Notes under the pieces: generated by a model
The model's input: only the letters and a program-made list of their open reading frames with translations
Database searches by the model: none
Told to the model about the DNA's origin: nothing
Assembly: GCF_014696225.1 (NCBI RefSeq)
Contig: NZ_JACJPV010000006.1
Coordinates: 1-64,000, forward strand
Origin: Anabaena sp. FACHB-1237
Lineage (GTDB): Bacteria > Cyanobacteriota > Cyanobacteriia > Cyanobacteriales > Nostocaceae
DNA: 64,000 nucleotides
Direction: 5' to 3'
Program-made: the position numbers and the translations under genes
Shown here: in pieces, positions 1 to 64,000 of the stretch
Numbering within the stretch: position 1 is the stretch's first letter
How the letters are laid out: the number at the start of each line of letters is the position of its first letter

Positions 1-300
1 CAACTGGTATGAAGTACAGAGGAATCTGTTTACTTTAGTTGTACGTGAGCATATTTTTGCTAATCTTAATAGCGATCGCATGATCTAGAATACATAGATA
101 ATGTTTTTTGTCAATGCGTAAGTCCTAATACCATCACACAAGCGTTTTTCGTCTTCACTTAAACCTAGTGTAACCGCATCTAAATTATGTAATCTATACA
201 CAGCTATGGTTTCAATTTTTAGATACAAAACTTAACAATGCCTTAAACCTTTGTCCTGGTTGTCACGGGCGATCGCTGATTTTTAAAGTAAACATAGATA
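1..300. other. Intergenic region, no gene seen
   Basis: No convincing reading frame is visible. The stretch contains two HIP1 octamers (near 78 and 270). At 114-126 it has a sequence ending GCGTAAGTCC that matches the outer end of the MITE families described below, so a decayed copy may start at or before the window edge. Confidence 0.5.
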
Positions 301-924
301 CTATTCACTATCTTCACCTAAGTAAATAGCACGAATATCCGCAGGTAAATTTTCTTCTAGCATTCTATAACCTTCTTGGAGTAAATTACTTACTTCCCCA
401 GGGGAAATTTGTTCTCCTTCGGCTTGCAAATAAGCGGCTATTCTGGTTTCACTCCAATGAAAAGTTTCAGACATTAACACTATTAATCTTAACATTGGTT
501 GTAATCTATCTAACGCTTGTTCTACATAACACCATAGTGGTGGTGATGTATTTTTCAGAACATAATGAATTGATTCTGATGGTGGTAATTTCATTTCATT
601 GATATAGAAAGCAGCGATGTTAATTAACCAATTTTGTAAAGTTAAAGTTTGCTTACCTGTTTCTGGATTAACTAAAGAAAGACCGCCTAATTCATAGTAT
701 ATCTGTCGCCAAATGAGGGCGAATAAATAATCAGCTTGGACAGGCGATCGCGTTGAATGTCTAATTAAAGTATAGACTATAGAATTATAACGGCAAAAAA
801 TTACTGTAAAATACTTGCCATGTTCAGGATAGCGTTGAAATAAAGTGAGTAATTCTTGGTCACTATAGCGAAATAATGACTTAACTAACGGATGATTAGC
901 TTCAGAAAAGAAAGGAATTTGCAC
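301..924 (-). CDS. Sigma-70-like / ECF-like regulatory protein, cyanobacterial
   Basis: A 207-residue soluble protein with a GTG start; no in-frame ATG lies near the start. The N-terminal half has a region-2-like helix run (about residues 20-75, with 'LLTLFQRYPEHGKYF' and 'ADYLFALIWRQIYYEL'). The C-terminal half (about 130-200, 'LRLIVLMSETFHWSETRIAAYL') resembles a sigma region-4 helix-turn-helix. From this I infer a sigma-factor-like or anti-sigma-partner protein; the family is recalled rather than computed. It is monocistronic, with no clear neighbour relationship. Whether it still binds core polymerase cannot be read from sequence alone. It could instead be a general HTH protein. Confidence 0.55.
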   Translation of the reverse strand: MQIPFFSEANHPLVKSLFRYSDQELLTLFQRYPEHGKYFTVIFCRYNSIVYTLIRHSTRSPVQADYLFALIWRQIYYELGGLSLVNPETGKQTLTLQNWLINIAAFYINEMKLPPSESIHYVLKNTSPPLWCYVEQALDRLQPMLRLIVLMSETFHWSETRIAAYLQAEGEQISPGEVSNLLQEGYRMLEENLPADIRAIYLGEDSE

Positions 925-1130
925 AGGATTTTAATGTGTTAGCAGTTAAAATATACAAGAGCAGGATTTATATAAGTTAATAATATATAATAATATAGAG
1001 GTGGCAAGTTTTCTCAGGACAGTGATATGATGACTCATACTAATTTTCACACACTCCTGTGTCACCTGTCACTGGCTATTGATAAACTAGAAACAGAATC
1101 GTTATGCTAGTCTTTATTGACAATACTATA

Positions 1131-1249
1131 GGACTTACCCAAGTTTTACAGCAAAAATCTCTTGTAGGGTACGTCAGACTCCATGCCTGCAAATAAACAG
1201 ATCCTTGACATCTGACGCACCCTACCAATGTGCCAGTTACGTCAGTTCT
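1131..1249. mobile_element. MITE family A, copy 1 (decayed)
   Basis: About 119 bp starting GGACTTACCC and ending in a degraded form of TTGCGTAAGTCC. Inner inverted repeats (TGTAGGGTACGTCAGA and TCTGACGCACCCTACC) make it foldable into one long hairpin. It matches copies near 4232, 9215, 18263 and 57776. It carries no gene. Confidence 0.75.
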
Positions 1250-1288
1250 GTATTAAAAGCGGTTCATTTATACAATAATTCTTTGTTC

Positions 1289-1882
1289 ATGGTTATAGCA
1301 ACTAATTTCATACCTGTTCCAGCGACTCCAATTATAGGCTCTTTCCTACCTTCATTACCTTTAGATAGTCTGTTCTCTACTCAAGGCATAATGATCATGC
1401 TGTTGGCGGCCTATGCTGGTGCTATGTGGATGTTTCTCAGCAGCGCGCCCAAAGTATACACTGTCATGGTATCAGATTTGGAAATTGCCCGACAGTTATA
1501 CGAAGGTTTACTTAATTTGCCCGTAGCCGAAGTACCTTTGCACTATTATTACAACTACGAACAAACCATTGGTGCTACTGGTATTGATCCCTTATATATG
1601 TCCGCCAGTTCCAATTTTGCTCCAAAAACCATGAATAATGGGAATGATGGACTTTGGTATCAACTGAAAAAAAACACCCAATTACATATTATTACTGGCG
1701 CAAGTTTGGGTAGTAAAAATCAACAACGTCATGTTTGTTTTGATCATGACTGTTTAGAATTAATCTTAATGCGTGTGGAAACAAGAGGTTTAAAACTCAA
1801 AATTCGTAATCATAAACCCTTGAATTTTTTGGTAAAAGACTACGATGGCCGCATTATTGAAATGGCAGAAGTAGCAGGTTAA
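1289..1882 (+). CDS. Membrane-anchored VOC/glyoxalase-like protein, function unknown
   Basis: I placed the start at the ATG at 1289 (197 residues). The longer in-frame TTG at 1205 lies inside the MITE at 1131-1249 and is unlikely to be native. The N-terminus is hydrophobic, with a likely membrane segment at about residues 33-52. It is followed by a domain that begins 'YTVMVSDLEIARQLYEGLLNLP', the beta-alpha pattern seen at the start of vicinal-oxygen-chelate (glyoxalase/dioxygenase) domains. The C-terminal 'LNFLVKDYDGRIIEMAEV' fits the closing strand of the same fold. I cannot assign metal ligands or a substrate. The upstream MITE probably supplies or disturbs its 5' region. Confidence 0.6.
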   Translation: MVIATNFIPVPATPIIGSFLPSLPLDSLFSTQGIMIMLLAAYAGAMWMFLSSAPKVYTVMVSDLEIARQLYEGLLNLPVAEVPLHYYYNYEQTIGATGIDPLYMSASSNFAPKTMNNGNDGLWYQLKKNTQLHIITGASLGSKNQQRHVCFDHDCLELILMRVETRGLKLKIRNHKPLNFLVKDYDGRIIEMAEVAG

Positions 1883-1884
1883 CA

Positions 1885-1990
1885 TATAGCTAACAGTTAA
1901 CATTGAACAGTTAACCGTTAAAGGTTAACTGTTATTAATTTTATAGCTTGAGGACTGAGCTTGCCAAACCGCACCCTACCAATATGCCTA
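1885..1990. repeat. TTAACNG heptamer repeats plus MITE-A fragment
   Basis: 1885-1935 is a run of overlapping AACAGTTAAC/GGTTAACTGTT words forming imperfect hairpins. 1947-1986 (GAGCTTGCCAAACCGCACC, then CTACCAATATGCC) is a partial copy of the MITE-A right half. Similar TTAACTG runs occur at 9975-10022 and 24700-24755. Confidence 0.6.
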
Positions 1991-1999
1991 TTTTAACTG

Positions 2000-3448
2000 T
2001 TAAGTGGTAAGTGTTAACGCAAATATTTTCTGTAAACGTTTACGTACCCATACACCTATATTACTATCATCACTTTCTTCCACTATACCCATTTGTTGTA
2101 ATTGCTTTTTCCGTTGTTCTAATTCTTCCTGATGTTGTGACAATTCCTGAATAATTAACTCAGCAAAGTCAGGCTGATCTTGTAATAATTTCTCAAATTC
2201 TTGACGATAAATACCAAAGACAATAGTAGGTTCTACAGCCCTGACGGAAGCAGTTCTCGGAATACCTAAAATCAGAGATAATTCTCCAAAAAATGCTCCT
2301 CTTCTTAATGTAGTTAAATGTTTATCTATCTTAGCTACGAAAATATCTATAGCACCTTCTAACACAATATAAAACGCATCTCCTGGTTCACCTTCATTAA
2401 AGAGAATTTGGTCTTTCTTTAATCTTTTCCGTGAACCAATTTCAATTAATTTCCTTAATTCTAACTCTGTGAAATTTTCAAAATAGGGAACTTTTTTCAG
2501 CAGATCCCTAATAGAAATATCACCACGAATTTCTCGATGTTCTTGGTTTTCTAAACTAACAATCTCTGGTACTTTTGCTTTATTCAGATAAACACTATAA
2601 TCAGGAAAACTAACACTAATACCCCTTTGTCTCAAATTATATTCTATAGCATAATTCAGTTTAGTTTTTGCTGGTTCATCATCTCTAAAACTATGTATCC
2701 ACACAAATAATTCAAACTCAAAGTATTTTACACCTAATTCATTAAATACTAATTCTGGAGGAGGATCTTTGAGAATGAAAGGCTCTTGATCTACTGATGT
2801 TAAAACTGTTTCCGTAAATAATACTATATCTGTACTGGGATGAATCCTAATTGGTAATTTTATTCTATTAGGATTTCCTCCATAACTCCAGTTTAAAATC
2901 GGTACTGTCACCAAGGAACTATTAGGAATAATTAATGTTGCTCCATCTTCTGTGGTAATTAGTGTGGATAGTAAGGAGATATTTTTTACTGTGCCTTCTA
3001 AATCCTCAAATTCTTGATTACTACCAAATTGTAGATAATCATTTACCTTAATGGTACGACGCAATACAATAATAATACCACTACTTAAATCTCGCGCCAT
3101 GTCTTGTAAACCTAAGCCTATTCCTATTCCTAAACCTCCAGCAATAACTATTAAGGATGATAGGCTAAAACCAATGGCTTCTAATGATACCAATATCCCA
3201 ATTATCGCTAAAATATAAGTTACTAATGTGCTAATAGCCTCACGAGTTCCTAAGTCTAATCCTAAACGAATTAGTAAAAATTGTTTGAGGAAAACTTGTA
3301 CTAATTTAATTAATATCCAAACAATAAAGAGGTTAAGAATTAATAGAGAAATTGTAACAGCAGAAAAGTTTACTTCTCCAAAAGTAAATAAGGTATAGTT
3401 TAATACGGCATATATATATGACCATAAATATTCTAGGTATTGAGTCAT
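2000..3448 (-). CDS. MscS-type mechanosensitive channel with C-terminal cyclic-nucleotide-binding domain
   Basis: 482 residues. The N-terminus has about three membrane segments (roughly 30-55, 70-92 and 95-115); the third is the Gly-rich pore helix of MscS ('VIAGGLGIGIGLGLQDM'). The beta-domain follows ('DYLQFGSNQEFEDLEGTVKNISLLSTLITTEDG'). Residues about 315-430 form a CNMP-binding domain with the phosphate-binding cassette pattern 'FFGELSLILGIPRTASVRA'. The protein should release osmolytes across the inner membrane under tension, with gating possibly tuned by cAMP or cGMP. MscS-CNBD fusions are known in cyanobacteria and other bacteria. It is a single gene with a Lys/Glu-rich tail and no visible operon partner. 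Confidence 0.88.
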   Translation of the reverse strand: MTQYLEYLWSYIYAVLNYTLFTFGEVNFSAVTISLLILNLFIVWILIKLVQVFLKQFLLIRLGLDLGTREAISTLVTYILAIIGILVSLEAIGFSLSSLIVIAGGLGIGIGLGLQDMARDLSSGIIIVLRRTIKVNDYLQFGSNQEFEDLEGTVKNISLLSTLITTEDGATLIIPNSSLVTVPILNWSYGGNPNRIKLPIRIHPSTDIVLFTETVLTSVDQEPFILKDPPPELVFNELGVKYFEFELFVWIHSFRDDEPAKTKLNYAIEYNLRQRGISVSFPDYSVYLNKAKVPEIVSLENQEHREIRGDISIRDLLKKVPYFENFTELELRKLIEIGSRKRLKKDQILFNEGEPGDAFYIVLEGAIDIFVAKIDKHLTTLRRGAFFGELSLILGIPRTASVRAVEPTIVFGIYRQEFEKLLQDQPDFAELIIQELSQHQEELEQRKKQLQQMGIVEESDDSNIGVWVRKRLQKIFALTLTT

Positions 3449-3744
3449 AATTATCTCTGTTGATCATGTCTGTTTATCATGGTTTTTGTAGTCAAATATA
3501 CTAAATTTGACCAATAGCCACTACATTATACAATGAATTTATGTAAATTTCAAGAAAAATTTTACACTTCTCAATATAAGTGCAAAAAGTTTATTCAGAC
3601 TTGATTAAAATAAACAATAACATTGTCAGTAGTAGAAACATATATCAATAGATAAATATATAATAAATATATATTTATCTATATTTATCTATATTTATCT
3701 ATCTTTCCACGACTGACATAATTAACAACAGACAATTTCTAGCT
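3449..3744. repeat. AT-rich spacer with 10-bp tandem repeat and hairpin
   Basis: 3671-3700 holds three exact copies of ATATTTATCT. Just upstream is the complementary sequence AGATAAATAT (about 3652-3661), so the block can fold into a hairpin. No gene is seen here. Confidence 0.65.
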
Positions 3745-4167
3745 TTATTTATGACTATCTAATAATTGATGATGAGAAATAATTCCCTTCAATTTTAAAT
3801 TAGTAAATACATTAATGGAATTTACTAATTCTCTTTGTTCTGTGGGTAAATTTACAGCATCTAATCCTTGTTTCAGACTACTACCTCTATGTAATTCGTG
3901 AGCAAGTTTTTGCTGTTGTGATGAATCTAAAATTTTGCTAATTTCCTGGTTTCTTCGCTGTATTAACCCTTGCATTTTTTGCTTTTCTTGAGGTGTAAAA
4001 TCATCCTCAATAGGTCTAAATGTGCTACCAATCTGCGTATTAGCAGCTATAACAAAACTCTGGGCATAAGCATGATCAAATGTTGTCAGACAAAAAACAA
4101 CAGATATCAATGCTAAAGTTAATAATTGGAATTTGAGTTTACAAATCATGTTGGTGCGGATGTTCAT
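3745..4167 (-). CDS. Small secreted Spy/CpxP-like protein, function unknown
   Basis: About 140 residues from the ATG at 4167; a TTG 15 bases earlier is also open, and the ATG at 4149 would give the cleanest signal peptide. The N-terminus is a Sec-type signal (basic, then 'FQLLTLALISVVFCLTTFDHAYAQS'). The mature part is highly helical and charged ('DDFTPQEKQKMQGLIQRRNQEI', 'DSSQQQKLAHEL'), which resembles the LTxxQ helices of Spy/CpxP periplasmic chaperones. That resemblance is my inference; the classical motif is not exact. The gene stands alone between repeat-rich spacers. Confidence 0.55.
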   Translation of the reverse strand: MNIRTNMICKLKFQLLTLALISVVFCLTTFDHAYAQSFVIAANTQIGSTFRPIEDDFTPQEKQKMQGLIQRRNQEISKILDSSQQQKLAHELHRGSSLKQGLDAVNLPTEQRELVNSINVFTNLKLKGIISHHQLLDSHK

Positions 4168-4231
4168 AAAATACTCAATCAAACTAAATCAGGTATGATA
4201 TTAGTTTAACTAGTAAATAGCTTATATTATA

Positions 4232-4354
4232 GGACTTACGCAAGTGTCACACTAAAAAATCTGTTGTATGGTGCGTCAGATATCAACAATTTAGTTATTT
4301 ACATGATTTATAGTGTCTGACGTACCCTACCAATGTGCCGGTTGCGTAAGTCCT
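4232..4354. mobile_element. MITE family A, copy 2 (best preserved ends)
   Basis: About 123 bp, starting GGACTTACGCAAGTGTCACA and ending CCGGTTGCGTAAGTCC. The inner arms GGTGCGTCAGATA and TGTCTGACGTACC are complementary. It is non-coding and lies in the 442-base spacer upstream of lnt. Confidence 0.8.
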
Positions 4355-4460
4355 GAATTACCTAAAATAGCATTATAAAATTGAGAATTAATAATACATA
4401 TTTACTATTTATCTGGATCTGCGTTAATAAAAATGTACCAATAAATCCACTAATAAATAA

Positions 4461-4523
4461 GCTGTTTTACTTTTAATTTAGATAATGGATGCAAGCAAGA
4501 TGCTTGCGCTACTGTAATTTTAG
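4461..4523. repeat. 63-bp dispersed repeat, copy 1 (with hairpin)
   Basis: By eye it matches 53832-53894 at 57 of 63 positions in the same orientation. The core contains the hairpin GCAAGC-AAGAT-GCTTGC. The rest of the 4183-4624 spacer holds only the MITE and AT-rich DNA. Confidence 0.75.
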
Positions 4524-4624
4524 TGGTTTTTTCCAGTAAAATTATAAAACTGTCTAAATATGATATGGGGTTTTCAAACCACTGTATTTATTTCTGATTT
4601 GTTCACCATCTACTCTCATTCAAT

Positions 4625-6184
4625 ATGAAAATACTCAAAATTCAAGATGATCCCATTAGTATTTTATCTATTTTATCCTATATTTTAGCAGCAATTAGTG
4701 GTTTATTGATGGGGTTGACAGTTGCCCCTGTTAGTCTTTGGTTTTTGGCTTGGTTTGCCTTAATACCATTGTGGATATTATTATTTAATGATAAGTATAA
4801 TAGTCACAATTATCTCAGATTAGCTTTTATTTGGGGTGTATTTTATCACGGAACAGCTATATCATGGATTAGAGGTATTCATCCTATGGACTGGTTAGGT
4901 GTTCCTTGGTGGCCAAGTTTGTTAATTACTCTATTTTGTTGGTTATTTGTTAGTTTTTGGGGCGGATTTTTTCTAGTTATTTGGGCGTTTTTAATGGTAC
5001 GCTTCAATAAACAAACTCCTTGGTTACGAGTTTTATTGGGATCTACTATTTGGTGCTGTTTAGAAACTGCTTGGAGTTATAGTTCTTTATGGTGGAGTTC
5101 CCTAAGTTATACTCAATCTCCTCATAATTTGTTAGTGCTACATTTAGGACAAATTTCTGGTAGTAATACTGTCACTTTTTTACTTGTTTCTGTTAATGGT
5201 TTATTAGCTGAATTCGGGATTTTATATCTCACGCAAAGACGCAAAGACGCAAAGAGTTATATTTTGTTATTTGGGGCTGTGGGTTTGTTTTTGCTGGGGC
5301 ATTTATGGGGGTTTTATTTATATGTTTCTCCTGCTAATGATGATTTTAATAATGCTGTCAAGGTTGGCATTATTCAAGGTAATATTCCTAATAAAATTAA
5401 GGTACTTCCCCAAGGTTTACGTTTAGCAATTTATCATTATACTCATGGTTATTTGCAGTTAGTTAATCAAGGTGTAAATGCTGTTTTAACTCCTGAAGCT
5501 GCTATTCCCATATTTAGTTATAATTTACCAAATACTGACTTATTTATGGCTATTAAAGAACAACAAATTCCGATATGGATAGGTGCTTTTGGTGTCCAGG
5601 GAGATAGTTATACTAATAGTTTATTTACTGTCAATGAAAAGGGGGAAATTACCAGTCGTTATGATAAGTCTAAACTTGTTCCCTTAGGTGAGTATATTCC
5701 TTTTGAGGAGATTTTTGGTAAGTTAATTGAACGTTTATCTCCTTTGGAAGCACATCAAGTTCATGGGGCAAAAAATCAGATTTTTGATACTATTTTTGGT
5801 AGGGTAATTGTGGGTATTTGTTATGAGTCTGCTTTTCCAGAAATTTTCCGTTATCAAGCTGCTATGGGAGGCAAGTTTATTTTAAGTTCTTCCAATGATG
5901 CCCATTATACTATGGCTATGGCTGATCAACATCATGCCCTGGATATTATGCGGGCAATTGAAACTAGTAGATGGGCAGTGAGAAGTACAAATACGGGTTA
6001 TTCTGCTGTTATTGATCCTCATGGCCACACTTTGTGGAAGTCGGGATATAATAGTTATGAAACCCATGCGGCAGTTATTTATGGCCGTGAATATCGCACT
6101 TTATATGTTAGTTTTGGTGACTGGTTAACACCTTTTTTTGTAATTATTAGTGGTTTGGTTTGGTTGATAATTAAGATAGTCTAA
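4625..6184 (+). CDS. lnt: Apolipoprotein N-acyltransferase
   Basis: 519 residues, a normal length. The N-terminal half has several membrane helices (e.g. 'GLLMGLTVAPVSLWFLAWFALIPLW') and the C-terminal half is a nitrilase-like domain. The Glu-Lys-Cys triad is visible: Glu in 'ALTPEAAIP', Lys in 'YDKSKLVPLGEYIP' and Cys in 'VGICYESAFPEIFR'. It N-acylates the terminal Cys of lipoproteins in the inner membrane (established for the family). An 8-bp repeat (ACGCAAAG three times, 5231-5254) is inserted in frame in the linker between the halves and adds 'QRRKDAK'. A palindrome directly after the stop probably ends transcription. Confidence 0.95.
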   Translation: MKILKIQDDPISILSILSYILAAISGLLMGLTVAPVSLWFLAWFALIPLWILLFNDKYNSHNYLRLAFIWGVFYHGTAISWIRGIHPMDWLGVPWWPSLLITLFCWLFVSFWGGFFLVIWAFLMVRFNKQTPWLRVLLGSTIWCCLETAWSYSSLWWSSLSYTQSPHNLLVLHLGQISGSNTVTFLLVSVNGLLAEFGILYLTQRRKDAKSYILLFGAVGLFLLGHLWGFYLYVSPANDDFNNAVKVGIIQGNIPNKIKVLPQGLRLAIYHYTHGYLQLVNQGVNAVLTPEAAIPIFSYNLPNTDLFMAIKEQQIPIWIGAFGVQGDSYTNSLFTVNEKGEITSRYDKSKLVPLGEYIPFEEIFGKLIERLSPLEAHQVHGAKNQIFDTIFGRVIVGICYESAFPEIFRYQAAMGGKFILSSSNDAHYTMAMADQHHALDIMRAIETSRWAVRSTNTGYSAVIDPHGHTLWKSGYNSYETHAAVIYGREYRTLYVSFGDWLTPFFVIISGLVWLIIKIV

Positions 6185-6190
6185 TAGTTA

Positions 6191-6221
6191 GATACCCGAC
6201 TTATTAAAGAAGTCGGGTATC
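6191..6221. terminator. Palindrome family P1, copy 1: likely bidirectional terminator
   Basis: Arms GATACCCGACTT and AAGTCGGGTATC form a 12-bp stem with a short loop, between the converging ends of lnt (6184) and the TspO-like gene (6237). Confidence 0.75.
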
Positions 6222-6236
6222 TTGGTGTTTTTTGTC

Positions 6237-7013
6237 TTAATTTCTCGGTTTCATTGTGACAAAGGTTATTAAGGAAAATATCATCATGGCTAATATTAAG
6301 GCTGAGTTTCTAATTAATGCTTTATCCCAATGTTTGACTGCGATCGCTATTAATGCCCATACTGTTACACTAGAATAAGGTATATCCTCGCATTTAATAA
6401 CTATTATTCCGCAAATTATGGTGGCTATTATTAACATAATCACTGTCCACAATTGACTATTAATACCCCAACCAGTCCATTTATAGAAATGCAATGTACA
6501 AGCTATGTTAACTATTGTCGCTACACTAATCCAACTTAAATAAATGCTGATAGGATAATGTAAACATAGTTTCTTGCTGCGATTTACGGCTTTTTTACCA
6601 ATTCCTAAACGATAATAAATCATCATTAAAGAAATTAAAATACCTAACATGGCAACTACTGATAAATCAAAATATCTTGCCAGGAAAAAATACACCCAAA
6701 TACTTTGACATACCGAAGCAATTACTAGAAAATATGCCGTATTTTGTAAGTCCTGATCTTCCTTTTGATTTGGTAAAACTTGATAAATTCCTAAACTAAA
6801 TAATCCTACATAAATTAATCCCCAAATAATAAAGGCATAATTAGCTGGTACAATTAATACATCTTGAAATATAGTGTTGGAAATTGTGCCAATATTCATC
6901 CCATTTAATGGGTAAATATTAGAGACTACATTAATGATAAATGCAGCAATAATAGCCATTAAAGTTAATATTTGCCGCAAGAAATTTTGTAAGTTAGAAT
7001 TGGGTAGTTGCAT
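6237..7013 (-). CDS. TspO/MBR-related tryptophan-rich sensory protein (long form)
   Basis: 258 residues, almost wholly hydrophobic, with about seven or eight membrane helices. The segment 'LIVPANYAFIIWGLIYVGLF' matches the hallmark 'P..yAF.iWg.IY' of the long cyanobacterial proteins annotated as tryptophan-rich sensory protein. These resemble TspO (about 160 residues, 5 helices) but are longer. TspO proteins bind porphyrins and related ligands; whether this one does is not shown by the sequence. It converges with lnt, and its start lies about 130 bases from the ferredoxin 3' end. Confidence 0.72.
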   Translation of the reverse strand: MQLPNSNLQNFLRQILTLMAIIAAFIINVVSNIYPLNGMNIGTISNTIFQDVLIVPANYAFIIWGLIYVGLFSLGIYQVLPNQKEDQDLQNTAYFLVIASVCQSIWVYFFLARYFDLSVVAMLGILISLMMIYYRLGIGKKAVNRSKKLCLHYPISIYLSWISVATIVNIACTLHFYKWTGWGINSQLWTVIMLIIATIICGIIVIKCEDIPYSSVTVWALIAIAVKHWDKALIRNSALILAMMIFSLITFVTMKPRN

Positions 7014-7146
7014 AGATGAACATTATACATTAATCAGGATAAATTAATTAAGTATTGTAAGGGCGGTTTTAGCTGATAATTTGTTGCTATTATTTACAAA
7101 ACCAAAACCAGCCCTGATACAAACTAATAAGATTATCAATTGTCAA

Positions 7147-7401
7147 TTACCAAGTAGGATCGCTGAAAAGATTAATTATTAATTTTTCCTGTCCTGGTTT
7201 AATTGGTGGAACTCCGCTAATACAAGCACGAATAATTTCTGGTTCATCTTCTCCATTATCTAATTCTACTGTACAAGCATGACAAGTGCCCATTAAACAA
7301 CCCGTAGGAATAGATATTCCTGCGCGTTCTGCTACATCTAAAATAAGTTCGCCAATTTCTGCATCAGTGGTTACTTTATCTGGTAAAAATTCAATTTTCA
7401 T
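7147..7401 (-). CDS. Small plant-type [2Fe-2S] ferredoxin
   Basis: 84 residues. Cluster ligands are visible in 'PTGCLMGTCHACTVELDNG' (C-x4-C-x2-C), with the fourth Cys in 'IIRACISGV'. It is shorter than photosynthetic PetF (about 98 residues) and lacks the PetF consensus around the cluster, so it is probably a specialised electron carrier. It lies about 140 bases downstream of cobQ on the same strand and may be co-transcribed with it. A role in cobalamin-related redox chemistry is only a suggestion from that position. Confidence 0.88.
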   Translation of the reverse strand: MKIEFLPDKVTTDAEIGELILDVAERAGISIPTGCLMGTCHACTVELDNGEDEPEIIRACISGVPPIKPGQEKLIINLFSDPTW

Positions 7402-7539
7402 AGTTATGTTTTCGAGATTGTTTAATTTGTGATATTAACAATATTTGCCTATTAAGCAATTCACCATTATCCCCATATTTGCCCATATTAGTGATATCAA
7501 TATCAAAAATATGATCCCTGATTACTGAATGCTAATAGC

Positions 7540-9015
7540 TTAAGATAAAATAGGTATGATATCTAAATGTTTTTCTACTTCGTTAGCTATAAAATCTAAC
7601 ATTTTTTCTCTTTCTTCTCGATAATTTGCTACTCCTGTAGGTAAGGATGTTAAACCTCTTTGTTGACGTAAACGGTTAATCCAGGTCCTTCTCCAAGGAC
7701 CATTATCAAAAATACCATGTAAATATGTTCCCCAAACAGATTGACAATTATCTACTAATCCTAAGTTAGCATCATCAAATAATGGTTGACAGGGTTTTTG
7801 ATCATTGGAATTTTCAACACGCGATCTCCCTTGATGAATTTCAAAGCCATTTACAGGTAATCCCATTTGTGGATAATTGGAAGTAACTTGTCTTTGTCTG
7901 GCGATTTTCTGCCCTGTAATTACTGTTTTTATCGGTAATAAATTCAATCCTGAATATCTTCCTGCTTGTCCTTCTACTCCTTCAGGATCGGCGACAATTT
8001 CTCCTAACATTTGAAAACCACCACAAATTCCTAACACTGTTCCTCCCGATGCAGCATAATTTTGAATTGCTGTGGACATACCAGTTTTTTGCAATATTAA
8101 TAAATCCGCAATAGTGGTTTTTGTACCAGGAATAATCACCGCATCTGGATGTCCTAATTCTTGTTTGGGATGGACATATTTAATTCTAATTGATGGTTCT
8201 GACTCTAAAGGATCAAAGTCTGTAAAGTTGGCAATTCTTGATAAACGAATCACGGAAATATTTAATTCTGCATGGGATTTTGTGGATTTACGTTCTAATA
8301 AATCTAGCGAGTCTTCGGCAGGAAAAACTTGTTCTAAGTAGGGAATTACTCCTAATACGGGAATACCTGTTCTTTGTTCTAACCATTTTATTCCTGGTTC
8401 AAGTATTGATATTTGTCCACGAAACTTATTGATGACTATACCTTTAATTAGTTGTCTTTCTTCTGGTTCTAATAGTTCTAATGTTCCTACTACATGGGCA
8501 AATGCACCTCCCCGATCAATATCTACTACTAATATGGTATTTGCCTGTAAATATTTGGCAATTCTCATATTAGTTAAATCCCGATGTTTGAGATTTATTT
8601 CTGCTGGACTTCCTGCACCTTCACATACTAATGTATCAAATTCTTGGGTTAAGTTTTGAAGACATTCTTGAACTGTTTGCCAACCTATATCAAAATATTC
8701 TTCATAATAGTCTTTGGCGTTCACTTTACCTACTGCTTTTCCTTTGAGAATTATTTGAGATGTCATGTCTCCTTGGGGTTTTAAGAGAATAGGATTCATG
8801 TCTACTGTGGGTGCTATTCCCGCAGCCCAGGCTTGTACTGCTTGGGCATATCCAATTTCTCCTCCTGTGGCAGTAACATAGGCGTTTAATGCCATATTTT
8901 GCCCTTTAAATGGTGCAACTCGCCATCCTTTCCGTGAGAGAATGCGACATAATGCGGTGGTAATTAGCGATTTTCCCGCATGGGATGTTGTTCCCACTAC
9001 CATGATTGATTTCAT
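7540..9015 (-). CDS. cobQ: Adenosylcobyric acid synthase (glutamine-hydrolysing)
   Basis: 491 residues, normal length. The N-terminal dethiobiotin-synthetase-like domain starts 'MVVGTTSHAGKSLITTALCR' (P-loop). The C-terminal type-1 glutamine amidotransferase has the nucleophile Cys in 'VLGICGGFQMLGE' and the catalytic His in 'WGTYLHGIFDN'. It amidates four side-chain carboxylates of adenosylcobyrinate a,c-diamide in the cobalamin/pseudocobalamin pathway in the cytoplasm (established). No other cob genes are in the window. The ferredoxin gene follows on the same strand. Confidence 0.96.
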   Translation of the reverse strand: MKSIMVVGTTSHAGKSLITTALCRILSRKGWRVAPFKGQNMALNAYVTATGGEIGYAQAVQAWAAGIAPTVDMNPILLKPQGDMTSQIILKGKAVGKVNAKDYYEEYFDIGWQTVQECLQNLTQEFDTLVCEGAGSPAEINLKHRDLTNMRIAKYLQANTILVVDIDRGGAFAHVVGTLELLEPEERQLIKGIVINKFRGQISILEPGIKWLEQRTGIPVLGVIPYLEQVFPAEDSLDLLERKSTKSHAELNISVIRLSRIANFTDFDPLESEPSIRIKYVHPKQELGHPDAVIIPGTKTTIADLLILQKTGMSTAIQNYAASGGTVLGICGGFQMLGEIVADPEGVEGQAGRYSGLNLLPIKTVITGQKIARQRQVTSNYPQMGLPVNGFEIHQGRSRVENSNDQKPCQPLFDDANLGLVDNCQSVWGTYLHGIFDNGPWRRTWINRLRQQRGLTSLPTGVANYREEREKMLDFIANEVEKHLDIIPILS

Positions 9016-9214
9016 TTTCTTGATTTACTCCTATTCTTAACTTTTTCATGGCCACAATCATTAATTTTCTAAGTATTCAGCCGTGAGTTATCAGTGATCA
9101 GCTAATATTTAAAGATAGTCTCTATCAAATGTATTTGTTCTGTGATATTTTCTCATTGCTAATTACTGTTCACGTAGCGTGATGTTAGGCGTTACCTGAA
9201 TACTTACTTTCTGA

Positions 9215-9358
9215 GGACTTTCACAAGTGTCACAGCAAAAATCTGATGTAAGGTGCGTCAGATGTGAAGAATATGTTTATTTACATGATTTATGCTGTCT
9301 GATGTGGTTGGTGAGCTTGTCGAACCACACCCTACTAATGTGCCAGTTGCCTAACTCC
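9215..9358. mobile_element. MITE family A, copy 3, with extra inner hairpin
   Basis: About 144 bp, from GGACTTTCACAAGTGTCACA to CCAGTTGCCTAACTCC. Compared with copy 2 it carries an added hairpin GTGGTTGGTGAGCTTG-TCGAACCAC in the right arm, also present in copy 5 (57776-57920). Confidence 0.72.
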
Positions 9359-9505
9359 TGTTTCTGTAAATGTGTTTGTAAATGTGTAGGTTTTTCATTG
9401 TACTTTATACCCACAATATGCTATCCAATAACAAAATTATCAAAACAGGAAGTAAAGTAGGGTAGGAAGTGCGAAGTACGGAGTGAAAATTATGATTACT
9501 AGTCT

Positions 9506-9526
9506 GGGTTTAGCATTGCTAAACCC
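9506..9526. repeat. Palindrome family P2, copy 1
   Basis: Arms GGGTTTAGCA and TGCTAAACCC around one base. Other copies are at 26118, 44843 and 55824. It may terminate the minus-strand gene that ends at 9559. Confidence 0.7.
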
Positions 9527-9558
9527 CTAGTGATATAGTGATAGCTCACAGCTGACGG

Positions 9559-9954
9559 CTAAAAAGGCCGACGTAACCACCGAGTGATAAAATCGAGTAG
9601 ACGATCGCTCAATGATGCTGGAGGTAGTTCTTTTTCTTTGAGCTTTTCCACTAATTGATGCCCTAAAGGCGTGAGTCGAAAACCGTCCGTAATTCCCTGG
9701 CCATCTACTTCCCGTCTTAATATTCCTACGTCTATTAGCCAACTTAAAGCATTATCACATATCAATTCTGATAATGGTTGTTTGGTGTAATTTTTCTTTA
9801 CTCCATGTTCTGATGCGATCGCTCCTAATGCTATACTTCGATTCTGCATCTCTATGAGTAAGTTTAGCTTAAATGGTGAACATATCAGCGATCGCTCTGC
9901 TCTGGTTAGAGTATTACTAGAATATACTAGGGGTTTGAGATTTTGACTATTCAC
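9559..9954 (-). CDS. Conserved cyanobacterial hypothetical protein (Npun_F0494-like)
   Basis: 131 residues from a GTG start; the end RLLDFITRWLRRPF is basic and amphipathic. The middle ('LICDNALSWLIDVGILRREVDGQGITDGFRLTPLGHQLVEKL') looks like a winged-helix fold with a terminal hairpin, as in small DNA-binding or scaffold proteins. I recognise it only as a protein family restricted to cyanobacteria. It lies downstream of the ccsA-type gene on the same strand, separated by a TTAACTG-rich spacer (9975-10022), so co-transcription is possible. Confidence 0.6.
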   Translation of the reverse strand: MNSQNLKPLVYSSNTLTRAERSLICSPFKLNLLIEMQNRSIALGAIASEHGVKKNYTKQPLSELICDNALSWLIDVGILRREVDGQGITDGFRLTPLGHQLVEKLKEKELPPASLSDRLLDFITRWLRRPF

Positions 9955-10039
9955 AGCAAATATTTCTAATTTTAATTAACATTTAACTGTTAACAGTTAA
10001 CGTCTAAGGTTAACTGTTAACTTAGAACACACTAATATT

Positions 10040-11092
10040 CTACAAAAACCAACCGTAGGAATGTAAACCTTTACCTAAAAGATTAACTCCTAAATAACAA
10101 ACCCACACTACTACAAAACCTGCTGAGGCTAAAATTGCCGGTTTTCTACCCTGCCAACCACGAGTTATTCTCGCATGAAGATAGGCTGCAAATACTAACC
10201 AAGTAATTAACGCCCAGGTTTCTTTGGGATCCCAACTCCAGTAAGATCCCCATGCTTCATTTGCCCATACACCCCCCGCAATTATACCTATAGTTAGTAA
10301 AGGAAATCCTAACCCTATAATCCGATAACTTATATTATCTAATATTTCTGCCAGGTTAAGGCGTTGAGGTGAAAGGGTTAGGCTATTGGTGATAGTTGCA
10401 GATTCTGTAAGTTTTACTACGTCTAACACTGCTGTACCTTTACCATTGTTTTGGTTTTGGCTGTTGCTTTCTATACCAATAAAACCGTTATTTTCTGAGG
10501 CTGGGGTGACTAATTCTCCTGATTTAATTAATTTATAGCCGTTACTACGATAACCACCTGTACCTACAGAACTGCCTTGTAATTGGATGTTTTGTCCACG
10601 AGTGACAATTAGAAAAGCGATCGCTAGTAGTGAACCTACCATTAATGCTGAATAACTTAACATCATAACACTAACGTGCATCATCAACCAATTAGATTTT
10701 AAAGCAGGTACTAAAGGCTCAGAAATTTGCATTTCTGATGGTAAAGTCAGAGTAGCAAATGCTGTAATACCCATAGCCACTGGTGCGGTAACAACTCCTA
10801 CCAAACGACTACGAGTAGAATTTTCTGCTATCAAGTGAACAGCAGTAATACCCCAAGTCAGGAAAAATAGAGATTCATAGAGGTTACTAAGAGGGAAATA
10901 ACCTGCTTCTATCCATCTTGCAGCCAATAGGGTAGCAATGGATAAATTAGCGATCGCCATTCCTGCTGTGCCTAAAGCCCCAGTCAATGATAAACTAGGA
11001 AAAGCTGCTCCCACCCAATATACTAACATGGTGCAGAATAAAACAGCAAAAGAGGCATTATCTAGCCAATTCTGGAGTACAACCAGATTCAT
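10040..11092 (-). CDS. ccsA: System II cytochrome c assembly protein, CcsA/Ycf5 type (often annotated CcsB)
   Basis: 350 residues with about eight membrane helices. The haem-handling WWD signature is present as '[19 protein letters not shown]', and the flanking His residues expected for the family are in '[13 protein letters not shown]' and '[10 protein letters not shown]'. With Ccs1 it delivers and attaches haem to apocytochromes in the thylakoid lumen or periplasm (established). Residues about 170-240 form a polar, low-complexity loop (Ser/Asn/Gly-rich) typical of cyanobacterial versions. Database naming is inconsistent (CcsA versus CcsB); the WWD domain defines it as the ycf5-type partner. 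Confidence 0.93.
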
Positions 11093-11540
11093 AAATACGT
11101 CTCCCTAATGGATGCTTTCAGATTAATTCTCACTTTATTTCTCATCCTATCGGTTTTTGTAACCACAAGATCCTCAATTTCTTCCATAACTATCAGCATT
11201 CAGCCATCAGCAGTCAGCCATCAGTTATCAGTTATCAGTAAATGTATATCAAATGTATCAATTTTATAATATTTCCTGACAAACAACAAGATACCGGACT
11301 CTTACAAGGTTGAAAATTAAAATAGCAGTCCTATCTTGATCAATAAATCAATTAATAAGTGTGGGTTCTTAAAACATATTACATAATAATATATACATTA
11401 CATTTGAATTTTTATTAAATAATATTACCCACATCCTATAGATTTATGGTATAAAATTACTATGTTTATTGTATAGAGATCAAATTAGTGATCACCTGTA
11501 AGTAATGCTGAATACAACGATCCTCAGAAAACATTGACAC
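11093..11540. other. Gene-free spacer with CAGTCAGCCATCAG-type repeats
   Basis: 11199-11240 contains repeated TCAGCATTCAGCCATCAG words. The remainder is AT-rich (about 11340-11480) and should carry the promoter of the gene at 11541. Nothing else is seen. Confidence 0.5.
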
Positions 11541-12497
11541 ATGACCAGATTTATCTATGATCAGTTTTCTAAGGACTATTTAGAAGAACTGCTTAAACCC
11601 TATGGAAAAGTAGAAACACCTCGTGAGTTGGCAGGAGAAATTAGGCAAATAGATGTTTATTTTTCTCCATTGTCCCAACTCGATCCTAGTGTAAAAATGC
11701 TAGGATTATTAGGTAATATGGCATTAACGCCAGCAATGTTTGAACCCTATCGTAATCCAGTAAAAGTGGACGAAATAGGAGATTGTATACTCAAATTATT
11801 AGAAATTAAAGGAGTCTTAAAAAGAGAAGCAAAGCGTAATAAATCTAATTTATTAGATGAACAACTGCCGAAATTATGGATACTCACACCCACAGCATCA
11901 TCTGATATACTATCAGGATTTAATGCTACCTTAAAACAAGATTATTTACCTGGTGTCTATTATTTAGGAAAGTATTTACGCACAGCAATAGTAGTAATTC
12001 ATCAATTACCATGTACGGAAGAAACCCTATGGATCAGAATTTTAGGAAGAGGCAAAGTTCAGCAACAAGCTATAGATGAACTGGCCAATTTACCAACTAA
12101 TCATCCATTTAGGAAAATCGGGTTAGAATTACTATATAACCTGCAAACACATCTGAAAAGAAATAATCAAAAAGATGAAGATAGGGAGGTACTTATGAGA
12201 TTAGAACCACTATATCAACAAGAAAGAGAGTTAGCCGTTCTTGAAGGAAAAAGAGAGGGAAAAATTCAAGGCAAAATTGAAGGTAAAATTGAAGGCAAAA
12301 TTGAAGGCAAAATTGAAGGTGAGATGTTATTAATTACCAAGCAAATTAACAAAAAGTTTGGTAAAATTTCAGAAAATTTAACTGAGAAGATTCAAAAATT
12401 ACCAGTTGAAACAATTGAAGCTTTAGCAGAATATCTCCTAGATTTTACTAAAGTTGATGATTTAGAAACTTGGTTAAATCAAAATTCTCCATCATAA
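11541..12497 (+). CDS. Rpn-family PD-(D/E)XK-like protein with GKIE repeat and DUF4351
   Basis: 318 residues. The N-terminus ('FIYDQFSKDYLEELLKPYGKVETPRELAGEIRQIDVYFSP') matches the cyanobacterial Rpn/transposase-like nuclease family, in which 'E...iD..f' is part of the active site. At about residues 235-258 is a run of four-residue units GKIE/GKIQ, encoded by 12-bp tandem repeats. The C-terminal 60 residues ('LLITKQINKKFGKISENLTEKIQKLPVETIEALAEYLLDF') form the DUF4351 domain. Rpn proteins promote RecA-independent DNA transfer or act as nucleases in E. coli; the role in cyanobacteria, where they are highly multiplied, is unknown. Confidence 0.85.
   Translation: MTRFIYDQFSKDYLEELLKPYGKVETPRELAGEIRQIDVYFSPLSQLDPSVKMLGLLGNMALTPAMFEPYRNPVKVDEIGDCILKLLEIKGVLKREAKRNKSNLLDEQLPKLWILTPTASSDILSGFNATLKQDYLPGVYYLGKYLRTAIVVIHQLPCTEETLWIRILGRGKVQQQAIDELANLPTNHPFRKIGLELLYNLQTHLKRNNQKDEDREVLMRLEPLYQQERELAVLEGKREGKIQGKIEGKIEGKIEGKIEGEMLLITKQINKKFGKISENLTEKIQKLPVETIEALAEYLLDFTKVDDLETWLNQNSPS
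12253..12324 (+). repeat. 12-bp tandem repeat inside Rpn/DUF4351 gene
   Basis: About five or six units of AAAATTGAAGGC with single-base variants, encoding repeated K-I-E-G. It is in frame, so unit number can change without disrupting the protein. Confidence 0.85.
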
Positions 12498-12509
12498 ACC
12501 TATCCCCAA

Positions 12510-12539
12510 ATCCCCGATTTCTCAAATAAGTCGGGGATC
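12510..12539. terminator. Palindrome family P1, copy 2
   Basis: Arms ATCCCCGA and TCGGGGAT with AT-rich inner pairs, 12 bases after the stop of the Rpn-like gene. Confidence 0.65.
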
Positions 12540-12634
12540 TTAATTTAATGATGATCATGATCATGAAAAATATATCAAAAGGTTTATAGTGATAACTAGT
12601 AACTTGGGTTATTATTAATATTGGAGCGAAAACA

Positions 12635-13453
12635 TTGGTTAAACAAAGATTAGATACTTTATTGGTAGAATTGGGTTTATGTTCTTCTCGTCAACAAGCA
12701 CAACGTTTAATTCAAGCTGGAGAAGTAACTGTTAATCAAAATTTAATAGATAAAGCAGGAACGGAAGTAGATACATCTGCACAAATAGTCATTAAAGAAC
12801 GTTCTCGTTTCGTTTCTCGTGGTGGAGAAAAATTAGCGAAAGCATTGGATTTTTTTGCAATTTCTGTTAAGGATCGCATTTGTTTAGATGGAGGAATTTC
12901 TACAGGAGGTTTTACCGATTGTTTATTACAATCTGGTGCAAAACAAGTTTATGGTATTGATGTTGGTTATGGCCAAGTTGATTGGAAATTAAGAAATGAT
13001 CCGCGAGTTATTTTAAAAGAGCGCACAAATTTACGTCAATTAAAACCAGAACAATTATATACAGAAAATGATATAATTCCTGACTTAGTAGTGGTAGATG
13101 TTTCTTTTATTTCTTTAACTAAGGTTTTATCTGCTATTTGGGATTTAATTCAAGCACCAAGGGAGGCAATTTTATTAGTAAAACCTCAGTTTGAGGTAGG
13201 TAAAAGTCGAGTGGGTAAAAAAGGGGTGGTGCGTGATTCTCAAGATCATGCTGATGCTATTTTTCAAGTTCTCCAAACCGCCCTAAAATTAGGTTGGCAA
13301 TATCAAAGTTTAACTTTTTCTCCTATTACTGGTCCTGCTGGTAATATTGAGTATTTATTATGGTTAAAAATGGATGGTGAAATAATAGTACCTGATTTAG
13401 AATCTATTCAGGAAATGACTAAGTTAGCAGTTCAGGAGTTTATGAAAAAATGA
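12635..13453 (+). CDS. tlyA: TlyA-family 2'-O-methyltransferase (rRNA cytidine) / hemolysin-like
   Basis: 272 residues. The start is TTG at 12635, supported by a GGAG ribosome-binding site eight bases upstream (12623-12626) and by the family N-terminus 'VKQRLDTLLVELGLCSSRQQAQRLIQAGEVTVN', an S4 RNA-binding domain. A Rossmann methyltransferase of the FtsJ type follows ('CLDGGISTGGFTDCLLQSGAKQVYGIDVG'), with the later motif 'LLVKPQFEVGK'. In mycobacteria TlyA methylates C1409 of 16S and C1920 of 23S rRNA; the target here is inferred. The stop overlaps the start of a DUF29 pseudogene. Confidence 0.93.
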   Translation: MVKQRLDTLLVELGLCSSRQQAQRLIQAGEVTVNQNLIDKAGTEVDTSAQIVIKERSRFVSRGGEKLAKALDFFAISVKDRICLDGGISTGGFTDCLLQSGAKQVYGIDVGYGQVDWKLRNDPRVILKERTNLRQLKPEQLYTENDIIPDLVVVDVSFISLTKVLSAIWDLIQAPREAILLVKPQFEVGKSRVGKKGVVRDSQDHADAIFQVLQTALKLGWQYQSLTFSPITGPAGNIEYLLWLKMDGEIIVPDLESIQEMTKLAVQEFMKK

Positions 13454-13981
13454 TGAGTAACCAATTTGTACAAGATGATCAAATAAATGATCAATCATGG
13501 TTAGATAAAACTATCAGCCAATTGAAAGAACGCAATTTTGAGGCTTTAGATATTGATTTATTAATAGAAGAAATAGGTGGAAATTTAAAAGATGCTTTAG
13601 AAAACAATTTAATTGTTTAATTGTGGTTTTAGCACATTTATTGAAGTGGAAATATCAGCATGATAATCGTTCTGGAAGTTGGCAAGGTAGTATTAAAGAA
13701 CATCGTCATCGGATTAATACAGCAGTTTCCGTTATTATGAGATACAGATGTTAATGATAAAACCCTTGTAAAACAGCCATCTTGCTGTGTTCATAGTGTA
13801 CCTCATGTAGATGGAATGTGCTGTAAGTCTATGCAAATATGATGAGGATATTTTTGATAGTTGTTATGATCCTGCTTTAAATTGGGCAATGGCAGAAACG
13901 GGTTTATCTGTTGATATTTTTCCGGTACAATGTTCTTTTACTGCTGAAGAGGTTCTCAATATTAAATTTTTACCTGAGTAA
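13450..13981 (+). pseudogene. DUF29-family pseudogene, frameshifted and interrupted by a MITE
   Basis: The frame opens at 13450 (overlapping the tlyA stop) with 'SWLDKTISQLKERNFEALDI' and stops at 13618-13620. After a frameshift it continues as 'VVLAHLLKWKYQHDNRSGSW...SIKEHRHRI'. At about 13713 foreign DNA begins, and the tail resumes after about 13830 as 'YDEDIFDSCYDPALNWAMAETGL', ending at 13981. These blocks match, in order, the intact DUF29 gene at 58680-59150 ('LMILLAHLLKLKVQFD', 'SVIEHRQRIL', 'DKAYSPACKLAI'). It has at least two lesions and is not functional. Confidence 0.88.
13713..13826 (+). mobile_element. IS630-like MITE, copy 1, inside the DUF29 pseudogene
   Basis: About 114 bp, nearly identical to the reverse complement of 19765-19877 (a handful of mismatches by eye). 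It carries AGTGTACCTCAT near its right end, the same word as the terminal repeat of the IS630 at 30898-31909. The left terminal repeat seen in copy 2 is missing, so this copy is truncated. Confidence 0.8.
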
Positions 13982-14139
13982 CTTAAGCATTCAGCTATCA
14001 GCAATCAGCTATTTACCTGAAATATTAAAATACAAAGAATGAAAACAAACGAATGCAGATAACATTCTGTGAAATTAAAATTTCTGAACCCTTGTTATTG
14101 ATACTATTCTCTGATTACTGATTACTAATAGCTGAATAC

Positions 14140-14409
14140 TTACGTATCATATATTAAACATTCTAGTGCTTCTGGATGATTTTCACAGTATATTTCTAAG
14201 TCTGTTTTGCGATGCTTTGCTTGTTTTTCTTGGGCTTTTTCTATTTGTAATTGTTGAATTAAATTCCATGCTTGAATACAAGTAGAGGAATTTTTTCCAT
14301 CTATTTCGCATATTTCCCGCGCTTTTACTATTGCGGCTAGGATTTTTTCATCAATGGTTGTTTGCGGACTTTTTTGGATTTGTTTTTGGATTTGATTTAC
14401 GGTTGTCAT
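14140..14409 (-). CDS. cp12: CP12 Calvin-cycle regulatory protein
   Basis: 89 residues, a usual CP12 length. Both Cys pairs are present: N-terminal 'REICEIDGKNSSTCIQAWNLIQQLQIE' and C-terminal 'LEIYCENHPEALECLIYDT', the latter matching the conserved CxxNPEaxEC-x-YD end. CP12 is an intrinsically disordered redox switch that binds GAPDH and phosphoribulokinase and holds them inactive in the dark (established). The N-terminal extension is Gln/Lys-rich. It lies between repeat-rich spacers with no operon partner. Confidence 0.88.
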   Translation of the reverse strand: MTTVNQIQKQIQKSPQTTIDEKILAAIVKAREICEIDGKNSSTCIQAWNLIQQLQIEKAQEKQAKHRKTDLEIYCENHPEALECLIYDT

Positions 14410-14553
14410 GATTTTTAGATATAAACTAACTAGGAATTATTGCCAACTCAGATGCACAGATATAGAGAATAATTTATTTGCCGATTATTTCTCAAGATTA
14501 ACAATTGACAACTGATTTTTTTGTTAATTTATATACTTTTTAATAGATATTAC

Positions 14554-14586
14554 AGATCCCCAAATTCTTAAAAAAGTCGGGGATCT
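14554..14586. terminator. Palindrome family P1, copy 3
   Basis: Outer arms AGATCCCC and GGGGATCT, with the inner pairs partly decayed. It lies just past the 3' end of the minus-strand GTPase gene. Confidence 0.65.
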
Positions 14587-14594
14587 TAAGGAGG

Positions 14595-15929
14595 TTATAA
14601 TTCCTGTTTTAACCTATACAAAATTGTGTTTTCATCAACTTGTGATAATATTTCTCGAATAACAGTATTAGCCCCTAATTGTCCCCAAGTACAGCCTTTT
14701 TCTAGGTAAATTTGGGCGGCTTTTCCTACTCGATAACTACCATAGCCTGCTATTACACTTTGCATTAATCCACTAGTGGCAAAAGTAGTAATATGAAAGG
14801 GATTTTCTCCACTAATTGCATCTGTGGTTTTACCTATACCTAATATCAAACTAGTGGCTATTTCACTCAGAAATAAACTACCAGAACTAAATAAAATGGT
14901 TTTTAATAATTTGGTAGCTTCATAACTAGTCATGGGTAGGCCATATAATCTTGCTAGGGAACGAATCAGGGCTAAATCTGTGATTAAACCACCAATAATA
15001 TCTAAAAAACCAATGGGATTTAATCCGATCGCTATGGCTTTATATTTAATAAATTGAGAAATAATATTTTCTGCTTCTTGTTGGCGAATATCTAGGGTTT
15101 TACTAGTAATAATTTCTTCTGCTTCTCTAGCTTGAATTAAGGCGTTTAATGCTAATAGCGATCGCCCTTCTCTATTTAATATTTTCAAAATAGTTTCTTT
15201 CAATTCATGAACTTGTGGTTCTGGAGTTTCCCATTCATAACTAACCCTACCATCTGCCCATTCTATTCTTACCTCCATTGGTGCTGGTTCAGCCGCGATC
15301 ATTACAATTTCATCAGGTAATAATGGCTGATTTGATGAATTTCCTGCCCCTAATTGTTGCAAGTTTTTATATATTGTTTCTCTATCCGTTTCTGGATATA
15401 AATCAATTTTATTAAATACTAAAATTAAAGGTTTTTGTGATTGACGTAATTCTAATAATGCTTGATATTCTGTTCTCGTAATATCGCCAGAAACCACAAA
15501 TAAGATTAAGTCACATTGACGCACAACATCCTTAGCCATTTGCGCCCTTGCATCCCCAGAAATTTCATCTAAACCTGGTGTATCTATCAATTCAACTAAT
15601 ACCTTATCTCCTGGTTTCCAACGTACTGAACGCGGCCATTGTGTCACACCATTTAATGGTCCAGTTTCTAAAATTTTATCGCCCATTAAGGAATTTAATA
15701 CGGCAGATTTTCCCCGACTAACCAACCCAAAAGCAGCAATTCTAATAATATTAGCATCAAGTTTTTCTAGGGTAGTGCTTAATATTTCTATTTGTGGTTT
15801 TACCACTGTAATTAATTCAGAATTTCCTGATAATTTACCAGACTTACGCAGATAATTATACCAAGACAATGCTTGTCTAATACTAGCACGGGCGCGGTTT
15901 AAATGGGTTTCTTGTAAGTTACGAGTCAT
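14595..15929 (-). CDS. Era/dynamin-like GTPase with C-terminal DUF697 membrane domain
   Basis: 444 residues. GTPase motifs: P-loop 'AFGLVSRGKSAVLNSLMG' (about 65-82), switch II 'ELIDTPGLDE' and specificity loop 'FNKIDLY'. From about residue 285 a hydrophobic C-terminal region with Gly-rich helices ('GLNPIGFLDIIGGLITDLALIRSLARLYG') matches DUF697. Such proteins occur widely in cyanobacteria and chloroplast lineages as membrane-associated GTPases of unknown role. P1 palindromes flank both ends of the gene. The ABC transporter genes upstream are on the same strand but separated by one of these palindromes. Confidence 0.88.
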   Translation of the reverse strand: MTRNLQETHLNRARASIRQALSWYNYLRKSGKLSGNSELITVVKPQIEILSTTLEKLDANIIRIAAFGLVSRGKSAVLNSLMGDKILETGPLNGVTQWPRSVRWKPGDKVLVELIDTPGLDEISGDARAQMAKDVVRQCDLILFVVSGDITRTEYQALLELRQSQKPLILVFNKIDLYPETDRETIYKNLQQLGAGNSSNQPLLPDEIVMIAAEPAPMEVRIEWADGRVSYEWETPEPQVHELKETILKILNREGRSLLALNALIQAREAEEIITSKTLDIRQQEAENIISQFIKYKAIAIGLNPIGFLDIIGGLITDLALIRSLARLYGLPMTSYEATKLLKTILFSSGSLFLSEIATSLILGIGKTTDAISGENPFHITTFATSGLMQSVIAGYGSYRVGKAAQIYLEKGCTWGQLGANTVIREILSQVDENTILYRLKQEL

Positions 15930-15966
15930 AGGATTTTGGATGTTTGGTTTTTGATTTTAGATTTTC

Positions 15967-15999
15967 AGATCCCGGACTTCTTTAAGAAGTCCGGGATCT
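15967..15999. terminator. Palindrome family P1, copy 4 (perfect 14-bp stem)
   Basis: Arms AGATCCCGGACTTC and GAAGTCCGGGATCT around TTTAA. It sits between the start of the GTPase gene and the end of the ABC ATPase gene, and is nearly identical to the copy at 59252-59284. Confidence 0.75.
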
Positions 16000-16044
16000 A
16001 AATTTTTCAGTTCTCTAATTTTCTTTGGCATATCTAATATAACG

Positions 16045-16824
16045 TTATTGTCCTAAATATGCTTCTAAAACTTTAGCATTATTTTGAATTTCTGTAGGAG
16101 TTCCCACAGCTAAATTTTGTCCCTCTGCTAATACCCAAACTTGATCACATAAAGACATAATTACATCCATATTATGTTCAATAATTAAAAATGTCATACC
16201 ATCGTTACGATTCCAGTTTAAAATGCGATCGCAAATATCATCTATTAACCTGGGATTAACACCTGCTGCTGGTTCATCTAACAATATTAACTTAGGATTT
16301 GTCATTAAAGCCCTGCCCATTTCTAACAGTTTTCTTTGCCCCCCTGATAAACCTCCTGCATAGTCATTAGCCTTTTTTTCTAACCCCACAGACTCTAATA
16401 AAAACATTGCCCGTTCTTTTAATTTTTTCTCTTCTTTAGCGACAATATGGGGCTGAAATTGCACTTGCCAAAAATTTTCTCCCGTTTGTTTTTGTGCTGC
16501 TAACAACATATTTTCTAACACCGATAACCGTGATAAAGCCTTAGCAACTTGAAAAGTTCTTATTAAACCTTGTTGGGCAATTTGATGAGGTTGTAATTTA
16601 TGAATTGGTTCACCATCAAATATTACTCTTCCTTTATCTGGACGAATAAAATTAGAAAGTAAATTAAATAATGTGGTTTTACCTGCACCATTAGGACCAA
16701 TTAATCCGGTAATACTACTTTTTCGTACTTCAATATTAGCTTCTTGCACTGCTTTAATACCACCAAAATTTTTACAAAGTCCGGTAGCAGATAATAATGG
16801 CATTTCTGGTGTTTCTAAAATCAT
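16045..16824 (-). CDS. Branched-chain/neutral amino-acid ABC transporter ATPase (LivG/NatA type)
   Basis: About 259 residues from the ATG at 16824; the frame is open up to 16914. I prefer the internal start because the longer version would translate a hairpin (AACCCAC..GTGGGTT, 16864-16881) and lacks family similarity there. Motifs: Walker A 'GPNGAGKTTLFN', signature 'LSGGQRKLLEMGRAL', Walker B 'LILLDEPAAG', H-loop 'IIEHNMD'. The phrase 'LIRTFQVAKALSRLSVLENML' is typical of the LivG subgroup. It powers uptake together with the adjacent LivM-type permease. The second ATPase, second permease and binding protein are not in this window, as is common for scattered cyanobacterial Nat systems. Confidence 0.92.
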   Translation of the reverse strand: MILETPEMPLLSATGLCKNFGGIKAVQEANIEVRKSSITGLIGPNGAGKTTLFNLLSNFIRPDKGRVIFDGEPIHKLQPHQIAQQGLIRTFQVAKALSRLSVLENMLLAAQKQTGENFWQVQFQPHIVAKEEKKLKERAMFLLESVGLEKKANDYAGGLSGGQRKLLEMGRALMTNPKLILLDEPAAGVNPRLIDDICDRILNWNRNDGMTFLIIEHNMDVIMSLCDQVWVLAEGQNLAVGTPTEIQNNAKVLEAYLGQ

Positions 16825-16863
16825 AATTTTTATAGGTAATTGGGAATTGAGAATCATATTTAT

Positions 16864-16881
16864 TAACCCACGCAGGTGGGT
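16864..16881. repeat. Hairpin between permease and ATPase genes
   Basis: AACCCAC-GCAG-GTGGGTT, a common cyanobacterial spacer hairpin. It lies in the 90-base gap between the natC-like stop and the chosen ATPase start, and could modulate relative expression. Confidence 0.55.
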
Positions 16882-16915
16882 TTTGCCTGTGTATATGCGA
16901 TTTCTAATCGCCAAT

Positions 16916-18052
16916 CTATTTACCCAAAGTTAACTCCTCCTTTTTACCTAAAATACCCTGTGGTCGCCAAATCATCAATACCATGAGAATTAAGCCAATA
17001 AACATGATTCTAAATGCCCCAATTCTTTCCACATCCAGAGGGACAATTTTCGGTAAAAATTCTCTGGTTAAAGCATCATAAGCAAAATAAATTACTGCCC
17101 CTAAAATTGTGCCAATATTATTACCAGAACCTCCTAAAATTATCATAATCCAAGCATCAAAAGTTAATTGAGGTTGAAAATTATCTGGGTAAATCGCGCT
17201 TAATTGCCAAGCGAAAAAAGCCCCAGAAACACCAGCGATCGCACCCCCTAAAACCAAAGATTGTAATTTATAACTGAACACATTTTTTCCTAATGCTTTG
17301 GGTACTTCTTCATCTTCCCTAATAGATTTTAAAACTCGACCCCAAGGCGATTTTACTAACATTTGTAAACGCCAAAATACAAAGGACAAAACTAACAAAG
17401 CTAACCACATTAACCCCGCTTTTGGATTATAATTATATAAACCAATTACCCCAGAAATGTAAATTACTATGGACAATAATCCTAAAATTATTCCCACCAC
17501 CAAACGAGTCATAAATTCCTGTTGACTACTTCTGGTTTTTGCCACATTATCCCTAACAATTTTCTTAGCGGAATTTATCCAACCCCATAAAGAAAATAAC
17601 GTAATTCCTGCCAAAAAAGTTAAAATTAAAATCATCAATAACCGGAAAAATAAATTTGGTGTACTTGACAATGGAATTACATAACTTTGTACTCCAAAAG
17701 ATCCCGATATCCAACTATTACCCACAGGTAAATCTTGATTATTTACTACTAAACGAATCAATTCTCCCGTGCCAATAGTTACAATAGAAAGATAATCTTC
17801 TCGTAACCTTAAAGTGGCAAAACCAATCACTAAACCTAATAAAGCAGCTACAATAGCACCAACTACAACCGCAAAAAGCAAAGGTACACCTTTTTGTAAA
17901 CTCAAAAGTACCGTTGTATAAGCACCTAGCGTCATAAACGCAATATGCCCAAAATTAATTAAACCTGTAAAACCCCATTGTAAATTGAGTCCTAAACCGA
18001 ATAAAGCAAAAGTAGCGGTAGAAACAGCCAGAAAAATTAGATATTCAATCAT
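16916..18052 (-). CDS. Branched-chain/neutral amino-acid ABC permease (LivM/NatC type)
   Basis: 378 residues with about nine or ten membrane helices. The LivM N-terminal signature 'LGLNLQWGFTGLINFGHIAFMTLGAY' and the EAA-like loop 'LKSIREDEEVPKALGKN' (ATPase contact) are both present. The loop at about residues 160-190 ('SAKKIVRDNVAKTRSSQQEFMTR') is longer than in E. coli LivM, as in cyanobacterial NatC-type proteins. It precedes the ATPase on the same strand and is very likely co-transcribed with it. The substrate (neutral or hydrophobic amino acids) is inferred from family. Confidence 0.92.
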   Translation of the reverse strand: MIEYLIFLAVSTATFALFGLGLNLQWGFTGLINFGHIAFMTLGAYTTVLLSLQKGVPLLFAVVVGAIVAALLGLVIGFATLRLREDYLSIVTIGTGELIRLVVNNQDLPVGNSWISGSFGVQSYVIPLSSTPNLFFRLLMILILTFLAGITLFSLWGWINSAKKIVRDNVAKTRSSQQEFMTRLVVGIILGLLSIVIYISGVIGLYNYNPKAGLMWLALLVLSFVFWRLQMLVKSPWGRVLKSIREDEEVPKALGKNVFSYKLQSLVLGGAIAGVSGAFFAWQLSAIYPDNFQPQLTFDAWIMIILGGSGNNIGTILGAVIYFAYDALTREFLPKIVPLDVERIGAFRIMFIGLILMVLMIWRPQGILGKKEELTLGK

Positions 18053-18262
18053 AAATTAGTAGTTACCGAGTTCATGGAATATGAATTTACTACGGATGAG
18101 AATGTACCATCTCATTGAACAAATACCAGATGACGAATTGTACAATATTTGGCACACAGTTCAGGCCAGGCATTATATTATGATTCTTACATGATTAAAG
18201 CGATCGCCTAAGTATATCAACTTCATCAACCTTGGCATACGCTAAGTTTTTTTAATAGACCA

Positions 18263-18352
18263 TGACTTACGCAACTGGCACATTGGTAGGGTGCGTCAGA
18301 TACCAAGAACCTGTTTATTGACATAATTTATGCTGTCTGACGCACCCTACTA
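18263..18352. mobile_element. MITE family A, copy 4 (right end truncated)
   Basis: From TGACTTACGCAACTGGCACA to CTGACGCACCCTACTAAC, about 90 bp, with complementary arms TAGGGTGCGTCAGA and TCTGACGCACCCTA. Its right end runs into the 3' end of the collagen-like gene; the stop codon of that gene (18350-18352) lies in MITE sequence. The rest of the 18053-18262 spacer shows nothing notable. Confidence 0.72.
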
Positions 18353-19738
18353 ACTTCTAACTTTCCTAATAGTACCCTGCCAATTAATTTTCTGTTGTGT
18401 AGAACGACTACCCAAAAAACGCACAACAGTTATTTCCATATTAACATTTGTCCCTGGTTGTAAAGCTGAACCGGGAATTTTTGACAACTTACCCACAGCA
18501 ATACTAAAACGATTATATTCACGACTTACCAACTCCACCGGAATTTCTTCCTCAAAAATAGCTTGATTATTAAAAGAATCATAGACACCATCTTGTACTG
18601 TATATTTAATTTTAAATCTCGTATTAATCACCTCAGACTTACCCGCTAAATCCACAATTCTTAACACTAAATTATCACCATAATTAGCAAAATCAGCCAC
18701 AGCTAACCGCGTCACATCATCTTTTTTAATAACATTATTAACTCTATATTCTGTCACATTTCCTTGAAGACTAGCCACCCCATTAACCCACAGATCATCA
18801 GGGAAATTTACATCAATTAATTGATTATCATTTAACGTCAAATTCACCATTTGATTAGCAAAATTACTAATAGGTTCTTTCTCATTCCAAACTAAATTTA
18901 AACTTCCTTCTAACCGACTTTCAAACTCTTGATATTCGTCATCAATTACGGAACCAATAGCTAATAAAGACTTAGCCCCTTGACGTATTTGCCATTTATT
19001 TTTAGAAAGTAGAAAACCTTGATTTATTAACCGAGAAATTGTTAATTCCGCAGTAGGATTATCTTCTGCTAAAGATTCTTGACCTTTAACAATTCTTAAG
19101 ATTCCCAACTTACCACGAACACCATTCACGCCATCTCGTCCATAAATTCCATCAAAACCTCCTGAACAGCGATAAATCCTATTACTACACTTATAATCAG
19201 GACTACCAGAATTACCAGTACAATTTTTTACCTCCCAACGGCGGCGACCACAACTACAACCAGCCGTACCCCTACCACCACGGCCACCTCGTCCTGGTTC
19301 TCCTCCCCTAGCCAGCACCACAATATTCTTTAAATCTGCCAGATTTTGGTATAAAACCGTTAAAATACCCCCATTACCACCATTACCGCCCCTTCCACCA
19401 TTACCACCACTACCACCATTAGGTGCAGTAATATTTTCTCTACCTTCATCCCCATAACCACGACAGTGGGGACGAGAACCATCTTCCCCGTCTTCCCCGT
19501 CTTCCCCATCCTTCCCCGACAAATCGAGATTTAATGAAGTACCATCAGCCTTAATAGTGACATTTTTACCACTGCGTCCATCCCTACCACTACGGCCATC
19601 ACTTCCTCTACTGCCATCACCATCATAATATCTGGCTATTTGGGATTCAGCAGTGACACAAATCACATTGGCAGCAGCGGGTAAAATGTGAGTAAATAGG
19701 TAAAATGACAGTAAAAAAGGCAATTTAAGGGTTTTCAT
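18350..19738 (-). CDS. Secreted collagen-like Gly-rich protein
   Basis: 462 residues. An N-terminal signal peptide ('LKLPFLLSFYLFTHILPAAANV') is followed at about residues 35-115 by G-x-y-like runs rich in Asp, Arg and Gly ('GSDGRSGRDGRSGK', 'GEDGEDGEDG', 'GGNGGRGGNGGNGG'). A Cys-rich patch follows ('AGCSCGRRRWEVKNC...CSNRIYRCSGG'), then a roughly 240-residue beta-rich C-terminal region without a family I recognise. It is probably exported to the cell surface or sheath. The GED stretch is encoded by 9-bp tandem repeats. The 3' end runs into a MITE, so the last residues may not be ancestral. It converges with no gene. Confidence 0.8.
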   Translation of the reverse strand: MKTLKLPFLLSFYLFTHILPAAANVICVTAESQIARYYDGDGSRGSDGRSGRDGRSGKNVTIKADGTSLNLDLSGKDGEDGEDGEDGSRPHCRGYGDEGRENITAPNGGSGGNGGRGGNGGNGGILTVLYQNLADLKNIVVLARGGEPGRGGRGGRGTAGCSCGRRRWEVKNCTGNSGSPDYKCSNRIYRCSGGFDGIYGRDGVNGVRGKLGILRIVKGQESLAEDNPTAELTISRLINQGFLLSKNKWQIRQGAKSLLAIGSVIDDEYQEFESRLEGSLNLVWNEKEPISNFANQMVNLTLNDNQLIDVNFPDDLWVNGVASLQGNVTEYRVNNVIKKDDVTRLAVADFANYGDNLVLRIVDLAGKSEVINTRFKIKYTVQDGVYDSFNNQAIFEEEIPVELVSREYNRFSIAVGKLSKIPGSALQPGTNVNMEITVVRFLGSRSTQQKINWQGTIRKVRS

Positions 19739-20118
19739 AAATCATGTTTTCTTTCTGCGTTCAATTACAGCCCATTCCATCTACATGAGGTACACTATGA
19801 ACACAGCAAGATGCCCGTGTTACAAGGGTTTTATCATTAACATCTCTACCTCATAATAACGGAAACTGCTGTATTAATGTTTGTACCTCACTTGAATAGG
19901 AATAGCTATAAACCAAAATCTAAGTGCGATCGCCATCACTTGTATGAAAATTAATATCATCAGACCAAGTTTGTGATTTTCAATACGTCATAAATTTCAC
20001 CCTGAAAATTGTTGCAAAAATAGCATTTTTTCTCCCGATTTTTTATAGATAAATAGCAGTTTACCGCTTGTAGCACAGCATATTGAGAGAGAAAATGCTA
20101 TTAATCAAGAAAATCAAA
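19739..20118. other. Spacer containing a MITE, otherwise empty
   Basis: About 380 bases. Apart from the IS630-like MITE (19768-19906) and a HIP1-containing stretch near 19929, I see no gene. An AT-rich region at 20000-20100 lies downstream of the next minus-strand gene. Confidence 0.5.
19768..19906 (-). mobile_element. IS630-like MITE, copy 2 (both ends present)
   Basis: About 139 bp flanked by TA on both sides. The right terminal repeat, read inward, aligns without gaps to that of the IS630 at 30898-31909 over 27 bases (21 identical), ending in AGTGAGGTACA. The left repeat also carries TGAGGTACA. The interior matches 13713-13826 in inverse orientation. It has no coding capacity, so it would have to be moved by an IS630 transposase in trans. 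Confidence 0.75.
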
Positions 20119-20604
20119 TTAGCGTGGTACTTTCCAGTTTACTGTACTTGATTTTTCTATATATTTGGGCAAACTTTTATATTTTTTACCTTGAGGTAGT
20201 GGATTTTTTGTGACTATAACAAAGGCGCGAACTGTTTTAGTGGTTTGAGGATTAACAGTCAAATCTTGTATTATTTCACTGTCATTTCCTTTATATTCAA
20301 TAGAATTACCCGAGTGCCACCATATACTACCACCCGCACTTAATAGGATAGAAATATATGAATTTTCAGGCAAATTAGACATATTTACGGTAGCAGAAAA
20401 AATGCAATTATTGCGAGTAGATCCTTCTTCACAGGTTATTCTGCTATTAGGTTTAGGATTAGTAATAGCAGTGTCAGCTAAAGTTACAGATTCAAAACCA
20501 ATTATCCCCGCAAAAATACTACTGAATACTAGAATTGGGCGGCGAAAATGCCAAATTTTCACTAAATTTCGAGGTTGTATTAATTTAATTGATGAGTGAA
20601 ACAT
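20119..20604 (-). CDS. Secreted or membrane-anchored hypothetical protein
   Basis: 161 residues. The basic N-terminus is followed by a hydrophobic segment ('RRPILVFSSIFAGIIGFESVTLA'), consistent with a signal peptide. The mature part is beta-rich with two Cys ('ITCEEGSTRNNCIFSATVNMSNLP'), probably a disulphide, and ends 'SSTVNWKVPR'. I recognise no family; an immunoglobulin-like fold is possible. The ATG is preceded by GGAGATT (20610-20616 on the minus strand). It lies 11 bases downstream of the next minus-strand gene, so the two form a likely operon. Confidence 0.7.
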   Translation of the reverse strand: MFHSSIKLIQPRNLVKIWHFRRPILVFSSIFAGIIGFESVTLADTAITNPKPNSRITCEEGSTRNNCIFSATVNMSNLPENSYISILLSAGGSIWWHSGNSIEYKGNDSEIIQDLTVNPQTTKTVRAFVIVTKNPLPQGKKYKSLPKYIEKSSTVNWKVPR

Positions 20605-20615
20605 AAATAATCTCC

Positions 20616-21017
20616 TTATTTTTTCTTAGTTACAAACTCCCGCAAACTCAATAAACTCACAGTTTGAGCTAACTTTAGAGGTAAAATAGAAACTCCTTCT
20701 AAACGTGACTGTATCCAACCATCACCCCAATACCACTCATGAAAACCATCTACAGCACCACTTAGTAATAAACGTAAACAATAGGGTTTTATCACATCTA
20801 CATGATGATTAATAGTAACTAATCCCGTAGAAGTAGAAAATTCAAATCCATTAGTTAATATTTCTGGCATTTGTGCCATTTCTGGCATTTTTGGGGTAAA
20901 CTTCTCAGCCAGTAGCCATTTTTGCAGATTTTCTGGACACAATAAACTATCATGAATAGCATCGGCGGATGCTTTAATTTCAATTCTTAATTGGCTTTGT
21001 TGGAAAGTACCTAGCAT
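20616..21017 (-). CDS. SRPBCC-like small protein, function unknown
   Basis: 133 residues, soluble. The beginning ('FQQSQLRIEIKASADAIHDSLLCPENLQKWL') looks like the first strand, helix and tryptophan of START/SRPBCC lipid-binding folds, and the end has an alternating hydrophobic helix ('LPLKLAQTVSLLSLREFV'). The fold is inferred. It is divergent from hslO, about 80 bases apart, so the promoters are shared. The companion secreted protein follows directly on the same strand. Confidence 0.68.
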   Translation of the reverse strand: MLGTFQQSQLRIEIKASADAIHDSLLCPENLQKWLLAEKFTPKMPEMAQMPEILTNGFEFSTSTGLVTINHHVDVIKPYCLRLLLSGAVDGFHEWYWGDGWIQSRLEGVSILPLKLAQTVSLLSLREFVTKKK

Positions 21018-21099
21018 AATTTAGTGATTAGTAATTGGTAAAATAACTTGATGACATTAAAATATAAAAGTCACCTTGTAAAGAATTGTAAGGGTTTTC

Positions 21100-22005
21100 A
21101 TGGCAGATCAACTAATGAGAGCAACAGCAGCCGATGGAGGTATTCGGGCAGTAGGTGTCATCACCACTAGATTAACAGAAGAAGCCAGAGTTCGTCATCA
21201 ACTATCCTACGTGGCCACTGCCGCACTGGGCAGAAGCATGACAGCAGGGTTATTAATGGCCTCCAGTATGAAACGTCCAGGTTCTAGGGTGAATGTCAGA
21301 ATTAAAGGAGATGGTCCTTTAGGTGGTATTTTAGTAGATGCTGGTTTAGATGGAACAGTACGGGGTTATGTAAGTAATCCAACCGTAGAACTGCCTCCTA
21401 ATGATCGTGGTAAACTAGATGTAGGCCGTGCAGTTGGTAAAGGTTTCCTCTACGTAGTGCGGGATGTGGGTTTTGGCTACCCCTATTCTAGTACAGTAGA
21501 ATTAATATCAGGGGAAATTGGCGATGATGTTGCTCACTACCTAGTACACTCAGAACAAACACCTTCAGCTTTAGTTTTAGGTGTATTTGTAGGTCAACAA
21601 GGCGTTACAGCCGCAGGGGGCATACTTATACAAGTGTTACCAAAAGCAGCCAGAGATGAGGCATTAGTAGCCAAATTAGAATCACGGGTTTCCGCATTAT
21701 CAGGGTTCACTCCTTTATTGCAAGCTGGTAAATCATTAACAGAAATTTTCACTGATATTCTGGGCGATATGCAATTGAATATATTTCCAGAAAGTCAGAT
21801 GTTACGCTTCCATTGCGGTTGTTCTTTTGATAGGGTACTAGGAGCATTAAGGACTTTAGGTAAATCTGAACTGCAAGATATGATTACTAAAGATGACGGA
21901 GCAGAAGCAACTTGTGATTTTTGTGGTAATGTTTATCAAGCTAGTAGTAGTCATTTAGCCCAGTTAATTGTTGACTTACAAACAGAATCTTCAATTTCGG
22001 GTTAA
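21100..22005 (+). CDS. hslO: Redox-regulated chaperone Hsp33
   Basis: 301 residues, normal length. The N-terminal domain is well conserved ('MRATAADGGIRAVGVITTRLTEEARVRHQLS'). The C-terminal zinc switch is complete: 'FHCGCSFDRV' (CxC) and 'ATCDFCGNVY' (CxxC). On oxidative stress the four Cys release zinc and form disulphides, activating holdase function in the cytoplasm (established). A strong hairpin follows the stop. Confidence 0.97.
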   Translation: MADQLMRATAADGGIRAVGVITTRLTEEARVRHQLSYVATAALGRSMTAGLLMASSMKRPGSRVNVRIKGDGPLGGILVDAGLDGTVRGYVSNPTVELPPNDRGKLDVGRAVGKGFLYVVRDVGFGYPYSSTVELISGEIGDDVAHYLVHSEQTPSALVLGVFVGQQGVTAAGGILIQVLPKAARDEALVAKLESRVSALSGFTPLLQAGKSLTEIFTDILGDMQLNIFPESQMLRFHCGCSFDRVLGALRTLGKSELQDMITKDDGAEATCDFCGNVYQASSSHLAQLIVDLQTESSISG

Positions 22006-22017
22006 TGTAACTTCTCA

Positions 22018-22056
22018 CACTCCAATTAGATAATATTCATGTTATCTGTGGGAGTG
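22018..22056 (+). terminator. hslO terminator hairpin
   Basis: Outer stem CACTCC/GGAGTG and inner AGATAA/TTATCT pairs, followed by a T-rich stretch up to about 22068. Confidence 0.7.
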
Positions 22057-22189
22057 ATTAACTTTTTCAGGGTTAAATGATTAGGCTAATGCCCAAATAG
22101 AAAAATAAAAAAATATAACATTTTCGATATCTTTCTATATCAATCTACTCAAAATAAGATTGGTTAATTTATTGATTGTGGTGTGAACA

Positions 22190-24259
22190 ATGACATATAA
22201 AGATATTCCAGAAAACCTATTCCCCATGAGAGATAACAAAGTTAATGATTTATCTGGCATTCCATTAACAGAAAATCACACTTTTGATCCTGCACATAAG
22301 GGTTATCACCAGCAAACAGTGGATAATATGGATCATCAAGAAGATAATTCCATGACCGTGGCAGACGATGATAGTAGTTTAATTTATAAATTAAATGGTA
22401 TCGCTAGAAAAATGCCTCTTTGGACTAAAAGCTGGATGCTATGGTCACTAATTTTGATTTTAATTCCTGGTAGCATCGGTTTTGTGGGGATATCCATGTT
22501 ATTTAAGTTGCCTTCATCCCCTAAATGTCCTGAAGTTTTTTGGCCTTTAGCTAGTGCTTCCGTTAGATTACATTGTGCTCAAATAGCAGCATCTAAACAA
22601 ACTATTGATGATTTATTACAAGCTATTGATTTAGTTAAACAACTACCAGAAAACCATCCTCTACGCGGCGAAATTAATAGACAATTAGAACAATGGTCAG
22701 AGGATATTTTAAAATTAGCAGATCAAAGTTTTCAAGCAGGAAATTTAGAGGAGGCGATCGCTACAGCACATAAAATTCCTCCTGATGTTAATGTTAGTCA
22801 ATTAGTAGATAAACAAATCGAAAAATGGCAATCAATTTGGTCAAAAGCTGAAGCTATTTATCAAGAAGCAGAACAAGAATTACGCCAAAGAAATTGGCAA
22901 TCTGCTTTTATGTTAACCTCTAAATTATTACGAGTTAATAACGAATATTGGGCTAGTACAAAATATGATGAATTAAATAATATTATTGTCACAACCCGGG
23001 AAGATGGCGACAAACTCTATAAGGCAGAAGCTTTAGCTAAAAACCGCAATTTGCAAAGTTTACTCCAAGCTATTAAATTAGCCAGAACGGTTAAACCCAA
23101 TAGTTATCTATATCAAAAGTCTCAAGAATTAATTACTGAATTTGCCCAAAAAATGCTAAAATTGGCACAATCTACAATGCAAGCAAAAGATGCAGATACA
23201 GCTTTAGAAATTGCTAGAAAAATTCCCCCAGTGGCAGAACTACAAGTACAAGTTGACGATTTTATTATGTTAGGAGAAGCACAAAGAAGCGCTTTCTTAG
23301 GCACAATTTCCGGACTGGAAACTGCTATTTCTCAAGCACAACAAATAGACGCTTCCAGAGAAATTTATAGTCAAGCACAAGAATTAATTGCCCGTTGGCA
23401 ATTGGAAATAGAAGATATCTCACGCTTAGAGAAAGCCCGCAATTTGGCTAGTCAAGGTACAATAAATGACTTAACCTCAGCCATTGCCGAAGCTCAACAA
23501 ATTCCTACCAATAACCCCCGCTCTCAAGAAGCTCGTAGAGAAGTGGCTAGATGGGTTGATCAAGTAGAAACTATTGAAGATCGTCCCTACATAGAACGGG
23601 CAGAACAAATCGCAGTTATGGAGGATGTTAACTCACTACAAGCAGCGATCGCGGAAGCTAGTCAAATTCGCCCTGGACGTGCACTATATTTCCAAGCTAG
23701 GCAAAAAATTCGTGACTGGACAGCAAAGGTTGAAAGAATTCAAGACCAACCACTTCTGGAACAAGCTACCGCACTGGCTGATAGTGGTAATCTTCAGGAA
23801 GCTGTGAAAACCGCTCAGAAAATAGCTGTATCTGGCAGAGCTTTATCAAAACAAGCCCAAACTGCTGTAGATACTTGGCAAGAACAAATTAACGCTCGCC
23901 AAAACTGGCAAAAAGCACAACAATTAGCATTGGCAGGTACACCAGAATCTCTATCACAAGCTATTAAACTAGCTAACAGAGTGTCAAGTCGTAATGTGTT
24001 ACGCCTAGATGTAAACATTGCTATAGATCAATGGAGTCAAGAAATATTGAATATAGCACGCTCTCAAAGTGAAGTTGATATCGCTAAAGCCATTGATATC
24101 GCAAAATTAGTCCCCGCAGGCAGTAGCGCTTACAGAGATGCCCAGCAAGAAATCCAAAACTGGCAACAATTTATGATCCCTAAATCTCTCTCTACCCCAT
24201 CTTTTCAGCCTAGTTTAGAAGCTACACCACCATTAACACCAGAATTTAGTAATCAGTAA
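22190..24259 (+). CDS. Membrane protein with tandem helical repeats, function unknown
   Basis: 689 residues. Residues 1-75 are polar and presumably cytoplasmic, then one membrane helix ('MPLWTKSWMLWSLILILIPGSIGFVGISML', about 78-105). The rest is about nine helical units of 50-65 residues. Each contains an AIxxAxxI-type helix, then Y/xxAQxxIxxW (for example 'AISQAQQIDASREIYSQAQELIARW', 'AIAEASQIRPGRALYFQARQKIRDW'). The repeats resemble TPR/Sel1-like solenoids but are not canonical TPR. The same membrane-plus-repeat arrangement forms the C-terminus of the pseudo-orthocaspase at 55858-57615. It is likely a scaffold on the periplasmic or lumenal side; this is inference. Confidence 0.82.
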   Translation: MTYKDIPENLFPMRDNKVNDLSGIPLTENHTFDPAHKGYHQQTVDNMDHQEDNSMTVADDDSSLIYKLNGIARKMPLWTKSWMLWSLILILIPGSIGFVGISMLFKLPSSPKCPEVFWPLASASVRLHCAQIAASKQTIDDLLQAIDLVKQLPENHPLRGEINRQLEQWSEDILKLADQSFQAGNLEEAIATAHKIPPDVNVSQLVDKQIEKWQSIWSKAEAIYQEAEQELRQRNWQSAFMLTSKLLRVNNEYWASTKYDELNNIIVTTREDGDKLYKAEALAKNRNLQSLLQAIKLARTVKPNSYLYQKSQELITEFAQKMLKLAQSTMQAKDADTALEIARKIPPVAELQVQVDDFIMLGEAQRSAFLGTISGLETAISQAQQIDASREIYSQAQELIARWQLEIEDISRLEKARNLASQGTINDLTSAIAEAQQIPTNNPRSQEARREVARWVDQVETIEDRPYIERAEQIAVMEDVNSLQAAIAEASQIRPGRALYFQARQKIRDWTAKVERIQDQPLLEQATALADSGNLQEAVKTAQKIAVSGRALSKQAQTAVDTWQEQINARQNWQKAQQLALAGTPESLSQAIKLANRVSSRNVLRLDVNIAIDQWSQEILNIARSQSEVDIAKAIDIAKLVPAGSSAYRDAQQEIQNWQQFMIPKSLSTPSFQPSLEATPPLTPEFSNQ

Positions 24260-24751
24260 TTTGGGGGAATTTTAATAAGTAATTTTTATGAATTTTAGAA
24301 AAATGATAAGTTTTTTAAAAGAAAACGCCACCTTTTTTCATGTTTTGTAGGCGATCGCTGTGGTATTGTAATGATACTCTAATATAATGGATTATTGAGA
24401 GTAAATTATAACTGCAAACACCCCCATTATAAAAATTTTATTCTTCTGTATATATTATCATTAAATCAGAAAAAAGTCAACTATTTAGCCGACACAAAAA
24501 AGCTAACTAATGCTCACAAAAGTTCGCTTTTTCTTTTTGCTTTATCCTAGAAGTGTCGGCACTATCTAGTCCACAGGCTAACACGGTTAATCTAACCGCA
24601 GTTTGACAAGCTCACTGACCATTTCTTTTTTTAAATTTGTTACCGCGTTTAAATCTCTGTTTAAATCTCTGTCAGACTCAAAACCGCAAATCTGATGGTT
24701 AGCAGTTACCAGTTAACTTTTAACTGTTAACTGTTAACCGTTAACCGTTAA
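24260..24751. other. Spacer with hairpin and tandem repeats, no gene
   Basis: Contains the stem at 24488-24560, two tandem copies of GTTTAAATCTCT (24647-24670) and a TTAACTG/TTAACCG repeat run (24700-24755) abutting the response-regulator gene. No protein-like frame is seen. Confidence 0.6.
24488..24560. other. Long hairpin: sRNA, terminator or transposon end
   Basis: Outer arms GCCGACAC (24488-24495) and GTGTCGGC (24553-24560) are perfectly complementary. Inside, AAAAAAGC pairs with GCTTTTTC. The 73-nt structure is more elaborate than a simple terminator. Confidence 0.5.
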
Positions 24752-25429
24752 CTAAGCCATTTGATTCTCAATAGCCCACCGTGCTAACTCAGTACGGTTG
24801 TGCAAATTGGTTTTACCCAACATATTAGAAACATGGCTTTCAACAGTGCGCTGACTAACATTAAGTTCTTCAGCAATTTCTCGGTTGGCTAAACCTCTAG
24901 CGACAAACTGAACAACCTTGAGTTCAGTAGGAGTTAACTGAACATCAAAAGGAACTTGAATCCGAGAACCGTTTTCTCCTCCCTTAGTTTGATGTTCCTT
25001 CCAGCGTACAGTTTGTTTAAGTGAAGATTCTACTTGTGCTACCAGTTCCTCAGGTTCAAAAGGTTTGACCATATAAACGTCAGCACCTTTATTAAGACCT
25101 TTAACACGGTCTGCACTTTGTCCCTTAGCAGAGAGGAAAAGAACAGGAATCCAACTAGTACGTTCAACTTGACGCACTTGTTCCACAAAAGTGTATCCGT
25201 CCATTTCCGGCATCATCACATCACAGATAATCATATCTGGGACATCATTTTCGAGAATTTCTAGGGCTTCTCGTCCATTAGCAGCAGTGATGAGTTCATA
25301 GCCCCGGAATTCTAAGTAGTCCTTCACCAGCAAGATGAGGTCAGGGTCATCATCAATAAGTAGAAGTCGTTTATGGTCTTTCATGCTGGGTTCTTTCATA
25401 ACAGTGGTACTTTTCGCGCTTCTTTCCAT
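24752..25429 (-). CDS. NarL/LuxR-type response regulator
   Basis: 225 residues as called; the receiver really begins at 'MKDHKRLLLIDDDPDLILLV' (internal Met 16), so the first 15 residues may not be translated. The receiver has the acidic pair DD, the phospho-acceptor Asp in 'DMIICDVMMPEMDGY', Ser in 'LFLSAKG' and Lys in 'YMVKPFEPEEL'. The HTH is 'LTPTELKVVQFVARGLANREIAEELNVSQRTVESHVSNML'. It is a DNA-binding output regulator; its kinase is not nearby. It resembles conserved cyanobacterial/plastid regulators of the Ycf29 type, but I cannot confirm which. Confidence 0.92.
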   Translation of the reverse strand: MERSAKSTTVMKEPSMKDHKRLLLIDDDPDLILLVKDYLEFRGYELITAANGREALEILENDVPDMIICDVMMPEMDGYTFVEQVRQVERTSWIPVLFLSAKGQSADRVKGLNKGADVYMVKPFEPEELVAQVESSLKQTVRWKEHQTKGGENGSRIQVPFDVQLTPTELKVVQFVARGLANREIAEELNVSQRTVESHVSNMLGKTNLHNRTELARWAIENQMA

Positions 25430-25690
25430 TAAGGTTTTGATATGGAAGTATTTGTCCTTGATGGTGGATGATAGGGTAATCTTTTCCCACTTAAACTGCC
25501 TTAGTTGTTTTGATGATCTTGAAAGTGGGAGTCACTTGGAAGATCATAAGAACACACTAGCAAAAGTTTCGTAAGGATACGTATAGCAGTAGTATTTATA
25601 ATGCGCTATTATATATCCCTTTGAAAGTGACGGGTGAAAAACCCTGATAAATTATCATTCTTGTGCTGTACAAGTGCATATTTTCTCAAG

Positions 25691-25918
25691 ATGACCCTAG
25701 CCCAAAAATCTCCCGTTCTTTCATGGGTTACTGCTGCTGGACTATATCCTTCGGATATTCAGCCTCGATGAAGAGCTTACTTACCCGGGGAAGTGGCAAA
25801 ACAAAGTATGATACAAACTACTTATACTCTGCCGATGTTGTTGCGGTTTTTGGATAACCTCTTGGGTAAACTTCTCGGTTTATTTGGTAATACTAAACCG
25901 TTAATTAACCACTTATAG
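25691..25918 (+). pseudogene. Short ORF with an in-frame TGA, small protein or decayed gene
   Basis: From the ATG at 25691 a frame reads 'MTLAQKSPVLSWVTAAGLYP' onward to TGA at 25769-25771, then continues open for 48 codons as 'RAYLPGEVAKQ' and 'MIQTTYTLPMLLRFLDNLL' to a TAG at 25916. The second part is amphipathic and hydrophobic. It could be a 75-codon gene with one nonsense mutation, or two small proteins (the second from the ATG at 25808). No ribosome-binding site is strong and I recognise no family. Confidence 0.35.
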
Positions 25919-26117
25919 GTAAACTACTATTATCGTTCTATAACCTCAAACACGCAAGTTTTTCATTTTAATCCCTTATTTATCCTAAATTTATCTTTTC
26001 TTTAAGATTTGTAACTAGCCATTTATTAGCTTATAAGCAAGTTTAATGGTTTACTAGTTGGGATTTGTGGAGTGTGGGGAGTCGTGAGTCGTCAGTCGGG
26101 GCAGGGTGCGAAGTTTT

Positions 26118-26138
26118 GGGTTTAGCATTGCTAAACTT
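26118..26138. repeat. Palindrome family P2, copy 2
   Basis: GGGTTTAGCA and TGCTAAACTT arms, one arm end mutated. It directly precedes the 16-bp tandem repeat. Confidence 0.65.
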
Positions 26139-26186
26139 ACTCCTGGATCTCCTGACTCCTGGATCTCCTCACTCCTCGATCTCCTG
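26139..26186. repeat. 16-bp tandem repeat, three units
   Basis: Three adjacent units of ACTCCTGGATCTCCTG with one or two changes. It lies about 90 bases upstream of the groESL operator. Confidence 0.85.
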
Positions 26187-26275
26187 ATGTTTGCACTTAA
26201 GTAGTGCTTTCCTTGTTTAAGTTCGGAAACCCGTACAAATTTGATTATTGCCATCGCCTATGATTTTTAGGTAAA

Positions 26276-26302
26276 TTAGCACTCAAGAGTTGAGAGTGCT
26301 AA
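26276..26302 (+). promoter_or_regulatory. CIRCE operator (HrcA site) of groESL
   Basis: Perfect consensus TTAGCACTC - nine bases - GAGTGCTAA, ending 24 bases before the groES ATG. This is the binding site of the heat-shock repressor HrcA (established); it implies release of repression when GroEL is titrated by unfolded protein. Confidence 0.97.
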
Positions 26303-26326
26303 TCACAAGAAAAAAAGGAGAAAATT

Positions 26327-26638
26327 ATGGCAGCAGTATCTCTAAGCGTATCCACTGTTAAACCTTTGGGCGATCGCGTGTTTGTAAAAGTTAGCGCGCC
26401 CCAAGAAAGAACCGCAGGTGGTTTATATTTACCTGACAATGCCCAAGAAAAGCCCCAAGTAGGTGAAGTGGCTGCTGTGGGTCCTGGTAAGCGTAATGAC
26501 GACGGTAGCCGTCAAGAAGTAGATATCAAGGTTGGTGATAAAGTGCTTTATTCCAAATATGCTGGCACTGACATCAAACTAGGTACAGAAGAGTATGTTC
26601 TTCTCTCTGAAAAAGATATCCTCGCAATCGTATCTTAG
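26327..26638 (+). CDS. groES: Co-chaperonin GroES
   Basis: 103 residues, normal length. It begins '[20 protein letters not shown]', the mobile loop is '[22 protein letters not shown]', and the end is '[15 protein letters not shown]'. It caps the GroEL ring in the cytoplasm. It has an AAAAAAAGGAG ribosome-binding site and lies directly behind the CIRCE operator. The 101-base gap to groEL and the shared strand mark a bicistronic operon. Confidence 0.98.
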
Positions 26639-26676
26639 TATTGTCTCCATCAGTTTACATTTAGGAAGCTAAATAG

Positions 26677-28371
<1,695 letters not shown>

Positions 28372-28430
28372 GGTTTAAGTAGTTCTGGTTTCCCTAGTTT
28401 GAATTAGTGTGAATATTAGTTTAAATAATT

Positions 28431-28460
28431 GCCGCTTCCGTTGGGGGGCGGCTGTTTTTT
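28431..28460 (+). terminator. groESL terminator
   Basis: Stem GCCGC/GCGGC followed by TGTTTTTT, 60 bases past the groEL stop. Confidence 0.85.
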
Positions 28461-28499
28461 GTGTTTTGTCAAGATGGAAATAAAGTAGGTAAGATTTAG

Positions 28500-29375
28500 C
28501 TATGAATCTTGTTTTCTAATATCAACTTTCACTTCATTTAAAACTCTATCCAAAGAAACTTCTATTTTTTGATCATCTCTTCCTTCAGCAATTGACTTAA
28601 ATATTCTCAACCAGTGTTTAATTTTTATTCCCAAATAATACAAATTGAGAATTTCATCTAAATAATTTTCTAAAATGCTACCCTGTCCTGCCCTAGAAAC
28701 TCGACCGAAATTATTACCCTTGTCATTTTCTGCGCTATCAGAAGCATCTTTCTTAGCTGCTGGATAAGGTTTTCTAAATTGTTGGGCAGGACGGTTTATA
28801 TTGGCATTTTTACTATCAGCAATTCTTGACTGTTGCCAATAATAATTTCTGGCTTCTGCTGCGTACTTTGCTAATTCTACAAATGGTGGCAACAAAACAG
28901 GTTGACCTGCTATTACATCTGATAATATCCAAGGAAAAACTACTAGTAAATCTGCTTTAGCACAAGCATCTGGGTCAATCTTAAATCTAAAACTAGGTTC
29001 TTCTTCCTTTGATAAAGCATACCAGGCTTTAAGTTCAATACCAAATATAATTTCGTCGTTTTTGATGGCATCAACTAAAAGGACATCTGGAAATGTTTGT
29101 GATTGACGTTTAAAAGCAAAGCTAAGATATTTGTTTTCTGGGTCCCAAATATTCCTCATTTTATTTAGTCCTTCTACTAAGCTAGATTCAATGGCACTAG
29201 AAAATAAAGAACCTACGGCATATACATCAGTGGCATTTATACCTTTTACTACTATTTGAGATTGAAAAAAATTGGGTAAAGTCCTAATTAATTCATTAAT
29301 TTTTGTCCATAATTCAAAATATTCCCAAGTGTTATCAGGTGGTTGTTGACTTGGGGGATTTAGATTATTCATCAT
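28500..29375 (-). CDS. Type II restriction endonuclease (PD-ExK)
   Basis: 291 residues. A PD-(D/E)XK active site is visible: Pro96-Asp97 in 'QTFPDVLLVDAI', then 'FGIELKAWY' with Glu114-x-Lys116. The rest has no signature I recognise, as usual for restriction enzymes. It overlaps by one base the HTH gene upstream (TAATG) and is divergent from the DNA methyltransferase at 29766, the classic layout of a type II system with a controller. The N-terminus is Pro/Gln-rich. I cannot predict the recognition sequence. Confidence 0.8.
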   Translation of the reverse strand: MMNNLNPPSQQPPDNTWEYFELWTKINELIRTLPNFFQSQIVVKGINATDVYAVGSLFSSAIESSLVEGLNKMRNIWDPENKYLSFAFKRQSQTFPDVLLVDAIKNDEIIFGIELKAWYALSKEEEPSFRFKIDPDACAKADLLVVFPWILSDVIAGQPVLLPPFVELAKYAAEARNYYWQQSRIADSKNANINRPAQQFRKPYPAAKKDASDSAENDKGNNFGRVSRAGQGSILENYLDEILNLYYLGIKIKHWLRIFKSIAEGRDDQKIEVSLDRVLNEVKVDIRKQDS

Positions 29376-29632
29376 TATTGCTGACCTTGACTAGAGATAA
29401 TGTTTTCTAACTGGCTAATAAATTCATCAAAAGGAATTTCTAATGCTAAACAAAATGCCCTTAGTTCTATAGCATCTATACGTCTATCTCCTCGTTCACA
29501 TTTACTAATAAATGATTGAGTTTGATTTAATCGCTTTGCTAACTGCTCTTGACTTAATCCAGCTTGTTTTCTACAGTTACGCAGATGACTTAAAAACAAG
29601 TGATAATCTTGGGTAAATATTGTTTTTGTCAT
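29375..29632 (-). CDS. XRE-family HTH controller protein of the restriction system
   Basis: 85 residues. The HTH is at about residues 22-45: 'AGLSQEQLAKRLNQTQSFISKCERGDRRIDAIELRAFCLAL'. The small size, overlap with the endonuclease gene and divergent methyltransferase match C-proteins, which delay endonuclease expression until the host DNA is methylated (known of the family). The likely operator is the inverted repeat at 29661-29684, 29 bases upstream of its start. Confidence 0.88.
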   Translation of the reverse strand: MTKTIFTQDYHLFLSHLRNCRKQAGLSQEQLAKRLNQTQSFISKCERGDRRIDAIELRAFCLALEIPFDEFISQLENIISSQGQQ

Positions 29633-29660
29633 TTAACTCACCTGATAGTGAATATATAGT

Positions 29661-29684
29661 CTATTTTAGAATAGTCCAAAATAG
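29661..29684. promoter_or_regulatory. Candidate operator for the HTH controller
   Basis: Inverted repeat CTATTTT (29661-29667) and AAAATAG (29678-29684), 10 bases apart, in the 133-base gap between the divergent controller and methyltransferase genes. An overlapping GAATAG/CTATTT pairing suggests nested half-sites. Confidence 0.6.
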
Positions 29685-29765
29685 AATATATTGAGATACA
29701 ATAGGAACAATGGATGAAAAAATAAATTTCAGTATGATGGATTATCTAAATGTGGTGAAATTTCT

Positions 29766-30878
29766 ATGTCAATACCTACAACTGTAATTGATGGTGTACA
29801 TATTGAGATGGCTGATGTTATCTCACGCTATGTAAATTGGCTTTCTCCAACAGTAATAGTATCCGATGGGGCTTATGGACTTGGCTTATTTCCAGGTGAT
29901 CCTCTTAACATAAATGCTTTACAGAGTTGGTACGAACCTCATGTAGAGGCTTGGTCAAAATATGCACTTCCACAAACAACTTTATGGTTTTGGTGTAGTG
30001 AAATTGGCTGGGCTACTGTTCATCCACTACTAGAGAAATATGGTTGGTTGTATCGTTCCTTTCATGTGTGGGATAAGGGTATTGGACATATTGCTGGCAA
30101 TGTAAATAGTAAAACCATCAGACGTTTTCCTGTGGTGACTGAGGCTTGTGTTCAATATGTCCGGGAAGTTAAATTGCCGACGGTTGATGGTAAATTATTA
30201 GAAATAAAAGAGTGGTTACGTTATGAATGGGAACGCTCTGGACTACCATTTCATAAAACTAATGAAGCCTGTGGAGTAAAAAACGCAGCAACACGAAAAT
30301 ATTTTACAAAATGTCATCTTTGGTATTTTCCTCCTCCAGACAAAATGGAACAAATTGTTGCTTATGCTAACAAATATGGAAAACCTACAGATAAACCTTA
30401 TTTTTCTATAAATGGGAAAAACTCCGTTACAGCAGTAGAATGGTCGAAAATGCGCTCTATTTGGAATCATATTCATGCGGTTACTAATGTATGGTCAGAA
30501 CCTCAAGTTAGTGGTGATGAAAGGATAAAATTAGATGGTAAAACCCTTCATACTAATCAAAAACCTCTTAGCTTGATGGAAAAAATTATTACTGCATCTA
30601 GTAATGAATATGATGTTATATGGGAACCCTTCGGTGGTCTTTGCCCTAGTGCTGTGACTTGTTTAAAAACTAAGCGGCATTGCTACAGTGCTGAAATAAA
30701 TCCTGAATATTATCAAGGGGCAATATCTCGTCTTAAAAATTTTGCAAAAAGTAGTTATTTACTCACAGAATCATTTGATAATATGATTAGTTTACAAACA
30801 TCTTTTATAAATCCAACAACTAGGAATATCCAGGATCAAGTATTACAGAAAAATCAGCAATTATCACTGTTTTTATAG
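29766..30878 (+). CDS. DNA N4/N6 methyltransferase of the type II system, atypical catalytic motif
   Basis: 370 residues. The motif IV position near the N-terminus reads 'VIVSDGAYGLGLFPGD' (residues 33-38), where most enzymes have D/S/N-P-P-Y. The SAM-binding motif I near the C-terminus is 'DVIWEPFGGLCPSAVTCLK', followed by 'CYSAEINPEYY' (motif II). Catalytic before SAM motif is the beta-class order. The middle ('LPFHKTNEACGVKNAATRKYFTKCHLWYFPPPDKM') is probably target recognition. It protects host DNA from the endonuclease at 28500. The tail after residue 330 is Ser/Asn/Gln-rich. Confidence 0.85.
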   Translation: MSIPTTVIDGVHIEMADVISRYVNWLSPTVIVSDGAYGLGLFPGDPLNINALQSWYEPHVEAWSKYALPQTTLWFWCSEIGWATVHPLLEKYGWLYRSFHVWDKGIGHIAGNVNSKTIRRFPVVTEACVQYVREVKLPTVDGKLLEIKEWLRYEWERSGLPFHKTNEACGVKNAATRKYFTKCHLWYFPPPDKMEQIVAYANKYGKPTDKPYFSINGKNSVTAVEWSKMRSIWNHIHAVTNVWSEPQVSGDERIKLDGKTLHTNQKPLSLMEKIITASSNEYDVIWEPFGGLCPSAVTCLKTKRHCYSAEINPEYYQGAISRLKNFAKSSYLLTESFDNMISLQTSFINPTTRNIQDQVLQKNQQLSLFL

Positions 30879-30897
30879 TGGTTTTATCTTTCATATA

Positions 30898-31909
30898 GCC
30901 TTTCTCAGTCTAGTGAGGTACAGTAACAACAATGGGTAAACCAATTATAAATATCCTCTAATGAGATTTGAGTAAAAGCAGTTTCAATTGCTTTTGCTAA
31001 GTCTGGATAACTTCTAGCACCGAGAGAACGTAGTAGATTTTTAATTTTTGACCAACAATTCTCTATGGGAGAAAAATCAGGAGAATATGGAGGTAAATAA
31101 ATCAATTTAGCTCCAGCAGATTCGATTAATTTTTCAATCTCTTTACTTTTATGAATTGAACAATTATCCATGATTATATAAGCACCTTTCCACAGATTTG
31201 GAACTAGTTTTTGAGAAATATAAGCCTCAAATGTCAGTCCATCAGTTGCACCTAAAATACTGTATTGACTAATCACACTAGAGCAATTGCACCAATTATA
31301 GAGACATTTTGGCAACGTTTTTGAGGTCGTAAACCATGCGCTTTCTTACCTTTTCACGAGCCGAGTGTCTTATTAAAGATAGATTAGCTCCCGATTCATC
31401 AAGAAATATAAGCTTTTCAGCCGGTATCCCCTGAAGTTGAAGCCAGAATTCTACTCTTAACGATTGAACTCTTTCAGTCTCTTTTTCCGAGGCGTGCAAT
31501 GTTTTTTTAGGCTAATTTCCATCTTCTGTAACATCCGCTGTAGATATACCAATTGTTATTCCTGTTCTTTCTTGAATAATTAAGCGAATTTCTTCCAAGG
31601 TGGCATCATTCTTGTCTTCAACTATTTCTTGGAGAATATTCAGTTGTTCAGGATTTAGCTTTGTAGGAGTTTGTTTTATCCTCTGTTTGGGCGCAATACT
31701 TTGTGTTTCTCTATATTGCTTTAGTAATTTCTCTACAAAACTTAAACTTACACAAAATCTTTTTGCTAATTGACGTTGTGATATTCCACTTTCCAAGTAT
31801 GTATCAAATATTTTTTTGCGAAAATTGAGAGAATATGCTTTCATTTTTACTCCTAATGTAGATCGACAGCCTTATCTTAATTAGTGTACCTCATTAGACT
31901 GGGAAATGC
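30898..31909 (-). mobile_element. IS630-family insertion sequence, decayed
   Basis: 1012 bp flanked by TA at 30896-30897 and 31910-31911, the IS630 target. The terminal inverted repeats are about 31 bp: left GCCTTTCTCAGTCTAGTGAG, right (read inward) GCATTTCCCAGTCTAATGAG, both continuing GTACA. The right end lies inside an usher gene remnant. Confidence 0.9.
30905..31844 (-). pseudogene. IS630 transposase remnant (OrfA plus two OrfB pieces)
   Basis: 31512-31844 encodes the HTH part ('SQRQLAKRFCVSLSFVEKLLKQY'). It leaves frame at about 31540, where the sequence continues in another frame as 'LQRMLQKMEISLKKTLHASEKE' into 31296-31499 ('KLIFLDESGANLSLIRH', first catalytic Asp). A further shift near 31330-31350 is needed to reach 30905-31315 ('YIIMDNCSIHK', 'LPPYSPDFSPIENCWSKIK', second Asp and the Glu). 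The first shift may be the programmed frameshift of the family; the second, plus an in-frame stop in the bridging frame, are lesions. Probably inactive. Confidence 0.88.
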
Positions 31910-31911
31910 TA

Positions 31912-32324
31912 TAATTACTAATCTGCGCCCTTACAATGGGAATAATTTGAAAATCCAAGATCAGGATATTCCTTTAAACTACAAAGTTGATGCTAATGAA
32001 AAAGTAATTAGTCCACCTTTTCGAGGTGGAGCAGTTGTGCGTTTTCCTGTGGGGCTAATTCAGAGTCTTGTCGGTACTTTGTCAGTAGAAACATCAGGAA
32101 AAACTGTAATTCCTTCCTATGGTCAGTTAAATATAACTGTGAATAATCAAATTATTAACTCACCTATTGGTAAGGAAGGAGATTTTTATTTAGACAGTGT
32201 TCCTCCGGGAAAATATGCAGCTAATGTTGACTATGAAGGAGGTATTTGTAATTTTGAGCTAACTATTCCCCAATCTCAGGAACAAATGGTTAATTTAGGT
32301 AATTTAAAGTGTACCAATAAGTAG
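31912..32324 (+). pseudogene. 3' remnant of a fimbrial outer-membrane usher gene
   Basis: Just past the IS630 the frame reads 'AIITNLRPYNGNNLKIQDQDIPLNYKVDANEKVISPPFRGGAVVRFPV', the C-terminal block of chaperone-usher (PapC/FimD-type) ushers ('T.L.PY..N.i.iD...LP', then 'P..GAvv...F'). A beta-sandwich CTD follows to 32324. A start codon inside the IS makes a 146-codon ORF, but an usher needs about 800 residues; the 5' part is absent and the restriction genes lie on the other side of the IS. No chaperone or pilin gene remains nearby. Confidence 0.75.
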
Positions 32325-32352
32325 GACTAGTCAAGGTGGCGGCTAACTAAAT

Positions 32353-32428
32353 AGGGCTTGCTGAATAAAACCAAAACCTTGATAAATCAAAAATTTGACT
32401 CCACAACAAGACTTATTCACGAAACCCT
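32353..32428. mobile_element. 76-bp MITE (family C) with AAAT target duplication
   Basis: Ends AGGGCTTGCTGAATAAA and (inward from right) AGGGTTTCGTGAATAAG are imperfect inverted repeats. AAAT flanks both sides. It sits exactly at the stop codon of the TonB receptor gene. Confidence 0.75.
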
Positions 32429-34532
32429 AAATACTGGAGCTTAAACCAACACGAAAGGTAAACCCAGGACTATAAATTCGATTCACCCTTTCATATTGTT
32501 CACCAAGTAAATTTTCTAAGTATACCGTCAACCCTAAATTTTTGCTTAAAGGAATACGGCCACTCATGTCTATGTTAAAAAATGATGGAGAAAAATCTCT
32601 AGTATTATCACCAGCTTTCGTAAAAATAGCCCGGCGAGTACCACTGTTATATGTCATGTACAAGTTTCCTTGCCATCCATTTTTTTCATAGCTAATACCA
32701 GTTTTAACAAGAGAGTAGGGAATAAAGGCTAATTGTAAGCCTCTCTCGGAGGCAATGGGACTGGTTTTAATTTCGGCATCTGTATAGGTGTAGTTAACGA
32801 AAGTTGACCAATCACGGGCAATTTTTAACTGTAATGCTGCTTCTAAACCATTGGTATTTACTAAACCAATATTTTCCCATTTGTTATCAAATATTCCTAA
32901 GCGATTATCTAAACTACTACCAAAATATGTAAATTGTCCTAACAAGTTTTTCGATAGATTTACATCTACTCCCCCAGTCCAAGCTGAACCTGTTTCTGGT
33001 TTTAAATTAGGGTTTGGATCCCAATTATGAACTGTATCATAAACATATAGTTGATCTAAACCAGGATTACGCTGTGCACCTGCCCAACTTCCCCGGAGAA
33101 AAACTTTTGGTGTCAAGCTATAACGCAAGCCTAGACTGGGATTGAGATAATTTCCAAATTGTCCATCAAAGTTTTGTCTGAATCCTAAATCAACTTGAAA
33201 AAGTTGGCTAACATTCCAAGTGTTGACAGCAAATAATCCTGTGTTAAACACACTGCGATCTTCTTTTTCATTTTTAGTAATTCTGGTGGGAACTGTACTC
33301 AAAACATCTCCATATAGGTCATGATTTTTTAGATCTAATCCCCAACGTAATAGATTATTTGCTGTCAGTTGCCAATCATGATTAATCCTGGCTGTAAATT
33401 GTTTTGTATCTAAAATTCCTGTGCGAGAAAAATTACCACTAGGTCCATAGGTACTAAAATAATTTTGGTTATAACCAATGGTAGTTGTTAAATTAGAATT
33501 GTCTCTAGCACCAAGTTTACTTTTCCAAGACAAGCCAATATTTAAACTATCATGATCTAAACGATCTTTTTGTAAGGGGAAGCCAAAATATACTAATCCA
33601 CGCCGACTACTAAGAGTAGTAATATCTAAATTTAGAGAATTTTTCTGATTTAATTCTAGTCCCACACTACCAAAATACGTACTTGTAGCTGTATCAGCAT
33701 TTGATAAAAATCCCTGGGAATCACGATTAGCTGCACCAACGGGTACAGCATAACGGTTGTCTATAAATTTTCTTTCAAAGCTAAAGTTATAGTTTAAACG
33801 ATTGCTAGAACCACTATAAGTTAATTGTTGATTATTAAAATTTAGTGAGCCAAATTTGATATTAGTAGTCAATTTTGGTTTTCCATAACCTTCTTTGGTA
33901 ATAATATTAATCACTCCGCCAAAGGCTGATGAACCATACAAGGTAGAAGTAGTACCGCTATATAATTCAACTCGTTCAATAGCTTCTACAGGAATACTAT
34001 TTAAGTCTGTAGCTCCGTGATAAGTGCTAATATTATTATTAAATGGTCTACCATTAATTAAAAATACAGATTGATTAACTGATGCTCCTCGATAGTATGT
34101 ACCTGTGTGAATATCTGCTCCATAACCAACATCATTGATAGCAAAACCTGGCATTCTTTTTAAAATATCAGCAACGCTAGTAGCACCTTGTTTTTCAATG
34201 TCTTCTTTTTCTACTACATAAGTTGGTGTAGATTCGGGAAGATTGTCTTTTTGTCCTATGGTTTCGATGTAAATATCTGCATCTTTGCCAGGTTTGTTAT
34301 TAGTTTCTGGAGGGTTGTTTGATTGACTTGGTAGTTCAGATTCTCTGGTTTTTCCTGATGGTTCAGTTAATAATTCTGCTTGGGTATATGGTAGCTGAAT
34401 TTCACTTAAATTGAGAATATCTGAACTGGCTTTTTTGATATTTTCTGGGTTTGGCTGATCAGCCGCAATGCTAGGAAAGGCTATGAGAAAATATATCATA
34501 GTAACAGGCGGTAGGAGAAAAATATTCTTCAC
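32427..34532 (-). CDS. TonB-dependent outer-membrane receptor (BtuB/siderophore type)
   Basis: 701 residues. Signal peptide ('FLLPPVTMIYFLIAFPSIAADQ'), then a linker with a TonB-box-like region. The plug domain is at about 105-225 ('VADILKRMPGFAINDVGYG', 'VFLINGRPFNN', 'IERVELYSGTTSTLYGSSAFGGVINIITK'). The rest is a 22-strand-type beta-barrel ending 'YSPGFTFRVGLSSSI'. It imports a scarce ligand (iron chelate, cobalamin or similar) across the outer membrane using TonB energy; which ligand is not visible. TonB lies directly upstream on the same strand, with a shared promoter motif. The final residue is Ile, not the usual aromatic. Confidence 0.93.
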   Translation of the reverse strand: MKNIFLLPPVTMIYFLIAFPSIAADQPNPENIKKASSDILNLSEIQLPYTQAELLTEPSGKTRESELPSQSNNPPETNNKPGKDADIYIETIGQKDNLPESTPTYVVEKEDIEKQGATSVADILKRMPGFAINDVGYGADIHTGTYYRGASVNQSVFLINGRPFNNNISTYHGATDLNSIPVEAIERVELYSGTTSTLYGSSAFGGVINIITKEGYGKPKLTTNIKFGSLNFNNQQLTYSGSSNRLNYNFSFERKFIDNRYAVPVGAANRDSQGFLSNADTATSTYFGSVGLELNQKNSLNLDITTLSSRRGLVYFGFPLQKDRLDHDSLNIGLSWKSKLGARDNSNLTTTIGYNQNYFSTYGPSGNFSRTGILDTKQFTARINHDWQLTANNLLRWGLDLKNHDLYGDVLSTVPTRITKNEKEDRSVFNTGLFAVNTWNVSQLFQVDLGFRQNFDGQFGNYLNPSLGLRYSLTPKVFLRGSWAGAQRNPGLDQLYVYDTVHNWDPNPNLKPETGSAWTGGVDVNLSKNLLGQFTYFGSSLDNRLGIFDNKWENIGLVNTNGLEAALQLKIARDWSTFVNYTYTDAEIKTSPIASERGLQLAFIPYSLVKTGISYEKNGWQGNLYMTYNSGTRRAIFTKAGDNTRDFSPSFFNIDMSGRIPLSKNLGLTVYLENLLGEQYERVNRIYSPGFTFRVGLSSSI

Positions 34533-34593
34533 TTTATTTACACTAAATACAAAAAACTACTAGGATATAGTGTGAATGTAATTGACAAGATAT

Positions 34594-34612
34594 GTCAAAA
34601 GACAGGCTGTCA
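34594..34612 (-). promoter_or_regulatory. Shared motif upstream of the TonB receptor gene
   Basis: On the plus strand GTCAAAAGACAG-GC-TGTCA, about 60-80 bases upstream of the receptor start. The same 19-bp motif with two differing bases lies upstream of tonB (35985-36003), in the same orientation and at a similar distance. The right part GACAGCCTGTC is palindromic. Confidence 0.65.
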
Positions 34613-34722
34613 TATTTTTTAGAGGTTGTTTTTAACAATCAAAGTCACCCTTTCTCAAAGAATTTAGGTGGATATAAAAGTTTTTAATACATATATAGCA
34701 AACAGTTTTTGATGTTTATATT

Positions 34723-35916
34723 TTATCTTGCCATTGTAAAGTTAATTAATGCTCTAATACCCTGCCTCTCTACACCACTAGATTTTAGTTTCCAGTTGAG
34801 GGCGGAGGTTTGGGCGGCTTGATCGAGAGAGCGATCGCCACTAGATTTAATTAATTGTACATTAGTAACATTCCCATTTTTATCAATATCTATAGCTACT
34901 TCTGTTTTACCTTCTATACCTCTGCGTCTGGCTATATCTGGATACTTAATATCACATATGAGGCAATCTGTACGATCTAATCGTGAGTTGATTACTGGTT
35001 CAGGTTTTGGGGTTGTATTTATTGTAGAGTTATCTCCTTTTTCGTCGCCAACGCCATTCCCAACGCCATTCCCAACCCCATTCCCAACCCCACTCCCAAC
35101 CCCATTCCCAACCCCATTCCCAACCCCATTCCCAGAATTTTTATTTAAGGGGTTACTCAAAGTTTTATCGCCAATTTTGTCCACAGATGTAGGTAAACTT
35201 TGTGTTAGTTCTGGTGAACTAGTAGGAGTTGTAACTACAGTTGAGGAAGTGACACTAGGTTGAATTGTGCTATCAAGTGATTCCGGATATTTCGGATTGA
35301 TATCACGTATTAAATTCGGTTCATTTTTTGGTATTTCATCTATTAGTTTCTGAGAATTTTGCACTAAATTGTCTTGGATTTCTTGAGGAATTGAACTGGG
35401 TTTATAAATATTATCATTATTATGATTATTTTTGATAGTTGGTGTTTTTTCAGCAACTGTTTTAAATTGATGATAAATTTTCGGTTTTCTAACTAAATTA
35501 GGTTGATAAATCTTATCATCATGAATATTTTTTATTTGTATTTTATTAGAGACTATTTTAGTTTGATCAGTAATTTTTGATGCTTGTGGTTCAGCAACTG
35601 TAGAAATTTGAGGAACAACAAATGATGATTTAAGATTAAGTTGACCTCCTCCCTGATTATTACCACCAATACTAGATTTATCTTTGATTTTGTTTTGATT
35701 ATTTTCTATAGTTTGTACTAATTTCTGTGCTGGTATTTCCATAATTTGCACATCAATTGGTTGATATTTCACTTGAGGATCTTTCAACCACAGTTTACTA
35801 ATATTTAAAGCTAATAGACCAATATGTAATAATACAGAAAATAGGATACTGTATACAATAAAATATTTCTGAGCTTCAGTTTCTTTTTCTCGTTGTTTTA
35901 TGTTAGCAAAAGTCAT
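34723..35916 (-). CDS. tonB: TonB energy-transducing protein with Gly-Asn-Gly-Val repeat
   Basis: 397 residues. One N-terminal membrane helix ('[22 protein letters not shown]', about 18-40). A long polar periplasmic region contains a stretch of repeated GNGV units (about residues 263-292). The C-terminal TonB domain is '[26 protein letters not shown]' to '[24 protein letters not shown]'. It couples the inner-membrane proton gradient (via ExbB/ExbD, not in the window) to the receptor encoded next. The GNGV stretch takes the place of the Pro-rich spacer of classical TonB. Confidence 0.92.
35050..35133 (-). repeat. 12-bp tandem repeat in tonB
   Basis: About seven units of CCATTCCCAACC with few changes, encoding G-N-G-V on the minus strand. 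In frame, hence a likely length-variable region. Confidence 0.88.
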
Positions 35917-35984
35917 GAGTGTTTTCTCTGGAATAATAACTAATTTGACTAAATATAACTATAATGACATAAGTAGTTATTTCC

Positions 35985-36003
35985 GTCAAAAGACAGTATG
36001 TCA
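35985..36003 (-). promoter_or_regulatory. Shared motif upstream of tonB
   Basis: On the plus strand GTCAAAAGACAG-TA-TGTCA, about 70-87 bases upstream of the tonB start. On the minus strand its TTGACG is followed 17 bases on by CATTAT, a plausible -35/-10 pair, so the motif may overlap the promoter. Confidence 0.65.
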
Positions 36004-36100
36004 AACTTCATTTCCAGTAGAATTAGTTATCCCATTTTTCAACTATTTACACCACACATTCATTCTGATATCCATTACACATAGGAGTCAACATCAATGT

Positions 36101-36124
36101 AGGGACAATTCATGAATTGTCCCT
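36101..36124. repeat. Perfect 24-bp palindrome
   Basis: Arms AGGGACAATT and AATTGTCCCT around CATG. It is either an operator-like dyad or a small dispersed palindrome; only one copy is in this window. Confidence 0.7.
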
Positions 36125-36509
36125 AAAAGGGATTCAATTCACCTGTCTGCCGACAGGCAGGCGGATATTGAATTACCACCAGATATTTATTGGCACTATT
36201 TATTGGCACCTTTGCCTCTAACCTACTTCCTACTTTACTTTGCTAATGCACCTTTGCGCGAAATAAAAACTGTGGTTCATTTACCTGAAAATATCTGTTT
36301 ATTTGCCAAGCACTACTTAACAATTGTAGAAAATTAACTAAAGTACAGTTAAAAAAACTAACACAGGTAATGTGGGTTTCTTTATATAAACAGCAAGCTC
36401 AAATAAAACTTACAATTTTATGAGCAAATTATCCCAATCTATAGGATAATATGTTTTTTGTGTCATAATGGCACAATAATGATGTTGTTCTAAATACAGG
36501 GAATATCAA

Positions 36510-37148
36510 ATGGCTCTTCGTCTTGGGGATACTGTACCAAATTTTACACAAGCCTCTACCCATGGTGAAATTGACTTTTACGCATGGGCAGGTGATAGCT
36601 GGGTAGTATTATTTTCTCATCCTGCTGATTTTACACCGGTTTGCACTACTGAATTGGGTACAGTGGCCAAATTAAAACCAGAATTTGACAAACGTAATGT
36701 TAAGGCGATCGCTCTCAGTGTTGATGATGTACAATCTCATAATGGTTGGGTAGGTGATATTGAAGAAACCCAAAATACCACTCTTAACTATCCCATTTTA
36801 GCCGATCCAGACCGTAAAGTTTCTGAACTTTATGACATGATACATCCTAACGCGGCAGCTACTGTTACTGTGCGCTCAGTATTCGTTATTGATCCTAACA
36901 AAAAGTTACGTTTGAGTTTTACTTATCCTCCCAGTACAGGACGTAATTTTGACGAAATTTTGCGCGTAATTGACTCTTTGCAGTTAACTGATAACTATAG
37001 TGTTGCTACTCCCGCAGACTGGCAAGATGGACAAGATTGTGTCATTGTACCATCTTTACAAGATCCTGAAGTCCTCAAAGAAAAATTCCCCAAGGGTTAT
37101 CAAGTCATTAAACCTTATTTACGCATGACACCTCAACCTAACAAGTAA
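36510..37148 (+). CDS. 1-Cys peroxiredoxin (Prx6 family)
   Basis: 212 residues, normal length. The peroxidatic Cys is in 'HPADFTPVCTTELGTVAKL' (about residue 46), with the conserved downstream Arg in 'VTVRSVFVIDPNKKLRLSFTYP'. The C-terminal Prx6-type extension ('PADWQDGQDCVIVPSLQDPEVLKEKFPKG') is present. It reduces hydrogen and organic peroxides in the cytoplasm. It is a single gene with a P1 palindrome 20 bases after the stop. Confidence 0.96.
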   Translation: MALRLGDTVPNFTQASTHGEIDFYAWAGDSWVVLFSHPADFTPVCTTELGTVAKLKPEFDKRNVKAIALSVDDVQSHNGWVGDIEETQNTTLNYPILADPDRKVSELYDMIHPNAAATVTVRSVFVIDPNKKLRLSFTYPPSTGRNFDEILRVIDSLQLTDNYSVATPADWQDGQDCVIVPSLQDPEVLKEKFPKGYQVIKPYLRMTPQPNK

Positions 37149-37168
37149 CAACAAGTAACAGATTAATC

Positions 37169-37201
37169 AGATCCCCGACTTGTTAAAAAAGTGGGGGATC
37201 T
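37169..37201. terminator. Palindrome family P1, copy 5: peroxiredoxin terminator
   Basis: Arms AGATCCCC and GGGGATCT with inner GACTT/AAGTG pairs partly mismatched. Confidence 0.7.
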
Positions 37202-37382
37202 AGTTAAGTTATTATCAATTATCAATTTTGTTATATGCCACACATAAAATAAATCATAGTGTGGGGTTTTCCGGTTTTTTATGTCAGCGTCAAGAATCAC
37301 CGCACCTTGAGGTCGGTGAGTATGTCAATAGTTTATAAACTACTTTACATTAGTTCAGTTTAAAAAACATTATCATTTACCC

Positions 37383-38489
37383 ATGCAATTAGAATTTAAA
37401 ACATCTAGATCTACCATTACATCATTACTACTCATTGCTCCCTTTTTCCTTTGGGGTACAGCAATGGTAGCCATGAAAGGTGTTATACCTCACACTACAC
37501 CATTATTTATGGCAGGAGTGAGATTAGTACCCGCAGGAATATTAATTTTAATTGCTGCCGCATTTATGGGTAGAAAACAACCTCAAGGATTATTAGCATG
37601 GTTATGGATTACTCTATTCGCTATAGTTGATGGTACATTATTCCAAGGTTTCTTAGCGGAAGGTTTAGTCAGAACCAGTGCTGGTTTAGGTTCGGTGATG
37701 ATAGACTCCCAACCTTTAGCAGTAGCCTTACTTTCTTGGTGGTTATTTCAAGAGCATATTGGTTTATGGGGATGGATAGGATTAGCATTAGGCGTTATAG
37801 GTATTAGCTTAATCGGAATACCAGACGAAATAATTGTGAATATTGTTAATTTTTCTAACTCAGAAACATTATTGACTACTAAGGGATGGGAACAATTATT
37901 AACAGATATATTTACAGGTGGAGAATGGTTAATGTTACTAGCAGCTTTATCAATGGCTGTAGGTACAGTAATGATTAGGTTTGTATGTCGTTACGCTGAT
38001 CCAGTAGTAGCCACAGGATGGCATTGTATCATAGCCGGTTTACCATTGTGGCTCATGTCTTATGTATGGGAAACTCAACAATGGCAAAATATCCTACCAT
38101 CAAATTGGTTAGCTCTCAGTTATGCTACTATATTCGGTAGCGCGATCGCTTACGGTTTATTTTTCTACTTTGCTCAAAGTGGTAATCTCACAAGTCTGAG
38201 TTCCCTCACTTTCCTCACTCCCATTTTTGCCTTAATATTTGGTCATATTTTCTTAACAGAAGTCCTCACTAACATCCAATGGTTAGGAGTTATTATCACC
38301 CTAATTAGTATTTATTTGATCAACCAACGGGAAAATCTGCTCAGAAAGAATAATCAAGCTACAATTAATGATCAAAGTGTTCCAGAAAATGTATTAGGAA
38401 AACCAACCCTTTTACAAAATACATCCACTAATCAAATCAGTAAAATTACTGTGAACATGGCACAATCTCAGTCAAATATAAAACCCTAA
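37383..38489 (+). CDS. EamA-family (drug/metabolite) membrane transporter
   Basis: 368 residues with ten predicted membrane helices in two repeats of about 140 residues: the first opens 'LLIAPFFLWGTAMVAMKGVIPHTTPLFMAGVRLVPAG', the second 'LMLLAALSMAVGTVMIRFVCRYADPVVATGWHCIIAG'. The polar tail after residue 320 is Asn/Ser/Gln-rich. The family exports small metabolites or amino acids; the substrate is unknown. It is a single gene, and the spacer before it contains a complementary pair CACCGCACCTTGAGGTCGGTG near 37300. Confidence 0.9.
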   Translation: MQLEFKTSRSTITSLLLIAPFFLWGTAMVAMKGVIPHTTPLFMAGVRLVPAGILILIAAAFMGRKQPQGLLAWLWITLFAIVDGTLFQGFLAEGLVRTSAGLGSVMIDSQPLAVALLSWWLFQEHIGLWGWIGLALGVIGISLIGIPDEIIVNIVNFSNSETLLTTKGWEQLLTDIFTGGEWLMLLAALSMAVGTVMIRFVCRYADPVVATGWHCIIAGLPLWLMSYVWETQQWQNILPSNWLALSYATIFGSAIAYGLFFYFAQSGNLTSLSSLTFLTPIFALIFGHIFLTEVLTNIQWLGVIITLISIYLINQRENLLRKNNQATINDQSVPENVLGKPTLLQNTSTNQISKITVNMAQSQSNIKP

Positions 38490-38555
38490 ATCAACACCCG
38501 ATTACTAAATTAAATTTTTAGCTGGAGATTAAGATCTAGTCGTAGGTATGGGCGG

Positions 38556-38693
38556 CTATAAAAAACCCCATAAAGAAGCATTATGGAGTCCCAGTTATTT
38601 TGCTATCTCTGTAGGAGGTGCGCAGCTAGAGATATTAAAGGAGTATATCAAAAATCAAGAAAAGCCGTCCTAGAAGGACGGGGCTTGTATCCC
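38556..38693 (+). mobile_element. IS200/IS605 remnant (TnpA C-terminus plus right-end hairpin)
   Basis: Frame 'HKEALWSPSYFAISVGGAQLEILKEYIKNQ' ending at the TAG at 38671-38673 matches the end of Y1 (HUH) TnpA transposases, whose catalytic His-His and Tyr regions are missing or beyond the fragment. It is followed by the typical right-end hairpin AGCCGTCCTAGAAGGACGGG (38662-38681). Only the 3' quarter of the IS remains. Confidence 0.75.
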
Positions 38694-38698
38694 ATTAT

Positions 38699-38897
38699 TT
38701 TCGGTCAGACAAAATGCCATACGGGATTTATCACGTATTCATGATATGATAGAAAAGGTGAGCCAAACCTTGTATTTATCTCTATCAGATGAGGATCCAG
38801 AAGTACAAGTTACGGCAAATAAGCCTTAAAACAGATTAATGCTTTACCTAAAAATCATTATTCAGAAAATAGACCATCAGAAGAAAGAGCTATTTCC
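38699..38897 (+). pseudogene. Fragment of an unknown gene, frameshifted
   Basis: Directly after the IS200 remnant the frame reads 'FSVRQNAIRDLSRIHDMIEK', continues 'LYLSLSDEDPEVQVTANK', stops at about 38829, and after a one-base shift continues 'ALKQINALPKNHYSENRPSEE' to TAG at 38897. It looks like the truncated 3' end of a helical protein. I do not recognise the family. Confidence 0.45.
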
Positions 38898-38907
38898 TAG
38901 CTAACAA

Positions 38908-39804
38908 ATGATTATACCACCATATATCAAACCAGGTGATTTATTGCGTGTCATTGCTCCCAGTGGTGCATTAAGAGAGTTTACAGCTTTTAATGAAAGT
39001 TTGCAAATTTGGCGATCGCTAGGTTATAAAATCCAAATTAGTGATAACATAGAAGCCCAACACGGCTATCTTGCGGGAACAGATCAACATCGTCAACAGC
39101 AATTATTAGAAGCATGGCATGATCCCCAATGTCGTGGTATTATCTGCACCAGAGGGGGATTTGGTAGTACCCGCATTTTAGAAAATTGTCACTGGCCAGA
39201 AAATACCCAAGATCCTAAATGGGTAATAGGTTTTTCTGACATCACAGCCCTACTCTGGCGGCTATACAACGTCGGTATAGTGAGCGTACATGGTCCCGTA
39301 CTCACTACCCTAGCCAACGAGGCACAATGGTCCATAGAAAGGCTGTATAACCTATTATCAGGTGGTGTTCTAGCACCATTACAGGGACAAGGATGGGGAG
39401 GAGGAAAAGTTACAGGAGTATTACTACCAGGTAATTTAACCGTTGCTACCCATTTATTAGGAACAGCAATTTTACCTAACCTAGATGGAGTAATATTGGC
39501 ATTAGAAGACGTAACAGAAGCACCTTATCGGATAGATAGAATGTTGACACAATGGCGTTTAAGTGGGGTGTTGTCGAAAGTTGCGGGAATAGCATTAGGG
39601 GGGTTTACCAAATGTGAAGCACCAGCAAATATACCCAGTTTTACAGTAGAGGAAGTATTAAGAGAGCGTTTAGCGGATCTAAATATACCTATAGTATCTC
39701 ACTTACCCTTTGGCCATGATAATCCTAATGCAGCGTTACCAGTGGGAGTATCAGCAACATTAGATGGAGATCAAGGAGTATTAGAAATTATTAACTATAT
39801 TTGA
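38908..39804 (+). CDS. LD-carboxypeptidase (peptidase S66)
   Basis: 298 residues. Family blocks: 'CTRGGFGSTRIL', nucleophile Ser in 'WVIGFSDITALL', Glu in 'VILALEDVTEAPYRIDRML', His in 'LPFGHDNPNAALPVG'. It trims the terminal D-Ala from murein tetrapeptides during peptidoglycan recycling, or processes related LD-peptides, in the cytoplasm (established for LdcA). It is a single gene directly after the IS200 scar. Confidence 0.94.
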   Translation: MIIPPYIKPGDLLRVIAPSGALREFTAFNESLQIWRSLGYKIQISDNIEAQHGYLAGTDQHRQQQLLEAWHDPQCRGIICTRGGFGSTRILENCHWPENTQDPKWVIGFSDITALLWRLYNVGIVSVHGPVLTTLANEAQWSIERLYNLLSGGVLAPLQGQGWGGGKVTGVLLPGNLTVATHLLGTAILPNLDGVILALEDVTEAPYRIDRMLTQWRLSGVLSKVAGIALGGFTKCEAPANIPSFTVEEVLRERLADLNIPIVSHLPFGHDNPNAALPVGVSATLDGDQGVLEIINYI

Positions 39805-39876
39805 AAACTATCATTAAAATCCAACTTATGCAATAATGACAGTGATACATATTCAGTCTGTAAAAATACAAAAATC

Positions 39877-40677
39877 ATGGATGAAAACTTAATCATAGAT
39901 GTTGGTGTGCACACAGGAGAAGACACAGAATATTATTTAAAGAAAGGCTTTAGAGTGGTGGGGATAGAAGCAAACCCAGAAATTTATGAACTAACAAAAA
40001 ACAAACTCCAATCATACATCACCAATGGTCAACTACAACTTCTCAATATTGCCATAGCTCCCCAAGATGGTGAAATTACCTTCTATTCTAACTTAGAAAA
40101 AAGTATTTGGGGAACAACCTCCCCAGACTTTGTTCGTCGTAGCGAAATTCTTGGTACTAAATCAGTAGCTATCACAGTTAAAGGAACTAGATTTGAAAAT
40201 ATTCTACAAGAATTTGGCATTCCTTACTATTTAAAAATTGATATTGAAGGTGCAGATATATTGTGTATAAAGGCATTGAGAGAATTTGATAATAGACCAA
40301 AATTCATATCTATAGAATCCCCAAAACTTTCTTGGAATGATTTACTAGAAAAATTTCAGATATTTGAAGAACTAGGTTATGAGAAATTTAAAGTTATTAA
40401 CCAAGCAAAAATATCTCAACAAACTTGTCCCTATCCAGCAAAAGAAGGAAAATACGTCGAGCATGAATTTCAATATGGTTGTAGCGGTTCATTTGGAGAA
40501 GAAACACCAGGTAAATGGTTGTCAAAAACAGCAGCCATAAATATCTACAAACGCATTTTTTCGTTTTATAAAATATTGGGTATTGAGGGAATTATTTATA
40601 AATATCCTTGGGGTAAGATGCTCATAGAAGGACTGAATCTTAAAGAGCCATGGTATGATACTCATGCCAGTTTGTAA
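39877..40677 (+). CDS. FkbM-family SAM-dependent methyltransferase
   Basis: 266 residues. SAM motif I is 'LIIDVGVHTGEDTEYYLKKGFRVVGIEANP', and later 'GIPYYLKIDIEGADILCIKAL' is the FkbM signature. O-methylation of sugars or polyketide/lipid glycosides is the usual role. It lies just upstream of a GT2 glycosyltransferase and a sugar-binding lipoprotein, all on the plus strand, so a surface-glycan role is a reasonable inference. The spacing (about 180 bases to the next gene) leaves it open whether they share a transcript. Confidence 0.9.
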   Translation: MDENLIIDVGVHTGEDTEYYLKKGFRVVGIEANPEIYELTKNKLQSYITNGQLQLLNIAIAPQDGEITFYSNLEKSIWGTTSPDFVRRSEILGTKSVAITVKGTRFENILQEFGIPYYLKIDIEGADILCIKALREFDNRPKFISIESPKLSWNDLLEKFQIFEELGYEKFKVINQAKISQQTCPYPAKEGKYVEHEFQYGCSGSFGEETPGKWLSKTAAINIYKRIFSFYKILGIEGIIYKYPWGKMLIEGLNLKEPWYDTHASL

Positions 40678-40855
40678 AAGTAGATTAGGCTTCTAGCCCG
40701 ATTTCCTAATTATTTTCTAGTGGTAATTTATGAATTACTAATACCTTCGTTATTTTTTGTCTAAGTTCTGAACAAGCAAAATTGAAAACTTGTTCAGCAA
40801 ACTTTTCTGAAAACATGGTATTTTTATTCCAGTATCATTGATCTTCCTGAAAACA

Positions 40856-41548
40856 ATGCCGAGTATCCAATTTGACACAAAACCAGAAATTTCTGTCATT
40901 CTTGCCACATATAACCGCTCAGATTATTTAAGGAATTGTATTAATAGCGTTATTGAGCAAACCTTTGAGAATTGGGAATTGGTTATAGTTGATGATGGTA
41001 GTGAAGATAACACCACAGAAGTAGTTAATTCCTATCTCCAGGAATACCGGAATATTCGTTATATTAAACATCAAAATCGTAAAGCCGCTTATGCCAGGAA
41101 TGCAGGTATTCAAGCATCTTTTGGGAATTATATCACATTTATTGATAGTGACGATACTTATAAACCACATCATCTGAAATCAAGATTAGAATTTATGCAG
41201 GGTAATTCAGAAATTGATTTAATTGAAGGAGGATGTGAAATGCAAGAATTTTTTGTAGTTGATTATTTTCAACCTCATAAATTAATTAGTGTGAAAGAAT
41301 GTGTTTTAGGAGGTACTTTTTTTGGTAAAAGGCAGGTATTTTTTGAATTAAGTGGATTTAATAATGTTGCTTATGGAGAAGATGCAGAATTTTGGAAAAG
41401 AGCTGAAAAAATCTTTAATACTTATCATCTGAAACAACCAGAAACTTATATCTATACTAGATCAGAAAATAGCATAACTAAAAAAGTTTTTGAGCAAATT
41501 TCCTCCCCTCTGGATGAAATTAAAGCTATAGCTCGTAAAATTATGTGA
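40856..41548 (+). CDS. Glycosyltransferase family 2
   Basis: About 230 residues from the ATG at 40856; the frame also has a TTG at 40838. The GT-A fold is clear: 'EISVILATYNRSDYLRNCINSVIEQTFENWELVIVDDGSEDNT', the DxD-type metal site is 'YITFIDSDDTYKPHH', and the acceptor loop is 'VAYGEDAEFWKRAEK' (ED...W). It transfers a sugar from an NDP donor onto a surface polysaccharide or lipid; the substrate is not predictable. It is shorter than many GT2 enzymes and lacks membrane helices. Confidence 0.92.
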   Translation: MPSIQFDTKPEISVILATYNRSDYLRNCINSVIEQTFENWELVIVDDGSEDNTTEVVNSYLQEYRNIRYIKHQNRKAAYARNAGIQASFGNYITFIDSDDTYKPHHLKSRLEFMQGNSEIDLIEGGCEMQEFFVVDYFQPHKLISVKECVLGGTFFGKRQVFFELSGFNNVAYGEDAEFWKRAEKIFNTYHLKQPETYIYTRSENSITKKVFEQISSPLDEIKAIARKIM

Positions 41549-41619
41549 ATATATAGCTTTGACTAAGTTTTAGACTATTTGTGAAAATTACATACTAAAC
41601 AAGTATATAAACCATAAAA

Positions 41620-42981
41620 ATGAAGAAAATTAATCAACTGAGAAAAATTAGTATTTATTGGACTATTTGTAAGGATTATATTTGTAATACTATAGGTGAT
41701 AATTGGCAGCGATCGCTATTAGCTATAATTATGGTTATCGGTTTGTTTTGTATATCTGGTTGCCAAATACAAACTAACAAAGACTATCAAAATAATCAAG
41801 TAGTTTACCTAAATCTTTGGCAAGGAATCAACCCACCTAAAAATCGAGATGTTTTTAACAAATTAGTAGACAAATTCAATCAAAGTCATCCTGATATTCA
41901 AGTTAAATCTATCTTTTCTGGTGCAAATAATCCTTTGGCAAAAATATTGACAGCAGTTGTGGGTAATTCTGCTCCAGATATGTTGATATTTTATCCTCAA
42001 CTTACAGGTCAGTTTGTACAACTAGAAGCTATTAAACCCTTAGATGATTGGTTTAATCAACTACCAATAAGATCAGATGTTATATCTACTCTATTACCAG
42101 AACTCAAATTGGATGGTCATCTTTGGTCTATTCCTTATAGTACGGCTAACCTGGGTATTTTTTATCGTCCCGATCTTTTTCAAGCCGCAGGAGTTACAGA
42201 AACACCAAAAACTTGGGATGAATTAAGAGCAGTTGCTAAAAAGTTAACTATAGATAAAAATGGTGATAAAAGACCAGAACAATATGGAATATTATTACCT
42301 CTAGGTAAGCAGGAATGGACTGTATTTTGTTGGTTTCCTTTCTTATTAGGTGCAGGAGGTGACATACTAGATGATAATTATCCTAATTTAACTAATTCTG
42401 GTGCTATTACTGCTTTAAAATTCTGGGAAAATTTAATCAAAGATGGTACAGCAACTCTTTCACCTCCTGAAAGAGGTTATGAAGAAGATGCTTTTATTAG
42501 TGGTCGTATTGCTATGCAAATTACCGGACCTTGGACTTATATTACAACATCTCCAGTTAAATATGATGTGTTTCCAATTCCTGCAAATATTAATAGAGCA
42601 ACAACTACAGGTACTGGTAATTTATTTTTGATGAAAACAACACCAGAAAAAGAAAAAGCAGCATTGAAGTTTTTTGAGTTTGTGTTAAGTGAACAGTTCC
42701 AAACTGAATGGGCTATAGGTACGGGTTTTTTACCTGTAAATATCAAATCTGCTCAAAGTCAAGAATATCAAGAATACGTCAAATCAAAACCTTGGTTAAA
42801 AGTATTTTTAGATCAGATATCAGTGGCTGGTTCTCGTCCTATTTTAGCTGGTTATAGTCGCATTTCTGATAATTTAGGTAGGGCTATTGAAGAAACTTTA
42901 TTAGGTAAATCTTCGGCTGAAGTGGCTTTACAAGCAGCACAAAAACGTTTGGAGTTAATTTGGCCAGATCGGAATTTTTAA
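41620..42981 (+). CDS. Sugar ABC transporter substrate-binding lipoprotein (UgpB/MalE type)
   Basis: 453 residues. After a 45-residue N-terminus, 'MVIGLFCISGCQIQ' is a lipobox (Cys about residue 49), so it is an envelope lipoprotein and an Lnt substrate. The body matches family 1 extracellular solute-binding proteins ('LNLWQGINPPKNRDVFNKLVDKFNQSHPDIQVKSI', 'PDMLIFYPQLTGQFVQL', 'FISGRIAMQITGPWTY'). Permease and ATPase genes are not adjacent, so it is an orphan binding protein. The unusually long region before the lipobox makes an internal start possible. Confidence 0.9.
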   Translation: MKKINQLRKISIYWTICKDYICNTIGDNWQRSLLAIIMVIGLFCISGCQIQTNKDYQNNQVVYLNLWQGINPPKNRDVFNKLVDKFNQSHPDIQVKSIFSGANNPLAKILTAVVGNSAPDMLIFYPQLTGQFVQLEAIKPLDDWFNQLPIRSDVISTLLPELKLDGHLWSIPYSTANLGIFYRPDLFQAAGVTETPKTWDELRAVAKKLTIDKNGDKRPEQYGILLPLGKQEWTVFCWFPFLLGAGGDILDDNYPNLTNSGAITALKFWENLIKDGTATLSPPERGYEEDAFISGRIAMQITGPWTYITTSPVKYDVFPIPANINRATTTGTGNLFLMKTTPEKEKAALKFFEFVLSEQFQTEWAIGTGFLPVNIKSAQSQEYQEYVKSKPWLKVFLDQISVAGSRPILAGYSRISDNLGRAIEETLLGKSSAEVALQAAQKRLELIWPDRNF

Positions 42982-43415
42982 ATATAGTTTTTATAGTTTT
43001 TAACTATAAGCAACTATAAGCAACTATAAGCTATTTAAAACACCAAAACTGCAAATTAGCATACTCTAAAAATGTGGGTATTCAAGCCTCATTACAGCGA
43101 TTTTCATGTATTTAAGCCAGAAAATTTAGAATCCCTCAATGAAGCGATGACGATCGCAGTTAAGTTAATTATATTACATAAGATGATGCCTTCAACTGGT
43201 TCAACCACTGTGGCTTATTTACTTTAAAACTGCTGCAATTCCTGTGCTTTCCCTAAAGCGAAGGCATAATTCTGAAAGTAGTAAATCATTTTTTTCATCA
43301 AGCCAAGACTTAATCATGTTCAGATATTCATCTTCAATTAAGCTATAGAATATCCATTTTTTTAGTTAGTAATTGTAGGTTGAGTTAAAGCACAAAACCC
43401 AACCTACATATTGTT
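42982..43415. other. Spacer with repeats and transposase debris
   Basis: 42991-43009 is the hairpin TTATAGTT-TTT-AACTATAA, then 43001-43030 has three 10-bp units of AACTATAAGC type. A 51-codon frame at 43071-43226 ('MWVFKPHYSDFHVFKPENLE') shows no family. An IS630 fragment lies at 43219-43338. Confidence 0.5.
43219..43338 (-). pseudogene. IS630-family OrfA fragment
   Basis: Minus-strand frame 'EDEYLNMIKSWLDEKNDLLL' then 'SELCLRFRESTGIAAVLK' resembles the second helical domain of IS630 OrfA proteins (compare 'LEEIRLIIQERTGITIGIST' at 31540-31600). About 40 residues; neither terminal repeat is present. Confidence 0.45.
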
Positions 43416-44681
43416 TTAAACAGTAGCTAAAACAGGTGTAAAGTTAATAGCTGCAAATGAATTAGATGCTGATGATGGGTAAATTTCACAGGAGTTATTA
43501 GGACTTTCTACAAGTTTAATTTTATGTAGTGTTGCTCCCAATTCTTGAATCGGCGATCGCAAAATATTGCTAATATAAAAAGCGATATTTTCGGCCGTGG
43601 GTACAACTTCCGTAAAATAGGGAACATCTATATTTAAAAAGCCATGATCACAAGGTTCAATTACATAATCTGTAATCAACTTATTTAAACCTATTAAATC
43701 CACCGCCATACCAGTAAAATCATCAATTTTACCTTTGACAGTTACTTCTAATTGATAATTATGCCCATGGCCATTAATGCGAGAACATTTACCATAAACT
43801 TCTCGATTTTTTTCTAAACTCAAATTATTATGAGCTAATCTGTGGGCAGAACTAAATTCGCTTTTTACAGTCAAGAAAATCTCTTTTTCATTACCTACAT
43901 AATCTACCCATAATTGGGAACTTTCATAAAGTCTAATTTGAGTTAATTTTGCCCCTAATTTATTAATAGGAGATGCCAGTAAATTACTCATGTAAAAAGC
44001 GATATTTTCAGTGGTAGGAACAATGTTTGTAAAATAAGGAATGTCATCATTTATGCAAGAATGATCAAACAGTTGCACTACATTATTTTCTACTACTTCC
44101 TGTAAAGAAGTTAAATCAATAATCATTCCTGTGCGTTTATCCATTTCTCCTGCTACAGTCACTTCTAAATGGTAATTATGTCCATGAGTGCGAGTACATT
44201 TACCATATTGCTCAGGACTAAGATTAGGAGCTAAACGATGAGCCGCACTAAAATGAGTAGAAATACTTAAACTAGCTTCATTACCATTACCTGTATAGTC
44301 CGCGTAAAGTAGTGGCTGTTCATATAAACGCACACCAACTACAGCTAAATGAGGTTTTAAACGTTGCCAAATTACCCTAGCAATGTTTTCATTAGTAGAT
44401 AAAGTTTCTTGAAATTCTGGCCACACATCATTAAGATAAGAAAAGTCTAATGGATTTGTCACTTCTCGCTTAATAACTTGTTTAACATCGGACAAATTTA
44501 ACACCATCCCATATTCGTCTAACTCACCCGCAAGGGAAATAAAAAGGGTATAATTATGGCCTTGTCCGGGAAATTTAGAAGAAAGTCCGAATTTGGCTCT
44601 ATTTTCAGCTTCAGAGAGTTCTGGTAAGGAATAATGATGACTAGCTAAAAACTGCGCCCGGCGATTGATTATACACTGCAT
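43416..44681 (-). CDS. Triple-domain 6-pyruvoyl/6-carboxytetrahydropterin synthase homologue
   Basis: 421 residues with three tandem PTPS/QueD domains (about 1-128, 135-262, 268-395). Domain 2 keeps Cys162, His148, His166 and His168 ('YGKCTRTHGHNY') and Asp-His 206-207. Domain 3 keeps Cys299, His280, His305 and His307 ('YGKCSRINGHGHNY', the animal-type spacing) and Asp-His 345-346. Domain 1 aligns Lys36 with the catalytic Cys, Gln40 with a zinc His and Phe80 with the catalytic His, so it is probably inactive. The family makes queuosine or biopterin precursors from dihydroneopterin triphosphate. No que genes are adjacent, so the product (cyanopterin versus queuosine) is open. Confidence 0.9.
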   Translation of the reverse strand: MQCIINRRAQFLASHHYSLPELSEAENRAKFGLSSKFPGQGHNYTLFISLAGELDEYGMVLNLSDVKQVIKREVTNPLDFSYLNDVWPEFQETLSTNENIARVIWQRLKPHLAVVGVRLYEQPLLYADYTGNGNEASLSISTHFSAAHRLAPNLSPEQYGKCTRTHGHNYHLEVTVAGEMDKRTGMIIDLTSLQEVVENNVVQLFDHSCINDDIPYFTNIVPTTENIAFYMSNLLASPINKLGAKLTQIRLYESSQLWVDYVGNEKEIFLTVKSEFSSAHRLAHNNLSLEKNREVYGKCSRINGHGHNYQLEVTVKGKIDDFTGMAVDLIGLNKLITDYVIEPCDHGFLNIDVPYFTEVVPTAENIAFYISNILRSPIQELGATLHKIKLVESPNNSCEIYPSSASNSFAAINFTPVLATV

Positions 44682-45048
44682 AGGTACACCGCAAATAGAA
44701 TGTAATATTTCTTAATCTTTTGTTATTTACAGTGTAAACTAATTTGTTACTTAGTGGTTAGTTATTTTTTTACAGTAACTATTGATTAATTTTGTGATTA
44801 ATTTTGGATGGGTAAAATGTCAGGAGATCGATGAGTCAGTAGGGGTTTAGCACTGATAAACCCGTACAAGGAGTCAGAATAAACAATTTTAATTTTCTCC
44901 CTGCTCCCTATTCCCTCCCTTACTAATCATTAATTTTTGTAAACTAATGTAAAGCAACTTTAAAACCTAACCAACTATGCGGATCAACAGTAATCTAGTG
45001 ATGATAAGCTAAACAGTGAAATTAACTGATTTTAGGATGAACTATTAA
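44682..45048. other. Divergent promoter region between pterin synthase and hemE
   Basis: Contains palindrome P2 copy 3 (44843-44863) and AT-rich DNA. No gene is seen. Confidence 0.5.
44843..44863. repeat. Palindrome family P2, copy 3
   Basis: GGGTTTAGCA and TGATAAACCC arms with one mismatch, between two divergent genes, so it cannot be a terminator for either. Confidence 0.6.
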
Positions 45049-46101
45049 ATGGGTGTTTCCTCCAATGATCCTCTCCTGCTTCGCGCTGCGCGTGGTGAAC
45101 AAGTAGATCGTCCCCCTGTATGGATGATGCGACAAGCGGGACGCTATATGAAAGCGTATCGAGACTTACGGGAGAAGTATCCTTCTTTTCGGGAACGCTC
45201 GGAAATTCCTGATGTAGCGATCGCAGTCTCTCTCCAACCCTGGCGAGCTTTTCAACCCGATGGTGTGATTTTGTTTTCCGATATTGTCACTCCTTTACCT
45301 GGTATGGGAATTGACATGGATATTGCGGAAGGTAAGGGTCCAATTATTTTTAATCCCATCCGCACTCAGCAACAAGTTGATCAACTACATCTTTTAGAAC
45401 CAGATACGGCTTTACCTTTTATTAAACCTATCTTAACATCATTAAGAGAAGAAGTGGGTAATCAATCAACTGTTTTAGGTTTTGTGGGCGCACCTTGGAC
45501 ATTAGCAGCTTACGCTGTGGAAGGTAAAGGTTCTAAAACCTATTCTGTGATTAAAAATATGGCCTTTTCTGATCCCAGTATCCTTCATCAACTGCTGAAA
45601 AAGTTTGCTGAATCTATTGCAGTATATGTACGCTATCAAATTGATTGTGGCGCACAAGTGGTACAAATGTTTGACTCTTGGGCAGGACAGTTAAGCCCTC
45701 AAGATTATGATACCTTTGCCGTACCTTATCAAAAAATGGTGTTTGATCTGGTAAAACAAACCCATCCTAATACACCTTTAATTTTATTAGTCACTGGTAG
45801 TGCAGGACTTTTAGAAAGAATGGCTACTTCTGGTGCTGATATTATTACGGTAGACTGGACAGTGGATATGGCTGATGCTAGAACTAGATTAGGTGAGAAT
45901 ATCAAAGTTCAGGGTAATCTTGACCCTGGTGTATTATTTGGTTCTCAGGATTTTATCCGCGATCGCGTTATTGATACTGTACGCAAAGCAGGTAATTGGG
46001 GACATATCCTCAACTTGGGACATGGTGTATTACCAGAAACACCAGAGGACAATGTGAGGTTCTTTTTTGAAACAGCAAAGCAAATCACATATTTGCCTTA
46101 G
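45049..46101 (+). CDS. hemE: Uroporphyrinogen decarboxylase
   Basis: 350 residues, normal length. The N-terminal signature '[29 protein letters not shown]', active-site Asp in '[11 protein letters not shown]', and '[19 protein letters not shown]' are all conserved. It converts uroporphyrinogen III to coproporphyrinogen III for heme, chlorophyll and bilin synthesis in the cytoplasm. It is a single gene, divergent from the pterin synthase, and followed by a perfect palindromic terminator-like dyad. Confidence 0.98.
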
Positions 46102-46104
46102 TTT

Positions 46105-46129
46105 CTAGGGTAGGCCAGGCCTACCCTAG
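46105..46129 (+). terminator. Perfect 12-bp-arm palindrome after hemE
   Basis: CTAGGGTAGGCC and GGCCTACCCTAG arms with one base between them, three bases after the hemE stop. A very stable hairpin, though no long T-run follows; it may be a repeat inserted here or a Rho-independent-like stop. Confidence 0.65.
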
Positions 46130-46254
46130 TATTGTATTGGTAAACTTATAGCATTTTATAAACAGGTTGTTAAAAAATCTTACATGAAATGCTCCTCCAC
46201 AGGAAAAGAAGTTTAAGCAGTTTATTTATACATTCAAAACTTTTCAAACATCCT

Positions 46255-48486
46255 CTAGCTGGATACCTGTTGATTAGGGTAAGGTTGGTTATAGTAATTG
46301 TAATAATAATTGTAATTTCTGGCACGATTTTTATCTGCATTAACCACCATTCCTAAAATATTAATAGGAGAAACTTTTAAACTCTCCTGTAGTTCAAGCA
46401 TAGACGATTTATCAGTTTTATTCATTCTAACAACCAACATTACACCATTAGTATGTGGTGCAATCAATCTAGCATCCACTAAACTTAACATTGGAGGCGC
46501 GTCATAAATTACCAAATCAAAATTATCATGAAAATAATCCATTAACTGCTTCATCTTATCTGAAGATAATAATCTAGCAGGGTCGGGAGGTAAAGAACCT
46601 GCTGTAAGCACAGATAGATTGGAAAAATCTGGTAATTCTTGAATGATTTGTTCACAAGGTATATTAGTAGCAATTAAATTACTTAATCCCCACAAGTTTT
46701 TTAATCCTGCTAATTTATGAACAGAAGAAAGACGTAAATCAGTATCTACCAGCAATACCTTTTTTCCCATAGATGCAACTGTCTTTGCCAAATTGAAAGA
46801 TACCGTACTTTTACCATCTCCTGGTAGAGATGAAGAAATAACTAAAGAATTAATCGGTTGATCGGAATTTAGTAGTTGAATATTGGAATATAAAATTTGG
46901 AGAGCCTCGGAAAATCCCCCTTTTTGATAATAATAATAACTTCTTTTGGAAGAACGGGAATTATTAAGTCCTAAAATATTACGTAATTCAAGTTTATTCT
47001 CTACCTGATCATCTAATGATTCGTTATCAGGATTTGCACTTTTATCTTTAACTAACATAGACTTATCAAAGGGGAGAATTCCCAGTATAGGAAATCTAAT
47101 TTTTTCCTTAACTTGATCAACACTATGATAAATAGTATCTATTTTTTCCATCAATAAACCAGTACCCACACCTAACAAAGAACAGGCTACCATTCCTAAC
47201 AACATCTGCCGAGGAATATTTGGACTTATAGGGAACCGTGGTTGTTCTGCTGCTTTAATTAAGGACCAGGGAAGTTCTGTTTGTGCTACTTCTATTTGTA
47301 ATCTTTCCTTATTAGCTAAAAATCGAGTCAAACTTTCATTCGCTAATTGTAAATTTAATACAATAGTTGCATATTGTCTAGTTAAAACTGGTAATTGAGT
47401 TAATTTTTGCTGTAATTGTCGTTCTGTTTGCATTAATAACTGATTATCTACTTCTACCTTTTTTAAGTTACTTTCTGCTTCTGCTAATTTGAGAGTTAAT
47501 ACTCGTCTTGTCTCTTGTTGGATTAGTGGTGCGAGGTTACTCTTTTTTTCCTGTAAAGTGACAATAACTGGGTTGTTAGGCGAAAATCTCGCTAATTCTC
47601 CAGATATTTGCACTTCTAATTGACGCTGTTGGGCAATTAATTGCTGATAATTTGGAGAATTATTGAGAATTAATAATTGTTCTTGTGGCTGTTGTAAACT
47701 CAGATAATTATTTCTAGCAGCAACTATTTGTTGATTAAGGGTTAAACGTTGCTGACTCAGAAGTTGTATTTGTGAAGAAATAGCTGATGATTGATTTTCT
47801 GGATCAATAAAATTATATCTTTGTCGAAATATTTGTAGTTCTTTTTGTAATTTTTCCACACGATTTTCAATCTTAGGAAATTGCTCATCTACGAACTTCA
47901 TTGCTTGTCTTAACTTAGTTTGACGTTGATCTAAACTATACTTTAAGAAATTTTTTGATAGAACATCTAAGACAGTTTTAATCTTTTTAGGATCATTGCT
48001 TTTATAGGCAACTTCTAGTATCTTAGTTTCTCCAACACGACGAATAGTTAAATTTTGCACCAAGTAAATATATGTAATATCTGGATAAATTTTCTGCAAT
48101 TCTTGTATAGTTTTTTCTAAAGTCTCCCGACTTTTCAATACTTGAATCTGACTTTCATAATCCAGACCTTGGCGCTTAATCAACTGAGATTCTGTTAAAG
48201 TTAATTGATCTGTAGCATCACTATCAATAGGCTCAACTAATACTTGAAAACTTTCTTGATATATTGGTTCTTGATTCATTGCTGAGTATGTTACACCTGT
48301 CATCCCTAGTATAATAACTCCAGTAATGGTTAAAGCGTGCCGTTGTAAAATACCTAAATAGTCTTTTAAAGATTTATCATCTTCCTGGGTAATCAACGAT
48401 GATAAGATAGAAGGTGCTAATTCACGATTTCTTGTTGCTAATAGTCCGTTTTCTGGAAAATTTGAGGTTGTATGATGGTTGTTCAT
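46255..48486 (-). CDS. Wzc-type polysaccharide co-polymerase / tyrosine autokinase
   Basis: 743 residues. An N-terminal Wzz-type domain flanked by two membrane helices ('ALTITGVIILGMTGVTY' about 50-70, 'MLLGMVACSLLGVGTGLL' about 425-445) encloses a long periplasmic coiled coil. The C-terminal BY-kinase has Walker A 'VISSSLPGDGKSTVSFNLAK', A'-motif 'VLLVDTDLR' and Walker B 'FDLVIYDAPP'. The tail carries a tyrosine cluster ('YNYYYNYYNQPYPNQQ') for autophosphorylation. It controls export and chain length of exopolysaccharide at the inner membrane. Other eps genes are not adjacent. Confidence 0.95.
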   Translation of the reverse strand: MNNHHTTSNFPENGLLATRNRELAPSILSSLITQEDDKSLKDYLGILQRHALTITGVIILGMTGVTYSAMNQEPIYQESFQVLVEPIDSDATDQLTLTESQLIKRQGLDYESQIQVLKSRETLEKTIQELQKIYPDITYIYLVQNLTIRRVGETKILEVAYKSNDPKKIKTVLDVLSKNFLKYSLDQRQTKLRQAMKFVDEQFPKIENRVEKLQKELQIFRQRYNFIDPENQSSAISSQIQLLSQQRLTLNQQIVAARNNYLSLQQPQEQLLILNNSPNYQQLIAQQRQLEVQISGELARFSPNNPVIVTLQEKKSNLAPLIQQETRRVLTLKLAEAESNLKKVEVDNQLLMQTERQLQQKLTQLPVLTRQYATIVLNLQLANESLTRFLANKERLQIEVAQTELPWSLIKAAEQPRFPISPNIPRQMLLGMVACSLLGVGTGLLMEKIDTIYHSVDQVKEKIRFPILGILPFDKSMLVKDKSANPDNESLDDQVENKLELRNILGLNNSRSSKRSYYYYQKGGFSEALQILYSNIQLLNSDQPINSLVISSSLPGDGKSTVSFNLAKTVASMGKKVLLVDTDLRLSSVHKLAGLKNLWGLSNLIATNIPCEQIIQELPDFSNLSVLTAGSLPPDPARLLSSDKMKQLMDYFHDNFDLVIYDAPPMLSLVDARLIAPHTNGVMLVVRMNKTDKSSMLELQESLKVSPINILGMVVNADKNRARNYNYYYNYYNQPYPNQQVSS

Positions 48487-48622
48487 AAATTTCGTTAATT
48501 TCCCTTACATCAATATTTGATTTGCATTTATTAAACAAGTCCTGGCGTGATTATAGCAAATTAATGACTTATTTATATCTCAATATCAATTTAGTATATT
48601 TTTGGTATATTTTACACATCTA

Positions 48623-48815
48623 GGACTTACACATTGACAGAATCAACTAAATATCGGCTATGGGTTTGGAGGATTTTAACTTGGTTTTTTGATGATTTTT
48701 GAGTGATAGCTTCCCTTGCCGTAGGCATTGCTATTGATCGGAAGTTAATCGGCAAGAGCCTGCGAGGGATTTTAGTTCATGGACATCATGGTGAATTTGT
48801 ACAGTGCGTAAGTCC
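48623..48815. mobile_element. MITE family B, 193 bp
   Basis: Ends GGACTTACACA and GTGCGTAAGTCC share the MITE-A terminal repeat, but the interior is different (it contains GGAGGATTTTAACTTGG and AATCGGCAAGAGCCTGCGAG) and is not self-complementary throughout. It is flanked by TA-like bases (CTA..CTAA). It lies in the spacer upstream of dnaK (48487-48932). Confidence 0.7.
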
Positions 48816-48932
48816 TAACATTTTTAGTGGAGGTAAATTACAGGGTTGGGTTTTAGAGAACGAAAAAACTTTCTGAAAGTTTCAAGTACATGGTAACTAT
48901 AATTTAACCATAGACGAATACAGCATGGAAAT

Positions 48933-50747
48933 ATGGAAAAAGTCGAAAAAGTTATTGGTATTGATCTAGGTACTACTAACAGTTGTGTTGCCGTATTAGA
49001 AGCTGGACAACCAACAGTAATTCTTAACGCCGAAGGCGGACGCACGACACCTAGTATTGTTGCTTTTGGTAAGAACAGTGATCCTCTAGTGGGACAATTA
49101 GCCAAACGACAGTCTGTAACCAATGCAGAAAACACCATCTATAGTATCAAAAGATTTATTGGTAGACGGTGGGAAGATACAGAATTAGAACGCTCTCGTA
49201 TACTCTACAGTTGTAAAAAAGGTCGGGATGAAACCGTTGATGTGGAAGTTAGAGGAATTAATTATACACCCCAGGAAATTTCCGCTATGGTATTGCAAAA
49301 GCTCAAAAAAGATGCAGAAAACTTTCTTGGCGAAACTGTAACAAAAGCAGTGATTACCGTACCAGCATACTTTACCGATGCTCAAAGACAAGCTACTAAA
49401 GATGCAGGTGCTATTGCTGGTTTGGAAGTGTTAAGAATCATCAATGAACCCACTGCTGCTGCCTTAGCTTTTGGCTTAGATAAACAAGATCAAGAACAGT
49501 TAATATTAGTATTTGACTTGGGTGGGGGAACATTTGATGTTTCGATCCTCCAAATAGGAGATGGAGTATTTGAAGTTAAAGCCACTTGTGGTAATAACCA
49601 TTTAGGTGGAGATGACTTTGATAATACCATTGTCAAATGGATTACACAACAATTTTGGGAATATGAAGGTATCAATATTGCCGATGACAAAGTGGCTTTG
49701 CAACGGCTACGAGAAGCCGCGGAAAAAGCCAAGGTTGAATTATCTACCTTAGAAAGCACATCTATAAATTTACCATTTATCACAGCTGATCAAACTGGTC
49801 CAAAGCATTTAGAAATTGAATTACTTCGTACCAAGTTTGAAGAGTTAACTAAGGATTTAGTTCAAGCAACTATAGAACCATTAATGATGGTTTTGAAAGA
49901 TGCCGATGTCACACCTCAACAAATTGAGAAAATTATCCTGGTGGGCGGATCTACTCGAATACCTGCCATCCAAAACGCATTAATTAAGTTCTTCAACGGA
50001 AAAACGCTAGATCGATCCGTAAACCCTGATGAAGCGGTGGCTTTAGGCGCAGCTATTCAAGCAGGAGTGTTAGGAGGAGAATTAAAATCTCTGTTACTTT
50101 TAGATGTCACACCCCTATCTTTAGGAGTGGAAACCCTGGGTGAAGTATTCACTAAAATTATTGAACGCAATACCACCATTCCTACAAGTAAATCTCAGGT
50201 ATTTTCTACGGCTGTAGATGGCCAAACCTCTGTAGAGGTTCATGTTCTCCAAGGAGAAAGAGCTATGGCCCAAGACAATAAGTCTTTAGGCAAGTTTCTC
50301 TTAAATGGTATTCCCCCTGCACCTCGCGGCATACCACAAATTGAAGTGGTTTTTGAAATTGATGTTAATGGCATTCTGAAAGTAGCTGCTAAGGACAAAG
50401 GCACTGATAGGGAACAAAGCATCTGTATTACCAGTACAGGAGGATTAAGCAGCAATGAAATTGAAGATATGCGGAAACAAGCAGAATTATATGGTAAAGA
50501 AGATCAACGTCGTCGAGAACTAGTACAACTAAAAAATCAAGGTGATAATTTATTGATTAGTTATCGCAATTCATTACGCGACAATGCTGGACTCTTCGAT
50601 GAAAAGTTAACTAAGACGGCTGATAAAAAAGCAGTACAATTGCAAATGGCTATGATTAATCCTAGTATTGCTCCAGCTAAATTAAGAAATATTCTGGAGG
50701 AATTCCAAGAAACTCTATTTGCTATTGGTGCGGATGTCTATAGATAG
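48933..50747 (+). CDS. dnaK: Hsp70 chaperone DnaK (short paralogue)
   Basis: 604 residues. ATPase motifs: '[17 protein letters not shown]', '[14 protein letters not shown]', '[13 protein letters not shown]'. The substrate domain is '[20 protein letters not shown]'. It ends '[15 protein letters not shown]' without the disordered acidic tail of the main cyanobacterial DnaK2/DnaK3, so it is shorter than typical (about 635). dnaJ follows after 455 bases. It folds or disaggregates proteins in the cytoplasm; cyanobacteria carry several DnaKs, and this dnaJ-linked one is often the essential DnaK2, but I cannot assign it for certain. Confidence 0.96.
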
Positions 50748-51202
50748 GGGTTGGTGAATAGATGCAAAATATAGATAAATTAAAGGTAAAGGTTTGAGGC
50801 TGATAAACACAGAAGGAGGTTGCAAGGGTTTTCAGTGTGAGAAATCAAAATTTTCAAATCCAAAAACTCCTTGAAGTACCGACCCTTGATCTCCTTATCC
50901 TCTAATTATCATATACTATTTGAAAAGTCAACAGGGTATTTTCCCCATTTAATAATTCGGTTAGTTCTTCTGTTCAAAGTCTGGGTTTTTTCGCATCTAA
51001 ACAGCACAATTAGAAAAGTTATAGCTTTCAGCAGTAAGGAATCCGTAATTCTCATACAGTGATTGTTCGATTTTACTAATATTTGCTGGGTTAACAACTA
51101 TCTGTTACAATAGATTATTAACAAAACCTTAAATGTTTTCTTGGACTAACTTAGTTCCTATCTTAGCTACTTCTGTTTCCATCTAAATTTTACCTTTGCT
51201 AT
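50748..51202. other. Spacer between dnaK and dnaJ
   Basis: 455 bases without a credible gene. It contains CAAGGGT and its complement ACCCTTG about 60 bases apart (near 50824 and 50878), a possible small MITE, then AT-rich DNA with a likely dnaJ promoter near 51100-51150. Confidence 0.5.
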
Positions 51203-52339
51203 ATGTCCCGCGATTATTATGAAACTCTGGGTGTCCCTCGTGATGCCGACAAAGAACAAATTAAACAGGCTTACCGCCGTCTGGCTCGGAAGTATCATCC
51301 AGATGTGAACAAAGAAGCCGGAGCGGAAGAAAAATTTAAAGAAATTAACCGCGCTTATGAGGTACTTTCAGAGCCAGAAGTACGCGCTCGTTATGACCGC
51401 TTTGGCGAAGCCGGTGTATCTGGTGCTGCTGCTGGTGGTGGTTTCCAAGATATGGGCGATATGGGCGGTTTTGCGGATATTTTTGAAAGTATTTTCAGTA
51501 ATTTCGGCGGTGGTGTCGGTGGTCCATCTCAACAACAAAGACGGCGCGGCGGTCCTGTACGCGGAGATGATCTGCGCTTGGATCTGAAGTTGGATTTTCG
51601 GGAGGCTATTTTTGGTGGAGAAAAGGAAATTCGCATCTCCCATTTAGAAACTTGTGAGGTCTGTGGTGGTTCAGGTGCTAAGGCCGGAACTAGGGCAAAA
51701 ACCTGTGGTACTTGTGGCGGTTCAGGTCAGGTAAGAAGAGTGACTAGAACTCCCTTTGGGAGTTTTACTCAGGTTTCTACTTGTCCTACCTGTGATGGCA
51801 CTGGATCTGTGGTGGAAGATAAGTGTGATGCTTGTGGTGGCAAGGGATCAAATCAGGTGACGAAGAAGTTAAAAATAAATGTCCCTGCTGGTGTGGATAA
51901 TGGGACTCGTTTACGCATTTCTCAAGAAGGTGATGCAGGACAAAGAGGCGGTCCACCTGGTGATTTATATGTTTACTTGTTTGTCAATGAAGATGCACAT
52001 TTCCATCGAGAGGGTATTAATATCATCTCGGAAATTAAAGTTAGCTATCTACAAGCCATTTTAGGCTGTCGTTTGGAGGTGGATACTGTTGATGGTCTGG
52101 TAGAGTTAATTATCCCTGCAGGTACTCAACCAGGTACTATTATGAAGTTGGAAAATCGCGGTGTGCCTCGTTTGGGTAATTCTGTTAGTCGCGGTGATCA
52201 TTTGCTGACGGTGTTAATTGATATTCCTACTAAGATCACGGCGGAGGAACGGGAATTACTGGAAAAATTAGCTAAAATTAAGGGCGATCGCACTGGTAAG
52301 GGCGGTATAGAAGGTTTCTTGGGTAGTATTTTTAAATGA
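51203..52339 (+). CDS. dnaJ: Hsp40 co-chaperone DnaJ
   Basis: 378 residues, full type I. J-domain with HPD in '[13 protein letters not shown]'. A G/F-rich linker ('[26 protein letters not shown]') follows. Four zinc-finger repeats CxxCxGxG: 'CEVCGGSG', 'CGTCGGSG', 'CPTCDGTG', 'CDACGGKG'. Then the C-terminal substrate domain. It stimulates DnaK ATPase and delivers substrates. The stop at 52339 is 6 bases before tusA, so the two are very likely co-transcribed. Confidence 0.97.
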
Positions 52340-52345
52340 GATTAA

Positions 52346-52603
52346 ATGAGTATGTCTTCTGTATTAACTCCTGATGCTCACTTAGATTTACGCGGTACTC
52401 CCTGCCCTATTAATTTTGTGCGGACAAAGTTACGTCTGGAACAAATGTCACCAGGGGCTTTACTGGAAGTATGGTTGGATGGTGGTGAACCTATTGAACA
52501 AGTACCTGATAGTCTGACTATGGCTGGTTTTCAAGTAGAACAAATCACGGACTGCTGCCAATATTTCGCTTTGTTTGTGCGTCGTTTGGGTACGACTACA
52601 TGA
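52346..52603 (+). CDS. TusA-family sulfurtransferase
   Basis: 85 residues. The signature Cys is in 'LDLRGTPCPINFVRTKLRLEQM' (CPxP-like CPI), then 'GEPIEQVPDSLTMAGFQV'. TusA carries persulfide sulfur for tRNA thiolation or related reactions. It overlaps rsgA by four bases (ATGA), indicating translational coupling. The dnaJ-tusA-rsgA order is common in cyanobacteria; the functional link is unclear. Confidence 0.93.
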   Translation: MSMSSVLTPDAHLDLRGTPCPINFVRTKLRLEQMSPGALLEVWLDGGEPIEQVPDSLTMAGFQVEQITDCCQYFALFVRRLGTTT

Positions 52604-53679
52604 ACAGTAATTTACAAGGAACGGTTTTAGCTGTACAGGCTAATTTCTACCGCGTACAGTTACATGATTTAGGAGAGGAGCAGTTACTTCCTTCTCCTAT
52701 ACTAAATAATGTTAAACCTCCTGTGTTACTTTGCACTCGCCGCACTAGGTTAAAAAAAATTGGACAACAGGTAATGGTGGGCGATCGCGTAATTGTACAA
52801 GAACCAGACTGGTTAGGTGGTAGAGGGGCTATATCTGAGGTTTTAAACCGTGAAAGTGTGCTAGATAGACCAGCGATCGCAAATGTTAATCAAATTTTAT
52901 TAGTATTTGCGGTGGCTGATCCACCTCTAGAACCTATACAATTAAGTCGCTTTTTAATTAAAGCAGAATCTACAGGAATAGATGTGATTTTGTGTTTAAA
53001 TAAATGCGATTTAATTGATGAGGAAGAAAAACAAAAAATCGGCGATCGCCTAATTAATTGGGGTTATAAGCCTATATTTATTAGTGTACAAAATAATATT
53101 AATATTGGCGAAGTCGCTGATCATTTACATGATAAGATTACTGTAATTGCAGGTCCTTCTGGTGTGGGAAAATCTAGTTTAATAAATATGCTCATTCCTA
53201 ATATTAATTTGCGTGTAGGAGAAGTTTCTGGTAAATTGGCTAAAGGTCGTCATACCACTCGTCATGTAGAATTATTTGAAATACCTAGCGGTGGTTTATT
53301 AGCCGATACTCCCGGTTTTAACCAACCTGATTTACATTGTACTCCAGAAGAATTAATTTACTATTTTCCTGAAGCTAGAAAACGCTTAGAAAGTGCAAAT
53401 TGTCGGTTTAGTGATTGTTTACATCGAGATGAACCTAATTGTATTGTCGGTGATGATTGGGAAAGATATGAACATTATTTAGAATTTTTGGATGACGCGA
53501 TCGCCCATCAAACCTATATTAAACAACAAACTGATCCTGAATCAACCTTAAAACTAAAAACCAAGGGAAAAGGAGAGAATAAATATGAACCCAAATTAGA
53601 AAGTAAAAAATATCGCCGTATTTCTCGTCGTGTACAAGTGCAAAATATCCAAAATTTTTATACAGAAAGTGAGGAGTAA
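52600..53679 (+). CDS. rsgA: Ribosome small-subunit-dependent GTPase A
   Basis: 359 residues. An OB-fold N-terminus, then a circularly permuted GTPase: G4 'LNKCDLI' precedes G1 'GPSGVGKSSLINML' and G3 'LLADTPGFNQPDL'. The zinc knuckle is 'SANCRFSDCLHRDEPNCIV'. A Lys-rich tail follows. It checks 30S maturation and releases RbfA (established for RsgA/YjeQ). Translationally coupled to the TusA gene. Confidence 0.96.
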   Translation: MNSNLQGTVLAVQANFYRVQLHDLGEEQLLPSPILNNVKPPVLLCTRRTRLKKIGQQVMVGDRVIVQEPDWLGGRGAISEVLNRESVLDRPAIANVNQILLVFAVADPPLEPIQLSRFLIKAESTGIDVILCLNKCDLIDEEEKQKIGDRLINWGYKPIFISVQNNINIGEVADHLHDKITVIAGPSGVGKSSLINMLIPNINLRVGEVSGKLAKGRHTTRHVELFEIPSGGLLADTPGFNQPDLHCTPEELIYYFPEARKRLESANCRFSDCLHRDEPNCIVGDDWERYEHYLEFLDDAIAHQTYIKQQTDPESTLKLKTKGKGENKYEPKLESKKYRRISRRVQVQNIQNFYTESEE

Positions 53680-54203
53680 TTTTCTAAATTAGGACTTATA
53701 GAATGTTTAATTGTCAGAATCAGGATATTGAAAATTTAAGGATTTAAAGGATTTACAGGATGTTTGATTATCAGGAATTTGTGATGGATTTTGTAAATTA
53801 ATATTATTCGATTCGAGAGAATTGATATTAAGCTGTTGTGCTTTTAATTTAGATAATAGATGCAAGCAAGATGCTCGCACTACGGTAATTTTAGGTTTTT
53901 TAGTTATACAGTGAGTGCTGCACATCAGCTGATTTGACTTTTTTTATTATTTTTTCAACTGTGTTAAACTTTTCGTGCCAACTTATAATACGATATACTT
54001 TGTTTTTAACATCCTGATTCAGACAAACATCCTGAAAATCCCCACATCCTGGAGATCCTGATTCAGAAAACATTCCCATATCGCAACCACAATAACATCT
54101 GGAAAAATCCTGATCCAGATCACCACAAATCCGGTATGATCTTAAAATATTGTTAAATTCTCCAAAGTTTCGCGCTTCAACCTATCCAATAAAAAACAAA
54201 ACT
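53680..54203. other. Spacer upstream of the GH57 gene, with dispersed repeat
   Basis: Contains the 63-bp repeat (53832-53894) and several CATCCTG/GGATTT words near 54010-54120 (ATCCTGATTCAGA repeated). No credible gene. Confidence 0.5.
53832..53894. repeat. 63-bp dispersed repeat, copy 2
   Basis: Same orientation as 4461-4523, 57 of 63 identical by eye; the hairpin core here has one mismatch (GCAAGC versus GCTCGC). Confidence 0.75.
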
Positions 54204-55796
54204 ATGTCTAAAGGTTACGTCGCACTTGTACTCCATGCCCATCTTCCTTTTGTACGTCATCCAGAAAGTGATTATGTGTTGGAAGAAGAATGGCTATATG
54301 AAGCCATTACAGAAACTTACATTCCCTTATTGAAAGTATTTGAAGGCTTAAAGCAAGATAATATAGATTTCAAACTGACTATGAGTATGACACCTCCTTT
54401 GGTGTCTATGTTACGTGATCCTCTGCTACAAGAAAGATATGAAGCGCATTTATCGCAACTAGAAGAACTAATAGAGTTAGAATGTGAGCGCAATATTCAT
54501 AATGGGCATTTGCGTTATTTAGCCGAATACTACGCCAAAGAATTTAATGAAGCTCGTCAAATTTGGGAAAAGTACAATGCTGACCTAGTAACCGCCTTTA
54601 AACAATTTCAAGATTCTGGTAATTTAGAAATTATTACCTGTGGTGCAACTCATGGTTACTTACCATTGATGAAAATGTACCCAGAAGCAGTATGGGCACA
54701 AATTCAAGTAGCAGCAGAACATTATCAGGAAACCTTTGGAAAACCCCCCAGAGGAATTTGGTTGCCAGAATGTGCTTATTATGAAGGTGTAGAGAGAATG
54801 TTAGCGGATGCTGGTATTCGTTATTTTCTCACAGATGGTCATGGTATATTATATGCTCGTCCCCGTCCGCGATTTGGTAGTTACGCGCCAATTTTCACAG
54901 AAACAGGTGTAGCAGCTTTTGGAAGAGATCATGAATCTTCTCAACAAGTATGGTCATCAGAAGTAGGTTATCCTGGTGCTGCTGAATACCGAGAGTTTTA
55001 TAAAGATTTGGGTTGGGAGGCTGAATACGAATATATTAAGCCTTATGTTATGCCCAATGGACAACGTAAAAATACTGGAATTAAATATCATAAAATTACT
55101 GGACGTGGTTTAGGTCTCTCGGATAAGGCATTATATGATCCTTACTGGGCAAAGGAAAAAGCCGCTGAACACGCTGCTAACTTTATGTATAATAGAGAAC
55201 AGCAAGCAAGCCATTTAAACAGCATTATGGGTCGTCCACCTATTATTGTATCACCTTATGATGCAGAATTATTCGGTCATTGGTGGTATGAAGGTCCTTG
55301 GTTTATTGATTATCTGTTCCGTAAATCTTGGTATGATCAAAATACATATCAAATGACCCATTTAGCAGACTATTTGAGGGCTAATCCTACTCAACAAGTA
55401 TGTCGTCCATCTCAATCAAGTTGGGGTTATAAGGGATTTCATGAATATTGGTTAAATGATACTAATGCTTGGATTTATCAGCATTTACATAAAGGTGCTG
55501 AAAGAATGATTGAAATTGCTAAACTCGAACCAGAGGACGAATTACAATGGAGAGCGTTAAATCAGGCTGCCCGTGAGTTATTATTAGCACAGTCTTCTGA
55601 TTGGGCTTTTATTATGCGAACTGGGACAATGGTACCCTATGCTGTAAGAAGAACCCGATCGCACTTAACCAGACTAAATAAGTTGTATGATGATATCAAA
55701 CTGCGTAAAATTGATAGTGGTTGGTTAGAGAAGGTGGAGTTGATGGATAATATTTTCCCCAATATTAACTATCGTGTTTATCGTCCCGCTTTTTAA
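54204..55796 (+). CDS. GH57 1,4-alpha-glucan branching enzyme
   Basis: 530 residues from the ATG at 54204; an in-frame TTG at 54150 lacks family similarity. Family blocks: 'YVALVLHAHLPFVRHPE', nucleophile Glu in 'GIWLPECAYYEGVE', and acid/base Asp in 'IIVSPYDAELFGHWWYEGPWF'. A C-terminal helical domain ('SSWGYKGFHEYWLNDTNAWIYQHLHKGAERMI') closes the active site. It makes alpha-1,6 branches in glycogen in the cytoplasm, alongside the GH13 GlgB elsewhere in the genome (not seen here). It converges with the caspase-like gene. Confidence 0.94.
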   Translation: MSKGYVALVLHAHLPFVRHPESDYVLEEEWLYEAITETYIPLLKVFEGLKQDNIDFKLTMSMTPPLVSMLRDPLLQERYEAHLSQLEELIELECERNIHNGHLRYLAEYYAKEFNEARQIWEKYNADLVTAFKQFQDSGNLEIITCGATHGYLPLMKMYPEAVWAQIQVAAEHYQETFGKPPRGIWLPECAYYEGVERMLADAGIRYFLTDGHGILYARPRPRFGSYAPIFTETGVAAFGRDHESSQQVWSSEVGYPGAAEYREFYKDLGWEAEYEYIKPYVMPNGQRKNTGIKYHKITGRGLGLSDKALYDPYWAKEKAAEHAANFMYNREQQASHLNSIMGRPPIIVSPYDAELFGHWWYEGPWFIDYLFRKSWYDQNTYQMTHLADYLRANPTQQVCRPSQSSWGYKGFHEYWLNDTNAWIYQHLHKGAERMIEIAKLEPEDELQWRALNQAARELLLAQSSDWAFIMRTGTMVPYAVRRTRSHLTRLNKLYDDIKLRKIDSGWLEKVELMDNIFPNINYRVYRPAF

Positions 55797-55823
55797 GCCT
55801 ATTTTTCACACATTCTGATCTTT

Positions 55824-55850
55824 GGGTTTAGCAGTGCTAGTGCTAAACCC
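55824..55850. terminator. Palindrome family P2, copy 4, between converging genes
   Basis: Arms GGGTTTAGCA and TGCTAAACCC with a longer loop (GTGCTAG), between the GH57 stop (55796) and the caspase-like stop (55858). Confidence 0.7.
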
Positions 55851-55857
55851 CTACTGG

Positions 55858-57615
55858 TTATTTCTGTTGTTGCCATTTTTTAATGGCATCTTGAGCATCA
55901 TCATAGGCAATGGTAACATCTGGAACTAACGCAGCAGTAGCGATCGCTGACGCAAAATCTTTCTGTATTGCCCGCGCTTTAGCTAGTTCTAAAATAGCTT
56001 CACTCCATCCATTGATGGAAATTTGAGCATTTTCAAACCCTGGTTGTCCTTTGGGTATCTTTTTGGCCAGTGCAATGGCACGATTATAACTAGATGCTTG
56101 TCCTGGTATAATTAATTTTTTGGCTGCGTCTAAAAGTGTTTTGTTGCTAATAAATTGCTTCTCTGCTGTCTTCCACTTTTCTATGGCAGTCTGTACCTGA
56201 TTATATAAAGATTGTTCCTGTGTAATTACTTCAACAGCCGAAATTGCACCTTGATAATCTTCTTTTCGCGCTTTCTCTTCAGCTAACTCCAAAATTATTT
56301 GACTCCATACCTGAATATTTTCTTGAGCTTGTTCATACAAAGGTTGTTCCGGTTGTACCTTTTTAGCTGTGATAATGGCCACAGTTAGATCACTAACTTG
56401 AGTAGCACGTAGAGACATTTTCTCCAGTTCTAAAATAGCTTTTTCGCGGTTATTCCCACCACTAGTAGTATTTTCAGCATTTGGAGTAGCTTGTAATTGA
56501 ATGTTAGCAGTATGAGAGGGAGTAGTGGAAAAAATACGGAATAATCTAGGATTACGTAAAACAAAAGTTGCTAAAATCGCTACTATAGTCATACTACCAC
56601 CACCCCAAATCATAAATTGTTGCCAGATGGGGAGATTCTTTGTTGAGGTAGAAATGTTAGTTTCCGTGACTTTAGGGATATATCGCTTATTGGTAGTTGC
56701 TTCTGGAGAATTTACTAAGGTTTTATCATTCCCATTTTTGTTTAGTTCTTCAATTGGTAAGTTATGAGCAGGAGTAATGGTAGGATTAATAATAGTTTCC
56801 AAAACTGCCACTGGTTGAGGTGCAGCAGTAACAGCTGTGGCAAAACTTTCTTCAGGAAATATTACCGCTTGGGAGTCTGTATCTACCGAAATTACTGGTA
56901 AAATAGCAGGTTGGGGACTAGGAACAAATGTAACTGGATGTTGTAAAGGTCGCCAATGATGTTGACAGAGTTTAGGAGTAAGATCAGTGAGATAATGGGC
57001 TAACTCTGAAAAATTATAACCCTGATCACAGTGTAAACCTTCTAATAAAGCGGCTGTAAAAAACCCGTGGCCTAATTCTGTGCTTTCGTGGGAAAATTCC
57101 TCTGGTTGACAGGAAATAATAGCACTTTGCTGTAATTCTTCGGCAATAGCAATAATTTCTGCTCCCACCGGTGCATCTGCTTGAGTACCAAAAGCTCGGT
57201 TAATATCAAAAATAAATAGGGATTTGATACCACTCAGGTGTATACTGTGCATCAGCGATCGCAATTCAATCCCCGTTTCTACAATTTGCTCTGGGTTGCC
57301 ATCCACTGGCATTAAATAATCTTTATTTTGATAATTTACACCATAACCGCTAAAAAATAACCAGAGATAGTCCTGTGGTTGGCAACAGGCAACCAATTTT
57401 TCCATCCACTGTACAATGTTCTCCTTAGTAGGAAAAGTGGATTCATCTTGTATTGGTACAGAAGTATTAGTCATTAATAGGCAGTTTTGGGGAGGAAAAC
57501 CCGCAACATTGACTAAATACTCTTTAATAGCTTCTGCATCGGCTTCAGTACAACTCAAAGGCTGGAATAATTGATATTGATTAATACCGATGGCGATCGC
57601 CCAATAGTTTACCAT
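55858..57615 (-). CDS. Pseudo-orthocaspase with membrane anchor and helical repeats
   Basis: 585 residues. Residues 1-225 are a caspase (peptidase C14) p20-like domain. The His position reads Tyr91 ('YLWLFFSGYGVNY', usually FSGHG) and the Cys position reads Asn139 ('KSLFIFDINRAFG', usually DxCR), so proteolysis is not expected; the later 'LGHGFFTAALLEGL' is conserved. After a Pro/Thr-rich linker comes one membrane helix ('LPIWQQFMIWGGGSMTIVAILATFVL', about 330-360). About four helical repeat units of the AIxxAKKxxxxxxYxxAQxxIxxW type follow, as in the protein at 22190. Inactive orthocaspases are known in cyanobacteria. Likely a scaffold or regulator. Confidence 0.9.
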   Translation of the reverse strand: MVNYWAIAIGINQYQLFQPLSCTEADAEAIKEYLVNVAGFPPQNCLLMTNTSVPIQDESTFPTKENIVQWMEKLVACCQPQDYLWLFFSGYGVNYQNKDYLMPVDGNPEQIVETGIELRSLMHSIHLSGIKSLFIFDINRAFGTQADAPVGAEIIAIAEELQQSAIISCQPEEFSHESTELGHGFFTAALLEGLHCDQGYNFSELAHYLTDLTPKLCQHHWRPLQHPVTFVPSPQPAILPVISVDTDSQAVIFPEESFATAVTAAPQPVAVLETIINPTITPAHNLPIEELNKNGNDKTLVNSPEATTNKRYIPKVTETNISTSTKNLPIWQQFMIWGGGSMTIVAILATFVLRNPRLFRIFSTTPSHTANIQLQATPNAENTTSGGNNREKAILELEKMSLRATQVSDLTVAIITAKKVQPEQPLYEQAQENIQVWSQIILELAEEKARKEDYQGAISAVEVITQEQSLYNQVQTAIEKWKTAEKQFISNKTLLDAAKKLIIPGQASSYNRAIALAKKIPKGQPGFENAQISINGWSEAILELAKARAIQKDFASAIATAALVPDVTIAYDDAQDAIKKWQQQK

Positions 57616-58061
57616 CGTTGTATAGTCTTGTTTGTTATGAGTGGAAAATATAGCAGATAATCTATAAATGAGTGCTACAACCTTTATTTTATCTAACTTT
57701 TTTTGGTTTTCACTGTTAAGTCAACCTAGTTAGTTAGTACCATGCTGTTGATCGGTTGTCTACTTGGCAATATCAGGACTTACGCAACTGGCACATTGGT
57801 AGGCTGTGGTTCGACAAGCTCACCAACCACATCAGACAGTATAAATCATGTAAATAACCAAATTGTTGATATCTAACTTACCCTACAACAGATTTTTTAG
57901 TGTGACACTTGCATAATTTCTAAGTATATCAGATTCCAGATCAGACAACAATAGTACAGGTTTATTAATTTTGCTGACCTGTGATCGGATATTTATGAAG
58001 TTTTTTGTATGAGAGTTACAAATTGAATCAATTATGTTATAATGGCTTGGTGATTATTATT
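57616..58061. other. Spacer upstream of pseudo-orthocaspase, with MITE A
   Basis: 446 bases holding MITE-A copy 5 (57776-57920) and the tRNA-Thr promoter region (AATTATGTTATAATGG near 58030-58045). No protein gene. Confidence 0.6.
57776..57920. mobile_element. MITE family A, copy 5, inverted, with extra inner hairpin
   Basis: Begins GGACTTACGCAACTGGCACA and ends TGTGACACTTGCATAATTTC. The inserted TGTGGTTCGACAAGCTCACC is the reverse complement of the inner hairpin in copy 3 (9215-9358). Confidence 0.72.
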
Positions 58062-58133
58062 GCCGATGTAGCACAGTGGTAGTGCAGCTGATTCGTAATC
58101 AGCAGGTCGTGGGTTCAAATCCCATCATCGGCT
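58062..58133 (+). tRNA. tRNA-Thr (anticodon CGT)
   Basis: The acceptor stem GCCGATG pairs with CATCGGC. The anticodon arm is GCTGA-TTCGTAA-TCAGC (anticodon CGT, decoding ACG), and the T arm is GTGGG-TTCAAAT-CCCAT. CCA is not encoded, as usual in cyanobacteria. A promoter-like TATAAT lies about 25 bases upstream. Confidence 0.96.
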
Positions 58134-58250
58134 TGTATAATAAAAATTTGTTGTGGGATGTTTACCTTTTTGTCGCCAGGTTTCAATTTCTGGATGTTTA
58201 CCCATTTGCATGAGTAATTCGTTAATTAATGGTCTGTTTTTCTCTGCCAT
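58125..58250 (-). pseudogene. Short antisense ORF fragment against the HepT 5' region
   Basis: The minus-strand frame begins at 58250 ('MAEKNRPLINELLMQMGKHP'), continues 'EIETWRQKGKHPTTN' and ends inside the tRNA gene. It has good codon structure and an upstream AT-rich region, but no family I recognise. It appears to be the 5' end of a gene truncated at the tRNA-Thr, and occupies the place where the HepT N-terminus should be. Confidence 0.35.
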
Positions 58251-58263
58251 CGTTAATTCTAAT

Positions 58264-58563
58264 AAAAGCATTCAGCGTTATACAGCAGGAATGACTTTTA
58301 ATGAATTTGCACAAAATGATATATTAATGAAAGCAATTCTGTATGATTTTGTCGTAATTGGTGAAGCAGTAATGAATATTCCCAGTGATATTAAATCTTG
58401 TTATCCGCAAGTTCCCTGGAGAGTAATAGGAGATATGAGAAATGCAATTGCCCATGAATATTTTCAGGTAAACTTAAAAATCATTTGGAATACAATTCAA
58501 AATAATCTTCCTGAATTAATAATTGAACTTGAACAATTACTACAAAATGAAACAAGAGAATAA
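58264..58563 (+). pseudogene. 5'-truncated HepT-like (HEPN/DUF86) toxin gene
   Basis: The recognisable part starts at 'NKSIQRYTAGMTFNEFAQND' (about 58264) and contains the HEPN ribonuclease motif in 'IGDMRNAIAHEYFQVN' (RNxxxH). Intact HepT proteins start about 20 residues earlier. Upstream of 58264 the frame to the GTG at 58153 is Cys-rich and unlike the family. No MntA nucleotidyltransferase antitoxin gene lies nearby. It is thus probably a silent remnant of a HepT-MntA toxin-antitoxin pair; an in-frame ATG at 58294 could still give a shorter protein. Confidence 0.72.
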
Positions 58564-58679
58564 GCTGATGTTGCCAGGAAGTTATTATAATTCTATTCTA
58601 TTATTAACCAGCATTAGCCAGGGAATAAATTCCCTGTCTAAAACCGACTAAATTTTTTATGGCTAAATTTTGTATGAAA

Positions 58680-59150
58680 TTATAAACCATAAAAATCTTC
58701 ATTTAATATTTGTTCCACAGAAAATGGACAAGTTAAAGGATATTCACTTTCATCAGGAATACGCACACCAAAAGCAGCAAATTTACCTTCTTTAATAGCT
58801 AATTTACAAGCTGGAGAATATGCTTTATCAATTAATTCAGCAAGAGAACTTTTTAAAGATGGAGTATCTTCTAAACTATTCAAAATTCGTTGACGATGTT
58901 CAATAACCGAGTTATACCAACTCATTTTCATAGTATCGGGAGCATCAAATTGAACTTTTAACTTTAATAAATGAGCTAATAAAATCATCAGATTACTTTT
59001 TAAAGCATTTTTTTCTGATTTTCCCAAGTTTGTTAATTCCTCAATCAAATTTTCTACATCCAGTGATTGAAATTCACCATTTTTCAAGTTCTCAATTGTC
59101 GCATCAATCCAAACCTGAAAATCATTTTCGTAAAGATGTTTAATTATCAT
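58680..59150 (-). CDS. DUF29-family protein (intact)
   Basis: 156 residues, normal for DUF29, a cyanobacterium-expanded family of unknown function. Typical pattern: 'DFQVWIDATIENLKNGEFQSLDVENLIEELTNLGKSEKNALKSNLMILLAHLLKLK', then 'SWYNSVIEHRQRILNSLEDTPSLKSSL' and 'KAYSPACKLAIKEG'. It is all-helical. It provides the intact reference for the broken copy at 13450-13981. It lies between truncated HepT and a P1 palindrome. Confidence 0.9.
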   Translation of the reverse strand: MIIKHLYENDFQVWIDATIENLKNGEFQSLDVENLIEELTNLGKSEKNALKSNLMILLAHLLKLKVQFDAPDTMKMSWYNSVIEHRQRILNSLEDTPSLKSSLAELIDKAYSPACKLAIKEGKFAAFGVRIPDESEYPLTCPFSVEQILNEDFYGL

Positions 59151-59251
59151 AATATGTTACAGGTTACAGGTGATTAAGACAAAGGTAATTTAGCTTGTCA
59201 TTACCTTGCTACATTTATTTTACTACAAACGAGAGTAAAAAGCGGTCTTCC

Positions 59252-59284
59252 AGATCCCGGACTTCTTTAAGAAGTCCGGGATCT
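59252..59284. terminator. Palindrome family P1, copy 6 (perfect 14-bp stem)
   Basis: Nearly identical to the copy at 15967-15999: arms AGATCCCGGACTTC and GAAGTCCGGGATCT around TTTAA. It lies in the 328-base spacer between the DUF29 start and the AI-2E permease end. Confidence 0.75.
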
Positions 59285-59432
59285 TATTGCCATTATCACG
59301 TAAAAACACTTATAATATAAACATGATAATCATCTTTGTTTAACAGAATCTGTTGATTTTACTTGCCCAGTACAGGGAGATTTGTAGTTCATAATCGTTA
59401 ATTTTAATTAACTATAGCAATGCTATTGTTGA

Positions 59433-59463
59433 AATCCCCAACTTCTTCAAAAAGTCGGGGATC
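59433..59463. terminator. Palindrome family P1, copy 7
   Basis: AATCCCCAACTT and AAGTCGGGGATCT arms, 16 bases past the stop of the minus-strand permease gene at 59479. One arm has a mutation. Confidence 0.65.
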
Positions 59464-59478
59464 TTTCTGTGAACTTTC

Positions 59479-60621
59479 CTAATAAACGCTTAAATTATTT
59501 GCCTTGATTGTTGAGGACTCTTCTATATTAACATTATTGGTAGTTTCTACCGCTTCTAATTGCTGCAAATCAGGACGAATGGCAATAATAATACTTTTTA
59601 TTACTACAGCACAGGGAACTGCCACCACTACACCTAAAAGCCCGCCTATTCTAGCCCCAGTCAGAACAGAAATTAAAATCCATACCGGGTTTAAACCTGT
59701 AAAACTGCCTAAAATACGCGGTGCAATGATATTTTCCAGAATTTGCTGTACTATCACAGCCGCACCTAAAACTCTAGCACCCATCCAAACATCCTGTAAA
59801 GACACTAACAACGTAGTTAAAGCAATGCCCACAGAACCGCCAAAAGGAATAAGTGCCATAAGACCGATACTTAACCCAAATAATAGACCATAGGGTACTT
59901 TTAACCATAAAAATGCAGGTATTAAAGCCGAGGCCATACAGGTGGATAAAATTAATTGTGTAATAAAGAAATTTTGAAAACTTAAACGTACCGTCTTAGA
60001 GAAAGCTAATCGAAACCTAGCAGGTAGCCAATCTACTAAACTTTGCCAAAGTTCTTCTCCATGCTGTAATAAGTAGAAAGTTAACACCATAGTTAGTAGA
60101 AAATCTAATAAACTAGTAAATGTAACTACAGCAAGATTTAAGACTTGTCCAGCAATAGCTTGTAACTGTCCTTTAACGCGATCATTAATTTGTGTAGCTA
60201 AGGCATCAAGATTTATGGGTAAACCCAGATTTTCTGCTCTACTATTGAGTATCATCAGTTGAGAACGTCCCGAATCAATTAACTCCGGTAATCTCGCCAC
60301 TAACTGTTGTGCCTGAGTCAAAGCTAAAGGTAATAGAGTAATAGCCAGAGCTAATAAAATAGATAAAGCGATTAAGAATACTAAAATAGCTACCTGTTCC
60401 CGTTTAGCACCTTGTTTTTCCATCCAACTTACCGGGTAGTTGAGTAGAAAAGCCAGTACAGAAGCCCCAACTAAAATAACTATCAGAGAATGGAAATAGT
60501 CAAAGATAGCAGATATAGCCCAAGCATTGAGAACTAATAGGGGAGCCAACAGAGCGATCGCCCCAGTTTGTGCTATAGGTGTAAGAGTCTGCCACCAATC
60601 AAATAGCTTGCGTGTCTGCAT
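59479..60621 (-). CDS. AI-2E/PerM-family membrane transporter
   Basis: 380 residues with about seven or eight membrane helices. The family layout is present: an N-terminal helix pair, 'LVILVGASVLAFLLNYPVSWMEKQGAKREQVAILVF', a polar periplasmic stretch with 'LPELIDSGRSQLMIL', and the C-terminal 'ALIPFGGSVGIALTTLLVSLQDVWMGARVLGAAVIVQQILENIIAPRILG' signature (ENxxxP). Members export or import diverse ligands (AI-2 in TqsA, sodium/lithium-proton exchange in others); the substrate here is unknown. It is a single gene. Confidence 0.92.
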   Translation of the reverse strand: MQTRKLFDWWQTLTPIAQTGAIALLAPLLVLNAWAISAIFDYFHSLIVILVGASVLAFLLNYPVSWMEKQGAKREQVAILVFLIALSILLALAITLLPLALTQAQQLVARLPELIDSGRSQLMILNSRAENLGLPINLDALATQINDRVKGQLQAIAGQVLNLAVVTFTSLLDFLLTMVLTFYLLQHGEELWQSLVDWLPARFRLAFSKTVRLSFQNFFITQLILSTCMASALIPAFLWLKVPYGLLFGLSIGLMALIPFGGSVGIALTTLLVSLQDVWMGARVLGAAVIVQQILENIIAPRILGSFTGLNPVWILISVLTGARIGGLLGVVVAVPCAVVIKSIIIAIRPDLQQLEAVETTNNVNIEESSTIKANNLSVY

Positions 60622-60856
60622 TTTTAGCTAATTGCACTATCAATAAACTTGTAATCCTTATTTTAACGTTGTTTGTCTTTTTATCAGTAGCAATATTTTT
60701 TATTTGCAGTGTGGAGTTTGGAGTGTGAGGAGGAAATTGTTAATTGGTGACTCCTCCATATCCTGACTCTTTGAACTCCTTCCATTTTACCAACTTATGA
60801 TCTACAATTAGTGATTGTCAGTTTTTTTTCCCACATTAGCAAAAACTAGTAAAACA

Positions 60857-61219
60857 ATGAACGCGCAAGAAATAATCCGTTCTATAGAAGCGGAACATTT
60901 AAAGACCAATTTACCCACCATCTACGTTGGTGATACCGTTAAAGTAGGCGTGAAAATCAAAGAAGGCAACAAATACCGCGTCCAACCCTACGAAGGTGTA
61001 GTCATCTCCAAACGTAACGGAGGCATCAACGAAACAATTACAGTTCGTCGCGTTTTTCAAGGTGTAGGCGTAGAGCGAGTCTTCTTACTACACTCCCCCC
61101 GCATCGAAACTATTCAAGTATTAAGACGTGGTAAAGTTAGACGTGCTAAACTGTATTATTTACGCGATCGCGTTGGTAAAGCCACCAGAATTAAACAAAG
61201 ATTCGACCGCGCTCTATAA
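60857..61219 (+). CDS. rplS: 50S ribosomal protein L19
   Basis: 120 residues from the ATG at 60857; an upstream TTG at 60815 would add 14 residues absent from L19. The signature '[39 protein letters not shown]' and '[42 protein letters not shown]' are standard. It sits at the 30S-50S interface. It starts the ribosomal cluster that continues through tRNA-Trp, secE, nusG, rplK and rplA. Confidence 0.97.
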
Positions 61220-61376
61220 ATCATCAAAGTCAAATAACAGCAAAACCCAGATGGTAAGCGGCTTTAGCCGCTAACTTGACAAAATCAAAAAAATAGTTTA
61301 CAATCAAGAAACAATTGTGATAAACTAAAGAAAGTTCACCACAATCATTGTTACCAAAAAAACAAGAACAGCCTGT

Positions 61377-61449
61377 GCGCTCTTAGTTCAGTTGGTAGAA
61401 CGCAGGTCTCCAAAACCTGATGTCGGGGGTTCAAGTCCTCCAGGGCGCG
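61377..61449 (+). tRNA. tRNA-Trp (anticodon CCA)
   Basis: The acceptor stem GCGCTCT pairs with AGGGCGC (one G-T). The anticodon arm is CAGGT-CTCCAAA-ACCTG (anticodon CCA), and the T arm GGGGG-TTCAAGT-CCTCC. It lies between rplS and secE, the conserved cyanobacterial position. Confidence 0.96.
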
Positions 61450-61468
61450 CTCAAAAGCCAAAAAAAAT

Positions 61469-61535
61469 ATACCCCGAAGCAAAAACGCCACTGACAAAAC
61501 AGCAGCGTTGATTATTTCGGGTATAATTATTTTTT
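61469..61535 (+). terminator. Two-level hairpin terminator after tRNA-Trp
   Basis: Outer stem ATACCCCGAA/TTCGGGTAT (one bulge) and inner stem AACGC/GCGTT, followed by ATTATTTTTT. It separates the tRNA from secE and may also attenuate read-through into the secE-nusG operon. Confidence 0.75.
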
Positions 61536-61652
61536 AACTAAGAGCAATTTAAAGTGCAGCTTTCTTGTAGCCAACTAAATCAAATTAAAGCTGTAAACTA
61601 ATCAGAAAAATCACAAAGTAAGGCAAAGTTAAAAAGCGGGAGGATCACCACT

Positions 61653-61874
61653 ATGGTAAAAAAAAGCGAGGCAGAAATGCCAGAAACAGCCACTGGGTTT
61701 AGTTTAAACAACTTCATTCAAGGTTCAAAAGAAGAACTAGAAAAAGTAGTGTGGCCTAGTCGGCAACAGTTGGTAAGCGAATCAGCCGCAGTATTGCTAA
61801 TGGTAACACTTTCCGCCTCTTTGATCTACTTAGTTGATGCACTCTTTGGTTGGGCAGCAAGACAGGTGTTCTGA
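61653..61874 (+). CDS. secE: Preprotein translocase subunit SecE
   Basis: 73 residues, the short single-helix cyanobacterial form. The amphipathic helix 'FIQGSKEELEKVVWPSRQQLVSESAAVLLMVTLSASLIYLVDALF' is the SecE signature. It clamps SecY in the thylakoid/plasma membrane translocon. The stop overlaps the nusG start (TGATG). Confidence 0.95.
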   Translation: MVKKSEAEMPETATGFSLNNFIQGSKEELEKVVWPSRQQLVSESAAVLLMVTLSASLIYLVDALFGWAARQVF

Positions 61875-62506
61875 TGAATTCTGCAACAGATGAACCACGC
61901 AATATAGAATCATCCACAGAAGCACCACTAGGTACACCCCTAAAAGAAGCGCGGTGGTATGCAGTGCAAGTAGCATCTGGATGTGAAAAGCGCGTGAAGA
62001 CGAACTTAGAACAACGTATTCAAAGTTTTGATGTAGCTGATAAAATCATCCAAGTGGAAATTCCCCACACCCCCGCAGTGAAAATCCGCAAAGATGGTAC
62101 TCGTCAACATACAGAAGAAAAAGTATTCCCTGGTTATGTGTTAGTTCGGATGATTATGAGTGATGACACCTGGCAAGTAGTCAGAAATACCACCCACGTC
62201 ATTAACTTTGTCGGTGCAGAGCAAAAACGTGGTACAGCAAGAGGTCGTGGTCACGTCAAACCACTACCCCTAAGTCATTCAGAAGTAGAACGAATATTTA
62301 AACAAACCCTGGAACAAGAACCAGTAGTCAAAATAGATATGGCTACAGGTGATAAGATATTAGTGCTTTCTGGTCCATTCAAAGATTTTGAAGGCGAGGT
62401 GATCGAAGTGTCCCCAGAAAGGAGTAAACTAAAAGCTCTACTCTCAATCTTTGGACGAGATACACCAGTAGAATTGGAATTTAATCAGGTACAAAAACAG
62501 AGCTAA
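61874..62506 (+). CDS. nusG: Transcription antitermination/elongation factor NusG
   Basis: 210 residues from the ATG at 61874, overlapping the secE stop; an in-frame TTG at 61850 is inside secE and unlikely. The NGN domain opens 'RWYAVQVASGCEKRVKTNLEQRI' and the KOW domain is 'TGDKILVLSGPFKDFEGEVIEVSPERSKLKALLSIFGRDTPVELEF'. It modulates RNA polymerase elongation. rplK starts 6 bases after its stop. Confidence 0.97.
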   Translation: MNSATDEPRNIESSTEAPLGTPLKEARWYAVQVASGCEKRVKTNLEQRIQSFDVADKIIQVEIPHTPAVKIRKDGTRQHTEEKVFPGYVLVRMIMSDDTWQVVRNTTHVINFVGAEQKRGTARGRGHVKPLPLSHSEVERIFKQTLEQEPVVKIDMATGDKILVLSGPFKDFEGEVIEVSPERSKLKALLSIFGRDTPVELEFNQVQKQS

Positions 62507-62512
62507 ATCAAA

Positions 62513-62938
62513 ATGGCGAAGAAAGTAGTAGCGGTCATTAAACTGGCGCTGAATGCTGGAAAAGCCAACCCAGCACCACCAGTTGGTCCAGCACTGGGTC
62601 AACATGGTGTGAACATCATGATGTTCTGCAAAGAGTATAACGCCAAAACAGCCGACCAAGCTGGTATGGTCATTCCGGTGGAAATATCCGTATATGAAGA
62701 CCGGAGTTTTACCTTTGTACTGAAAACACCTCCAGCATCAGTATTAATTCGCAAAGCAGCGAAAATAGAACGCGGTTCGGAACAACCCAATAAGAAAAAA
62801 GTGGGTAGTATTACCAGAACCCAATTGCGAGAAATAGCCCAAACTAAACTTCCAGACCTCAACGCTAACGACGTTGACGCAGCAATGAAAATTGTGGAAG
62901 GAACAGCAAAAAACATGGGTGTAACCATCACAGATTAG
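62513..62938 (+). CDS. rplK: 50S ribosomal protein L11
   Basis: 141 residues. It opens '[41 protein letters not shown]', the class signature, and ends '[21 protein letters not shown]'. It binds 23S rRNA in the GTPase centre. In the secE-nusG-rplK-rplA operon. The spacer to rplA has GTTACAAGTAACAG-type repeats (62940-62985). Confidence 0.98.
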
Positions 62939-63056
62939 TAACAGTTGACAGGTAACAGTAAAAAAGTTACAAGTAACAGATTAATCTCAGAAAATCTAAA
63001 ATTTAAAATTGTATCGGGGGAGAAGTACTACTTCGAGATCACCCCAGGAGTAACCA

Positions 63057-63773
63057 ATGGCCAAAAAAGTGTCACGTCGTTTGCGGGCGTTACTAGAAAA
63101 AGTAGAAGATAGAGCTTACTCGCCTTTAGAGGCTTTAAACCTGCTCAAAGAAACAGCCACAGCTAAATTTCCTGAAGCAGCGGAAGCACATATTCGGTTA
63201 GGTATTGATCCCAAATATACAGACCAACAACTACGAACAACAGTGGTATTGCCCAAAGGAACCGGGCAGACTGTGCGCGTAGCAGTAATTGCTAGAGGTG
63301 AAAAAGTTACAGAAGCCTCTAACGCAGGTGCAGATATAGTAGGTTCAGAAGAACTCATTGACCAAATTCAAAAAGGCATGATGGACTTCGACAAGCTCAT
63401 TGCTACCCCTGATGTCATGCCCCAAGTAGCAAAATTGGGTAAATTGTTGGGTCCTAGAGGTTTAATGCCATCACCAAAAGGTGGTACAGTAACATTTGAT
63501 ATTGCCGCAGCGATCGCTGAATTTAAAGCTGGTAAACTAGAATATCGTGCTGATCGCACAGGCATAGTTCATGTTATGTTTGGTAAAGCAGCCTTCACTC
63601 CTGAAGATTTATTGATTAATCTCAAAGCGTTACAAGAGTCTATTGACCGTAACCGTCCTTCAGGTGCTAAAGGCCGTTATTGGCGAACAGTATATGTATC
63701 CGCCACAATGGGTCCTTCAATTGCTGTAGATGTTAGCGCGTTGCGTGATTTGAAAGTAAGTGAAGTTGCGTAG
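63057..63773 (+). CDS. rplA: 50S ribosomal protein L1
   Basis: 238 residues. The signatures '[35 protein letters not shown]' and '[19 protein letters not shown]' are present. In bacteria it binds 23S rRNA at the L1 stalk and can repress its own operon mRNA. A GGAGTAACC ribosome-binding site is at about 63046-63054. Confidence 0.98.
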
Positions 63774-63837
63774 GTCTGAGGTAATTATTCAGATCATCTA
63801 CCCATCACGAAAAATTAAATAAACAGCCAATAAACAG

Positions 63838-63985
63838 CCGGAGACAGCAGGGACTATCTAGTTTAAACATCCTGCCGAGGTAGTAATTTTAATTGCTAAT
63901 TTATCTCAGTTATTTTTAACATTGTGATAATTACTCTGTAAAAAATTACTTATCTCCCACCCCGGTCCATAAGACTGGGGTTAAT
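63838..63985 (+). ncRNA. L10 leader RNA (regulatory element of rplJ-rplL)
   Basis: The sequence GGAGACAGCAGGGACTATCT, then CATCCTGCCGAGGT matches the conserved L10-leader kink region, where CAGCAGG pairs with CCTGCCG. A downstream hairpin CCCCGGTC/GACTGGGG (63961-63981) follows. In bacteria L10-L12 binds this leader to repress its own operon (established). rplJ itself lies beyond the window edge. Confidence 0.85.
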
Positions 63986-64000
63986 TGTTGATGGTCAATG

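Follow-up and report, generated by a model that had tools for sequence, protein, structure and literature searches.

The window analysed here, a stretch of 64,000 nucleotides from Anabaena sp. FACHB-1237, encodes on its minus strand a caspase-fold protein in which tyrosine and asparagine (YN) stand in the columns of the catalytic histidine and cysteine (HC). The gene and its parts are:

55858..57615 (-), YN pseudo-orthocaspase gene, 585 aa plus stop, ATG start
56884..57615 (-), caspase-fold domain, residues 1-244 (PF00656, AlphaFold2, VIA-align)
57343..57345 (-), Tyr91 codon, catalytic His column (profile alignment)
57199..57201 (-), Asn139 codon, catalytic Cys column (profile alignment)
56629..56883 (-), disordered linker, about residues 245-329 (pLDDT <50 at 243-328)
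56554..56628 (-), predicted single transmembrane helix, about residues 330-354 (hydropathy and a helix in the AlphaFold2 model)
55861..56457 (-), predicted C-terminal TPR-like alpha-solenoid, residues 387-585 (AlphaFold2 model of the region alone)

An open frame of such length has a chance expectation of about 4e-19 at the given composition. Peptidase_C14 (PF00656; residues 5-196, E 4.6e-16, 59.6 bits versus a cut-off of 21.4) is the sole Pfam domain above cut-off in the 585-aa protein. In the full-length AlphaFold2 model, built with 22 aligned orthologues as input, the caspase-fold domain has a pLDDT of mostly 86-94 in ten-residue blocks (lowest 64) and the C-terminus from residue 387 forms a confident helical region. 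The top Foldseek match of the model is a metacaspase (E 3.5e-09), and VIA-align superposes it on Arabidopsis metacaspase 4 (6w8r) with Z 24.4 and rmsd 2.4 over 216 aligned residues. The p20 fold of orthocaspases and peptidase family C14 is present in the protein, as an initial annotation made from the DNA letters had claimed for this reading frame and as both the Pfam E value and the metacaspase 4 Z score bear out. With respect to a separate p10, the metacaspase fold match reaches residue 244, beyond the Pfam match, and no further Pfam domain scores above cut-off.

The same annotation had proposed that both catalytic residues are replaced and had suggested an alignment as a check. In a profile alignment with HC paralogues, FSGYG and FDINR occupy the dyad positions, Tyr91 and Asn139 fall on the catalytic dyad, and the two columns are His and Cys in 20/20 HC paralogues fetched from other cyanobacteria. 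Judged by its sequence, the protein is a pseudo-orthocaspase by virtue of the replaced His and Cys, and its YN domain is presumably proteolytically inactive. Over all p20 Cys and His columns, no intact His-Cys pair elsewhere in the domain, the counterevidence named in the annotation, is kept that the HC paralogues lack, and an active site elsewhere in p20 was ruled out on these grounds; the best-kept such residue, C169 (54/61 family rows), is also carried by the printed HC paralogues, beside the dyad. The surroundings of the lost dyad are well preserved: D26, D137, N139, R140, S168, Q225 and P227 are invariant in 22/22 aligned orthologues, and the counterparts of all but N139 are invariant in 14 HC paralogues, the retention of an acidic pocket being a point also made by Klemencic 2019 (PMC6426788). 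The tryptophan before the tyrosine (W85) is conserved and is present in the 20 HC paralogues as well.

The YN pair occurs in 80/80 named Nostocales orthologues, a count that covers close relatives, being the best 80 of 319 confirmed loci, assigned to Nostocales by their titles and in part from the same strains as genomes of the 291-genome sample. In that sample, 62 genomes have a p20-bearing member, with 50 YN, five YS and three YR dyads and one each of HN, CN, YQ and YH; three eroded members come on top of these 62. YN is found in all 31 sampled genomes of the window's own family, which the named loci suggest to be Nostocaceae; beyond this family, the pair varies (YS, YR, YH, YQ, HN, CN) in otherwise similar proteins. 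Fixed in near relatives and drifting in distant ones, the pair behaves as a site released from the demands of catalysis would.

With the dyad columns left out, a tree of 95 rows places the 20 HC rows together on a single branch (support 100/100) and the window protein within a set of 44 YN rows (support 100/100), so that on its sequence it groups with YN proteins and apart from HC ones; the 63 YN rows of this tree taken together do not form a single clade (7 changes). In pairwise comparisons of named loci at moderate divergence (775 pairs), dN/dS is 0.101 in p20, 0.079 in the transmembrane segment and 0.104 in the C-terminus, and the linker is the fastest-evolving part with 0.388 (about 0.39 among relatives). 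Both ends of the protein are kept by selection, though one is a presumed dead enzyme, and the strength of the purifying selection on p20 is consistent with a role as scaffold or ligand binder that involves no catalysis.

The class as such has already been described, as the initial annotation stated for cyanobacteria, and the window protein is a further member of the YN pseudo-orthocaspases. A table entry lists Anabaena variabilis 637718962 as a cbMC-alpha-TM protein with the H-Y and C-N replacements (Jiang 2010, PMC2853523); dyad and membrane helix of that class are identical to those of the window protein, and C-terminal repeats and regulation are not treated in the part of the paper available (Jiang 2010). 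A YN clade is described in Klemencic 2019 (PMC6426788) and Bhattacharjee 2021 (PMC8283722), with the YN type making up about 31% of pseudo-variants, 37 pseudo-orthocaspases having transmembrane helices and WP_010997820.1 being the Nostoc 7120 member in the latter. According to the accessible parts of these sources, the published clade has in common with the window protein the p20 fold, the Tyr and Asn dyad, the Trp before the Tyr, multicellular hosts and the lack of any Pfam domain beyond p20; the literature searched, as far as its text was accessible, makes no mention of a solenoid, a neighbour gene or a promoter for the YN clade.

Folded alone, the C-terminus reaches a pLDDT of 95 and a pTM of 0.80 in AlphaFold2 and can with confidence be modelled as a TPR-like solenoid, in agreement with the initial annotation, which had a membrane helix and helical repeats (here predicted at about residues 330-354 and 387-585). 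Neither Pfam nor NCBIfam has a family that scores above cut-off over residues 387-585; a profile search matched designed repeat proteins alone (best E 2.9e-5), and with the solenoid alone Foldseek found nothing at E<=0.001, the top hit being a TPR design at 0.015. Since the solenoid resembles TPR, BamD and designed repeat structures only weakly, nothing beyond 'TPR-like' is claimed. NF038257 was rejected as the identity of the solenoid, its E of 8e-4 corresponding to 19 bits versus a cut-off of 125. Many of the same W-ended helical repeats occur in a 689-aa window protein (22190-24259, +) with no Pfam or NCBIfam family above cut-off, and a profile for such repeats (A3) matches 99/291 genomes at E<=1e-12. 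The 689-aa protein in turn matches (E 2.5e-6) a Ser/Thr-kinase-like protein, so named by eye (L080:43-1839, contig C34), whose C-terminal stretch, also judged by eye, weakly resembles these repeats. A short form of the YN protein of 485-489 aa (L032, L076) lacks part of the solenoid repeats, and the partner gene and the DIF1 promoter discussed below were not found there either.

A hydrophobic segment follows p20 in 62/62 family rows with p20, the window included. The membrane helix that the annotation had singled out is thus present, but its coupling to the caspase fold is nothing peculiar to this protein, as these rows, the published H-Y C-N protein and the 37 pseudo-orthocaspases with such helices attest. 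Regarding the 'extracytoplasmic' position given to the repeats, the evidence is divided. An outside C-terminus is favoured by the lack of an N-terminal signal (a strongly hydrophobic N-terminal start is seen in just 2/145 rows), by the absence of Cys after the helix in 127/144 rows and, by analogy, by the kinase and the exported partner; Lys and Arg are, against the positive-inside rule, more numerous after the helix than before it in 104/144 rows and fewer in 17/144, these 144 rows including some near-duplicates. We place the C-terminus outside the cytoplasm only tentatively.

In most named loci the usual order is a gene for an exported-looking protein, the YN gene, a convergent Mo-nitro_C (PF06967) gene and an RNase J-like gene, the last named by eye. 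The exported-looking neighbour, for which no Pfam or NCBIfam family was found, has about 150-200 aa, is encoded some 200 bp upstream of the YN gene on the other strand and opens with a signal-like AQA-YTAR start (for example L081:7326-7772, -). Its profile (A2) matches 61/291 genomes, and of the 43 genomes that it hits at E<=1e-31, 33 show the partner adjacent to a YN-family gene at 119-767 bp, when one partner hit per genome is counted and a second hit in G284 and weaker paralogues are left out. The pairing holds in L051, L052, L053, L055, L058 and L062, where no other Nostocales neighbour was recognised. The ten partner hits that are not beside a listed YN gene comprise G027, where the partner adjoins a repeat-only protein, G170, G114 and G209, where the two genes are on different contigs, and G005, G205, G280, G002, G066 and G191, which have no listed YN gene; the list of 56 entries is without the YR genes of G002, G066 and G205, and the partner hits of these genomes lie elsewhere. 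In L070 the partner adjoins a TM-solenoid protein that lacks p20, an arrangement linking the partner to the outer half of the YN protein. The two genomes with the 490-aa short form yielded no partner, and in several Dolichospermum loci it is fragmentary or was not found.

Upstream of the relatives, the DIF1 hexamer TCCGGA lies within 400 bp in 69/80 named orthologues versus 0.04 expected per region, 276-282 bp from the start in 50 of these 69 loci and followed at fixed spacing by CTAATAA or CCAATAA in 69/69; most of the 11 named loci that lack it belong to Dolichospermum. Beyond the window's family, the hexamer is absent within 400 bp in 19/20 orthologues (one read over 248 bp only) and lies at 84 bp in one. 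As a control, the full motif was found in 72/794 upstream stretches of open reading frames, the YN genes themselves included. In 67/69 loci TCCGGA lies within the opening codons of the longest reading frame of the neighbour (in the other two no neighbour was called). Neighbour codons 16-26 over the site show pS 0.10 and pN/pS 1.3, with third positions least variable, versus pS 0.59 and pN/pS 0.14 in the mature part; this change, which is not codon-like, indicates that the DNA itself is conserved there, and translation of the neighbour may begin deeper in the frame, from a GTG or TTG around codon 32. The fixed codons under the site (ATC 71/71, CGG 69/69) were rejected as proof of a DNA constraint, as other codons of the neighbour are equally fixed (ATT 72/72 at I17, AGA 73/73 at R57).

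Within the window's family, the full motif occurs in 16/20 nifH-positive versus 3/11 nifH-negative genomes (nominal p 0.007), a correlation that was not retained, since kinship-independent pairs lend it no support (about 2 for, 0.5 against, 3.5 neutral). Of the 12 motif-negative family genomes, 10 lack TCCGGA in 600 bp and two, G172 and G089, have one elsewhere. One hexamer base is changed and the remaining promoter still recognisable in G151, G064, G101 and G243; such a hexamer with readable flanking promoter is seen in several genomes without detected nifH.

DIF1 is reported to drive heterocyst expression of hetR, patS and patX. The gene alr3676, which from locus numbering we take to be the YN-family gene of Nostoc 7120, shares with the YN loci the minus-plus-minus strand order of its region, and on this geometry and numbering it is likely a YN-family member. 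It is reported to belong to the early HetR-dependent (E-DIF) genes, to be driven by a DIF1 promoter with a listed log2 change of 3.59 and to lie antisense to all3675 and all3677 (PMC10287535); the word caspase is absent from the main text of that paper.

The published YN clade is described as limited to multicellular nitrogen fixers (Klemencic 2019, PMC6426788); here, HetR is present in 49/50 YN genomes but nifH was detected in 27/50, with 12 of the 23 misses outside the window's family. HetR_C matches 63 of the 291 sampled genomes. The family, eroded members included, is present in 60 of these 63 and in 5/228 others, the strict YN form in 49/63 and 1/228 (all raw genome counts that ignore kinship). 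Thus, the family tracks HetR, that is filamentous growth, better than nifH, and the association with nitrogen fixation given in the literature is the weaker of the two in this sample. The genome searches scored the top first-look candidates per genome (4 for the family, 8 for nifH, 9 for partner profile A2, 10 for A3), so that with so few candidates 'not found' is weaker than 'absent'. A p20 member was not found in the HetR genomes G027 (which has a repeat-only protein), G058 and G083. An exclusive restriction of the family to HetR genomes was rejected, as members occur in the HetR-less G141, G131, G080, G103 and G227. The versions in G141, G131 and G080 are strongly eroded; the strongly eroded p20-TM-repeat proteins of HetR-less genomes (L250:4404-5768, L251:3963-5189 and L252:4620-5705) are perhaps later stages of the same decay. 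PatX has been reported as coextensive with HetR.

The copy in the window departs from this pattern. It sits elsewhere than at the usual locus, adjoining a GH57-like gene (named by eye), TCCGGA is absent from the 600 bp upstream, and the partner was not found in the genome with profile A2. Membership in a HetR-dependent DIF1 regulon, judged by TCCGGA at about -35, would by sequence fit many Nostocales members but not the window gene. HetR is present in the genome; nifH was not found at E<=1e-100 in this draft of 95 contigs with 8/20 first-look candidates scored, which possibly reflects lost nitrogen fixation, a draft gap or a limit of the search. The p20 domain and the C-terminus are still intact.

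Together, the computed fold prediction, dyad loss, conservation, gene pairing and promoter motif lead us to favour, tentatively and with somewhat less than even confidence, a membrane-anchored pseudo-caspase adaptor that was recruited to heterocyst development in Nostocales; for inactivity, sidedness, ligand, partner contact and developmental role, we infer the following. An inactive caspase-fold domain, most likely cytoplasmic, would be joined across the membrane to the TPR-like solenoid by the disordered linker and one transmembrane helix. Its pocket, which keeps Asp and Ser residues around the lost dyad, may hold a basic peptide or protein segment uncut, and the solenoid may dock a partner that is exported or resides in the envelope; in many relatives this could be what the divergent neighbour encodes. 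The whole protein would then serve as an adaptor or receptor that spans the membrane. Among Nostocales that form heterocysts, the DIF1 promoter would probably turn on its synthesis early in heterocyst differentiation; in the organism of the window, with promoter and neighbour gone, at most a general envelope role would be left. Considering the sequences, a signalling adaptor is our best guess for the function. A more specific version, in which the YN protein is a dedicated receptor for developmental signals in multicellular bacteria, made from the DIF1 promoter early in the differentiating heterocyst, spanning the membrane, with a pocket holding a basic peptide and a paired exported protein reading or tuning the outer half, has a small chance of being right; that the ligand might be the RG(S/T)GR patterning peptides of PatS, PatX or HetN is speculation, raised only because the arginine pocket is kept and the distribution is shared with HetR and PatX.

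The adaptor competes with a scaffold that serves the envelope or division of filamentous cyanobacteria in general, in which the caspase fold would be a structural docking domain only and DIF1 would merely raise the level because heterocysts remodel envelope and septa. The presence of the family in 60/63 HetR genomes, 27 of these without detected nifH, the retention of the gene in the lineage of the window even though DIF1 and partner are missing there, and the weak resemblance of the solenoid to TPR and BamD folds all agree with such a scaffold; pocket residues that are invariant in the aligned orthologues, as in HC paralogues, exceed what a plain scaffold needs, and we consider it unlikely, if a serious contender. 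The initial annotation had offered a scaffold, a decoy or a ligand sensor, of which the scaffold or ligand role fits the dN/dS of p20 and the decoy is disfavoured. As a decoy or regulator of active orthocaspases, in the manner of c-FLIP on caspase-8, the protein would pair with an HC protein, which its caspase fold and the co-occurrence of both types in many genomes would allow, but in 7/31 family genomes, the window's included, the HC profile finds the YN gene only (E<=1e-15), and a similar argument for pseudo-orthocaspases is found in Klemencic 2019 (PMC6426788); we regard a decoy as improbable. In the window genome, the HC-profile search at E<=1e-15 found no HC-type p20, the YN gene alone being matched; this threshold also misses the YS-type pseudo-orthocaspase of this genome, and divergent HC proteins could be missed too. 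The search was used for absence as it matched the YN gene in all 31 family genomes; a Pfam C14 search of the window genome, which found the YS protein only and missed the YN gene, was not so used.

That the window gene is a decaying remnant, relocated and without DIF1 and partner, is a slim prospect: the loss of promoter motif, neighbour and synteny and a long end branch in the tree would be in keeping with decay, but the reading frame is fully open, p20 dN is 0.17-0.18 at saturated dS versus four Dolichospermum or Anabaena loci, and the genome's own YS pseudo-orthocaspase is about equally divergent from the same five genomes (59-64% versus 60-62%). Very improbable, finally, is a hidden enzyme in which Tyr91 and Asn139 serve other chemistry or cleavage proceeds without the dyad, for although YN is fixed in the 80/80 named loci (best 80 of 319), the drift of the pair to YS, YR, YH, YQ, HN and CN outside the window's family is unlike an active site.

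Pseudo-orthocaspases are widespread in cyanobacteria, and the accessible literature searched gives no function for the YN type and no published link of it to cell differentiation. Added here are the fixation of YN with its dN/dS, the solenoid, the pairing with an exported protein, the tracking of HetR and the conserved upstream DIF1 hexamer. Should the DIF1 site have the function here that it has for hetR, patS and patX, a dead caspase would be tied by regulation to bacterial cell differentiation, and the question why a dead protease is kept becomes testable in the established model Nostoc PCC 7120. If true, the adaptor would represent a dead protease as a signalling part in bacterial development and a regulator with a caspase fold that has no part in cell death, from a lineage whose multicellularity arose separately from that of animals.

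HetF of Anabaena 7120, which has a caspase-related fold, is needed for heterocyst initiation and has been described as a divisome component; of the septal junction proteins SepN and FraD, the former is listed with 235 aa and a transmembrane segment at 7-29. T. brucei MCA4 and c-FLIP have an architecture other than that of the YN protein. They share with it the working principle of a dead caspase fold as a regulator (via Klemencic 2019, PMC6426788) but are eukaryotic and act with true relatives. An inactive p20 is also common to the YS-type pseudo-orthocaspases and to the Tyr-Gly protein SyOC of Synechocystis, which is reported to attenuate oxidative stress; unlike the YN protein, the YS type has a TAT-like leader (Klemencic 2019, PMC6426788). 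The YS-type pseudo-orthocaspase of the window genome (FSGYG, DTSY) is encoded 2.8 kb past the window (contig C56 66817-68952, +; L001:1381-3519) and by eye shows a TAT-like leader as well.
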